A DNA stretch of 54,256 nucleotides, from positions 1 through 54,256 of the forward strand of contig JAKMFD010000121.1 in NCBI GenBank assembly GCA_022425625.1. Reading direction: 5' to 3'. The notes under the pieces are model-generated. The model had not been told where the DNA came from and searched no databases. It saw nothing but the letters and a program-made list of their open reading frames with translations. Source of the DNA: Crocinitomicaceae bacterium (GTDB taxonomy: Bacteria; Bacteroidota; Bacteroidia; Flavobacteriales_D; Crocinitomicaceae). Both the position numbers and the translations under genes were made by a program. Below are positions 1 through 54,256 of the stretch, one piece after another (the first letter of the stretch is position 1; every line of letters starts with the position of its first letter).

Positions 1-32
1 GAAAAAAGTAACTAAATAATAAATAGTTTATC

Positions 33-419
33 ATGGCAAAAACGAATCAAAAAAAGAAAAAGAACGTCAAGATAGATGCTACTGGAGAAGCACATATTCA
101 AGCTAGCTTCAATAACATCATTATTTCTTTGACGAATACTTCAGGTCAGGTAATCTCTTGGTCATCAGCAGGTAAAATGGGCTTTAAAGGATCTAAAAAG
201 AACACACCGTATGCGGCTCAAATAGCGGCTGAGGATTGTTCAAAGGAAGCGCATGACTTTGGTCTCAGAAGAGTTCGAGTATTTGTGAAAGGTCCTGGTG
301 CTGGTCGTGAATCAGCAATTAGAGCTATTCACAATTCAGGTATAGAAGTAACGGAGATTGTTGATGTTACGCCAATGCCTCACAACGGATGTAGACCTCC
401 TAAACGAAGAAGAGTATAA
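33..419 (+). CDS. rpsK: 30S ribosomal protein S11
   Basis: Characteristic S11 protein ([30 protein letters not shown]-term [15 protein letters not shown]); upstream of rpsD/rpoA. Confidence 0.98.
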
Positions 420-489
420 TATTTAACCGGGAAAACAATCATCGAAGGACAATGCCTTAATTCATGATTCCCACCTAAAACTAAATAAA

Positions 490-1095
490 ATGGCAAGATA
501 CACAGGTCCAAAATCAAAAATCGCAAGAAGGTTCAAAGATCCAATCTTTGGCCCTGACAAAGCGTTAGAAAAAAGAAGCTACGGTCCAGGTCAGCACGGC
601 CCATCAAAGAGACGTGGTAAACAATCAGAATATTCTATCCAGCTTGGAGAAAAACAAAAAGCGAAATATACTTATGGTATATTGGAAAGACAATTCTCTA
701 ATATGTTCAAAAAAGCATCGAGAATGAAAGGTATTACTGGTGAAAACCTACTTCAATTGTGTGAATCGCGATTGGATAACATGGTTTTCAGATTAGGTAT
801 ATCCCCTACTCGACGTGGTGCAAGACAATTGGTCTCTCACAAACACATTACCGTGAATGGAGAAATTGTTAATATACCTTCTTTCCAAATCAAAGTTGGA
901 GATGTTGTTAGTGTCCGTGAAAAGTCAAAATCACTTGAAGCGATTACTAACGCCGTAAGTGCCAATACTAAAATATACGAATGGTTAACTTGGGATAATG
1001 CTACGTACAGCGGTACTATAATGAATATCCCTTCTCGAGAATTGATTCCTGAAACGATCAAGGAGCAATTAATTGTTGAACTTTACTCTAAATAA
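490..1095 (+). CDS. rpsD: 30S ribosomal protein S4
   Basis: [15 protein letters not shown] start and S4 RNA-binding domain; operon context. Confidence 0.98.
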
Positions 1096-1106
1096 TCTTA
1101 ATTAAC

Positions 1107-2099
1107 ATGGCAATATTAGATTTTCAAAAACCGGATAAGGTAATTATGAATCACTCTGACGAGTTCAGTGGTGAATTCGAATTTAGACCATTAGAACCTG
1201 GTTATGGTATTACAATTGGAAACTCGCTCAGAAGAATATTATTATCTTCTTTAGAAGGTTTCGCAATTACGTCTATCAAGATTCAAGGAGTTGATCATGA
1301 ATTTACAACAATCAAAGGTGTTGTAGAGGACGTGACCGAAATCATTCTAAACCTTAAACAAGTTAGGTTTAAAAGACAAATTGAAGGAACAGATTCAGAA
1401 ACAGTGACATTAACAGTAGCAGGTCAGGATAAATTTACTGCAGGTGATATTGGAAAATATACAAGTGCATTTCAAGTTTTAAATCCAGACCAAGTCATTT
1501 GTCACATGGAGAATTCCGTTAAAATTGAAATGGAATTAAACATTAATAAAGGACGTGGGTATGCTCCTGCTGAGGAAAATAAAACTTCTACAGCTTCATT
1601 TGGAACAGTATTTATAGATTCTATCTTCACGCCTATCGTTAATGTTCAATACGCTATTGATAATTTCCGTGTAGAGCAAAAAACGGATTATGAAAAACTT
1701 TTGTTTTCGATTAAGACAGATGGTTCTATTCACCCTAAAGAAGCTTTAAAAGAAGCGGCAAAGATTTTGATTCACCATTTCATGTTGTTTTCTGATGAGA
1801 GAATTACCTTAGAAAGTGATGCAAAATCAGAGACTGAAGAATTTGACGAAACTTCACTTCACATGCGTCAATTGCTAAAAACAAAATTAGTCGATATGGA
1901 TTTATCTGTACGTGCCTTAAATTGTTTGAAAGCTGCTGATGTTGAGACATTAGGTGATTTAGTATCCTATGCAAAATCAGATTTATTGAAATTTAGAAAT
2001 TTCGGTAAAAAATCTCTTACTGAGCTAGAAGATTTAGTAGATAATAAAGGTTTAACATTTGGAATGAATGTTTCTAAATACAAACTTGACAAAGAATAA
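1107..2099 (+). CDS. rpoA: DNA-directed RNA polymerase subunit alpha
   Basis: Alpha NTD ([20 protein letters not shown]) and CTD ([18 protein letters not shown]). Confidence 0.98.
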
Positions 2100-2104
2100 G
2101 AATA

Positions 2105-2737
2105 ATGAGACACGGAAAAAAAGTTAATCACTTAAGTAGAAAGAAAGGACACAGAAGAAGCCTTCTTTCGAACATGGCTTGTTCTTTAATTGAACATAAA
2201 AGTATCAACACCACTCTTGCAAAAGCAAAAGCTTTGCGTGTATATGTGGAACCATTACTTACAAAGTCAAAAACAGACTCAACCCACTCTAGAAGAACTG
2301 TATTCTCTTACCTTCAAAATAAAGATGTTGTTACAGAGCTTTTTAGAGAAGTGGCTCCGAAAATTGCAACCAGAAATGGTGGATATACTCGTATCATTAG
2401 AACGGGATATAGATTAGGAGACAACGCTGAAATGTGTATGATTGAATTGGTTGATTTCAATGAGGTTTACACCAAAGAAACTGCAACGAAAACTACAAGA
2501 AGATCTCGTAGAGGTGGTAAGAAATCTACTTCAGCTGAAACAACTATCGAAGAAGCTGTAGTTGAGGATTCTTCAGCAGAAGTTGTTGAAGAAACTACTG
2601 CAGAGGTTGTTGAAGAAGTTGAAGCTGTTGAAGAAAATAAAGGCGAAGTTGAAGAAGAAGCAACTCCGGAAGGAACTGATGAAACTTCAAATGAAGATGA
2701 CACAGCATCGGAAGACGAAAAAAAAGATGAGAAATAA
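2105..2737 (+). CDS. rplQ: 50S ribosomal protein L17 with long acidic C-terminal extension
   Basis: [26 protein letters not shown]-terminus; about 80-aa Glu/Thr/Ser-rich tail. Confidence 0.97.
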
Positions 2738-2767
2738 GAATTTTTCGAAAGAAATAAACATATTTTC

Positions 2768-2798
2768 AAAAAAGGCGATGAATTCATCGCCTTTTTTT
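2768..2798. terminator. Intrinsic terminator after rplQ
   Basis: A6-GGCGATGAATTCATCGCC-T7 perfect palindrome. Confidence 0.9.
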
Positions 2799-2855
2799 AT
2801 GTTTTAATACTTCGATTCGTGTTAAGTTTCTAATTTTACAAAAAATAAAAATTGA

Positions 2856-3959
2856 ATGAGCGAGAAAGGCAGCGCAATTCTAGTTTTAGAAGATGGAACC
2901 GTATTTAAGGGTAGCGCCATTGGAAAAATTGGAAAAACAGGTGGAGAAATTGCTTTCAATACGGGGATGACGGGATATCAAGAGGTATTCACTGACCCTT
3001 CATACTACGGGCAACTTCTTATTATGACTACAGCACACATTGGCAACTACGGTACTCAGTCCAATGAACAAGAATCAGATACTATCAATATCTCTGGATT
3101 GATCACTAAAAAATTCTCGGATGGATACTCGAGAACTTCAGCAGATCAATCACTTCAAGATTTTATGATACATCACGAAACTGTGGGTATATCTGATATT
3201 GATACAAGGTCTTTAGTACGGCACATTAGAGATAAAGGTGCTATGAACGCTATTATATCGTCGTCTGTCCTTGATGAAGAACAGCTAAAAAAAGAGGTTC
3301 TAGAAATACCAAAAATGAATGGATTGGAACTTTCCTCAAAAGTAACGACAACAGATGCTTATGAGGTGCTCCCAGAAAATGTACAATTCAAAGTTTCATT
3401 ATTAGATTTAGGTGTTAAAAGAAATATCGTTCAATGTCTTGTAGATAGAGGATGTCATGTTAAAGTATTTCCATTGAATTCAACGAATGAAGAACTCGCA
3501 GCATTTGAACCAGATGGATATATGCTTTCAAATGGTCCAGGAGACCCTTCTGCCATGCCTGATACTATTGCGCTTGTTAAAGAAATTGTAACGACTGGGA
3601 AACCTGTTTTTGGAATATGCTTAGGTCATCAAATATTTGGATTAAGTCAAGGCTTGAAAACAGAAAAAATGTTCAACGGGCATCGAGGCATCAATCATCC
3701 CATTAAAAATCTGAAAACGGGGAAAGGAGAAATTACATCTCAAAATCATGGATTCGTAATATCAAAAGAAAGTGTTGAACATTCAGATCAAATTGAGGTG
3801 ACTCACATTCATTTAAATGACCAGACAGTTGCCGGGATTGCGCTTAAAAACAAACCTGTTTTTTCTGTTCAATACCATCCAGAGGCATCCGCGGGGCCGC
3901 ATGATTCAAGGTATTTATTCGATTTATTCATAGAAAATATGAAATCCCATAAAAAATAA
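2856..3959 (+). CDS. carA: Carbamoyl-phosphate synthase small subunit
   Basis: CarA N-domain and class I glutaminase motif GICLGHQIFGLS. Confidence 0.97.
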   Translation: MSEKGSAILVLEDGTVFKGSAIGKIGKTGGEIAFNTGMTGYQEVFTDPSYYGQLLIMTTAHIGNYGTQSNEQESDTINISGLITKKFSDGYSRTSADQSLQDFMIHHETVGISDIDTRSLVRHIRDKGAMNAIISSSVLDEEQLKKEVLEIPKMNGLELSSKVTTTDAYEVLPENVQFKVSLLDLGVKRNIVQCLVDRGCHVKVFPLNSTNEELAAFEPDGYMLSNGPGDPSAMPDTIALVKEIVTTGKPVFGICLGHQIFGLSQGLKTEKMFNGHRGINHPIKNLKTGKGEITSQNHGFVISKESVEHSDQIEVTHIHLNDQTVAGIALKNKPVFSVQYHPEASAGPHDSRYLFDLFIENMKSHKK

Positions 3960-5240
<1,281 letters not shown>

Positions 5241-5249
5241 AAACGACTT

Positions 5250-5588
5250 ATGCGTAACCTAATAGTTTTATTCCTTTTATCGTTTTTAAGCCTTAATTCT
5301 TTTGGTCAAGAACTTAATAAATATTTTGCGCAAGGGCATTTTAACACAACAGATCAAGCCCTGATAAAATCTGTAGAACAATCCATAAAAGAGCAACCTG
5401 GAATATGGATGGTACGAATTGACCCAACAAATGGAAATGTTCTTGTATTCACAACAGAACTTCCTTTTTGGACTAAAGAAGAATTCGTAATGTTATTTGG
5501 AATGCATTCGGAGCTCTTAAATTGTCCTTTTATCGGTATTGTGCGTCAGGATGATTTCAAAGCATTTCCTTTTGATGATTGTGAATGA
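5250..5588 (+). CDS. Hypothetical exported protein
   Basis: ORF with N-terminal signal peptide (MRNLIVLFLLSFLSLNSFGQ). Confidence 0.7.
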   Translation: MRNLIVLFLLSFLSLNSFGQELNKYFAQGHFNTTDQALIKSVEQSIKEQPGIWMVRIDPTNGNVLVFTTELPFWTKEEFVMLFGMHSELLNCPFIGIVRQDDFKAFPFDDCE

Positions 5589-6031
5589 TTCGACATTCTC
5601 AGCGTGTTTATGGTATTTTAATCAATGATCGACAAGAAGTCTTAATCTCAGATGAATTCAGATTTGGTACTTACTTTAGAAAATTTCCAGGTGGTGGCAT
5701 CGAGAAAAATGAGGGAATTATTGATGCTTTAAAAAGAGAATTCCAAGAGGAGCTGAATACCTCCATCCTATCCTATGATTTTTTATTTTTTAACGATTAT
5801 TTTCAGCAATCATCGTTTGATTCAGAGGTGCAAGTAACATGTTTCTATTATATCGTATCATGTACCGAAATCGATAAGCTTGGGTTAACACAGTATGACC
5901 TCCCCTTAACAAAGGATGGAGAATATCAAAAATGGATTTCGTTAGCCACTCTAAAAGATTCTGACCTAAGCTTTCCTGTAGATCAGCACGCATTAAAGTG
6001 TTTAAAAAAGAAACTAAATATTATTTTTTAA
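5585..6031 (+). CDS. NUDIX hydrolase family protein
   Basis: Nudix-box-like GGGIEKNEGIIDALKREFQEEL; overlaps the previous gene by 4 nt. Confidence 0.85.
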   Translation: MIRHSQRVYGILINDRQEVLISDEFRFGTYFRKFPGGGIEKNEGIIDALKREFQEELNTSILSYDFLFFNDYFQQSSFDSEVQVTCFYYIVSCTEIDKLGLTQYDLPLTKDGEYQKWISLATLKDSDLSFPVDQHALKCLKKKLNIIF

Positions 6032-6911
6032 ACTTATCAGATACAATCAGTTCCTTCGTGCCATGACTCCAGTTGTAAAATCCTTCTCCTGATTTCACAC
6101 CTTTTTTACCTGCTGTAACCATATTAACAAGTAAAGGACAAGGCGCATATTTAGGATTGCCGAAGCCATCCTGAAGCACTTCTAGTATAGCAAGGCAGAC
6201 ATCTAGTCCAATAAAATCAGCAAGCTGCAATGGCCCCATTGGATGGGCCATACCCAATTTCATAACCGTATCAATCTCCTCAACGCCTGCAACGCCTTCA
6301 TGTAATGAACAAATCGCTTCATTAATCATTGGCATTAGGATTCTATTTGCAATAAATCCAGGATAATCATTGACTTCTACCGGAGATTTCTTCAGACTTT
6401 TTGATAAGGACATAATAGATGCTGTAACTTCATCTGATGTAGAATAACCACGAATGATTTCAACTAATTTCATCACGGGTACTGGATTCATGAAATGCAT
6501 TCCAATTACCTTATCAGGTCGATTTGTTACGGCTGCAATTTGAGTAATAGATATAGATGATGTATTTGTAGCTAAAATCGTATCGCTATCAGCCAATTCA
6601 TCAAGTTGTTTAAATATTTTCAATTTCAAGGAAGTATTTTCTGTTGCAGCTTCAACAACTAAATCCGCTCCTTCAATACCCGCAGCCATGTTTGTATGTA
6701 GTGTAATTCTTGCGAGCGTATCCTCCTTATTCTCAGCAGTAATTTTTTCCTTTGCCAATTGTCGATCTAAATTCTTAGTGATTGTAACAAATGCCTTTTC
6801 TAAGGCATCTTGAGATAGATCAATAAGATTCACATTATAACCTGATTGTGCGAAAACGTGCGCAATACCATTTCCCATAGTACCCGCACCAATTACTGCA
6901 ATATTTTTCAT
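6021..6911 (-). CDS. 3-hydroxyacyl-CoA (3-hydroxybutyryl-CoA) dehydrogenase
   Basis: GAGTMGNGIAHVFAQSG Rossmann motif; NTSSISIT; HFMNPVPVMKLVEII. Confidence 0.95.
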   Translation of the reverse strand: MKNIAVIGAGTMGNGIAHVFAQSGYNVNLIDLSQDALEKAFVTITKNLDRQLAKEKITAENKEDTLARITLHTNMAAGIEGADLVVEAATENTSLKLKIFKQLDELADSDTILATNTSSISITQIAAVTNRPDKVIGMHFMNPVPVMKLVEIIRGYSTSDEVTASIMSLSKSLKKSPVEVNDYPGFIANRILMPMINEAICSLHEGVAGVEEIDTVMKLGMAHPMGPLQLADFIGLDVCLAILEVLQDGFGNPKYAPCPLLVNMVTAGKKGVKSGEGFYNWSHGTKELIVSDKFKK

Positions 6912-6925
6912 CGTTTTTTTTTCTA

Positions 6926-6933
6926 CAAATATA
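6926..6933 (-). promoter_or_regulatory. Bacteroidetes -7 element upstream of the 3-hydroxyacyl-CoA dehydrogenase gene
   Basis: Minus strand reads TATATTTG (TAnnTTTG). Confidence 0.5.
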
Positions 6934-6987
6934 AGAATTCAATGTATCTCAATACGTTGATTAAAAAATCAATCCATTGCAATTACC

Positions 6988-6995
6988 TATCTTTG
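6988..6995 (+). promoter_or_regulatory. Bacteroidetes -7 element just upstream of the flippase start
   Basis: TATCTTTG matches TAnnTTTG; -33 element not clear. Confidence 0.45.
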
Positions 6996-7001
6996 ATGTG
7001 C

Positions 7002-8309
7002 ATGCTAAATCGCCTTAAAAACAAATTAATAGCAAATGACTTTTTAAAATCATTGGCTGTTTTAATGACAGGAACGCTTATTGCTCAAATTATAGGCTAC
7101 TTGCTTGCACCTATAATTACACGTTTGTATACTCCAGCTGAAATGGGTGAATTTGGTATGTTTCAGAGAGTGGCCGTTTTAATTGCTACCATTGCTACGG
7201 CGCGATATGAGTATGCCTTACCCCTTCCAAAGAAGGATCATCATGCTTTTATGCTTTTTCGATTTGCGTTAAAAATAGCAATGGTTACAATCTCAATATG
7301 CCTGTTATTAGGTTTGACCTATGGTGCAATGAATGGTAAAGGAGTAGATTACTTCCAAGTAATCTTTTTATTGATAATTGTAGTCCTCTCTTTATCCTTT
7401 TTCAATTTAGGTACAAACTGGTCCATTCGGAAAAAATATTTTCAAAAAATTTCTATGGCAAAAATGACACAGTCTATCACCTTGAATGGATTGAGAGTCG
7501 TGTTTGGTTTATTCAAAGCAGGAAGTTTTGGATTAATCGTAGCTTATACCATAAGCTTTTTAATCAGTTCAATTTATTTTTTAAAAGATTTTTTATCCTT
7601 TAAATCGGGCATTCATTCGAAAATCAGTAAACTCCGAACTAAAGTAATATCGAAAAGATACAAGGACTTTCCTTTGGCCAATCTACCACTTGCCTTAAGT
7701 GATTATATCCGTGATGTGTTGGTTGCAATTATCTTGATTGAATTTTTCTCAGAAAGTTTATTTGGTGCATTTGACCATTCCTATAGAATGCTCAGAATAC
7801 CAGTTATGCTTATTGGTGCATCTTTATCACATGTGTTTTTTAGTCGAATTTCTTCTTTTAAAACTGAAGGGAAACTCATTTACCCCTTATTCAGAAAGGT
7901 GCTAATAAGCCTGTCCTTATTATCAATTTTACCTTTCCTTGTTATTTACTTTTTTGGTGCACCTTTATTTGCCTTTGTTTTTGGTGCTGAATGGCGCTTT
8001 TCAGGTGAGCTTTCTGAAATCATGGCTCCATGGCTTATGCTTAATTTTATTGTGTCTCCACTTTCTACAATTCCGCTCGTGTTTGATAAGCAAAAAGCAT
8101 ATTTGATCATTGGTCTAATTGGTTCTCTTTTACAAATATTAGGTTTTGTTCTTATACCAGTCGCATTGGGACATCAAGAATCTAATGTGGTAATTATGTT
8201 TCGCTGTGTCACTTGGGCACAAGTATTTATGGCAGCAGTTACCATCTATTTTCTTTTTGGAATCGTTAAAAAACATGATCTAGTAATTTCCAATAACAAA
8301 GAGCAATAA
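7002..8309 (+). CDS. Wzx-like oligosaccharide flippase / polysaccharide export membrane protein
   Basis: Multi-TM protein starting MLNRLKNKLIAND; the ORF track extends to 6846 but the N-terminal 52 aa cross the divergent promoter region. Confidence 0.85.
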   Translation: MLNRLKNKLIANDFLKSLAVLMTGTLIAQIIGYLLAPIITRLYTPAEMGEFGMFQRVAVLIATIATARYEYALPLPKKDHHAFMLFRFALKIAMVTISICLLLGLTYGAMNGKGVDYFQVIFLLIIVVLSLSFFNLGTNWSIRKKYFQKISMAKMTQSITLNGLRVVFGLFKAGSFGLIVAYTISFLISSIYFLKDFLSFKSGIHSKISKLRTKVISKRYKDFPLANLPLALSDYIRDVLVAIILIEFFSESLFGAFDHSYRMLRIPVMLIGASLSHVFFSRISSFKTEGKLIYPLFRKVLISLSLLSILPFLVIYFFGAPLFAFVFGAEWRFSGELSEIMAPWLMLNFIVSPLSTIPLVFDKQKAYLIIGLIGSLLQILGFVLIPVALGHQESNVVIMFRCVTWAQVFMAAVTIYFLFGIVKKHDLVISNNKEQ

Positions 8310-8310
8310 A

Positions 8311-9654
8311 TTGAATTCAGCACTCATACCTTCATTGAAAAAAAGAATCTCATTAAATGGGGTGTCAATATGTTATGCTACAGTATTGTTTTTTTCCACC
8401 TTATTTTTTTCAAATGAATATTACTATTTACTGCTTCCTTTTGCCATCATTTTATTTAACCTTAAGAGGCTATATAACTTCAGAGTAAATTTTTCAAAAA
8501 ATAAAACAGTAAGGAATTATATTGTATTAATAATTATTTATGTTTCTGCATCATATACTAATAAACTTATAAATGGGCACCCAATTATTTCATTGAAGGA
8601 TTATTATGCATCGTTTTTACTCTTTCCTTTGCTATTGTTTACAGCCTCGCTACTTGAATTTAAAAAAGTCTTCAAATATTTTATGTACTGGGTCGTTTTG
8701 GAATGTCTTATAGCCTTTACTGAATACTCTTTTGGCGTGCGTTCCTTTTTTATTGAAAATGTTGCTTCTATAAACAAATCAAGTGATTTTTTATATGACC
8801 ATAGAGTGAATGGTTTGAGTATAAGCTCCTCTGTGTTTGCTTTAAAATTATTGGTAGCAGTAATTTCCATAGAGTTCATTCGGTTAAATAATTGGTTCAA
8901 AAACTTACTGAAAACCATTCTTTTTATAGGAATTCTCTTTTCATTTAACAGGGCTTTAATTATATCCTTAATACTGTTCTGGTTTATTTTGTTTGCATAT
9001 CATCTTTTTAAAAAGTTCGAATTGAAAAATTTTATTTCAAAAGGAACTAATCTAATACTGTTTGCAGGTGTTTTTATTGTATTTGCCAACCACAATATTT
9101 TGGTTGAAATGAAAAAGAAAAACCCAGAGAAAAAACAGCTCGAATTAAAATTTAAAAATGAAACCACCAAACTAAGCTTTGCTGATATTTCAGAAGCCCC
9201 ACGAACCCTTCATTACCCTCAAATGAAAGTGGGAAATGAACTCGACACGACAGCTGTATTAAATAAATTATTTTACAGTTCAACAAAGGGAATAAACACC
9301 TCTGGACGCACACTTATTTGGATGAATTACATTCAATTTATTGGTGAGCATAAGTGGTTTGGTTTTGGTTCTGATAAGCTTTTATTTAAAGCTATTGACC
9401 AAGATGAAAAAAAGCTTAAATTAATTCACGCGCACAACTCATTTTTACAACTCTTGGCCTCAAATGGAATTATAATTAGTTTTCTTTTTTTAGGAATTCT
9501 ATTTTTCATTTGGACAAAAAAAAACCTACTATTACTTATCCCAATATTGTTATATTCCTGTTTTCAATATGGTATTTTTTGGGGGTTCTCACTCCTAGAT
9601 GTTTTCTTTTTTAGCATTCTGATGACCAACACGAATTTACTCGATGAAGAATAG
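8311..9654 (+). CDS. O-antigen ligase/polymerase (Wzy/WaaL)-like membrane protein
   Basis: Multi-TM ORF (TTG start) with large periplasmic loop, TSGRTLIWMNYIQ...HAHNSFLQLLASNG motif. Confidence 0.75.
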   Translation: MNSALIPSLKKRISLNGVSICYATVLFFSTLFFSNEYYYLLLPFAIILFNLKRLYNFRVNFSKNKTVRNYIVLIIIYVSASYTNKLINGHPIISLKDYYASFLLFPLLLFTASLLEFKKVFKYFMYWVVLECLIAFTEYSFGVRSFFIENVASINKSSDFLYDHRVNGLSISSSVFALKLLVAVISIEFIRLNNWFKNLLKTILFIGILFSFNRALIISLILFWFILFAYHLFKKFELKNFISKGTNLILFAGVFIVFANHNILVEMKKKNPEKKQLELKFKNETTKLSFADISEAPRTLHYPQMKVGNELDTTAVLNKLFYSSTKGINTSGRTLIWMNYIQFIGEHKWFGFGSDKLLFKAIDQDEKKLKLIHAHNSFLQLLASNGIIISFLFLGILFFIWTKKNLLLLIPILLYSCFQYGIFWGFSLLDVFFFSILMTNTNLLDEE

Positions 9655-11041
9655 TATCGCTGAATTAATAACTCTAATTGAAACAAAGCATAATGTGCAA
9701 AGCATTACTGCACGCAAATTCAATAGGACTTTTGAGATATATCCTTGGATTAAAGCTAAAGTGTTTCATAAAATGGTACTGGGTAAAGAAAGTCTCGCTT
9801 CAAAATCAACAAAAAGCCTATTAGGTCAATTTAAATCTCTTTTTTACGGGACATGGAATCTATTTATTCGTAAATATGAAATTTGGGCATTTACGACGAG
9901 TGTTGAACGTATTAAAATTGAAGGTAAGTTTACAGACAAACTTTTTGATAGAATTTCAAGCTTTTCAAAAGGTAACGTTTTAATTATTGAGTTTCAGTAT
10001 TTCAAAAAGTATCCACTCAAAAAGGTTGCTAGTAAATATGTATCCTCAAAAGCACTTTTTTTACTCTCTGAAGAAATTTATTCACGCTTTTTTTTGAGAA
10101 AAACTCAGATCAAAAACAAAGCGATAATCAAAGAAATTGAAGCATCTTTAAAATGTTCTGTAAATGCAGATGCTATCGTAAAAAAGAATCTAGCACAATA
10201 TAGAATGATGAAATTTTGGCTGAAAATTCTTCCAAATCCAAAATATGTCTTTTTAACTGTTTCATACAATCATTACGGCTATATACGAGCCTTTAAAGAG
10301 TCTGGTATTCCCGTAGTAGAATTTCAGCATGGTGTTATTAGTGCAAACCATCAAGCATACAACTACATTGCACAGCTAGAACCCATTCAATTCCCCGATG
10401 TAATTTCCGTATTTGGCGAAAATGAAAACACTTATTTAAATGAGCAATCAAATATGCCCATACAATACGCTCATGTTATTGGTAGGTCTATTATCGATCA
10501 TTATTATAGTCTAGCTAAAGAAAACGAAACTATTCAGACTATTAGCGTGGCATTACAAGACGGCCCTATTGGAAATAAAACCATTGAGTTTTTATTAGCT
10601 TTCAACCGGTGCTCCGAAAAAAAATACATCTTTAACTTGGTACCAAGAAGAACAAGTGAAGCATCGTATAAAAAAGACTTTGAGTTTCCAGATAACTTCA
10701 AATTCACAAAAGAAAACATCTATCATACCATTTCTCATAGTGATGTTAATGTAACAGCTTATTCAACAGTTGCTATTGAAGCATTGTCCTTAGGGAAAAG
10801 AAGCTACTTAATAAATATTGAAAACAAGGCCAAAGAAGTTTTCCTTTCCATCCTTGGTGATAATCCATATGTTCACTTTGTTGATGAGCCAAATGAGTTG
10901 ACCGAGCTTTTATCAAAGCACGAAAGAAATCCTAAAAAACATGAGGTTAATTTGTCTAATGATGTGAATATTAGCTCTAATTATAAACAGAATTGTATCA
11001 ATTTATTGATGACATTGGAAAATTTAAATCCTAAAATATGA
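9644..11041 (+). CDS. Putative GT-B-like glycosyltransferase / surface polysaccharide protein of unknown family
   Basis: VVEFQHGVISANHQAYNY and TAYSTVAIEALSLGKRSYLI resemble donor-binding motifs; within the polysaccharide cluster. Confidence 0.5.
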   Translation: MKNSIAELITLIETKHNVQSITARKFNRTFEIYPWIKAKVFHKMVLGKESLASKSTKSLLGQFKSLFYGTWNLFIRKYEIWAFTTSVERIKIEGKFTDKLFDRISSFSKGNVLIIEFQYFKKYPLKKVASKYVSSKALFLLSEEIYSRFFLRKTQIKNKAIIKEIEASLKCSVNADAIVKKNLAQYRMMKFWLKILPNPKYVFLTVSYNHYGYIRAFKESGIPVVEFQHGVISANHQAYNYIAQLEPIQFPDVISVFGENENTYLNEQSNMPIQYAHVIGRSIIDHYYSLAKENETIQTISVALQDGPIGNKTIEFLLAFNRCSEKKYIFNLVPRRTSEASYKKDFEFPDNFKFTKENIYHTISHSDVNVTAYSTVAIEALSLGKRSYLINIENKAKEVFLSILGDNPYVHFVDEPNELTELLSKHERNPKKHEVNLSNDVNISSNYKQNCINLLMTLENLNPKI

Positions 11042-12276
11042 ATGCTGTTGGTATTCGTGATTTTTATAAAAGCTTAAATAGTAATGATTGGTGCTTGATA
11101 TTTATTTTGGTTTTCTCCATTTTATATCCACCTATTGTTCCTCTTGGATTCATGGCATGGGTTATATCAATATTTCGATATAAAACGGAAAAAACTTATT
11201 CCTTTTGGATGAGCATGGAATGCTTATTTGTATGCTATTATTTACTTCTTCTTATAGGTATGGCATGGACTCAAGATGTGGAAGTAGGGTTCTTTAAGTT
11301 GGAAAACAAACTCTCTTTTCTTCTATTCCCATTGCTTTTCTATTTTTCAAAATTTTCTTTAAGCCGTTCTTCAATATTGAACATTCTTCTTTTTTCTGCT
11401 GGTCTTAGTCTTTTGATTTATGAATTTATCGCAATATTTAAATCTATATATTATCCTGAAAATAATAATTGGGGTTACTTTAAAGATGTACTATTTAGTC
11501 CATTTATGCATCGTGGTTATTACGCGTTCTATTTGGTAATTGGCTCCCTTATTTGTCATTATAAAATTTATCAAAACGTAAAAAAAACAAACTTAATAGC
11601 TCTTTTTCTCTTCTTATCTTGTGGTGTGTTTCAAACCTTGTCGAAGGCCGGTATTTTAACTTGGTTGATTTTTAATCTAATCCTTTTATTACATTTTATA
11701 ATAAAAAGAGGAAGCTGGAAATTAATGTTAACCCTTGGAATGGGCATAGTAATCAGTGTTTTTGTCTTTTTAAATATTGATTCAAGTATAAAAAACAGAT
11801 TTAACAAAGTTCCATTATCCTTAGCAGGGATTGAATTAAAAAATAACAATAGCGAAGAAAGTAACCAAGCTCGAATTCTAATGTGGAATGCATCGATTTT
11901 GAGTTTATCTAAAGGACACTTTTTTGGCTTCGGAACAGGTGATGATATATCCATATTAAAAGCGCAGAACATACGTGATCATAATAAGGTTGTTGCCATT
12001 AAAGAATTGAATGCCCATAATCAGTTTTTTACCACAGCGCTGCAAATTGGTCTACCCGGCTTACTTGTCCTACTTGCTATTTTTATAAAAACTTGGCGGA
12101 ATTTTTTTCGTGATAAGCATCTACTATCTTTACTTATTAGCCTTTGCTTTTTTTGTAACTTTTTCATTGAATCTTTTTTAGAAAGGCAAGCAGGAATTAT
12201 ATTATTTTGTCTTCTTACCATAACGCTTTCAAAAGAAATAATAGCTGATAAACGTGAGACATTTGCCGAAAATTAA
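11038..12276 (+). CDS. O-antigen ligase family membrane protein
   Basis: Multi-TM, NQARILMWNASI...FGFGTGDDI...LNAHNQFFTTALQIGLPG. Confidence 0.8.
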   Translation: MNAVGIRDFYKSLNSNDWCLIFILVFSILYPPIVPLGFMAWVISIFRYKTEKTYSFWMSMECLFVCYYLLLLIGMAWTQDVEVGFFKLENKLSFLLFPLLFYFSKFSLSRSSILNILLFSAGLSLLIYEFIAIFKSIYYPENNNWGYFKDVLFSPFMHRGYYAFYLVIGSLICHYKIYQNVKKTNLIALFLFLSCGVFQTLSKAGILTWLIFNLILLLHFIIKRGSWKLMLTLGMGIVISVFVFLNIDSSIKNRFNKVPLSLAGIELKNNNSEESNQARILMWNASILSLSKGHFFGFGTGDDISILKAQNIRDHNKVVAIKELNAHNQFFTTALQIGLPGLLVLLAIFIKTWRNFFRDKHLLSLLISLCFFCNFFIESFLERQAGIILFCLLTITLSKEIIADKRETFAEN

Positions 12277-12279
12277 ATA

Positions 12280-13500
12280 ATGAGAATACTTATTTTAACT
12301 CAATATTATCCACCTGAAATTGGAGCACCTCAAAACCGTCTTCATGAACTTGCTATTCGCTTCCAAGATAGAGGGGTAAAGGTTGAAGTGCTGACTGCAC
12401 TTCCAAACTACCCAAAAATGGAAGTGTTTGACAACTATAAAAACGGAAAATTAAGGTTTGAACGTATTGACAATATCCCTGTGTATCGCTCATGGATCTA
12501 CATTTCTAAATCTAAAGGTATACTCGCAAGACTATTTAATTATTTCAGTTTTGTTTGGTCAAGTTATTGGCGAGGTAGAAAATTAGAAAACTATGACTAT
12601 TTATTAGTTGAAAGCCCCCCCCTATTCTTAGGTTATTCGGCAATGGCTCTGAGCAAAAAACTAAATGCTAAACTTATTTTCAATGTCTCTGACTTGTGGC
12701 CGGAAAGTGCTGAAAAACTGGAACTTGTAACGAATAAGTATTTATTAAAAATGGCAACACGACTTGAACATAAATGCTATGAGCATTCGAAACTCATTAC
12801 AGGTCAAACTCAGGGAATAGTGAATAACATACAAAAACGTTTTCCTCATAAAAAAGTCACGTGGCTTCCAAACGGCGTGGATGTTTCATTCTATAACCCA
12901 GAAAAGATTGAAGCTGGAGACTTTAGACAAAGAAATGGCTTTAAAACTAGTGATGTCATCTTTTTCTATGGTGGTATTCTTGGCTATGCACAAGGCTTAG
13001 AAATTATACTTGAGACTGCTAGGAGACTTGAAGAGTTTCCCGAAGCACAATTTGTGATTCAAGGCGCAGGGCCTGAAAAAGAGAAACTTCATTTACTTAA
13101 AGAAAAATATAAGCTTGAAAATGTTCATTTTTTCGAACCTGTCAAAAAATCAGAAATGCCATCAATTTTAAAATGCATTGATGTTGCAGTTATTCCTTTA
13201 AAGAAGCTTGATCTTTTCAAAGGAGCCATTCCATCAAAGGTTTTTGAGGCGCTTGCAATGAAGAAACCTCTATTACTTGGCGTTGATGGTGAGGCAAAAA
13301 ATCATTTTATTGACAAAGCAAAAGCGGGGCTGTTTTATACTCCAGAGGATATTGAGAGTATGAAAGCGCAAATCATATTCTTACTTAAAAACAAGAATGA
13401 GCGTCGTGAGATGGGAGAAAATGCGAGAAAATATGTGTCGGATGTGTTTGACCGTAATAAAATTGCAGAAGGCTTATATGATGCGCTTCAAAATATGTAA
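12280..13500 (+). CDS. Glycosyltransferase family 4 (WbuB-like)
   Basis: MRILILTQYYPPEIGAPQNRLHELA; KPLLLGVDGEAKNHF. Confidence 0.92.
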   Translation: MRILILTQYYPPEIGAPQNRLHELAIRFQDRGVKVEVLTALPNYPKMEVFDNYKNGKLRFERIDNIPVYRSWIYISKSKGILARLFNYFSFVWSSYWRGRKLENYDYLLVESPPLFLGYSAMALSKKLNAKLIFNVSDLWPESAEKLELVTNKYLLKMATRLEHKCYEHSKLITGQTQGIVNNIQKRFPHKKVTWLPNGVDVSFYNPEKIEAGDFRQRNGFKTSDVIFFYGGILGYAQGLEIILETARRLEEFPEAQFVIQGAGPEKEKLHLLKEKYKLENVHFFEPVKKSEMPSILKCIDVAVIPLKKLDLFKGAIPSKVFEALAMKKPLLLGVDGEAKNHFIDKAKAGLFYTPEDIESMKAQIIFLLKNKNERREMGENARKYVSDVFDRNKIAEGLYDALQNM

Positions 13501-13509
13501 TTTCGAATT

Positions 13510-14721
13510 ATGATTCCATTTTCTCCCCCGCGTATTGATGAAAAAGTACTTAAAGAGGTCAATGACGCTTTAATGAGTGGTTGGATAACTACGGGACCAA
13601 GAACAAAATTATTTGAAAATAAAATCAGTGCCTATTGTGGTTGTAAAACTACTGTGGCGGTGAGCTCCTGGACCATGGGAATGGAAGTTTTTCTCCGATG
13701 GTGGGGCATTGGACCAGGAGATGAAATTATCATTCCAGTATACACATACTGTGCAAGTGCAAATGTTGTATTGCATACAGGTGCTAAAGCTGTAATGGTT
13801 GATGTGAGTAAAGATGATTTCAATATTGCTATCGATAAAATTGAGGCTGCCATTACATCCAAAACAAAAGTCATTATGCCTGTTGATATTTCAGGGTTTC
13901 CATGTGATTACAATGAAATTCTCAATTTAGCGAATAAACATAAGGAGGTTTTTACTCCAAACAATACGAAGCAAAGCAAACTTGGACGTATTCTTATAGC
14001 TTCAGACGCAGCGCATAGCTTTGGTGCTTTATATTTCGGTAAACGATCGGGCAGCTTAGCTGATGTCACTTGTTTTTCTTTTCATGCTGTAAAAAATCTA
14101 ACAACTGCGGAAGGCGGTGCCGTATGTTTTAATCTTCCAGATCATTTTGACCATGATGAAATCTATAAAGATTTTGTTACGATTACCTTACATGGACAAT
14201 CAAAAGATGCTTTAGCAAAAAGTAAAAAAGGCGCATGGAAATATGATGTACTTGTTCCAGGTTATAAGTGCAATATGACGGATATTCAAGCTGCAATTGG
14301 ACTGGTAGAACTTGACAGATATCAAGAAAACCTTGAAAGAAGAAAGGAAATATTTACCGCTTACGATGCAGCTTTTTCAAAAAAAAGCTGGGCGATATTA
14401 CCAATACACGAGCATTCAGAAAAAACTTCGAGTTATCATTTGTATCTATTGAGAATAAAAAATATATCTGAAGATCAAAGAGATGAAATTATTCAAGAAA
14501 TATTCAATAATGACGTAGCCGTGAATGTGCATTTTCAGCCACTACCGTTACTAACGGCATATAAAAACTTAGACTACAGAATTGAAAAATTCCCTGAAGC
14601 GATTAAAAAATATCAAAATGAAATTTCACTACCCGTATATTTTAATCTTAACAATAATCAAGTAGCTCAGGTTGTTCATGCGGTAGTTTTATCCGTTGAA
14701 AAAATTCTTAATAAAGAATGA
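13510..14721 (+). CDS. DegT/DnrJ/EryC1/StrS family PLP-dependent sugar aminotransferase
   Basis: CFSFHAVKNLTTAEGGAV PLP-lysine motif; N-terminal MIPFSPPRIDE. Confidence 0.93.
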   Translation: MIPFSPPRIDEKVLKEVNDALMSGWITTGPRTKLFENKISAYCGCKTTVAVSSWTMGMEVFLRWWGIGPGDEIIIPVYTYCASANVVLHTGAKAVMVDVSKDDFNIAIDKIEAAITSKTKVIMPVDISGFPCDYNEILNLANKHKEVFTPNNTKQSKLGRILIASDAAHSFGALYFGKRSGSLADVTCFSFHAVKNLTTAEGGAVCFNLPDHFDHDEIYKDFVTITLHGQSKDALAKSKKGAWKYDVLVPGYKCNMTDIQAAIGLVELDRYQENLERRKEIFTAYDAAFSKKSWAILPIHEHSEKTSSYHLYLLRIKNISEDQRDEIIQEIFNNDVAVNVHFQPLPLLTAYKNLDYRIEKFPEAIKKYQNEISLPVYFNLNNNQVAQVVHAVVLSVEKILNKE

Positions 14722-15419
14722 TGAAAAGAACATTCGATCTTATATTTTCATTTACAATTCTGACTTTTTTTCTTCCATTTGGATTACTTATTTCAATACT
14801 TATTATACTAGGTTCTAAGGGGGGGGTGTTTTATCGTCAAGAGCGCATAGGAAGACATGGAAAACCCTTCATGCTTTTAAAATTTCGATCCATGAGAATC
14901 GATGCAGATGAGCAAGGGAAATTGACTGTAGGAATGAACGATTCAAGAATCACTAAAATTGGTCTTTTTATACGAAAATATAAACTTGATGAATTCCCAC
15001 AATTTATTAATGTATTATCAGGAGAGATGAGTATTGTTGGGCCTAGGCCTGAAGTTGCAGAATTTGTTGCACTTTACAATGCTTCACAAAAAAGAGTACT
15101 AGAAGTTAAACCCGGCATAACAGATTATGCCTCTATTGAATACTTTAATGAAAATGCTTTGCTAGCTGAAGCCCAGGAACCCAAAAAGGCGTATGTTGAA
15201 ACTATCATGCCGGAGAAAATCAGGTTGAATCAAAAATACATAAGCAATCCTACGCTTGCACATGATTTAAAAATCATTTTTCGAACTATACTCAGAATAC
15301 TCAAAACTGAGGTAATTTTTCTATCTTCAGTAAAATTGAATTTCTATGTTAAAGTCATTTTCGTGCTTCATCTCAATATCATTACTTCTAACGAGCTGTG
15401 GTCATATCAAAAACATTAA
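14718..15419 (+). CDS. Undecaprenyl-phosphate sugar phosphotransferase (initiating sugar transferase)
   Basis: MMKRTFDLIFSFTILTFFLPFG, FYRQERIGRHGKPFMLLKFRSM, ELPQF-type motif (DEFPQFINVLSGEMSIVGPRPE). Confidence 0.93.
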   Translation: MMKRTFDLIFSFTILTFFLPFGLLISILIILGSKGGVFYRQERIGRHGKPFMLLKFRSMRIDADEQGKLTVGMNDSRITKIGLFIRKYKLDEFPQFINVLSGEMSIVGPRPEVAEFVALYNASQKRVLEVKPGITDYASIEYFNENALLAEAQEPKKAYVETIMPEKIRLNQKYISNPTLAHDLKIIFRTILRILKTEVIFLSSVKLNFYVKVIFVLHLNIITSNELWSYQKH

Positions 15420-16365
15420 AGTTTCTCAAGTTGAGGCTATTTGGTTTGAATATAGCCCTAATCAAAACCTAAATAACGGTTCAAAATTTAAAGGAGAAAT
15501 TCTATTACAAACATACGATGGAAAGCAGCATGACGTATCAAATAATAATAAAATAAGGTTTAGTTCACCAGATTTGAGAAGAAACGGCAGCACTTACACA
15601 ATTGTAAAAAAAGCCAAATCCTTTAATGATGACCAATGTTACCTAACACTTAAATACGAAAATAAGGATGAGGTATTCGTGAGTAAAGATTCTATGCAGA
15701 TGAACTATAGAGGGGGACTAAAAATATTGTACAATGGGTCGGATGGGAAAGACGGAAAAAATCAACGCAATAAGGGCACGCCACTTCTTTGGCGTGATGG
15801 AAAAAGTGGTGAATCAGGAGAATTTGGAGGTGACGGAGGTTCATCAAAAAACTACACCGCTCATATTTGGTCGATAGAAGACATGATTTATGTGAATGTG
15901 AAAGAAAACAATTCAACCAATGTCATGAAATATAAAATGACTGCTGGAAACGACCTACATTTTGACCTTTCAGGTGGTGATGGAGGTGATGGAGGAAATG
16001 GCGGCGATGGAGGAAATGGTAAAGATGGTGCAATTAGTGGAGATAAAATCAAACGAGCAGGTGATGCAGGGAATGGTGGAAACGGCGGGAATGGTGGAAA
16101 TGGCGGAAACGGTGGCAATATAAACCTATATATTCATGAGAATGCAAAGGATATTGAGGGCCAACTTACAACCAAAATAAATGGAGGGCGTTATGGCGCG
16201 CGAGGTGAAGCAGGAAAAAGAGGGATTCCGGGATCACCCCTTAACGGTCAGCAAGCGGGAAGACAAGGGTTCCCAGGACGACCTGGTATGACTGGGCATA
16301 AAGGTATGGATGGAAGTGTGCAAAAATATATTCAAGACTTTGATTTTACGGTTTATCTTGAATAA
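15346..16365 (+). CDS. Collagen-like/glycine-rich lipoprotein
   Basis: Lipobox LTSC; (GDG/GNG)n repeats and GARGEAGKRGIPGSP...GRQGFPGRPGMTGHKGMDG collagen-like G-X-Y repeats. Confidence 0.8.
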   Translation: MLKSFSCFISISLLLTSCGHIKNIKVSQVEAIWFEYSPNQNLNNGSKFKGEILLQTYDGKQHDVSNNNKIRFSSPDLRRNGSTYTIVKKAKSFNDDQCYLTLKYENKDEVFVSKDSMQMNYRGGLKILYNGSDGKDGKNQRNKGTPLLWRDGKSGESGEFGGDGGSSKNYTAHIWSIEDMIYVNVKENNSTNVMKYKMTAGNDLHFDLSGGDGGDGGNGGDGGNGKDGAISGDKIKRAGDAGNGGNGGNGGNGGNGGNINLYIHENAKDIEGQLTTKINGGRYGARGEAGKRGIPGSPLNGQQAGRQGFPGRPGMTGHKGMDGSVQKYIQDFDFTVYLE

Positions 16366-16384
16366 AGACGGTTCAAGTATAAAT

Positions 16385-17083
16385 CTATGACTTAAACTCG
16401 AGCTCAACTTCTTTGAAATCTTTTATAGGCCTCAATCGTTGATTTTTGGAATCGATTAAATAAAAATTAAATGGGAATTTAAAGGCCAAATCTAGATCAT
16501 GAGTTGATATAATGATTCCTTTATTATGTGTTTTAGCCAATTTTTCGAGAATTTGATAGACCTTGATTTTATTTGCATAGTCTAAATGTGAGGTTGGTTC
16601 ATCCAAAAGAATATAATCAGTCTGTTGAACATAGGCTTTTGCAATAGCGCAAAGATGAAGCTCGCCGGAGCTCAGCTCATTCGTGAATTTCGAAGAAAGG
16701 TGCTCAATCTCAAAAATCTGCTTTGCCTCTAATACCGCTTTATGATCAGAAGCATTACCGCGACCAAAAACATTGGTGAACTGGTTTCGTCCAAGCATCA
16801 AATAGGCATTCACACTTAAAAAAGGAACACCACTTGGTGAAGATGAAACATAGGAAATCTTTGTAGAAAGTTCTTTGGGAGCATATTGATATAATGCCTT
16901 ACCGTCCAAATCAAGTGATCCTTTAATAGGATTAATCATACCTGAAATAGTGTTCAAAAATGCGGATTTTCCAATACCATTTCTACCCATCAAAACATGA
17001 ACAGCACCTCGAGCAAACTCCACTTCTTCAACAGAAAAAAGAAATTCATCAAAACCAATAGAACCTTTTTTAAATGAAATCAT
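16385..17083 (-). CDS. ABC transporter ATP-binding protein (FecE/BtuD type)
   Basis: GRNGIGKSAFLN Walker A, LSSGELHLCAIAKA signature, ILLDEPTSHLD Walker B. Confidence 0.92.
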   Translation of the reverse strand: MISFKKGSIGFDEFLFSVEEVEFARGAVHVLMGRNGIGKSAFLNTISGMINPIKGSLDLDGKALYQYAPKELSTKISYVSSSPSGVPFLSVNAYLMLGRNQFTNVFGRGNASDHKAVLEAKQIFEIEHLSSKFTNELSSGELHLCAIAKAYVQQTDYILLDEPTSHLDYANKIKVYQILEKLAKTHNKGIIISTHDLDLAFKFPFNFYLIDSKNQRLRPIKDFKEVELEFKS

Positions 17084-18078
17084 CGAAGCTTTCTAATTAA
17101 AATATAAATAACAAAAGGTGCCCCCACTAAGGAAGTCAAAGCATTAATTGGTACTAAAATTGTATCACTCAAGGCTTGAATAATTAAATCACAACTCAAA
17201 ATAAAAAAAGCACCGAACAACATATTGGCCAGCAGGAGCAGGAAATGATTTTGGGTTTTAAATAGCATTCGTGTTAAATTTGGTACCGCCAAACCAACAA
17301 ATGCAATTGGCCCACAAAAAGCAGTAATTAAACCTGTAAATAATGCTGTTATAAATACAATAGCGAGTCGCAACGATTTCAAATTATATCCCATGAGCCT
17401 ACATTCATCTTCGCCCAAGACTAGGACATTCAGTGGTTTTACAATTAGAAGGGTACCGAAGCAACCCAAAATAAATACAAGACTTATGAGCGGCACTTGT
17501 TCAATGCTCACACCATTTAATGAGCCCATAGACCACAAGGCAAATGCTTTTAAGGATTGTGCTTGAGAGCTTGCCTCTAGTATAGTAATAATGGCAGCAA
17601 CAAAACTACCGAGCATAACTCCAAACAATAATAAGCCGATTTGATTTCTAATAAAGGAGGCTGTAAACAGAATAAATAACCCAAAGACAAAAGCACCCAA
17701 TAAAGCAGAACCTATTAAGCCAAGCTCAGAATTAAAAAATTGTACACCAGATAAAAGCCCTAAGGCAACCGTTAAGCTAGATCCTGAATTAATTCCTAGA
17801 ACATACGGCCCCGCCAATGGATTTTGAAATAGTGTCTGCATTAACATACCCGCAATGGATAAAGCTGCACCCGAAATAACAGCAATACATACACGTGGAA
17901 GTCTTATTTCCCTTATAATGAGTTCAGACAAATTGTTTTCTGAATAATTAAAAACAGCATTATAAATATCCGAGAATCCCGTTGGAATATCTCCTATGCG
18001 CAAACCTAATATGACAAGAATAATTATGCCGATAGAAACAAGTAATAATATCACCTTTTTGAAATGGCTCGAATTCAT
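17080..18078 (-). CDS. FecCD/BtuC family ABC transporter permease
   Basis: LPRVCIAVISGAALSIAGMLMQTLFQNPLAGPYVLGINSGS typical FecCD motif. Confidence 0.95.
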   Translation of the reverse strand: MNSSHFKKVILLLVSIGIIILVILGLRIGDIPTGFSDIYNAVFNYSENNLSELIIREIRLPRVCIAVISGAALSIAGMLMQTLFQNPLAGPYVLGINSGSSLTVALGLLSGVQFFNSELGLIGSALLGAFVFGLFILFTASFIRNQIGLLLFGVMLGSFVAAIITILEASSQAQSLKAFALWSMGSLNGVSIEQVPLISLVFILGCFGTLLIVKPLNVLVLGEDECRLMGYNLKSLRLAIVFITALFTGLITAFCGPIAFVGLAVPNLTRMLFKTQNHFLLLLANMLFGAFFILSCDLIIQALSDTILVPINALTSLVGAPFVIYILIRKLR

Positions 18079-19151
18079 TGAACTTTCTTATAAAAAACCA
18101 ATTTACTTTCATCTAAATTAGACCCATTATTCAATTCAGAATAATCAGAAAGAATGAGATCAGGCCTACAAGCAGATTGCTCCCAATACTTATTTGCATT
18201 GTGGCTATAACAAAATAGTGAACTTTTAGCTATAATTGGTAATAATTTCGATTTAGGAAAGGCCTGTAAAATCTCTTTTTTTGTTTTAAACCCCGGATTC
18301 AACCATAAATCAATTTCAGAGGACATCCCCAATATTTTTTCAAATGAATAGGCAAGACTACCTGTTCCAGGATCTTCTGAAAATACATAATTCAAACCTG
18401 CATCTTTTAAAAGCTGGGCATGGTAGCTATTTCCAGCCGGAGCATACCAATAATCGCCCGTCATGTTGCCTGAGAGAATTCGTTTTGGATTTGATCCGTT
18501 GATTTTTGTCTTTATCTCACTGTAGTGCGCTTTTATTTCATTGAACTTTATTTTGGCCTCTTCTTGATGACCGGTTAGATAACCAAATAATAGAATCCAT
18601 TCAGCCCGACCCAAAGGATGAAGTTCCCGCCAATCAAAATTAGGAATGCAAAGTATACCAAGCTTATTCAAAACTTTCTCTTTAGAAAAGGAACTTGAGA
18701 AAGCACTATAAACGATAACTTCCGCTTTAGAGTTTAATATTTTTTCAATAGAAACGGATTGTTCCTCGCCCAGCACGATAGGATTGTTTTTTTTAACCTT
18801 AGAATCATAAACATACTTTAAATTGGATACTGCAACAATATGATTTTGCAATCCAAGTTCACTAAGCATACCTATATGAGTGCTGGAAAGACAGGCCATT
18901 TTATTAATTGGTTTATCAATATCATAAGAGCCACTTAATGAATTTGAACTAAAATTAGGTATGCGCAATCGATAAACATTAGACGAATCATCAGGATTAT
19001 GAATTTCAATAAACACTTGATTCCCCTCTTCTGAAATACTGAGCCATTGACTGTATTCACAAATATTCCCGGCCAGTCTCTTATTAGGTTCGGCAGGTGC
19101 AGTTGTACAAGAAGATACTAAAACCAGCAGCGCCAAATAAACGACCTTCAT
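18075..19151 (-). CDS. ABC transporter substrate-binding lipoprotein (BtuF-like)
   Basis: Lipobox VSSC; operon with BtuC/D homologues; periplasmic-binding fold pattern. Confidence 0.85.
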   Translation of the reverse strand: MKVVYLALLVLVSSCTTAPAEPNKRLAGNICEYSQWLSISEEGNQVFIEIHNPDDSSNVYRLRIPNFSSNSLSGSYDIDKPINKMACLSSTHIGMLSELGLQNHIVAVSNLKYVYDSKVKKNNPIVLGEEQSVSIEKILNSKAEVIVYSAFSSSFSKEKVLNKLGILCIPNFDWRELHPLGRAEWILLFGYLTGHQEEAKIKFNEIKAHYSEIKTKINGSNPKRILSGNMTGDYWYAPAGNSYHAQLLKDAGLNYVFSEDPGTGSLAYSFEKILGMSSEIDLWLNPGFKTKKEILQAFPKSKLLPIIAKSSLFCYSHNANKYWEQSACRPDLILSDYSELNNGSNLDESKLVFYKKVQ

Positions 19152-19967
19152 CTAATACTGTTCTGATTCATTTGGAAAATCTCCACTTTGAACATCCTTT
19201 ATGTATGCCTTAAATGCCGAACTCATTTGTTCATGAAGATTGTTGTACTTTCTCAAAAATCGAGGATTGAATTCATTATTGATTCCGAGCATATCATGGA
19301 CAACGAGAACTTGTCCATCAACATCTCCACCTGCTCCAATCCCAATTATCGGAATCGCTACAGTTTCTGCCACCTTTTTTGCTAATGCAGCAGGTATTTT
19401 CTCCAAAACTATTGCAAAGCATCCCGCAGCCTCGAGTGCCTTGGCATCCTCAATTAAATTTGCCGCTTCTTGATCTTCTTTTGCTCGAACAACATATGTT
19501 CCGAATTTATAGATTGACTGAGGTGTAAGTCCCAAATGACCCATTACAGGTATTCCAGCAGTCAAAATCCTTTTAATTGAATCCAAAATCTCTTTTCCAC
19601 CTTCCATTTTAACTGCATGACCTCCAGACTCTTTCATGATACGAATGGCACTTGATAAAGCCTCAAGTGAGTTTCCTTGATAAGAACCAAATGGCATATC
19701 TACAACTACCAATGAACGGTTTATTGCGCGAACAACAGATGAGGCATGGTAGATCATTTGATCTAATGTTATCGGAAGCGTAGTTTCATGACCAGCCATA
19801 ACATTTGATGCCGAGTCACCTACGAGTATTATATCCATACCCGCTTCATCAATAATTTTAGCCATTGAAAAATCATAACCCGTAAGCATAGATATCTTTT
19901 CACCAGAATTCTTCATTTCCTGAAGCGTATGTGTGGTAACTTTCTTTACATTTTTATGAACTGACAT
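19152..19967 (-). CDS. panB: 3-methyl-2-oxobutanoate hydroxymethyltransferase
   Basis: [43 protein letters not shown]. Confidence 0.97.
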
Positions 19968-19976
19968 AGCGTAAAT

Positions 19977-20921
19977 TTAGGAATTTGAGAGGTAGTCTTC
20001 AATATTTTGTTGGATCCGCGCTGGAATATCTTTAATATCTGCCCTTTGAAATGATGTTCCTGTTATTTTTTCAAACAACTCTATATATCTCTCAGAAACT
20101 ACCTGAACAAAGTCATCAGGCATTATCGGCATTTTTTGTCCTTTTAGTCCTTGAAAGCCATTTTCTATGAGCCATTGCCGCACAAATTCTTTAGATAATT
20201 GTTTCTGAGATATCCCTTTAGCCTGCCTCTCAGCATAGCCGTCAGCATAAAAATATCTTGAAGAATCTGGGGTATGAATCTCATCTATCAAAATGATTTC
20301 ACCATCAGAGAGACCAAATTCATATTTAGTATCCACAAGAATCAGACCTTGGGCCGCTGCCATTTCTGTACCTCGAGCGAAAAGCTGTCTTGTATACATT
20401 TCTAACTTTTCATAAATCGCTTTGGGAACTATATCATTAGCCAGTATTTCTTCACGTGAAATGTCCTCATCATGTCCCTCATCTGCTTTTGTAGCAGGAG
20501 TAATAATAGGTTCAGGGAATTTATCATTCTCCCTCATGCCTTCCGGCATTTCAACTCCACAAAGCAATCTTTTTCCCAGTTTATATTCTCTTGCAGCATG
20601 ACCTGCTAAATATCCTCTTATGACCATCTCTACACGTATTGGTTCACACGCCATACCCACAGCCACATTTGCATCAGGCGTTGCTTCAAGCCAATTTGGA
20701 ACAATGTCCTCAGTTGCTTTCAAAAACATAGTAGCCACTTGATTTAAAACCTGTCCCTTGTATGGAATCCCCTTTGGCAAAACATGATCAAAGGCGGAGA
20801 TTCGATCCGAAGCGACCATAACGAGACGTCTGTCATTGAGATGATAAACATCTCTTACCTTTCCATTATAAACTGATTTTTGCCCCGTGAAATTGAAGCT
20901 AGAATTAGTTAGTGCTTTCAT
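19977..20921 (-). CDS. purC: Phosphoribosylaminoimidazole-succinocarboxamide synthase
   Basis: [51 protein letters not shown]. Confidence 0.96.
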
Positions 20922-21880
20922 TTATCTATATTTTTTGAATCGTATTTTTCATACGCCTCTATAATTTTTGTAACTAATTTATTTCTTACTACATCACTTT
21001 GACCAAGTCTAATAACACCAATTTCCTTCACCTCTTTTAATGTATCTAGAGCAAAAGACAAACCTGATTTTTGACGCGAAGGTAAATCAATTTGAGACAT
21101 ATCACCTGTAATTATAAATTTGGCCGTTGTACCCATTCGCGTTAAAAACATTTTCATCTGCATCATTGTGGTGTTCTGTCCTTCATCCAAAATAACGAAG
21201 GCTTTATCGAGGGTTCGGCCCCTCATAAAAGCCAAAGGAGCGATTTCAATTACCCCGTATTCAATCATTTCAGCTAGTTTTTCTGCTGGTATCATTTCAC
21301 GAAGCGCATCATATAAAGGCATCAAATAAGGATCGAGCTTTTCTTTGAGATCTCCAGGAAGAAATCCAAGGTTTTCACCTGCTTCTACTGCCGGACGCGT
21401 CAAAACGATGCGTTTTACCTCCTTTGCCTTCAAGGCTCTTACAGCAAGTGCTACAGCAGTATAAGTTTTACCTGTCCCGGCTGGACCAACCGCGAAAACC
21501 ATATCGTGCTTGGTTATCGATTCGACCAACTTCTTTTGATTTACAGTCCTTGCACGTATTTTATTACCTCCGTTGCCATGAATGATTACATCTGATGTAT
21601 TTGAGGCACCAATTAATGATGCACCATCCTCAAGCATGAGATTATCAATATTATTTTCTGATAAAGAATCATATTTTTCTAAATGCTTTAAAAGCAGCCC
21701 TATCTTTTGTTCAAAAACATCGATCACGGCATCATCTCCAGATAATGTTAAAGTATTGCCTCTTGAGGCTATTTTTAATTGAGGAAAATACTTTTTGAGA
21801 ACCTTCAAATTTGTATTGTTAATGCCAAAAAATTCAACAGAGTTTGTGGGTTTTACGAGTATTTTTCTTGAGCCTTCCAT
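20918..21880 (-). CDS. phoH: PhoH-like ATPase
   Basis: [50 protein letters not shown]. Confidence 0.96.
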
Positions 21881-21976
21881 TAACTTATTTTAATTGCTTT
21901 TAGTCGGTTTTTTTTTATATTCCATTACTTTTGGTAAAATTATCATTTTAATTAGAATAATGAATCTTCAATACTG

Positions 21977-22846
21977 ATGCAAATCCTCACACTAACCTCG
22001 GATACAGGTCTTCAAGATTACTACATTGCGTCCCTCAAAGGTGCGATACTAAAAACGATGCCTGAGGTACAGATTGTTGATATATCACATTCTATTCAGC
22101 CTTTTGATGTCGCTAGTGCGGCTTTTCAAATGCAATGCTGTTATAAAGACTTTCCCGATGGCACAATTCATTTAATTGGTGTTGATAGCGAACCGCTTAT
22201 TCAACCACCTGAATACTCAGATGCAAGTAGCTTTGTTTCAAGTTACCCAACAGTCATGAAATTTCATAACCAATATTTCATTTCTAATGACAATGGTTTC
22301 TTTGGAGCGTTTCTAGATGACCAAGAACCACAAGAACTTTGGAGATATACAGTAGACCTGAAGAATGTACTTGAACTTAAATACCCAATGAAAAATTGTT
22401 TTGTTCCTTTAGCAAAAAGAATCATTGAAAAAGAGAATCTAGAAACTTTTGCAGAAGCTGTCAACAAATATAAAAAAGCACTCATTCCAAAAGCAGTAAT
22501 AGAAGAATTTATCGTTCGTGGAATCATTATACACATAGACTCATTTGGCAATCTAATAACAAATATTTCAAAAGCCGATTTTGAGCGCTTACCTCAAGAT
22601 GCACCTTATTCAATAAAATTTGCGAATGAGAAATATTACATCGATCACATCAGTGAAACCTATAATGCAGTGCAACAAGGGGAACGTGTTGCATTATTTA
22701 ATGAAAATAATTTATTAGAAATTGCAATAAATAGAGGCGCTCGTCAAAGTACTGGAGGGGCAGATATTTTATTTGGGATGAAGCTAGGTGATCGTTTAAG
22801 AATCGAATCTTCTCCTGCAGGTTCAAGAAAAACTTTGTTATTCTAA
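21977..22846 (+). CDS. SAM hydroxide adenosyltransferase (SAM chlorinase/fluorinase family, DUF62)
   Basis: LTSDTGLQDYYIASLKGAIL, VDISHSIQPFDVASAAF, HLIGVDSE. Confidence 0.92.
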   Translation: MQILTLTSDTGLQDYYIASLKGAILKTMPEVQIVDISHSIQPFDVASAAFQMQCCYKDFPDGTIHLIGVDSEPLIQPPEYSDASSFVSSYPTVMKFHNQYFISNDNGFFGAFLDDQEPQELWRYTVDLKNVLELKYPMKNCFVPLAKRIIEKENLETFAEAVNKYKKALIPKAVIEEFIVRGIIIHIDSFGNLITNISKADFERLPQDAPYSIKFANEKYYIDHISETYNAVQQGERVALFNENNLLEIAINRGARQSTGGADILFGMKLGDRLRIESSPAGSRKTLLF

Positions 22847-23166
22847 TGTTAGTTCGAGTTGTTCAGCTCACCTTCAAATCAGAAGAATTAGATGGCTTTT
22901 TTGAGGCCTTTGAAGTTCACAAACATAAAATAGCTTCTTTTGAGGGTTGCAGAGGCATGCAATTACTTCAAGAGATTGATAATCCATGTGTGGTTATGAC
23001 ATATAGCCACTGGGAAGATGAAGGTGCACTTAATGCTTACAGAAGCTCTGAACTATTTTCTAATTTATGGGCCAAAATAAAGCCAAAATTCTCGAAAAAA
23101 CCTGAGGCATGGAGCCATGTAATTTATTTCGATGGATTTGATAGAAATCAAGAATTATCACTTTAA
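22846..23166 (+). CDS. Antibiotic biosynthesis monooxygenase-domain protein
   Basis: Short ABM fold: FEGCRGMQLLQEIDNPCVVMTYSHWEDEGALNAYRSSELF. Confidence 0.85.
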   Translation: MLVRVVQLTFKSEELDGFFEAFEVHKHKIASFEGCRGMQLLQEIDNPCVVMTYSHWEDEGALNAYRSSELFSNLWAKIKPKFSKKPEAWSHVIYFDGFDRNQELSL

Positions 23167-23199
23167 AAATGATTATCTTTAGGGAATTCAAAAAAGGAT

Positions 23200-23931
23200 A
23201 TGCGCGCACTATATTTTAGAGAATTAAGTAGCTTTCTGAGTTCGACTATTGGCTACGTTTTTATACTAATATATCTAATTGCATCAGGCTTATTTCATTG
23301 GATTTTGGCATATAATACAAACCTTTTGGAGGGTTCGGAAGCAGATCTCATCCCCTTTTTTAATCTCTCACCTGTTATTTTTCTTGTTCTAATTCCTGCA
23401 ATCACAATGAAATCATTTGCAGAAGAAAGAAGAACCGGCACGATTGAACTGCTTTTTACAAGACCTATATCTGATTTCGGAATTTTAATGGCCAAATATC
23501 TGGCGGGGTTGACGCTACTCATTATTGCAATTTTACCAACCCTTTGTTACTACATCTCTATATATTACCTTGGTAAACCTGTAGGTATTATTGATGGAGG
23601 AGCCACATTTACCTCCTATTTAGGATTAATCCTATTAGGTTGTGTATTTGTGTCGATAGGAATTTTTGCTTCAGCACTCACAAGTAGTCAAATCATTGCG
23701 TTTATTGTTTCCATGTTTTTGTGTTGGTTTTTGTTTGATGGCCTCCACTTATTAGGAGATTTCGGGCAGTTGGGTGCCATGGATTATATTGTAAAATATT
23801 TGAGCCTAGCATTTCATTATGATTCTATTAAAAAAGGTGTCATTGTTACAGAGGATTTGATCTTTTTCATTTCAGTTATTGTCATTTTCCTTTATGCGGC
23901 GCATGCAGCGCTGAAAACTTTAAAAAGATGA
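23200..23931 (+). CDS. gldF: Gliding motility-associated ABC transporter permease
   Basis: ELSSFLSSTIGYVFILIYLIASGLFHW, ITMKSFAEERRTGTIELLFTRPIS; followed by gldG. Confidence 0.93.
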   Translation: MRALYFRELSSFLSSTIGYVFILIYLIASGLFHWILAYNTNLLEGSEADLIPFFNLSPVIFLVLIPAITMKSFAEERRTGTIELLFTRPISDFGILMAKYLAGLTLLIIAILPTLCYYISIYYLGKPVGIIDGGATFTSYLGLILLGCVFVSIGIFASALTSSQIIAFIVSMFLCWFLFDGLHLLGDFGQLGAMDYIVKYLSLAFHYDSIKKGVIVTEDLIFFISVIVIFLYAAHAALKTLKR

Positions 23932-25700
23932 ACAAGTTATTTAAAGGAGCTTATTATCAATGGGGGATTTTTGCGGTTATACTAATCGCAGTTGTGTTTA
24001 TTAATATTATTGGGCATTTCACCTCCTTTCGAATTGACATGACTTCAGACCATCGTTATTCTCTTGCAGATGGTAGCGTGACCTATCTTAAAAAGATTAA
24101 AAAACTTGAAAACCGCATCAATATTAAAATTTATCTTGAAGGTGAGCTGCCATCAGAATTAAGGTCTTATCGTAATTCATTAGAAGAAAAACTAAAAGAT
24201 TTTAAGCGTTATGCTGGCGACAGAATAGAATATACCTTTATAAATCCTAATGATGGTTCCGATGAGGATAAACAGCTTCTATTTGAACAGATTTATGATA
24301 ATGGTTCAGGGATTTTACCAATGGAAATCAAATTTGCTAAAAATGCAAAAGAAACAAAGCTTATGCTTTGGCCGGGAGCAGTGCTTTCTTTCACGATTAA
24401 TGGCATTCCACAAGAAACCGTTGTGCAGTTATTGCCTGGTACATCCGTGGACCGCCCCTTTTCGATGAATCAAATGCCTGAAGTTGTTGAAAAAGGACTG
24501 AATGACCTTGAATATAATTTAATCTCTGCGCTGCGCAGGTTGTCAACCTTAAAGAAAAAAAGAATTGGATTTCTTCAAGGTCATGGTGAATTAAACCAAT
24601 ACGAAACAAAAATTGCACGATTATTAATCGCTCCGTATTACAATATTCAGGAAGTTGAACTACAAAATAATATTCATGCGCTTGACGATTATGATGCCCT
24701 AATTATTGCAGACCCAAAAAATGTATTTTCAGACAAAGACCTCTACCTTATCGACCAGTTTGTAATGCGAGGAGGAGAGCTTATGTGTTTTATGAATACG
24801 CTTGATATAAACAAAGATACCCTATATAGACAGGGATTTACCCATTCTGAAAGAAAAAATATACGGCTAAACGATTTACTGTTTGATTACGGTTTTAAAA
24901 TCAATGATAATCTAATTATGGATGTCAATTCAATTCCAAAATTTGATAGACGTTTTAAAGAAAGCCGGATCAATTGGTACTACCAATTACTTTCAACGAA
25001 AACAGAACACCCTACAGTTAAAAATATAGAACCTGTTGCTCTTGAGTTCGCCAATCAAATTGAAGCTATAAACGAACAAGTGGTTCCTGTATTGACTAGT
25101 TCTGCAAACTCAAATTATACTGGTCTTGCGCCAATCGTTGAACTCAATATGGCCTCGAACTTTGATGAAGAGCAGCCTAATTTGCAAGCGGCAGAAAAGA
25201 ATACGAGCAACTTATGTTTTGCGGCGACCTCAAATGGAAAATACACCTCGTATTTTAACAACCGAATTGTTGCAGATTTCATAAACAATCCAGATGCCAA
25301 ATTTTTAAAGGAAAGCACAGGGGATTCTAAAATATTCGTTGTTAGTAATGGAGATTTTTTAGCCAATACTTATAGATTGTCCCAAACTAGAAAAGGACCA
25401 AAGGCTGATTACAAAGGTTTTAATGAGCTAAAAATGAATGCAGATGATGTTGCTTTGAATACTAATAGAGCAATAGGTAATCAAGACTTCTTTTTAAATA
25501 TTGTAGACTACATGATGAATGAAAATTTTATGCTCGATATACGAAGTCGTCAAATTGATGTGCGACAAATAGATAAAGTAAAAATTCAGCAATCCGCCAA
25601 CTATTATAAAATGATAAATATGTTGGTCCCTATCGTATTAATTATTCTTTTAGGTCTAGTAATGAATGTTATGCGAAAAAAGAGATTTACCCGCAAATAA
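23928..25700 (+). CDS. gldG: Gliding motility-associated ABC transporter substrate-binding protein
   Basis: FRIDMTSDHRYSLADGSVTYLKKI; KKRIGFLQGHGELN; adjacent to gldF. Confidence 0.93.
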   Translation: MNKLFKGAYYQWGIFAVILIAVVFINIIGHFTSFRIDMTSDHRYSLADGSVTYLKKIKKLENRINIKIYLEGELPSELRSYRNSLEEKLKDFKRYAGDRIEYTFINPNDGSDEDKQLLFEQIYDNGSGILPMEIKFAKNAKETKLMLWPGAVLSFTINGIPQETVVQLLPGTSVDRPFSMNQMPEVVEKGLNDLEYNLISALRRLSTLKKKRIGFLQGHGELNQYETKIARLLIAPYYNIQEVELQNNIHALDDYDALIIADPKNVFSDKDLYLIDQFVMRGGELMCFMNTLDINKDTLYRQGFTHSERKNIRLNDLLFDYGFKINDNLIMDVNSIPKFDRRFKESRINWYYQLLSTKTEHPTVKNIEPVALEFANQIEAINEQVVPVLTSSANSNYTGLAPIVELNMASNFDEEQPNLQAAEKNTSNLCFAATSNGKYTSYFNNRIVADFINNPDAKFLKESTGDSKIFVVSNGDFLANTYRLSQTRKGPKADYKGFNELKMNADDVALNTNRAIGNQDFFLNIVDYMMNENFMLDIRSRQIDVRQIDKVKIQQSANYYKMINMLVPIVLIILLGLVMNVMRKKRFTRK

Positions 25701-25707
25701 TACAACT

Positions 25708-26730
25708 ATGAAAACAAATAAGATACTCAGACTCATTATAGGATTATTGTGTGTAGGTGGTTTGGGATATTATACATTTACGATACTAAAAAAAGATACG
25801 AAGTCAAGTACTGAGCTTATTTCGTTTGCCATTTCGGATACTGCATCAGTTACGAAAATTATTATTACCGATCCCTTTCAAAAGTCCTTCCAAGTACAAA
25901 AAGTAAATGGTGCATGGCAAGATAAGAACGGAGGCTGCGTGACGCAAGCCTACGTTCATAATATTTTGAATGTGGCAAAAAACATTGAGTTTAAAGGGTA
26001 TCTACCCAAAAACTCCCATGAAAACTTCACTGTTAAAATGTCAGCCTCGCATACAAAAGTGGAATTTTTCATTAACAACAAGTGGTATAAAACTTGGTAC
26101 ATCGGACCTTCCGCTCCAGACCATTACGGACAAATCATGTTACTTGACTCCAAAGAGGAAGGAAAAAGTACCGAACCTGTTATGATGAAAATCAAAGGTG
26201 TAAATGGCATTATTGAACCCAATTTCTTTGCGGATAGTCGAAAATGGATATGTACAAACATTTTTAGTGTTCCTCTTGAAAAAATCAAGAAAATTCAAAT
26301 TAGAAATCATTATGACAGCTCTCGAAGTTTCATCATTGAAAGTAAAAACAATGGCTTTGAAGTAAGTAATCTTGGAAATAAACTGCCTTTTGTAGATACT
26401 GCGAATGTATATAGATACCTTCATAACTATAAGAAAATACACTTCGATATAGCAAATTACATTCTTAGTGAAGCAGAATGTGATTCTTTAAAGAATTCAG
26501 AACCTTTTGCGGAAATTATACTTGACAAAAAGGGAGGAGAACAAACGCACCTAAAGTTATATAGAATCATAGCAGATACACCTCAAAGAAATGAATTTGG
26601 AGAGATGGTAAATATGGATATGAATAAGTTTTGGTGCGAGCTGCCATCTGGGGAAATTGTCAAATGCCAATATCATGTTTTCAACCCTCTTTTATTCGGC
26701 CATATTTATTTCTCCGCTATGGACGCTTAG
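25708..26730 (+). CDS. Hypothetical DUF4340-like protein
   Basis: N-terminal TM (MKTNKILRLIIGLLCVGGLGYYTF) and DUF4340-like repeats; ATG at 25708 preferred over the 25666 ORF start. Confidence 0.65.
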   Translation: MKTNKILRLIIGLLCVGGLGYYTFTILKKDTKSSTELISFAISDTASVTKIIITDPFQKSFQVQKVNGAWQDKNGGCVTQAYVHNILNVAKNIEFKGYLPKNSHENFTVKMSASHTKVEFFINNKWYKTWYIGPSAPDHYGQIMLLDSKEEGKSTEPVMMKIKGVNGIIEPNFFADSRKWICTNIFSVPLEKIKKIQIRNHYDSSRSFIIESKNNGFEVSNLGNKLPFVDTANVYRYLHNYKKIHFDIANYILSEAECDSLKNSEPFAEIILDKKGGEQTHLKLYRIIADTPQRNEFGEMVNMDMNKFWCELPSGEIVKCQYHVFNPLLFGHIYFSAMDA

Positions 26731-26738
26731 ACTATGTT

Positions 26739-26779
26739 TCTACGTAAAAACACGTAGAGCACTAGTGCTTTTTACGTAG
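26739..26779 (+). terminator. Inverted-repeat structure downstream of the gldFG operon
   Basis: CTACGTAAAAA (26740-26750) pairs perfectly with TTTTTACGTAG (26769-26779); alternative hairpin TCTACGT/ACGTAGA (26739-26758). Confidence 0.55.
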
Positions 26780-26831
26780 TTCTGTTTATGGGTAACTCCC
26801 TACATATTCAAAACTTTATTCAAGAAATACA

Positions 26832-26861
26832 TTTGAAATTTAAAAGTTTAAATTATCTTTA
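26832..26861 (+). promoter_or_regulatory. Bacteroidetes-type promoter for a small intergenic RNA
   Basis: TTTG (26832-26835) - N18 - TATCTTTA (26854-26861), close to TTTG/TAnnTTTG. Confidence 0.6.
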
Positions 26862-26865
26862 AATC

Positions 26866-26990
26866 GAGTTAATAGATTAGTAGTTTAGCTTAGTGGAAAG
26901 TATTTTAATCAATAAGCGATTAGAAAAAACATTATCTCTTCTTATTTCCACTAGTACTGTCTAACCAGGGGCCCTTCGGGGCCCCTTCTA
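26866..26990 (+). ncRNA. Candidate 6S-like structured small RNA
   Basis: Promoter-to-terminator unit of about 120 nt without a convincing ORF; 9-bp stem TAGTGGAAA/TTTCCACTA (26891-26899/26945-26953), inner hairpin TAATC/GATTA, asymmetric internal loop. Confidence 0.5.
26968..26985 (+). terminator. Intrinsic terminator with C(UUCG)G tetraloop
   Basis: GGGGCCC-TTCG-GGGCCCC followed by TTCTATTTG. Confidence 0.85.
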
Positions 26991-27022
26991 TTTGTTGTCG
27001 TTTGTAAATATTCGTAACTTTG
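26991..27022 (+). promoter_or_regulatory. Promoter of the outer-membrane protein gene at 27027
   Basis: TTTG (26991-26994) - N20 - TAACTTTG (27015-27022). Confidence 0.65.
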
Positions 27023-27026
27023 ATAC

Positions 27027-27743
27027 ATGATTAAATCAATACTTTTTATCGGGGCATTTTTTTTCAGCTTTTATTCTCTTTCACAATTAATTACCACTCA
27101 AAGTCAAACTAAATCTAAAATTTCTTTTGACACCTCCACTTATCTTTACTTCGATACTGATATTATTTCTTCATTCAGATCATTAGCTCCTAATGAAGCA
27201 CATTTAAATACTCCTTTGGGAATACGCTCAGACGAAAGTCGACTCATTTGTAGCAGTTTCACAATAGGGATTTCTTTACCGCTAAACCAATTTATAAAAG
27301 TTAATAGTGGCTTGTCTTTCATCCAAAATGGAGAAGCTTATAATTGGTCCTCCAGCATAAATGACAGTACGTACAATTATAATTCTAAATACCGTTACAT
27401 AGGACTTCCAATATCGTTAAGCACTGCTTATGGTAAAAAATTAAAGCTGCATATTTCAGCGGGTATCATACCAGGTATTTTTAGTAGCTACAGACAACAA
27501 TTAGATTGGACAGATGCAGATGGCTCGGAATACGATGAAGAAATAAAAATTCAAAATGACCTTAACTTCTTTAATCTAGCTGCGCAAGGTAGTCTTGGTA
27601 TAGAATATTACTTTAAAGCTTTTTCTTTCCGAATGTCTTGTATCTATAGACAACAATTGAACAACACGTACAAAGAGTTTGAAGACTACATCCATAAGTC
27701 ATGTGGAATGGGCGGAAGGCTCACATTAACCTATTTTTTATAG
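27027..27743 (+). CDS. Outer-membrane beta-barrel-like protein
   Basis: Signal peptide, alternating beta-strand pattern (FIQNGEAYNW, YRYIGLPISLSTAYGKKLKLHISAGIIPG). Confidence 0.75.
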   Translation: MIKSILFIGAFFFSFYSLSQLITTQSQTKSKISFDTSTYLYFDTDIISSFRSLAPNEAHLNTPLGIRSDESRLICSSFTIGISLPLNQFIKVNSGLSFIQNGEAYNWSSSINDSTYNYNSKYRYIGLPISLSTAYGKKLKLHISAGIIPGIFSSYRQQLDWTDADGSEYDEEIKIQNDLNFFNLAAQGSLGIEYYFKAFSFRMSCIYRQQLNNTYKEFEDYIHKSCGMGGRLTLTYFL

Positions 27744-28838
27744 ATGCTGATTAAAAATGTAACTGACTTTCTCGAAGAAAAGTATCCTTTATCACTTCAG
27801 GAGTCATATGATAATTGTGGATTAACATATGGCCACAAAGAACAAAAATTAAGCGGCATTTTATTTGCGCTCGATGTTACCGAAAATACTGTTAAAGAGG
27901 CGATTTCAAAAAATTGCAATCTAATTATATCCCATCATCCTGTTGTCTTTAAAGGTTTAAAAAAAATAAATGGTTCAACCATGACAGAGCGCGTTCTTGA
28001 GCTCTCTATTAAAAACAATATTGCGCTATACGCCATTCACACAAATTTAGACAACCACAAGAATGGCGTAAATAAAAGAATCGCTGATAAAATTGGTTTA
28101 TCGCAGCTCAAAATACTTTCACCAAAGAATGAAACACTTGTAAAGCTGTGTGTTTTTGTACCCGAAGATGCTGAGCCAGCATTGAGTAATGCTTTGTTTA
28201 AATCAGGTGCAGGCGCCATTGGAAACTACTCAGAATGTAATTTTAAGAGTATAGGGAAAGGTTCTTTCAAACCAAATTTAAATGCAACGCCTTCAGTAGG
28301 AGCAATAAATAAAAAAATAGAGACCACTGAGGTCAAAGTAGAATATCTGGTTCCATTAGCACGACTTAGCATTGTATTAAATGCTATGAATGCTAACCAC
28401 CCCTATGAGGAGGTTGCACACGACATTATACCTTTATTAAATAGTCAACAAGATATGGGTTCAGGGATGATTGGAGAATTGCAAGAGCCAATGACAACTC
28501 GAAGCTTTTTAAAACATTTAAAAGCTACATTTAATGTTGGCGTAATAAAACATACAGCGTTAATTTATGACGAAATCAATACAGTTGCTATTTGTGGTGG
28601 TTCGGGTAGCTTTTTGATTGATGCTGCTCGAAAAAATAAGGCAGATATTTTTATTACTTCAGATATCAAATACCATGAGTTTTTCGATGCGAATAACGAG
28701 TTAATTATCGCTGATATTGGTCATTGGGAAAGCGAACAATTTACAGTTAATCTTTTGTATGAAAATATTAAAGAAAAATTTAGTAAATTTGCCCTCCATT
28801 TAACTGAAGAAAATACTAATCCAGTAAAATATTTTTAA
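27744..28838 (+). CDS. Nif3-like dinuclear metal center hexameric protein
   Basis: QESYDNCGLTYG, NLIISHHPVVFKGLKKI, AIHTNLDNHKNGVN, DIGHWESEQF. Confidence 0.95.
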   Translation: MLIKNVTDFLEEKYPLSLQESYDNCGLTYGHKEQKLSGILFALDVTENTVKEAISKNCNLIISHHPVVFKGLKKINGSTMTERVLELSIKNNIALYAIHTNLDNHKNGVNKRIADKIGLSQLKILSPKNETLVKLCVFVPEDAEPALSNALFKSGAGAIGNYSECNFKSIGKGSFKPNLNATPSVGAINKKIETTEVKVEYLVPLARLSIVLNAMNANHPYEEVAHDIIPLLNSQQDMGSGMIGELQEPMTTRSFLKHLKATFNVGVIKHTALIYDEINTVAICGGSGSFLIDAARKNKADIFITSDIKYHEFFDANNELIIADIGHWESEQFTVNLLYENIKEKFSKFALHLTEENTNPVKYF

Positions 28839-28841
28839 TTT

Positions 28842-29684
28842 ATGTCAGGAACCTCGACTAAAGCAGAAAGCAAAGTAAAAACAAAGAAAACAGCTAAGCC
28901 AGCTAAAACAACTGCAAAAAAAGATGCAACTGTTGCTGAAAAGCTAGATGCTCTGTTCAATCTCCAAAAAATTGATTCTGAAATTGATAGAATAAGAATT
29001 ATCAGAGGTGAACTACCGTTAGAAGTAGAAGATCTTGAAAATGAAATCATTGGTTTAGAAACAAGAACTGGTAAAATCCAGGATGAAATTAACGAACTTC
29101 AACTTGATATTTCAAATAGAAAGCAATCCTCAAAAGATTCTGATACCGCTATATTAAAATATAAAGAAAGACAGAATAATGTTCGTAACAATAGAGAGTA
29201 CGAATCCTTATCCAAAGAAATTGAATTTCAGGAATTAGAAATCAAACTGAATGATAAACGTTCAAAAGAAGCTATAATTAAAATCGAAAACAAAAATGAG
29301 GTTTTAACTGAGGCAACGGAACGATTGGACATGAAGAAAGCTGAGCTTGAAACTAAAAAAGCTGAACTCGATACAATTATTAGCTCTACCCAAAAAGATG
29401 AAAACAAGTTAATTAAGGCATCAAAAGACGCTAAGAAAAACATTGAAGATCGACTGGTTATCGCTTATGAAAGATTGAGAGGTAATGCGAAAAATGGCTT
29501 ATCTGTTGTCGAACTGGTTTATGGCGCTAAATCTAAATCAGGACATCAAGATGCGTCTTGTGGAGGATGTTTTAACAAAATACCACCTCAAAGAGAACTT
29601 GATATTGTGACAAAGAAAAAGATTATTATCTGTGAGCACTGTGGAAGAATCTTAATTCCCACGGAAACAGAAGAAGAAGCATAA
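28842..29684 (+). CDS. C4-type zinc ribbon / coiled-coil protein
   Basis: Long coiled coil and C-terminal CGGC...CEHCGRIL zinc ribbon. Confidence 0.92.
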   Translation: MSGTSTKAESKVKTKKTAKPAKTTAKKDATVAEKLDALFNLQKIDSEIDRIRIIRGELPLEVEDLENEIIGLETRTGKIQDEINELQLDISNRKQSSKDSDTAILKYKERQNNVRNNREYESLSKEIEFQELEIKLNDKRSKEAIIKIENKNEVLTEATERLDMKKAELETKKAELDTIISSTQKDENKLIKASKDAKKNIEDRLVIAYERLRGNAKNGLSVVELVYGAKSKSGHQDASCGGCFNKIPPQRELDIVTKKKIIICEHCGRILIPTETEEEA

Positions 29685-29688
29685 ATAG

Positions 29689-29712
29689 AAAAGCGCCTTA
29701 AGGCGCTTTTTT
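29689..29712. terminator. Bidirectional intrinsic terminator
   Basis: AAAAGCGCCTTAAGGCGCTTTTTTT palindrome between convergent genes. Confidence 0.9.
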
Positions 29713-29720
29713 TATGAGCT

Positions 29721-32700
29721 TTAATTTAATGCAAAATCAACCTTAAGGTCCTCAAGCTTTTTAAGCAGCTCATTTGTTGGTTGCACCTTAATACTCCTAG
29801 AGGGTAATACAACCTGAATTTTTTCTAAAGGGTCAAAAACAGTAAATCGCACTCTACAATTACCTTTAACATCATTGTGCATTAATATTGCTTGTAACTC
29901 TTTAATTAAGGACTCATTAACCGTAGATGCCGAAAGTTTAACCTCGAGGTTTTTAGCTTTTTTTTCTCTTAAGCCTTGGAGTAATTCCATGCCATGAACA
30001 GCAAATTCGAGTTCCTTTTTCCATCGGGACCTTTCTATTTTACCTTTTATAATCACAAAAGTTCCTATCTCCATAAAATGCTTAAACTTTAAATAGTTTT
30101 CGCCAAAAAGAAACAACTTATAACTTTCGTAATAATCCTCAATAATCAAAGTACCAAAACCATCACCTTTTCGAGAAATGCGATGCTCACTATCTGTTAC
30201 AACCGCGGCAATCATAAGGTTTTTACCCTCATGACTCTCTAAATCTGATAAAATCCTTATATCTCCTCGACAAAAAGATTCTATCTCAATTCTGAAGTCG
30301 TCCAATGGATGACCAGACAAAAACACTCCGACAACCTCTTTTTCTTTATTGAGTCTGTATACACTCGACCATGACTCTGAAAAAGGAATTTTAGGATCAG
30401 GTATAGAAACCTCATCAGCGGTATCAAATATTGTAGTTTGGCGCTTGCCTAACTGATCTTGATAATTCCTACCGTAAGCGATGACTTGCTCAACAAATGG
30501 TTTTCTGTCTGCCTCTTTAACAAAGTACTGACTCCTATGAACATCTGGATTCAAGGAGTCCATTCCTCCTGCATAAATTAAACTTTCAAATACACGTTTA
30601 TTACATAAACGAAGATTAACGCGCTTTGCAAAGTCAAAAATCGAAATAAATGCTTGTTCTTTTCTAACCTCCACAATTTCATCTATCGGACCACTTCCCA
30701 AACCTCGAACAGCACCTAGTCCAAAACGAATAGCACCCTCCTTATTAATTGTAAATGTATAATTTGATTCATTGACATCAGGACCAAAAACAGGAATACC
30801 CATTCGCTTACTTTCCTCCATGAAAAATGTAACCTGCTTAATGTCATTCATATTATTACTTAACACGGAAGCCATATACTCTGCAGGATAATTTGCCTTT
30901 AAGTATGCAGTCTGATATGCCACCCACGCGTAGCATGTCGAATGCGATTTATTGAAGGCATAAGAGGCAAATGCTTCCCAATCCTTCCATATTTTTTCTA
31001 GCGTATCTTTATTGTGTCCCTTTGAAGTGGCACCTTTCAAGAATACCGGTTTCATCTTATCCAAGACCTTTCTGTCTTTCTTACCCATGGCTTTACGTAA
31101 GGTATCAGCTTGGCCTTTTGTAAAATCTGCGAGCTTTTGGGAGAGTAGCATTACTTGCTCTTGATATACCGTAATTCCATAGGTCTCTTTTAGGAATTCT
31201 TCACAATCATCGAGATCATACTCGATTTCTTCTTCACCATGTTTACGCTTTACATAGGATGGAATATATTCCATTGGACCAGGCCGGTACAAAGCATTCA
31301 TCGCAATTAAATCAAGAAACTGAGTAGGTTTGAGCTCTTTGAGATATTTCTGCATACCGGGAGATTCATATTGAAAAATACCGACCGTTTCCCCTCTCTG
31401 GAAAAGCTCATATGTTTTTATATCATCTATGGGTATTTCATCAGGATTGATCACAATACCCTTAGTTTGTTCAATATACTTAATTGCATCCTTGATTAAG
31501 GTCAACGTCTTTAAACCAAGGAAGTCCATTTTTAGTAATCCAGCATCTTCGGCCACAGAGTTATCGTACTGCGTACAGACTAGATCAGAATCTTTAGCTG
31601 TAGCAACAGGAACAAAATTCGTCAAATCATCAGGTGTAATAATCACACCGCACGCATGTATACCTGTATTGCGCACTGAACCTTCAATCGCCTTGGCTTT
31701 CCGAAGAACTTCAGCAGACTTGGTATCTTGTTTAATGAGCTTACGAAGCTCTCGAGCTCTCGAAACCTCCTCTTGGTTTTTCAGTTTATCAATAAGGAGG
31801 CTTTCCTCCATATCAAAAAGTTTATTCAACGAAATATCTGGAAGCATTTTTGCTAATGAATCTGCATCATTCAAGGGTAAATTCATAACTCGTGCCGTAT
31901 CACGAATTGCGGATTTGGCAGCCATAGTTCCGTAAGTAATGATTTGCGCGACCTGATTCGAACCATATTTCTCAATTACATAATCGATAACTTTACCTCT
32001 ACCCTCGTCATCAAAATCAATATCAATATCAGGCATTGAAATTCTATCTGGATTCAAAAAACGCTCGAATAGCAAATCATATTTAATAGGGTCAATATTT
32101 GTAATACCAATGCAATATGCAACTACAGATCCTGCAGCAGATCCCCTACCAGGACCTACACTCACCCCCATGTCTCGCGCTGCATTACAAAAATCTTGAA
32201 CAATAAGAAAGTATCCTGGATAACCGGTATTTTCAATTGTTGCCAATTCAAAATCAATTCTTTGTTTGAGGGAATCTTCAATTTCTCCGTAACGTCTTTG
32301 CGCACCCTCGTATACCAAATGTCGTAAAAAAGCATTTTCGCCTCGCTTGCCACCATCTTCTTTATCCTCAGTTGCAATGAATTTTTTAGGTATATCGTAT
32401 TCTGGTAATAAAACCTCTCGAGCAAGTGAATATGCTGAACATTTACCTACAATCTCCTCAGTATTTAATAGAGCGTCAGGAAGGTCATTGAATAAAGCCT
32501 TCATTTGATCAGAAGACTTGATATAATATTCATCATTTTCAAGACCAAATCGAAAACCTCGACCACGGCCTTTTGGTGTTTCAACAAGTTGATTGTCTTT
32601 TACACATAGCAGCACGTCATGTGCATTAGAATCCTCCCTTTCAATATAAAATGAATTATTCGTTGCAATCAACTTAGCATGATGCTTTCTGGCCAAACGA

Positions 32701-34094
32701 ACAAGGGAAGGGTTTAGCCTTCCTTCGACCTCAACACCATGTCTAGATAACTCCACATAAAAATCGTCACCAAATTGGTTGTGCCACCAGCTCAAGGCGT
32801 CCTCAGCCTGTTTCTCACCAACATTCAATAGTAAATTCGATATTTCTCCTTGAATACCTCCAGATAATGCAATAAGATTTTCTTTATACTCCGGAATGAT
32901 GTCCTTATCAATTCTCGGTACATAATACATTCCTTCAGTATACGCAATTGACGCTAGCTTTATTAAATTTTGATATCCCTTCTTATTTTTTGCCAATAAG
33001 ACGATACGGCTACCATTATCTTTTTGAGATTTATCATTTCGGTCTCTACATACATTAAATTCACAACCTATTATCGGTAATATTTCCTTTTTATGAAAGG
33101 GTGTTCCTGAAGCTTCAGCTTCAATTTTTTCAGCACGTATACTTTTATTTATCTTGTTTGCCGCAGCCTCAAAATGAAATGCGGCCATCATATTTCCCGA
33201 ATCTGTTAAAGCAATGGCGTGCATCCCTAGGGAAGCGGCTTTCTCGATAATACCCGAAACCTTCGCAGTTGATTGTAATATAGAATATTGAGAATGGTTG
33301 TGAAGATGGGTAAATGTTAAATCATTAAGATTCCCTATATCAACCGAGGTTCCCTTTTGATCAGATGAGACTTGTGCCAATTCTGCTGCTTCGCGCAGCT
33401 TAGCACTCTCCCCTTTAAGATTTAAATGTTTTAGACCTATTAAGGCAATAGGAGCAGGATTGGCCTCTTTATATTTTAGAAAATAGTCTTCTCTCTTTTG
33501 CAGCTCATTAACCGTGAATGTTTGTCGTCTAATTAATTCTAGAAAACAACGTGTTGTCGCCTCAACATCGGCAGTGGCATTATGCGCCTCCATGAACTGG
33601 GAATCAAAAAGGTGCTCATGAAGCTCCGACAAGGTTGGTAATTTGAAACGTCCTCCTCTGCCTCCTAGTAACTTACAAAGGTTTGCCGTCTTTTCGGTAC
33701 AGGTATCCAAAATGGCTTTTTCGGTCCATTCGATGGAATACTCTTTCCTAAAAAACTCACACCCCAATACGTTTACATCGAATTTTACATTATGACCAAC
33801 TAAAAAGGTTGCCTTCGAAGCCACCTCACTGAATAATTCTAGACCTTCGGAAAGTGTAATCCCATTTTGATTTGCTAGCTCAGTTGAAATGCCATGAATT
33901 TTCTCTGAACCGTATGGAATATCAAACCCTTCTGGCTGAATTAAGAAATCTTTGTGCTCAATTAGTGTTCCATCATCATCATGCAGTTGCCAAGCCAGTT
34001 GAACTACACGAGGCCAATTCTCAACATCGCTAATAGGTTGATTATAACCTTTGGTAGGTAACCCTGTTGTCTCGGTATCAAAAATGAGGTACAT
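29721..34094 (-). CDS. dnaE: DNA polymerase III subunit alpha with N-terminal DEDDh exonuclease domain
   Basis: N-terminal FDTETTGLP...HNVKFDVNVLGCEF...HNATADVEAT; PHP THLHNHSQYSILQ; GRGSAAGSVVAYCIGITNIDPI...MPDIDIDFDDEGRGKVIDYV. Confidence 0.97.
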   Translation of the reverse strand: MYLIFDTETTGLPTKGYNQPISDVENWPRVVQLAWQLHDDDGTLIEHKDFLIQPEGFDIPYGSEKIHGISTELANQNGITLSEGLELFSEVASKATFLVGHNVKFDVNVLGCEFFRKEYSIEWTEKAILDTCTEKTANLCKLLGGRGGRFKLPTLSELHEHLFDSQFMEAHNATADVEATTRCFLELIRRQTFTVNELQKREDYFLKYKEANPAPIALIGLKHLNLKGESAKLREAAELAQVSSDQKGTSVDIGNLNDLTFTHLHNHSQYSILQSTAKVSGIIEKAASLGMHAIALTDSGNMMAAFHFEAAANKINKSIRAEKIEAEASGTPFHKKEILPIIGCEFNVCRDRNDKSQKDNGSRIVLLAKNKKGYQNLIKLASIAYTEGMYYVPRIDKDIIPEYKENLIALSGGIQGEISNLLLNVGEKQAEDALSWWHNQFGDDFYVELSRHGVEVEGRLNPSLVRLARKHHAKLIATNNSFYIEREDSNAHDVLLCVKDNQLVETPKGRGRGFRFGLENDEYYIKSSDQMKALFNDLPDALLNTEEIVGKCSAYSLAREVLLPEYDIPKKFIATEDKEDGGKRGENAFLRHLVYEGAQRRYGEIEDSLKQRIDFELATIENTGYPGYFLIVQDFCNAARDMGVSVGPGRGSAAGSVVAYCIGITNIDPIKYDLLFERFLNPDRISMPDIDIDFDDEGRGKVIDYVIEKYGSNQVAQIITYGTMAAKSAIRDTARVMNLPLNDADSLAKMLPDISLNKLFDMEESLLIDKLKNQEEVSRARELRKLIKQDTKSAEVLRKAKAIEGSVRNTGIHACGVIITPDDLTNFVPVATAKDSDLVCTQYDNSVAEDAGLLKMDFLGLKTLTLIKDAIKYIEQTKGIVINPDEIPIDDIKTYELFQRGETVGIFQYESPGMQKYLKELKPTQFLDLIAMNALYRPGPMEYIPSYVKRKHGEEEIEYDLDDCEEFLKETYGITVYQEQVMLLSQKLADFTKGQADTLRKAMGKKDRKVLDKMKPVFLKGATSKGHNKDTLEKIWKDWEAFASYAFNKSHSTCYAWVAYQTAYLKANYPAEYMASVLSNNMNDIKQVTFFMEESKRMGIPVFGPDVNESNYTFTINKEGAIRFGLGAVRGLGSGPIDEIVEVRKEQAFISIFDFAKRVNLRLCNKRVFESLIYAGGMDSLNPDVHRSQYFVKEADRKPFVEQVIAYGRNYQDQLGKRQTTIFDTADEVSIPDPKIPFSESWSSVYRLNKEKEVVGVFLSGHPLDDFRIEIESFCRGDIRILSDLESHEGKNLMIAAVVTDSEHRISRKGDGFGTLIIEDYYESYKLFLFGENYLKFKHFMEIGTFVIIKGKIERSRWKKELEFAVHGMELLQGLREKKAKNLEVKLSASTVNESLIKELQAILMHNDVKGNCRVRFTVFDPLEKIQVVLPSRSIKVQPTNELLKKLEDLKVDFALN

Positions 34095-34201
34095 TGAAAA
34101 TTTCTTTGAAGAATAAAGATAAAGAAATCAATGCCCCACAATCCGCGTGTTGAAAACTATTTTTTGTAATTTTTATGAAGATAATTTAAAGCATATACTT
34201 T

Positions 34202-35692
34202 ATGAATCAATACATCCTATCAATCGATGCAGGGACTACCAGCTCAAGGGCTTTAATATTTGATAAAAAAGGTAATGAAATTGCCAAAGCTCAATTTGAG
34301 TTTAAACAACATTTCCCAAAAGAAGGCTGGGTTGAGCATGACCCTCTTGAAATTTGGTCAAGTCAAAAAAAAGCATTGCAAAGTGCAATGTCAATGCATC
34401 AAATTTCTAGTCTTGAGATTAAGGGTATTGGTATTACCAATCAAAGAGAAACGACCGTAGTTTGGGAGAAAGATACCGGGAAACCAATCTACAATGCAAT
34501 CGTTTGGCAGGATAGGCGAACAAGTGAGTATTGCAACGAATTAAAAGAAAAAGGAATGGAGCCCCTAATAATGTCTAAAACTGGATTGTTATTAGACCCT
34601 TATTTTTCTGGCACAAAAATCCATTGGATTCTTGAAAACATTGAAGGTGCAAGAAAAAAAGCACAGGACGGGCAGCTACTATTTGGAACCATTGATACCT
34701 GGCTTATTTGGAACCTTACCGGTGGAGAAAAACACATAACAGACCCGAGTAATGCAAGTCGAACCTTATTGTACGACATTCACAAAAATAAATGGGACGA
34801 AGAGCTTCTTAAACTTTTTAATATTCCCTTTGACATGCTACCCAGAGTAGTCCAGAGTGTTTCAAATGATGCAAAAGCCAAACTAGAAGATTGGGAAAGT
34901 AGCATACCAATATGTGCCATTGCAGGTGATCAACAAGCCGCGCTTTTCGGTCAGCTGTGCTTTACACCTGGTGCTGTTAAAAATACATACGGAACAGGAT
35001 GTTTCAGCATGATGCATACCGGTCAAAAGGCGGTGAAATCAAAAAATAAAATGCTAACAACTATAGCATGGCAAATGAACGATGAAGTAGAATATGCCCT
35101 TGAAGGTAGCGTTTTCATTGGTGGTGCGCTCATTCAATGGCTTAGAGATGGATTGGACCTTGTGAAAGATGCGGCAGAGATTGAGCATCTCGCCTTGAGT
35201 GTGAGCGATAATGGTGGTGTGACCTTTATTTCTGCATTAACAGGACTTGGTGCGCCTTATTGGGATCCGTTTGCTAAAGGAGGGATATTAGGACTGACAA
35301 GAGGGACTGAAAAAGGACATATCGCAAGAGCTGCTCTCGAGGCTATTGCGATACGCTCAATGGAAATTATAGTAGAAATGGAAAAAGATTCTGGTATCAA
35401 ATTTTCAACTCTAAAAGTAGATGGCGGGGCAAGTAGAAACAACTTACTTATGCAAATTCAAGCCAACCTTTTAAATGCAAAAGTAATCCGACCAAAAATA
35501 ACGGAAACAACTGCATTAGGAATTGCATTTATGGCTGGCCTTGGTTGCGGTTACTGGAAAGATAAAGCTTCATTAAAAGATTTGTGCGAGGAGGAAAAAA
35601 GCTTTACACCGCAATACTCGAAATCAACAAATGAAATGTTAAAGCTATGGAATCATAGAATTCAAAAGATATTAAGCAATGAATCGCGATAA
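34202..35692 (+). CDS. glpK: Glycerol kinase
   Basis: ILSIDAGTTSSRALIFD; GITNQRETTVVWEKDTGKPIYNAIVWQDRRT. Confidence 0.97.
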   Translation: MNQYILSIDAGTTSSRALIFDKKGNEIAKAQFEFKQHFPKEGWVEHDPLEIWSSQKKALQSAMSMHQISSLEIKGIGITNQRETTVVWEKDTGKPIYNAIVWQDRRTSEYCNELKEKGMEPLIMSKTGLLLDPYFSGTKIHWILENIEGARKKAQDGQLLFGTIDTWLIWNLTGGEKHITDPSNASRTLLYDIHKNKWDEELLKLFNIPFDMLPRVVQSVSNDAKAKLEDWESSIPICAIAGDQQAALFGQLCFTPGAVKNTYGTGCFSMMHTGQKAVKSKNKMLTTIAWQMNDEVEYALEGSVFIGGALIQWLRDGLDLVKDAAEIEHLALSVSDNGGVTFISALTGLGAPYWDPFAKGGILGLTRGTEKGHIARAALEAIAIRSMEIIVEMEKDSGIKFSTLKVDGGASRNNLLMQIQANLLNAKVIRPKITETTALGIAFMAGLGCGYWKDKASLKDLCEEEKSFTPQYSKSTNEMLKLWNHRIQKILSNESR

Positions 35693-37211
35693 AAACATTC
35701 GGCTTTTATCTAAAGTTTCCGTTTGGGACTTAATTGTAATTGGTGGAGGAGCGTCAGGTCTTGGCGCTGCATTGGATGCTGCATCCAGAGGAATGAAAGT
35801 CCTGTTAATTGAAAAATATGATTTTAGCAAAGGAACCTCTTCAAAAAGCACCAAACTCATACACGGTGGTGTTCGGTACTTAAAAAATGCAGAATTTAAA
35901 TTGGTCAGAAAAGCACTTCATGAACGATACATCTTGAAAAAAAACGCGCCACATTTAGTACAAAATAAAGACTTTATTATTCCAATCTATAACTGGATTA
36001 ATTTCTTTTTTTATGGAATAGGATTAAGGCTTTATGACGCTATTTCTGGCAAATGGAGTTTTGGAAGTACTAAGTTTTTAAATAAAAAAACAACTATTGA
36101 ACATTTAAATTCTATAAATACAAAAAGCCTAAAAGGCGGAATCAAATATAAGGATGGACAATTTGACGATGCTAGATTCGCAATAAGCCTTGCCCATACC
36201 ATTGAAAACGTGGGGGGCACTGTTTTGAACTATATGGAATACTTATCTCCTAGGATAGAGAATAATTCTATTAATGGAATTATAGCTAATGATAAAATTG
36301 ATCAAAAGGAATTTCACCTCTCCTCAAAATACATCATCAATGCAACTGGGGTGTTTTCAAATAAATTAATGATGTCAATAACCTCTCAATTCAAAATTAA
36401 AGCAAGTAGAGGAACTCATGTTGTTGTCGATCGTTCTTTTCTTAATTCACAGCATGCCATAATGATCCCTAAAACAATTGATGGTAGAGTCCTTTTTGTT
36501 ATACCCTGGAATAACAAAACGCTTATTGGCACTACTGATGAGGAGACAAATGAAATTGATATTGATCTAAAAACACCGTTGACGGATATTGGATTTATAT
36601 TGGAAAATGTTAAAAACTACCTCTCTAGCCCCCCAAAAAAAAAGGATATTAAAAGTGTTTTTACGGGGCTTCGACCTTTAGTATCAAATAAGGATAATTC
36701 AAGTACAAAAGAATTGTCACGCGCACATATTATTCATGAATCAGATGACGGTATCATACATATGCTTGGTGGGAAATGGACTACCTATCGCCTAATGGGT
36801 TTGGAAGCCATAGACTGCTTATTAAAGGATAAAACACTTCAATTTGGCAACAGTAATACATCCTCTTTACGGTTATTTGGATTCAAAGATGTTGTTGACT
36901 TTCAAGATCCATTGCACGTTTATGGTACCGAATTAAAAAGACTTAAGACCTATGGCGCTATGGTTTCCATATCAAATCATATATTTATAAGTGAAGCCAT
37001 GATTGCGTATGCGATTCATGAAGAAATGGCCATTAATCTGGAAGATATATTGGCAAGAAGGACACGTTGTCTATTTATTGATGCAAAGGAAACCATAAAA
37101 ATAGCTCCAAAGGTTGCTAAAATAATGGCATCAGTATTAAAAATGGATGATACATGGACTACAAAACAGCTTGATTTATTTTTACCTTTGGCTTCAAAAT
37201 ATATTATATGA
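35679..37211 (+). CDS. glpD: Glycerol-3-phosphate dehydrogenase (FAD)
   Basis: DLIVIGGGASGLGAALDAASRGMKVLLIEKYDFSKGTSSKSTKLIHGGVRYL. Confidence 0.96.
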   Translation: MNRDKNIRLLSKVSVWDLIVIGGGASGLGAALDAASRGMKVLLIEKYDFSKGTSSKSTKLIHGGVRYLKNAEFKLVRKALHERYILKKNAPHLVQNKDFIIPIYNWINFFFYGIGLRLYDAISGKWSFGSTKFLNKKTTIEHLNSINTKSLKGGIKYKDGQFDDARFAISLAHTIENVGGTVLNYMEYLSPRIENNSINGIIANDKIDQKEFHLSSKYIINATGVFSNKLMMSITSQFKIKASRGTHVVVDRSFLNSQHAIMIPKTIDGRVLFVIPWNNKTLIGTTDEETNEIDIDLKTPLTDIGFILENVKNYLSSPPKKKDIKSVFTGLRPLVSNKDNSSTKELSRAHIIHESDDGIIHMLGGKWTTYRLMGLEAIDCLLKDKTLQFGNSNTSSLRLFGFKDVVDFQDPLHVYGTELKRLKTYGAMVSISNHIFISEAMIAYAIHEEMAINLEDILARRTRCLFIDAKETIKIAPKVAKIMASVLKMDDTWTTKQLDLFLPLASKYII

Positions 37212-37942
37212 CACCTTTTATTGCTGAACTAATTGGAACTTGTGTACTCATCGTGTTTGGTGCTGGAGTTGTGTCGAATGTTTCCCTAAAAAATACAGAG
37301 GGAGAAAAAGATCCTAAATGGATACTCATTACCATGGCTTGGGGATTTGCTGTTTTCTTAGGCGTTGTTATTTCTGGAGATGTAAGTGGTGCTCACTTAA
37401 ACCCAGCTGTTAGTATCGGTCTAGCAATGGCAGGTAAATTTGACTGGGCATTAGTACCCTCATATGCTGTCGCCCAAACTTTAGGGGCGATGCTTGGCAG
37501 TTTCTTGAACTATCAATTATATTATGATCAATTCAAAGAAACTCAAGACGAATTGACCTTCAGAGGCTGTTTTTGTACTGCTCCTAAAATAAAAAATACA
37601 CCTCGAAATATATTCAGTGAAGCTTACGGCACCTTCTTTTTAGTTTTTGGCATCTTATTTTTAGTCAAGCCAGCGCTTCAAATAGATGGTATAGAGACAC
37701 TTCAATATGGAATTGGTTCCTTAGACGCACTCCCTGTCGGAATTTTAGTTTGGGCTATCGGCATGTCTTTAGGCGGCACCACAGGGTACGCCATAAATCC
37801 TTCAAGGGATTTAGGTCCAAGAATTGTATACACACTCATCAGGGGTGGAAAAGCCAAATCAAATTGGGGCTACTCTTGGATCCCAGTAATTGGACCCATA
37901 ATAGGCGCTCTAGCTTCAGGGTATCTTTTCAGTATACTATAA
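37208..37942 (+). CDS. glpF: Glycerol facilitator / MIP family aquaglyceroporin
   Basis: GAHLNPAVSIGLA and YAINPSRDLGPR; operon with glpK/glpD. Confidence 0.95.
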   Translation: MTPFIAELIGTCVLIVFGAGVVSNVSLKNTEGEKDPKWILITMAWGFAVFLGVVISGDVSGAHLNPAVSIGLAMAGKFDWALVPSYAVAQTLGAMLGSFLNYQLYYDQFKETQDELTFRGCFCTAPKIKNTPRNIFSEAYGTFFLVFGILFLVKPALQIDGIETLQYGIGSLDALPVGILVWAIGMSLGGTTGYAINPSRDLGPRIVYTLIRGGKAKSNWGYSWIPVIGPIIGALASGYLFSIL

Positions 37943-38794
37943 ATCGATTTCTTCCTCTACGCCGAAATCAAACTCATTTGATGCGGATTCTTTGCCATTA
38001 CCACTATAATGCCAATTCCATGTAATTCCTATGCGCAACGGATGAACCGCCTCAGTGTATGGGGCTCTTTTAAACATCATCGACAAGCTGTAAGTTCCAA
38101 ACAATCCAAAAGCACCATAACCAATCCTAAATGAAGCATCAAGCAAAAATGGATTCAAATTATATTTTGCGCGTCGAAGATTGGTGAATTTATCTCCGTT
38201 GGCGTACTTGCCTTTTAAGGTTGTACTCGATGCAAATCGAACTCCTCCAATAACTCCTGTGTTAAAATAAAAACTCTTTTTTCCCTTTACTTTCGTTGCA
38301 AACTCAAGTAATAATGGGACTGTCAAATAATGAGCTGAAAGATAATTTCGTTTGATTTCAGAGATGCTTTCTTCTTCCAGATTAATTAATTGAGCATAAA
38401 CATTGTCTTCATCATAACTCAATCTGTAATTATCACGAAATTCTATGTTTGTATTTCTGTAACCAAACCCTGTGGTCAGTCCTAAATATTGCTTAAAGAT
38501 AGGGAGCTTATACTCAAACATATTAAATGATAAAGTAGAAGAATTTACAATATCATTTTCCCACCATGGATTATCGAGCCAAGTTTCACCTGAAAAATCA
38601 GTTCCAAACTCTGAGTTCATAAGGATTACAGACCCAATATCCATGCCAGCCCAATGTGCCTCATAGCTTTGCTTTTTAACTTTAATTTCAACATCCTCCG
38701 ACTTGGCGTTAGATCCTTCGATTTTGGAATCTTGACCTGTAACAAGATTGGAGGACAATAATAACACGGGTATTAATAATTTAAAAAGCTTCAT
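37937..38794 (-). CDS. Hypothetical outer-membrane beta-barrel protein
   Basis: Signal peptide MKLFKLLIPVLLLSSNLVTGQ; GYGAFGLFGTYSLSMMFKRAP barrel-like end. Confidence 0.75.
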   Translation of the reverse strand: MKLFKLLIPVLLLSSNLVTGQDSKIEGSNAKSEDVEIKVKKQSYEAHWAGMDIGSVILMNSEFGTDFSGETWLDNPWWENDIVNSSTLSFNMFEYKLPIFKQYLGLTTGFGYRNTNIEFRDNYRLSYDEDNVYAQLINLEEESISEIKRNYLSAHYLTVPLLLEFATKVKGKKSFYFNTGVIGGVRFASSTTLKGKYANGDKFTNLRRAKYNLNPFLLDASFRIGYGAFGLFGTYSLSMMFKRAPYTEAVHPLRIGITWNWHYSGNGKESASNEFDFGVEEEIDL

Positions 38795-38838
38795 TTCGTT
38801 TTTTTTTTAATTCTTTTAGATTTTAAATATACGCACTT

Positions 38839-38846
38839 CAAACTTA
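38839..38846 (-). promoter_or_regulatory. -7 element of the 38794 gene
   Basis: Minus strand TAAGTTTG (TAnnTTTG). Confidence 0.5.
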
Positions 38847-38915
38847 GCAAGTTTTGTAACAGCTTGCATTAAGTGTACTTCACGAACGTTCGTCAGCTAC
38901 TTGAATTGTCTTATT

Positions 38916-41369
38916 CTACATATTAATTAACAATCGAAACATAAAGTTACGTCCTGCCTGAGGGTAATAGAAATTCTCTACTGTTCTTTGACCTCCTGCA
39001 ATATAACCCCAGGTATAGCCATTATTTTGGTATGTAGCATCTAAAATATTATTGCACTGAACACCTAGAGTTATTGACTTAAAAACAAGGTCTTCAATTG
39101 TATAATTTAGACTCACATTTGAATACGAAAACGCATCAATTTTTCGATCTGAATTCGAGGTGTTGTCTAGGAACTGATCACCTACATACTTAGTCATCCA
39201 ATTAAAAGAAAGACCGGCTATCGGTCTGTAAGTCAAGCCTAGGTTTCCAATCACGTTTGGCGAAAATGCCATATCCGTGTTTTCATGCTCAATCTGTGTC
39301 TGTTCGTAATTTGGATCGTCATAATTGTCAACATACTCAGTAAAAGCAGCAATCTTATTTTCGCTGTATGTAAATCCTGCGTGGAGATCTAGTTCATCAA
39401 AAGGACGAACAACCGCAGCCATCTCAATTCCGAATCTGTAACTCTCGTCTACATTGATTCTTGTATAAGCACCAACGTCATTAATCTTGCCTGTATTGAT
39501 GAGCTGGTTAAGATAATTCATGTAATAAATGTTGGTACGCACCTGAAGCTTGACAGATTCAAAAGAATGTCCTAGCTCCAAATCTCTTAGTGTTTCATGG
39601 GTTGGTCGACTTTGTAAAGAGCTTTCTCTGAAATCTTTACGGACAGGCTCTCTATTTCCAATTCCAGCACTTATGAATAATCGATTGTATGCATCAAAGG
39701 CATAAGAACCACCTACTTTAGGATTAATAAAATTATATATCTCTTTTTGATTAAGATCAATAAGACTTCCGGAAACGTCATCAAAGCCACCAAAATTATA
39801 GTCAACATAGCGATATTGAACATCTGCATATAAGCTCCAATTGTTCTTGACATAATCTGCCTTTAGATATGAGCTGAATTCCGATTTTTGAGCATTGTTA
39901 TCATAATAACGGTCATAAATCTCACTTTCTGATGCATATCTCGCCCAAACAAGCTCCCCAAAATGAGCTCCTATGTATGTATTACCTGCCCCTCCGAACT
40001 GAATACTGAGATTTGAATTTACATTGTGAGATAGTGAATAAACGCCTCCAACAAAATCATTGTCCAACCATCTGCGACGAATTAAATCTGTATTTGTAAT
40101 GGTATCCCCACCAAAAACAATATTATTTAATCCATAATCTGACAGGTCTTGACCAAATTTATATTGCTCGTAATACCCTCGACCTTTCGTGTAATGACCT
40201 GCAAGATTAAGCGTAGTTCTTGGTGAAAACGTATGCGTAAAATGAAGTTGGTAATTGTCTTGCTGGTAATTGTCTACCTCGTCTTGATAGGTATAGTAAT
40301 TATAAGTTCTACCTGACGTTAATAGATTTGACCGTTCTGCGTCTGAAAGATAATTCCGATCGGCATAAGCATTCATCTCATCGAGATCTCCATTAATAAC
40401 ACTTTCAGGCGTACCATACCAAGATTGATAAGTGCGTTCTTTACCACAAAAAGCAACAGCCTTAATCAATGATTTTTTTCCAACGTAGGAACCAGCTAAA
40501 TAAAAGGATTTAAGATTCGAGCTTGCTCTATCAATAAATCCATCACTCAATACTCTAGATAATCGCATATCCATTGCAAATTTTCCGCCTATCAATCCGG
40601 TACCTGCACGCACTGAGCTTTTCCAAGTATTGAAGCTTCCGACCGCATTGTCTATCGTACCATAAGCCTCCTCGGAAATATTATCAGTCTTGATGTTGAC
40701 GCTTGCACCAAAAGACGCCGCGCCGTTTGTTGAAGTACCCACACCGCGTTGCACAAGAATGTTATCAACTGAACCCACCAGATCTGGCATATTTACCCAC
40801 CAAACACCATGTGATTCAGGATCATTTACAGGAATTCCGTTGATGGTCACATTGATGCGTTCTGCATCAACTCCACGAATACGCATTCCAGTATATCCGA
40901 TACCTGCACCCGCATCTGATGTGGTGACTACAGATGGCATTGTATTCAATAAAATAGGAAGGTCTTGTCCAAAATTTTTGCCTTGCAAATCATTTTCCTT
41001 ATCAATTTTTGTAGCTGAAGAAGGTTCTATTTGTGGCCTTGTCGCATCAACCTGGACTGCTTCTAAATTTTGTATCTGTTTGAAAAGCTGAAGTTTGAAA
41101 TAATTTGTATTGTCTTCAATTGAAATTTCTTGCGCGGCATATCCCAAAGCGCGGACAATGATTCGTTTTGAATCTGAAGTAATATTCTCAATTTTAAACT
41201 TACCTTCTATATCGCTAATGGCTCCATTCTGTGATTGATCCACTTGAATTGTGGCAAAAGGAATAGCCTTGCCTTCCTCGGATTCTACAATTCCCGAAAT
41301 AGTTTTTTGGGAATACCCTAAAAGAATAATTAAAGAAAAAGTTAATGTTAAAAAAACGCTTGTTTTCAT
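38916..41369 (-). CDS. TonB-dependent receptor (probable thiamin/thiamin-precursor transporter)
   Basis: Carboxypeptidase-like domain, plug (MRIRGVDAERINVTINGIPVNDPESHGVWWVNMPDLVGSVDNILVQRGVG), C-terminal barrel; preceded by TPP riboswitch. Confidence 0.92.
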   Translation of the reverse strand: MKTSVFLTLTFSLIILLGYSQKTISGIVESEEGKAIPFATIQVDQSQNGAISDIEGKFKIENITSDSKRIIVRALGYAAQEISIEDNTNYFKLQLFKQIQNLEAVQVDATRPQIEPSSATKIDKENDLQGKNFGQDLPILLNTMPSVVTTSDAGAGIGYTGMRIRGVDAERINVTINGIPVNDPESHGVWWVNMPDLVGSVDNILVQRGVGTSTNGAASFGASVNIKTDNISEEAYGTIDNAVGSFNTWKSSVRAGTGLIGGKFAMDMRLSRVLSDGFIDRASSNLKSFYLAGSYVGKKSLIKAVAFCGKERTYQSWYGTPESVINGDLDEMNAYADRNYLSDAERSNLLTSGRTYNYYTYQDEVDNYQQDNYQLHFTHTFSPRTTLNLAGHYTKGRGYYEQYKFGQDLSDYGLNNIVFGGDTITNTDLIRRRWLDNDFVGGVYSLSHNVNSNLSIQFGGAGNTYIGAHFGELVWARYASESEIYDRYYDNNAQKSEFSSYLKADYVKNNWSLYADVQYRYVDYNFGGFDDVSGSLIDLNQKEIYNFINPKVGGSYAFDAYNRLFISAGIGNREPVRKDFRESSLQSRPTHETLRDLELGHSFESVKLQVRTNIYYMNYLNQLINTGKINDVGAYTRINVDESYRFGIEMAAVVRPFDELDLHAGFTYSENKIAAFTEYVDNYDDPNYEQTQIEHENTDMAFSPNVIGNLGLTYRPIAGLSFNWMTKYVGDQFLDNTSNSDRKIDAFSYSNVSLNYTIEDLVFKSITLGVQCNNILDATYQNNGYTWGYIAGGQRTVENFYYPQAGRNFMFRLLINM

Positions 41370-41427
41370 TTTTATAAAAAATTAAACAAGAACAAGGGGC
41401 CAATTCTTATTGGTTATAAATAATTAT

Positions 41428-41513
41428 TAGCTCAGTCATCTTCCCTGCGCAGGCATTATCCTAATCAGGTTCAATGGGTGTAATCTCAGCCTTTCGGCAC
41501 CCCTTAGAGACGA
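41428..41513 (-). promoter_or_regulatory. TPP (THI-box) riboswitch
   Basis: Minus strand ...CTAAGGGGTGCCGAAAGGCTGAGATTACACCCATTGAACCTGATTAGGATAATGCCTGCGCAGGGAAGATGACTGAG matches THI-box consensus. Confidence 0.95.
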
Positions 41514-41515
41514 TG

Positions 41516-41523
41516 CAAAATTA
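41516..41523 (-). promoter_or_regulatory. -7 element upstream of the TPP riboswitch
   Basis: Minus strand TAATTTTG (TAnnTTTG), which would start transcription at the riboswitch 5' edge. Confidence 0.5.
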
Positions 41524-41575
41524 ATTATTTTTTAAAACACAACATGGAAAGCTTAATAAATTTTATTTTCATAGC

Positions 41576-41818
41576 ATGAAATGGAAAGAATCGGATGGGA
41601 AACTCGTTAGAAATGTAAAATGCCAAGACTTTAAAGAAGGCCTAGCATTGTTAAATAAAATTGCGCTCATCGCAGAATCAAAAAAACATCATCCAGATTT
41701 GAAAATATACAGCTATAAATTCCTAAGTATTGAGATATATACACATGATACAAATTCAATTACTCAAAAAGATCATGACCTCGCAAAAGAAATAGACGTT
41801 CTTTTAGAACAGAAATGA
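41576..41818 (+). CDS. 4a-hydroxytetrahydrobiopterin dehydratase (pterin carbinolamine dehydratase)
   Basis: ESKKHHPDLKIYSYKFLSIEIYTHD PCD signature. Confidence 0.93.
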   Translation: MKWKESDGKLVRNVKCQDFKEGLALLNKIALIAESKKHHPDLKIYSYKFLSIEIYTHDTNSITQKDHDLAKEIDVLLEQK

Positions 41819-41823
41819 CAAAA

Positions 41824-42282
41824 TTATTTTTTTATGATATTCCAGCGATAACCAAAATTTACAATAAATAAGGATTCTAATGATATTTCATACATATCGA
41901 CATCTACGTAATCGTCTAACAAGACTCCACCTGCCTCGACGGAAACTATCCATTGTCCACGCCTCCCTTCATTGAAATTAATTTGAGAATACACGTGAAA
42001 CGGCCAAGGTCTTACTCCAAAAAGAACTGCTGATTTTTTTTCCTTATTTATAAAAATACCTCCGCCGAGTTTTGCAGTTACTATAGACGGAAAAGCTAGG
42101 CCTATTTCCATATCTAATAAAAATTGACTTTCCGACTTTTCAAACCTTTTACCAAACAAGACCGATGCACCTGGAAAAACACCTAATCCGTCAATACTAG
42201 CTACACCAATATTAGACTCGACATACAAATTCTGAGCATTGAGGAAGAAGGGAAATAAAAAAAGTAAAACAAGTTTATTCAT
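41824..42282 (-). CDS. Hypothetical exported/outer-membrane protein
   Basis: Signal peptide MNKLVLLFLFPFFLNAQ (internal Met preferred over 42315). Confidence 0.65.
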   Translation of the reverse strand: MNKLVLLFLFPFFLNAQNLYVESNIGVASIDGLGVFPGASVLFGKRFEKSESQFLLDMEIGLAFPSIVTAKLGGGIFINKEKKSAVLFGVRPWPFHVYSQINFNEGRRGQWIVSVEAGGVLLDDYVDVDMYEISLESLFIVNFGYRWNIIKK

Positions 42283-42443
42283 AACATTAACATTGTTGGT
42301 ATAAAAGTAAGCCATGTAAGCCTAATCAAATACATTGAATTCCTATTAAAGGTATACTAAAAGAAACTTAATAAAAACATAAGTTACTTATTTACAGTTT
42401 TTTATGTTTTTTAAAAAGGATATTTAAAACCCTACTTAATCAA

Positions 42444-43136
42444 TCAAGACTTAGCATATTCACGTACACCCTTCCAGTGAAGCAGTACGACTACCAATAA
42501 AAGAAGATGTGACAAATCACTACGATCAAACCAAGGTGCTATACTTATTTTCATACCTTGAATAAATGCACTAGGAATTAGTACAATCACACTCCAATAA
42601 AAAAAGCGAAAAGAACTATTGATGTCACGCGCATAGCGCCAACCTAAATAACCCAAACAGGTCAAGAAACCCATAGCTGAAGCAATTGAAGGAATAAGCA
42701 AGCCAAGCTGAGGATTTACTTTTAAATCGAGAAAAGCAAAAACAAAAAGCTCTGCAACAACAAAAATGATAAGCTTCATTTTAGACAATAAAACAAAGAA
42801 ATTTTGTCGATGCTCCTCAAGTAAACTGAGCATCGCTCTCTCCATAAAGTAAAGCGCTATGATCGATGCTATCCAACCAGGATATTTCCCTACTACACCC
42901 CAATAGTTGTAAAAACCGTGACCAAGACCTCCAATAAAAAAGCTACAACCAAAGGCGATAAAAAAAAGACGCCAATAACTAAAAAACGGTGTTGCCAATG
43001 ACAGATTTTGAACTTTTCTACTGATAATTAAGGCCAAAATAAACAGAATCGTATTGCCAATTAAGCTATTTGGCTCCAACAAATCTAGACCACAAAAAGT
43101 AAAATCAATTTTCTCGAAATCGCTCCCTACCCTCAC
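42444..43136 (-). CDS. Hypothetical multi-TM membrane protein
   Basis: Multiple hydrophobic segments; overlaps the upstream SDR gene by 4 nt. Confidence 0.7.
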   Translation of the reverse strand: MRVGSDFEKIDFTFCGLDLLEPNSLIGNTILFILALIISRKVQNLSLATPFFSYWRLFFIAFGCSFFIGGLGHGFYNYWGVVGKYPGWIASIIALYFMERAMLSLLEEHRQNFFVLLSKMKLIIFVVAELFVFAFLDLKVNPQLGLLIPSIASAMGFLTCLGYLGWRYARDINSSFRFFYWSVIVLIPSAFIQGMKISIAPWFDRSDLSHLLLLVVVLLHWKGVREYAKS

Positions 43137-43936
43137 TTACTTTTCTCTTTAAACTTTTTACTCGAACGAATAATTAAGCGCTCAACGAGCATGGGAAATC
43201 TTGGCTGAAGGAAGGCATTAAGCACGCCAACAAAAGAGAGGGTAGTAATAAATTTTCTTCTTTTTATATTCTTCAATACTTTCTTTGAGACATAGGAAAT
43301 AGATTGTGCCTTCTTGCCTGATCGATCGTCCAAAACTACAGGAGAGCCGTCAGCTGAAATAGATTCCTTGTTGTGCTCAATTTCCGTAATCCCAACATAA
43401 ATCAGTCCGACATGAATGCCAGACTTGGATTCCTCAATTCTAATTGATTCTGCAAACGACCTAAGGGCCATTTTTGAGGCACAATACGGAGCTAAACCGG
43501 GTAGACCACGTATACCTGCAACACTAGAAATGAAAACAAGACTTCCTTTGGTTTTCTTTAAATATTCTAGCGCGTAAATGGTTGGCTTCACACTACCCAT
43601 AAAATTACTATTCATTACACGCTCAAAAACCTCAGGATCAGAATCAACCACATTTCCCCTGCTTGAAACACCGACATTGTTAATTAAAATATCCAAACGG
43701 CCATGGGATTGAATCGCAAAATCAATTAGTTGCTTTGCCCCTTCTGGACTGGTAACATCACAACAAAAATATTGTACATCATCTGAAGTATTTTTAAGAA
43801 GAGCTTGGGTTGTTTGCAAACGCTCCTCATTTCTTCCATTTAAAATTACTTTGGCTCCCGCTTTTAATAAATCCAGTGCAATTCCTTTTCCAATACCCCT
43901 ACTAGAACCTGTTACGATAGCTACTTTACCTATCAT
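43133..43936 (-). CDS. Short-chain dehydrogenase/reductase
   Basis: TGSSRGIGKGIA, NNVGVS, YCASKMA (YxxxK). Confidence 0.95.
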   Translation of the reverse strand: MIGKVAIVTGSSRGIGKGIALDLLKAGAKVILNGRNEERLQTTQALLKNTSDDVQYFCCDVTSPEGAKQLIDFAIQSHGRLDILINNVGVSSRGNVVDSDPEVFERVMNSNFMGSVKPTIYALEYLKKTKGSLVFISSVAGIRGLPGLAPYCASKMALRSFAESIRIEESKSGIHVGLIYVGITEIEHNKESISADGSPVVLDDRSGKKAQSISYVSKKVLKNIKRRKFITTLSFVGVLNAFLQPRFPMLVERLIIRSSKKFKEKSK

Positions 43937-44679
43937 GATTTGATATAATTTGTATCAGGATTAAACCGTAGGGCCGTAAACGTATTTGTCCAAGCCATAG
44001 CAACATGAACAAAAAATGCAATCCAAATCGTTCCGGATGACAAAGTTAAAAGACATAAGACCAAACCTAAAGGGATTGCACCTATTGTTTCGTCCAGTCC
44101 TTTTGGGATATGAGTTGCAGAATACAGTGCAATATTTACGGCTATTGCCGGCCATACTCCCAAAGGTTCAATTAGTGGAAATAAAAGCACTCCTCTAAAG
44201 AGAAATTCATATCCAAACAAATACAAGAACCAACCTAATGCATTCATATAGACCATTTTTTTAGTCCAAACCTTTGCTCTGATTTGCGGATAATTCACTA
44301 AGTTTTTAGGTTTCCTTGCACTAAAATGTACAAGAGGTATAACCAACACTGATAAGCCCAAGGTCCAAATAATAGAATACAAAGTGGTTTGCTCAATATA
44401 AACCAAACCATAATCGGAAAGAGAAAAACCATTAAGAAAAATTAAACAAACACTCACCGGCAACACTCCCATACTAACGAAGCCAAATAATTTTGTGAAA
44501 AAAATATGTCTGTAAGAGGCTTCGTCGAATTCATATTTATCATAGAAGTATTTTTTGACCCTAGGAGAGGCTGCAGTAAACCAATAAATTATAAAAAAAA
44601 CAAGTGCCAAAATGATCGGTAAAAAGGAAACCAAATCACCAGCTTTCCATGACAGGTCTATATCTAAGGATTGAAACAT
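43933..44679 (-). CDS. CPBP (CAAX/Abi) family intramembrane protein
   Basis: YEFLFRGVLLFPL and YSATHIPKG motifs, multi-TM. Confidence 0.8.
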   Translation of the reverse strand: MFQSLDIDLSWKAGDLVSFLPIILALVFFIIYWFTAASPRVKKYFYDKYEFDEASYRHIFFTKLFGFVSMGVLPVSVCLIFLNGFSLSDYGLVYIEQTTLYSIIWTLGLSVLVIPLVHFSARKPKNLVNYPQIRAKVWTKKMVYMNALGWFLYLFGYEFLFRGVLLFPLIEPLGVWPAIAVNIALYSATHIPKGLDETIGAIPLGLVLCLLTLSSGTIWIAFFVHVAMAWTNTFTALRFNPDTNYIKS

Positions 44680-45678
44680 TTAGGACTTTTTAACGGTTAT
44701 ATAATCGTTTTCAACAAACCAATTATAGCATTCATGAATTGCTTCTTCAATAGGTGTTTGTGGCATATCTAACTCGTTTACTGCTTTTTTTGATGAATAG
44801 TAATGTGTCTCCGAGGCTAAAATGGCAAGTTCATGGGTTATTTTTGGGTTCAAATTAAATATTTTAGCAAAAATAGACGAACCTTTACCGTAGGTTCGAA
44901 TTAGCGATTTTGAAAACTTTAATTTTGGCGCTTTTGCGTTTGTACATCTTGCGATTTTATCAAAAGCCTGCTTATAGGTTAAATTTTCATTTCCTAAAAT
45001 ATAGCAGTTCCCTTTTTTTCCTTTTGTAATAGCGTTTGTAATCGCTACGGAAACATCTTTAACAGAAACATAATTCTTACCTCCCGTTGGATATCCTGGG
45101 ACTTGTTTATTGTATACTCCACGAATCATTTCACCTGAAGAAGGTCTAGAATCGTAAGGGCCAATCATAAATGTTGGATTAACAACTAAAGCATCGAATC
45201 CTTCATTTTTCGCTTTATCTAAAACAAGTAATTGTGCTTTATATTTTGAATCCATGTAATCTAAGCCATAATGACTAGCTGCATATTCATTCAGTTCATT
45301 ACCAGGGTTTTCTTTATCTCCGGAACGGAAAGAATTTGCAGTACCAACATAGATAAAACGTTTAACCCCATTCTTTTGGGCAGCTGTGATTATATTTTCA
45401 GTCCCTTGGATGTTTACCTTGTTCACCATCTCCATTCTCGGAGGATACATATTTGTCATTGCCGCGCAATGAATAACAATATCCATACCTTCAGTTGCGG
45501 AAAGAACATCTCTTTCCTCAAGAATGTTACCCTCAATCATCTGAAGATCCAACTCGGAAATTGTTTTAGACTCTTTGTTTTTCTCTACAAAGGCAAAAAC
45601 CTTATAATCACGTGAAATCAGCTCTCGCACTAAATTACTTCCCAACAATCCATCGGGACCTGTAACTAAGACTTTCAT
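44680..45678 (-). CDS. NAD-dependent epimerase/dehydratase (dihydroflavonol-reductase/3-beta-HSD-like)
   Basis: VTGPDGLLGSNLVRELISRDYKV; YMDSKYKAQ (YxxxK). Confidence 0.93.
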   Translation of the reverse strand: MKVLVTGPDGLLGSNLVRELISRDYKVFAFVEKNKESKTISELDLQMIEGNILEERDVLSATEGMDIVIHCAAMTNMYPPRMEMVNKVNIQGTENIITAAQKNGVKRFIYVGTANSFRSGDKENPGNELNEYAASHYGLDYMDSKYKAQLLVLDKAKNEGFDALVVNPTFMIGPYDSRPSSGEMIRGVYNKQVPGYPTGGKNYVSVKDVSVAITNAITKGKKGNCYILGNENLTYKQAFDKIARCTNAKAPKLKFSKSLIRTYGKGSSIFAKIFNLNPKITHELAILASETHYYSSKKAVNELDMPQTPIEEAIHECYNWFVENDYITVKKS

Positions 45679-45768
45679 ATTTATCTAGATAATGTGTTTA
45701 ACGGCACAAAGATGAATATTTTTACATAAAAATCGTGGATTAAGCGTTATTTTAAATTCTGTATTTAA

Positions 45769-46956
45769 TTATAATCCAGTTTTAATTGTAGTCTTACTTT
45801 TTGTTACATTAAAGCCAACATTTACACCTGCAATACCGCCACCTTTTCTCGATGAGTAGAAAATATTTACAGGAATATTTAATGCCCCAGCCTTGAATGT
45901 ACGACCAAAAGCCATCAAGAACATCGTTGAGACCCTAACCGCACCATCATTGTGCATCCAATCTTCCATTCCGGCCAGTTTTGCAACATTAACAGGATCA
46001 TTTCCATGAGCAATTACCTGCTGATTATATGAGATACTCGACGTTTCGTCATAATCAAATTCACTGCTCCAGTAATTATTCCACTCGCTCTCCGACTCCC
46101 AATTGTTATTAGAATCAAAAGAACCTCTGAGGGTTCTACTCAAAGTAAATCCGGGTCCGAAGGCAAATTCCCAACCTGCATCACCAAAACGGAAACCATT
46201 CAAAATAGACAAGGTCGGAAGAAATTGACCTTGTTCAAGACCAGAAACATTCAGTATAAATTCAGCCAAAGCAGAGAAATTATTTGTTCCCACATACTGG
46301 GCCTCCAACTGGTAACCAATCATCGAAACTGCTGGGAAAATATCAAGACCACCCTGTTGTTCAGAACGCATAGCATATTCATAAAAAGAACCTGTCATAA
46401 TACCAAGACCGACTCTCGGACCGGAATTGCTAACTTTCCCGACATTTGATTTAGTAATAATATCATTGTCAAATCTCAATTGCTCAACAAGCTCCTTGCC
46501 AGCAGGAATATCCAGCATTTCTTTTATTAACACTTCTGTCATTCTCTGAAGCTCTTTTTCTTGATTTGTGAATTCTTTTAAACCAGATTTATAAACTGAA
46601 TTATTTTTCACATCAATCATTTTTAACGAGATTGCGATTTTGTTCCCAAGTAGGTCATAGCTTCCCGTAATCATGTAATCTACACCTAACTTACCTCCAA
46701 AGTCAACTAGACATGTTTTGCTCAGGCAAGTTTTATAGGATTCATCTTGATCGTAAATCTCCTGCATATCAAAGACATCATAAACAGAGTATTTATTAAG
46801 CTTCGAAAGTTCTAAACGAATCATTTTAGCACACATGTCCGGAGTTGCGTACAAGCCATCAACATTTGGATTGGCTACAGCAATAGAAGAATTGCCTTGT
46901 GCAAAAGACCCAATCGAAAAGGAAATAAGTAATAATAGTAATAGTGACTTTTTCAT
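45769..46956 (-). CDS. Hypothetical protein: CsgG/LpoB/DUF2380-like N-terminus with probable beta-barrel C-terminus
   Basis: Signal peptide; CLVDFGGKLGVDYMITGSYDLLGNKIAISLKMIDVKNNSVYKSG. Confidence 0.6.
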   Translation of the reverse strand: MKKSLLLLLLISFSIGSFAQGNSSIAVANPNVDGLYATPDMCAKMIRLELSKLNKYSVYDVFDMQEIYDQDESYKTCLSKTCLVDFGGKLGVDYMITGSYDLLGNKIAISLKMIDVKNNSVYKSGLKEFTNQEKELQRMTEVLIKEMLDIPAGKELVEQLRFDNDIITKSNVGKVSNSGPRVGLGIMTGSFYEYAMRSEQQGGLDIFPAVSMIGYQLEAQYVGTNNFSALAEFILNVSGLEQGQFLPTLSILNGFRFGDAGWEFAFGPGFTLSRTLRGSFDSNNNWESESEWNNYWSSEFDYDETSSISYNQQVIAHGNDPVNVAKLAGMEDWMHNDGAVRVSTMFLMAFGRTFKAGALNIPVNIFYSSRKGGGIAGVNVGFNVTKSKTTIKTGL

Positions 46957-46980
46957 TTTTATTTAATTTAAAATTCGAAA

Positions 46981-47010
46981 CAAATATAAACACTCAAACC
47001 CGAATACAAA
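46981..47010 (-). promoter_or_regulatory. Promoter of the 46956 gene
   Basis: Minus strand TTTG - N18 - TATATTTG. Confidence 0.65.
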
Positions 47011-47167
47011 CCCAAAGATATCAATTTAAAGGACTTTTAAAAACATATATTAAAATATATAAAACATTGATTTACAATTATTTAATTAGTAATTTAAAGG
47101 ACATTAAGGACGCGTATATCGTACAGTTATTTAATGTATTTTTACTCATTACAACTTGTAAAAGGCT

Positions 47168-48664
47168 ATGGACTTAATAAAAGAGATCATTTTAACTTTA
47201 ACCGATGCGGACAAAAAAGAATTTGAGCAATTTTTATCACGTAAACGACCGGGGTCGACAAGAAAGGATGTTGAAATATTTCGCAAGCTATATGAACAAC
47301 ATAATTATTCTGGAAAGCAGAAGAACAATCTAAAAGGTGATCAAAATTACCACGCCCTTCGCAAAAGAATTAGCAAATCACTCACCAACTTCGTAATTCT
47401 AAAAAAGTCCATTGAAGAACAAAAAGAAAATAAAAGAGATGGAATGGTACTTCTGGTAAGCTACTTCATTGAAAGAAATAAGTTCAAGGCTGCGTGGGAG
47501 TTACTAGTTAAGGAGGAAAAAAACGCTGAAAAAGTAAATAATATTGAACTGAATTTGAAAATCCAGCGTTTAAAGCTATCTATTCTACCCTATTTCAACC
47601 AAGAGCTTTTTCCAAGTATTAAAAATAAAATGCTCGACCTTCAGACCAAACAATCAAAACTGGATGAATTCCAACTTTATTTTATTGAAATTAAAAACCA
47701 CCTAAAGTTGAAGATCGCGGAAGGCAGCGTAGAATCCCCTTCAGGTATTATCAAAAATGCCTTAAAACGCTATAAAACTCTCAAAACAGAATATAATAAC
47801 CCAATCATTCACCTCAAGGTAATAGAAATTATAAGGGCTGCGTATATTATAAATAAAAAGTTTAAAGTTTTTGCCGAGGTTGTCCAGAAATATTATGATG
47901 AATTTTCTAAAGAGGCCTTTGAGAATTCAAGCGAGATCAATACGTTCGCACAGATTGAATACATAATGTCTTATACTTTTTTAAATACCAGGAATTTTGA
48001 AAAATCAGAAAAGCATCTTGAAAAGCTCACAAATCTCATGCAACAAAGTGAGCTTGTTAAGCTTAATTTTCAAGGCCGTCACATGGCCATCAAGAGCTTT
48101 ATTCAAGTTTTTCAGCTTCAGATTAATGAGGCAATTGCATCTTCTGAAGATTTCTTATTAAAGGAGAAAAAGAAAATATCTATGCAGGAATACCTCAATC
48201 TTTCGTTAAATCTTTCTGGCTATTTAATAACTGTAGGTGCATATTCAAAAGCCATTAAAATTTTAAATTTCATGTCTGAATCAGACAACTATTATCAGAA
48301 AACTATGGGCAGAGAATGGCTTGTGCGAAAGGATATGATTTTAGCCATTGTACAAACTTCATTGGGAAATACTGAATATAGCCTAAAAATCATCAATAAT
48401 ATAGAAAAGAAACATAGCGACATGCTCAATACAGAGCAATACCGAATGGTTGGGCCCTTTATTAGCTTATTTAAGAATTACATCAAAAACCCTCACGAAG
48501 TAAACCAAGAAAAGCTTTCAGATTTTGAAGAAAAAATCAAGCTGAAAAAAGACCGCGTATTTCGTGATCCCCGACTGATTATTTTCTACGCTTGGATGCG
48601 TTCGAGGTATACGAAAAAAGATGCCTATGACATCTTAATAGAAGAATACGAAAGAATAACATAA
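47168..48664 (+). CDS. Hypothetical alpha-helical (TPR-like) protein
   Basis: 498-aa intact ORF with helical-repeat character; no recognised catalytic motif. Confidence 0.75.
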   Translation: MDLIKEIILTLTDADKKEFEQFLSRKRPGSTRKDVEIFRKLYEQHNYSGKQKNNLKGDQNYHALRKRISKSLTNFVILKKSIEEQKENKRDGMVLLVSYFIERNKFKAAWELLVKEEKNAEKVNNIELNLKIQRLKLSILPYFNQELFPSIKNKMLDLQTKQSKLDEFQLYFIEIKNHLKLKIAEGSVESPSGIIKNALKRYKTLKTEYNNPIIHLKVIEIIRAAYIINKKFKVFAEVVQKYYDEFSKEAFENSSEINTFAQIEYIMSYTFLNTRNFEKSEKHLEKLTNLMQQSELVKLNFQGRHMAIKSFIQVFQLQINEAIASSEDFLLKEKKKISMQEYLNLSLNLSGYLITVGAYSKAIKILNFMSESDNYYQKTMGREWLVRKDMILAIVQTSLGNTEYSLKIINNIEKKHSDMLNTEQYRMVGPFISLFKNYIKNPHEVNQEKLSDFEEKIKLKKDRVFRDPRLIIFYAWMRSRYTKKDAYDILIEEYERIT

Positions 48665-48670
48665 ATAAAT

Positions 48671-49261
48671 TTAAAAAAACTCTAGGTTAATCCAGAAAGC
48701 AATTTGACCAGCGAGTCCAATTCCAATCCCCTTGGCTAAATTTAAATACCGTTTTCTTTTCATTCCTTTTCTTAAAGCCTCTTTAGATAAATCTCTATCT
48801 GAACCTGCAATATCGGAATGTAATTTAAAATAATCATCTATAACGGTTTGTTCTCTTTTACGAATACGCTTGGTGGAAGTCGTATTTGTTATAACAACGC
48901 TCAAAGAGGCAACGGGTATAGCTACCAAACCAATTACGGGAAGACCAATCCATAAAGCTTTTGAAACTACTTTAACAGGATCTTTATAATGCGCTGTGCC
49001 ATAAGCTTCAGCTGACATTTCAGAAATTAATTGCTCACGGTTGTTGAGCGGATCAATAGTATTATTAGATGTGCTACTATCTGAATTCGAAAGCCATGGA
49101 TTGTTCGATTGATTTATTACTTTTTTGTTGATTTGGCTTTGTCGCCCAGGTTTTAAGGACGACTCCTTCTCCCATGGATTCGTACTTTTATTGAGCCACG
49201 GATTCTCTTGTGCAAATGTCACAAAAGTCCCAAAAAAAAGAACAACAAGGAAATAGCGCAT
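48671..49261 (-). CDS. Hypothetical exported protein with NPW repeats and a C-terminal membrane segment
   Basis: Signal peptide MRYFLVVLFFGTFVTFAQ; ENPWLNKSTNPWEKE...NNPWLSNSD. The ORF track start (49336) is probably too far upstream. Confidence 0.65.
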   Translation of the reverse strand: MRYFLVVLFFGTFVTFAQENPWLNKSTNPWEKESSLKPGRQSQINKKVINQSNNPWLSNSDSSTSNNTIDPLNNREQLISEMSAEAYGTAHYKDPVKVVSKALWIGLPVIGLVAIPVASLSVVITNTTSTKRIRKREQTVIDDYFKLHSDIAGSDRDLSKEALRKGMKRKRYLNLAKGIGIGLAGQIAFWINLEFF

Positions 49262-49420
49262 CATAACAATTAGGAGTGAATCAATACTTTTTATAAAACC
49301 AAAGATGTAACATAGTTCAGAGTAATCAAAGCTCAATATGAAATTAACTAAACATATTTTTCTCTATTGAGCAAAAATAAAAATCTGATTATCAGGTAAT
49401 TAATTATAAAAAAAAGGATA

Positions 49421-50407
49421 TTAATTATTAATATATCCTACCATTAATTTTGCAATTTGAACTGCATTTGTAGCCGCTCCTTTTCTAAGATTATCGGCAA
49501 CAATCCAAAGGTTCAAAGACTTAGGCTGAGAAGCGTCTCGACGTATTCTACCTACAAAAACATCATTTTTACCATGCGCATTAATAGGCATAGGATATAG
49601 AAGTTCACTTGGCTCATCTTGAACCGTTAATCCAGGCATCTCAGATAATAAACTTTTTATTTCTTCAATTTCGTACTCATTTTCAAATTCGATATTCACG
49701 GCTTCTGAGTGACCTCCTATAACTGGTATGCGCACCGCAGTTGCACTTACCTCTATACTTGAATCGATAATTTTTTTTGTTTCATTCGTTAGCTTCATTT
49801 CCTCCTTGGTGTAATCATTATCCAAGAAAACATCACATTGAGGAATACAATTTCTATCTATAGGATATGGATAAGCTTTTTCACCATCAATAGAATGACG
49901 TTCGGCCTCCATTTGCCTTACAGCCTTAACACCTGTGCCGGATATAGATTGATATGTTGAAACAATAACTCTCTTAATTTTAAACCTATCATGAAGTGGT
50001 TTAAGCACCATTACAAGTTGAATTGTACTGCAGTTTGGATTAGGTATTATTTTATCTAAAGCAGATAGTATTTGTCCATTAACTTCAGGAACTATTAGTT
50101 TTTTTGATGGATCCATTCGCCAAAAAGATGAATTATCTATCACAATTGTTCCTTTAGACGCAAATTTTGGAGCCCATTTCTCCGAAACAGAACCGCCAGC
50201 TGAAAAAATGGCAATATCTGGAGACAATTCGATAGCCGTTTCAAGGGATACAATTTCAATATCATTATCATTAAACTGAATCGATTTTCCAACAGAATTT
50301 GCTGAGGCCACAGGAATCAGTTGAGAAATATTCAACGCTTCCTCGCTAAGCACTTCCAACATAACCTTACCAACCATTCCGGTTACTCCAATAATAGCTA
50401 ATTTCAT
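49421..50407 (-). CDS. asd: Aspartate-semialdehyde dehydrogenase
   Basis: IIPNPNCSTIQLVMVLKPL active-site Cys, VSTYQSISGTGVKAV. Confidence 0.97.
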   Translation of the reverse strand: MKLAIIGVTGMVGKVMLEVLSEEALNISQLIPVASANSVGKSIQFNDNDIEIVSLETAIELSPDIAIFSAGGSVSEKWAPKFASKGTIVIDNSSFWRMDPSKKLIVPEVNGQILSALDKIIPNPNCSTIQLVMVLKPLHDRFKIKRVIVSTYQSISGTGVKAVRQMEAERHSIDGEKAYPYPIDRNCIPQCDVFLDNDYTKEEMKLTNETKKIIDSSIEVSATAVRIPVIGGHSEAVNIEFENEYEIEEIKSLLSEMPGLTVQDEPSELLYPMPINAHGKNDVFVGRIRRDASQPKSLNLWIVADNLRKGAATNAVQIAKLMVGYINN

Positions 50408-50478
50408 ATCTGCATTAATTCTTTAATTGATTCCTCAACCTTGGTCGTAAAATTAATATATTTGAATACATTCAATAT

Positions 50479-53049
50479 ATGCACCATAATTTAGTATCTG
50501 TTTTTACGTTTATTTGCTTTTTTTCAATGTCTCAAATCACTGATGATTTCTCAGACGGAGATTTCTTAAACAATCCAGGTTGGTCTGGCTCAACAAACGA
50601 CTTCATCGTAAATTCAGATTTAAATCTTCAATTAAACAATACAGAGGCAGCATTATCATTCCTGAGCATAGAAAACAACCTTAACCCTCAGAATAACAAT
50701 GAATGGCGGTTTTGGATCAAGCAAGCGTTCTCTCCGTCCTCAGCAAATTATGGTAGATTCTTTTTAAGCGCGGATAATCCGGATCTTAGCTTGTGTTTAA
50801 ACGGTTATTACCTTCAGCTGGGCGAATCAGGCACAAGTGATGCCCTTCGGCTATTCCATCTAGATAATGGAAATCCAATCGAAATTTGTGCTGGCGAACC
50901 TGGATTAATTTCAAGTAGCTTTGAAATAGGCATTAAAGTCATACGTTCGGATATAGGGGAATGGTCCTTGTTTTGTGATTATAATGGAGGGACAAATTAT
51001 ACTTTAGTAGGCGCTGAAATCAGTAACGGACCTTTTGACCAAGCATATTCTGGACTGGCTTGCACGTATACCGTTAGCAATGCCACGAAATTCTACTTTG
51101 ACGATATTTATATAGGTCAAGAAGAGCTTGATCTTACACCACCGAATTGTGTCTCAGCAGATGTTATAAATCCACAAAACATAGACCTGACATTCAATGA
51201 GGCTGTTGATCAGACTTCCGCAGAAAACTTATCGAACTATGTATTAAATCCTTCTATAACATTCAGTGATGCGAGCATTGACGCGGAATCCCCAAATACA
51301 ATTCATCTTACTTTATCCAATCCATTAGTGAATGGTGATAGCTATGAACTTTCAATTCAGAATATTGAAGATCTTGAGGGCAATGTAAGTATTCAGCAAA
51401 GCTTTAATATAAGCTATTTAATAGGGGAAATTCCAGAAAAGGGAGACGTTATTATTACGGAATTCTTCCCAGATCCAACCCCTTCTGTTGGACTTCCTGA
51501 ATGCGAATTTGTTGAAATTTATAATACTTCAGAAAAAATATTTGACTTAAGCGACTGGAAACTCAATGATGCAAGCTCATCAGGTACCATTCAAGAAGGT
51601 TGGTTGCTTCCAAATACGTATGCAGTACTTTCTGCAGCTGCAAATATGGATTCTTTTGAGGTAATCTTTGCTGTAAGTAGTTTTCCAAGTCTAAACAATG
51701 CAGGTGATGATATCCTAATTTATAGTTCAAATAATATTTTGATTGATGCATTGAGCTACACAGATGAATGGTATCTAGATAGTGAAAAAGAAAATGGTGG
51801 GTATTCACTTGAACGCATAAATCTAAATGATCCATGTTCTGACGCGTTAAATTGGTCCGCTTCTAATGCAAATATTGGCGGAACACCAGGTCAACAAAAT
51901 TCAATCTATAACAATGAAGCTGATTTGAATCCAGCAAATATCACCAACCTCCTGGCTCTTGCACCTAATTATCTTGAAATTGAATTTAATGAAGGCATTG
52001 ACTCAAGTTCATTACAAGGATTAAGTTTTGTATCTAATCCTGCGTTAACACTGTCAAACATATATATTGAAAGCATCTATTCAAATATGCTCATATTGAC
52101 CTTTAATGAAACCTTAAATACAAGTGAGGTATACACATTCGAGCTTGAAAACCTCCAAGATTGTTGGCTAAACACGGCTCCAATATCGGGCTCTTTTGCG
52201 CTTCCAGAAATTGCAAGCCCTGGAGACCTTATCATCAATGAAATATTAACAAACCCATACAGTGGTGGTGAAGACTGGGTAGAGTTATACAATAACTCTG
52301 ATAAATTTATAGATCTATTTCAATGGCAATTTGCAAATTATCAAAGTGATACATTATCCAACTTCAAGAGTATAGATATGCATAAAATTGTGGAGCCTGG
52401 AAATTTTGTTGTCATTGGAGAAGACCCAAACTTCGTTATTGAAAACTATCCAAATCACGATCCCGAAACATTTATAATAAATGACCTGCCAAGCTATGCA
52501 AATGATTCTGGAACCGTTGTTTTAATTCAAGGTAGCTCAATCATGGATCAAGTGCCATACAATGATGACTGGCACCTAAGTGTCATAGATGACCTAAATG
52601 GAGTCTCATTAGAACGTATTGACCCTTCGGGAGAAACAGATAACTCTTTTAATTGGCATTCCGCTGCACAAGATATTGGGTTTGGTACACCAGGATTAGA
52701 AAACTCACAATTCATTTCAGCAGTTTACTCCGGAGACTTTTCCTTCACCAACGCGATATTTTCTCCTGATAATGACGGGTATCAAGATGTTCTTCAAGTC
52801 AATTATTTGCTAGAATCAGAAGGGCTTATAGGTCAGGTGAGTATTTTCGACGATAAAGGAAGACCAATAAAAGCTTTATTTCAAAATCTTCTTTTGGGCA
52901 CCTCAGGTTCTTTCAGTTGGGATGGTATCGCAGACGATAACCAGAAAAGTTCAATAGGTACTTACATAATGGTTTTTGAGGCCTTTTCAACAGATGGAAG
53001 TGTATTCTTTACGAAAGTAAAGGCTTTTACTTTAGCTGGTAAAATCTAA
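50479..53049 (+). CDS. Lamin-tail-domain surface protein with gliding/T9SS-like C-terminal domain
   Basis: Two LTD modules (GDVIITEFFPDPTP...CEFVEIYNTSEKIFDLSDW; GDLIINEILTNPYSGGEDWVELYNNSDKFIDLFQW), Ig-like repeats, C-term FSPDNDGYQDVLQVNYLL...FSWDGIADDNQKSSIGTYIMVFEAF. Confidence 0.85.
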   Translation: MHHNLVSVFTFICFFSMSQITDDFSDGDFLNNPGWSGSTNDFIVNSDLNLQLNNTEAALSFLSIENNLNPQNNNEWRFWIKQAFSPSSANYGRFFLSADNPDLSLCLNGYYLQLGESGTSDALRLFHLDNGNPIEICAGEPGLISSSFEIGIKVIRSDIGEWSLFCDYNGGTNYTLVGAEISNGPFDQAYSGLACTYTVSNATKFYFDDIYIGQEELDLTPPNCVSADVINPQNIDLTFNEAVDQTSAENLSNYVLNPSITFSDASIDAESPNTIHLTLSNPLVNGDSYELSIQNIEDLEGNVSIQQSFNISYLIGEIPEKGDVIITEFFPDPTPSVGLPECEFVEIYNTSEKIFDLSDWKLNDASSSGTIQEGWLLPNTYAVLSAAANMDSFEVIFAVSSFPSLNNAGDDILIYSSNNILIDALSYTDEWYLDSEKENGGYSLERINLNDPCSDALNWSASNANIGGTPGQQNSIYNNEADLNPANITNLLALAPNYLEIEFNEGIDSSSLQGLSFVSNPALTLSNIYIESIYSNMLILTFNETLNTSEVYTFELENLQDCWLNTAPISGSFALPEIASPGDLIINEILTNPYSGGEDWVELYNNSDKFIDLFQWQFANYQSDTLSNFKSIDMHKIVEPGNFVVIGEDPNFVIENYPNHDPETFIINDLPSYANDSGTVVLIQGSSIMDQVPYNDDWHLSVIDDLNGVSLERIDPSGETDNSFNWHSAAQDIGFGTPGLENSQFISAVYSGDFSFTNAIFSPDNDGYQDVLQVNYLLESEGLIGQVSIFDDKGRPIKALFQNLLLGTSGSFSWDGIADDNQKSSIGTYIMVFEAFSTDGSVFFTKVKAFTLAGKI

Positions 53050-53058
53050 ATTTAGCTC

Positions 53059-53520
53059 ATGAAAAATCTTTGTGCTCTTTTGTTCACATTTACAGTGCTC
53101 TGTGCAACTGGTCAAGAATATAAAACTGCTTTCGGCATCAAAGGGGGATACCCTGGCTTTGGCAGTCTAAACGCAAAACATTTTCTCTCTGAAAATACTG
53201 CTCTAGAAGCCTCATTTGGTCCATTCTCTAGAGAAAACTACGGTAGTGGAGTGTTTTTAATTGCTGATTATGAAATTCAAAACAGCCTAGAATCACATTT
53301 TTCATGGTACTATGGGGGTGGTGGATTGATGGGATTCACCTCTAATGGATTAGGAACCTCTAATATTCACTTTGGAATCAATACGACAGTGGGACTTGAA
53401 TATACATTCGAAGATTTACCAATTAACTGTTCAATAAATACGGGTCCTATTATTTTCATTACACCTGTAGTAAAACTCAATTGGGGAGGTGGCCTTGCCA
53501 TACGTTATGCAATTAGATAA
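53059..53520 (+). CDS. Hypothetical outer-membrane/exported protein
   Basis: Signal peptide MKNLCALLFTFTVLCATGQ; glycine-rich barrel-like pattern. Confidence 0.7.
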   Translation: MKNLCALLFTFTVLCATGQEYKTAFGIKGGYPGFGSLNAKHFLSENTALEASFGPFSRENYGSGVFLIADYEIQNSLESHFSWYYGGGGLMGFTSNGLGTSNIHFGINTTVGLEYTFEDLPINCSINTGPIIFITPVVKLNWGGGLAIRYAIR

Positions 53521-54256
53521 AAATAGAATTTCAACAGGGTCGAAAAATTGGATTCGATATTTCTTTCATTTGCATGAAGAGGGTTTGCTATCTATTGGAT
53601 TTAAATTTAAATCCAACTCATTTGAGGATACTCTGCACTATATCTTCAATAAAACAGGTATACTTTACGGGACAGCGCTTTCTAATTTATACACAAGTCA
53701 TAAGTTTGTTGCACACCTAACCAAGGAAGAAAAGCTAAAACTCCTGCTTTTTGAAAATCTATTTTACGTCTATCAAAACCATCAGCTAAAAGGAGCAATA
53801 GATTACGATGCCTTTCTGGTTTCACTTGATGATTTTTATGATAAATTCCAAACCAAAATATCACCATGGGAATTTGATTTTGATAAGAAAATAGAACTTA
53901 AACTCGAAAAAATACTGTCAGAAAGGGTAAAAATTAAATCGAATCTAGCGAAAGGTAATTATTGGCTTAATCAAAGTGCAAATGGACTCGTTTTTATAGA
54001 TGTTTTATTATATGCAGGGTTTTTAAAAAATGAAGAAATAGATCTTGTTCAGCAATATGATGACTTCGTATTAAAGCTTTTACGCTTTCTAACTGAGGCG
54101 GCGTATGGAGATGGTAAAATCGAAGAGAAAGAGAAACGACTTCTTTACTACCTGCTCTCCTCAAGCCATCTTAATACGGAGCAGAAAGACATGGTCAAGA
54201 TATGGATCAATAATGAAAAGGATAAAACCAACATAGATAAGCTGAACCAAGATAAC
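53507..54256 (+). CDS. TerB-like protein (partial, runs off window end)
   Basis: Open frame from ATG 53507 (MQLDKNRISTGSKNWIRYFFHLHEEG...) to the window end without stop; TerB-like LLRFLTEAAYGDGKIEEKEKRLLYYLL. Absent from the ORF track because it is not terminated. Confidence 0.7.
   Translation, partial: MQLDKNRISTGSKNWIRYFFHLHEEGLLSIGFKFKSNSFEDTLHYIFNKTGILYGTALSNLYTSHKFVAHLTKEEKLKLLLFENLFYVYQNHQLKGAIDYDAFLVSLDDFYDKFQTKISPWEFDFDKKIELKLEKILSERVKIKSNLAKGNYWLNQSANGLVFIDVLLYAGFLKNEEIDLVQQYDDFVLKLLRFLTEAAYGDGKIEEKEKRLLYYLLSSSHLNTEQKDMVKIWINNEKDKTNIDKLNQDN

Follow-up and report, generated by a model that had tools for sequence, protein, structure and literature searches.

The 54,256-nt stretch of DNA analysed here (the window) very probably contains a genuine RNA gene, unnamed and previously unlisted, of an uncultured marine Flavobacteriales bacterium. 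Sequence comparisons suggest, with a probability of roughly 0.45, that its product is a lineage-specific, Hfq-independent RNA that would act in trans through a conserved core. The earlier note had taken the locus for a compact, independent small RNA gene, and this description, with promoter-like boxes, a conserved core and an intrinsic terminator, appears to hold. Inspection of the sequence confirmed the positions of the parts it had listed, namely the TTTG-N18-box, the 9-bp stem with its 45-nt interior, the small hairpin and the terminator. The features of the locus are as follows.

26866..26990, + strand: small RNA gene, roughly 125 nt; the -7 box gives the inferred start and the terminator the inferred end
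26832..26835, + strand: TTTG, candidate -33 element, not conserved among homologs
26854..26861, + strand: TATCTTTA, candidate -7 element (consensus TAnnTTTG), promoter called by motif only
26891..26899, + strand: 5' arm of the P2 stem, TAGTGGAAA
26945..26953, + strand: 3' arm of the P2 stem, TTTCCACTA
26906-26910 and 26918-26922, + strand: TAATC and GATTA, arms of an apical hairpin with the loop AATAAGC, predicted in the close clade (defined below) only
26908..26927, + strand: core A, ATCAATAAGCGATTAGAAAA, identical in all homologs
26935..26951, + strand: core B, TCTCTTCTTATTTCCAC, identical in all homologs except that of genome G114, which has one inserted T
26967..26986, + strand: intrinsic terminator, AGGGGCCC-TTCG-GGGCCCCT, with an 8-bp stem and a UUCG loop
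27015..27022, + strand: TAACTTTG, the -7 box of the downstream outer-membrane protein (OMP) gene itself

The spacer between TTTG (26832-26835) and TATCTTTA is 18 nt long, and the arms of the P2 stem enclose exactly 45 nt. One terminator-like site was found, with 0.2 expected by chance, and the pairing of its stem is kept through C-G/G-C and C-G/U-A exchanges between homologs. The pairs of the terminator and of the outer helix were registered by hand; in the MAFFT alignment, the sister clade had its 5' arm misplaced and its terminator moved by one column. For this reason the automatic fold was set aside, as was the automatic terminator count, which gave no excess over shuffles.

In agreement with the earlier note, which had seen no convincing open reading frame in the unit, no frame of at least 30 aa is present over positions 26866-26990 on either strand. 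A gene for a small protein (about 23 codons), starting with GTG at 26893 and stopping just before the terminator, is nevertheless conceivable, as this frame is open in most of the close homologs. It lacks a start codon in the sister clade, however, and is shifted in G114, and the candidate peptide was rejected on these grounds; in addition, third positions are no less invariant than the others. No ATG or TTG start was found in the five homologs tested. We regard this explanation as very improbable.

The conservation in related genomes that the earlier note had set as a criterion is strong and extends over 12 genomes, and it is for this reason that the locus is read as a gene beyond chance. In the close clade, which comprises eight genomes, the 105-nt body of the RNA (terminator excluded) of the other seven is 95-100% identical to the window copy; identity to the window at the four-fold degenerate sites of gldG and of the gene that follows it (the post-gldG gene) is 0.73 in the nearest genome (G017) and 0.33-0.38 in the other six. 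In the three sister-clade genomes measured, the respective values are 73-76% for the body and 0.24-0.32 for the four-fold degenerate sites. The signal recognition particle (SRP) RNA is 97-100% identical among the close-clade genomes measured (without G026 and G074) and 96-98% identical to that of the sister clade. Thus, in the close clade the constraint on the RNA body is about that of SRP RNA, while across clades the RNA changes more than SRP RNA does.

The genomic site of the gene is constant. A DNA search of 60 relatives revealed five further copies, and ten emerged when the regions upstream of Nif3 were compared, all located between the post-gldG gene and a gene of an outer-membrane beta-barrel protein; in each of the 11 loci read, the site lies between the post-gldG gene and OMP/Nif3. 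The neighbouring products contain the domains ABC_transp_aux (GldG), OMP_b-brl_2 (OMP) and DUF34_NIF3 (Nif3), and nothing in Pfam matches the post-gldG gene product. With a covariance model of the RNA, strong matches were obtained in 12 of the 86 genomes of the genus, in a search that scored 40 candidates per genome and may have missed strongly diverged copies. Two weak matches of this model, an additional one in G074 (C229, 25.8 bits) and one in a thirteenth genome, G023 (C43, 23.1 bits), resemble unrelated terminators by eye. A fuzzy search gave no copies either near the post-gldG gene in 20 further members of the genus or upstream of OMP in the remaining ones. G100 carries the RNA twice, on contigs C42 and C2, each copy adjoining a copy of the post-gldG gene, perhaps as a result of strain mixture. 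In protein trees of Nif3 (11 carriers among 30) and of the post-gldG gene product (10 among 30), both rooted at the midpoint and built from best-matching genomes rather than from the whole genus, the carriers form one side of a single well-supported branch. Among 84,980 species genomes, the core 20-mer occurs in 13 stretches, 12 of which belong to marine Flavobacteriales/Crocinitomicaceae assemblies; the thirteenth is on a Neomarinimicrobiota contig, with flanks that show no further part of the RNA. A mobile element was considered and rejected, as searches of viral contigs, phages and plasmids gave no match. Our literature search found no paper linking Crocinitomicaceae and small RNA.

The predicted fold is less constant than the sequence of the core. 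The whole unit including the terminator folds with z = -3.4 relative to shuffles, while the z value of the body alone is -1.2 (21 of 200 shuffles are equally stable) and those of the bodies of three homologs are -0.7, -1.7 and -0.9. The whole-unit value is due to the terminator, so that the evidence is provided by the conservation and not by the drawn shape as such. The bubble-in-a-hairpin shape described in the earlier note is present in the window, and its small hairpin is predicted in the close clade with a probability of 0.95-0.98, but in the sister clade this probability does not exceed 0.15 (37 C). Similarly, the internal loop and the outer TTAG/CTAA pairing exist in the window, although their register, as judged by eye, differs in the sister clade. 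The GUGG/CCAC part of the stem is invariant and so provides no covariation, and the extension of this stem, AAUCC/GGAUU in the sister clade vs. AGU/ACU in the close clade, represents, as registered by hand, one compensatory change on one branch. The pyrimidine-rich part of core B is predicted to be unpaired in the close clade. Apart from the one inserted T in G114, ATCAATAAGCGATTAGAAAA and TCTCTTCTTATTTCCAC are unchanged although the folds predicted around them differ.

The OMP gene is on the same strand 40 nt downstream, the terminator immediately precedes it and synteny is kept in all loci read, which is what a cis-acting leader or attenuator of this gene would predict. However, upstream of the OMP start codon (ATG at 27027) there is a TTTG at 26991-26994 followed by an N20 spacer and TAACTTTG, and -7 boxes resembling the latter precede OMP in the homologous loci, where they too are placed after the terminator. 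With a separate promoter-like box for OMP, the RNA looks like an independent unit rather than an OMP leader. Moreover, most genus-mates that do not have the RNA retain an OMP-like gene before Nif3, and the locus matches no riboswitch or leader family of Rfam. There is thus only a slight chance that the RNA is a leader. As to the promoter of the RNA itself, TATTTTTG stands in place of TATCTTTA at the equivalent position in the sister clade. The -33 TTTG/-7 TAnnTTTG consensus has been described (PMC7366714), and in F. johnsoniae the -33 element could not be identified (PMC7366714).

The proposal of the earlier note that the RNA is 6S-like was not borne out. The RNA has no match in the 6S families, occurs in one branch of the genus only, has a body that folds hardly more stably than shuffled sequences, and its bubble and hairpin are not conserved in the sister clade. 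A scan of the locus with Rfam gave no family at the gathering score, and the models of 6S (RF00013), 6S-Flavo (RF01685) and Flavo-1 (RF01705) gave no match to it up to E 10, so that the check with the 6S-Flavo and 6S models, which the earlier note had proposed, was negative. Also, 6S-Flavo and Flavo-1, which it had treated as one class, are separate families with separate entries in a published table (PMC2864571). The locus does not reach the 6S-Flavo cut-off of 85 bits, and at other places in the genome of the window there are weak matches of 21.7 and 21.5 bits; the former (G000, contig C60) and its look-alikes in G017 and G027 appear by eye to be coding and were rejected. At E up to 10, weak 6S-Flavo matches occur in most of 15 genomes, some of which were inspected by eye. 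No 6S-Flavo was found in 100 relatives, and in none of 245 genomes of the order did a match reach the cut-off. Two matches in genomes of the order lie below it: L169 (1398-1518, - strand, 46.4 bits vs. 85), which a full-library scan confirmed with this score of 46.4 bits, and L170 (33.6 bits), not seen in that scan; both are possible diverged 6S RNAs. The search for 6S (RF00013; cut-off of 46.4 bits) gave nothing in 14 genomes of the genus, and the controls in four known genomes scored over the cut-off. The missing 6S matches are no proof that the genus lacks 6S.

A highly diverged 6S RNA, that is, an RNA polymerase decoy replacing a 6S not recognisable in the genus, would account for the size, the stem with a large loop and the terminator. 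The lack of 6S matches in the sampled genus genomes also agrees with it, although this is weak evidence, since none of the 245 genomes of the order has a 6S-Flavo match at the cut-off. Both 6S-Flavo (RF01685) and 6S (RF00013) are, like the present RNA, products of independent genes, about 110-190 nt long, with a stem around a large unpaired region. The RNA differs from them in having no covariance-model match even at E 10, another conserved sequence and a range of just 12 of 86 genomes in one clade, with absence from most of the genus. The 6S architecture, in which closing stem, central bubble and terminal stem are kept across relatives, was not found: neither the apical hairpin nor any terminal stem beyond the loop is conserved. 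We therefore consider a 6S identity unlikely, and the tempting 6S annotation is corrected here. Flavo-1 (RF01705), also a noncoding RNA of Bacteroidetes, differs in giving no match to the locus in the Rfam scan. The SRP RNA (RF00169) was likewise rejected, as its model does not match the locus and the SRP RNA gene is on another contig (G000:C193:12859-12956).

The locus has the traits of an intergenic trans-acting sRNA: its own promoter (by motif only), a terminator, no open reading frame and a conserved core. According to the reading that we prefer, transcription would start from the TATCTTTA box and stop at the UUCG terminator, and the hairpin closed by GUGG/CCAC would present the nearly invariant core of about 44 nt. 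The unpaired parts of this core, namely the loop AAUAAGC and ACAUUAUCUCUUCUUA, could then find a partner in trans, with base pairing to mRNA, independent of Hfq, as the likeliest mode. Hfq itself was sought in 15 genomes of the genus and not found, and the controls were detected. Exact complements to an 11-nt piece of core B are no commoner in seven genomes than those to the reversed pattern, and none of those seen is inside a conserved 5' leader; no consistent duplex is formed between the RNA and the neighbouring OMP start.

The main rival to base pairing is the binding of one protein that recognises the whole folded body rather than a seed, with the RNA as a scaffold or in titration. That nearly the whole body is conserved, which is more than a short seed would require, may point to a protein partner; in the close clade, constraint extends to almost all bases of the body and is comparable to that on SRP RNA, and the complements of core B are not enriched. 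Since the fold of the body barely beats shuffles and the apical fold differs between clades, we judge a protein-binding RNA somewhat unlikely. The SRP-like constraint in the close clade would also suit a clade-specific, housekeeping-like RNA, possibly replacing the 6S that is unrecognisable in the genus, which seems rather improbable. Further parallels are the Rfp sRNAs of Flavobacterium psychrophilum (PMC9723704) and the Bacteroides sRNAs (PMC7366714), which are also independent intergenic units in Bacteroidetes; the likeness to these two sets is by description rather than sequence, and the present RNA is known from sequence alone. As a well-delimited and strongly constrained RNA gene in a genus without detected Hfq, it offers an entry point to Hfq-independent RNA regulation.

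Other elements were also noticed in the window. Right after the post-gldG gene, at 26741-26783, there is a repeated ACGTA element (CTACGTAAAAACACGTAG...TTTTTACGTAG), which can also be recognised in the homologous loci. It folds with z = -2.2 and is a candidate terminator of the gld operon or a candidate operator. The Rfam scan also revealed a TPP riboswitch at 41425-41514 (- strand, 59.1 bits) and an S4-Flavobacteria ribosomal protein leader at 437-469 (+ strand, 45.6 bits).
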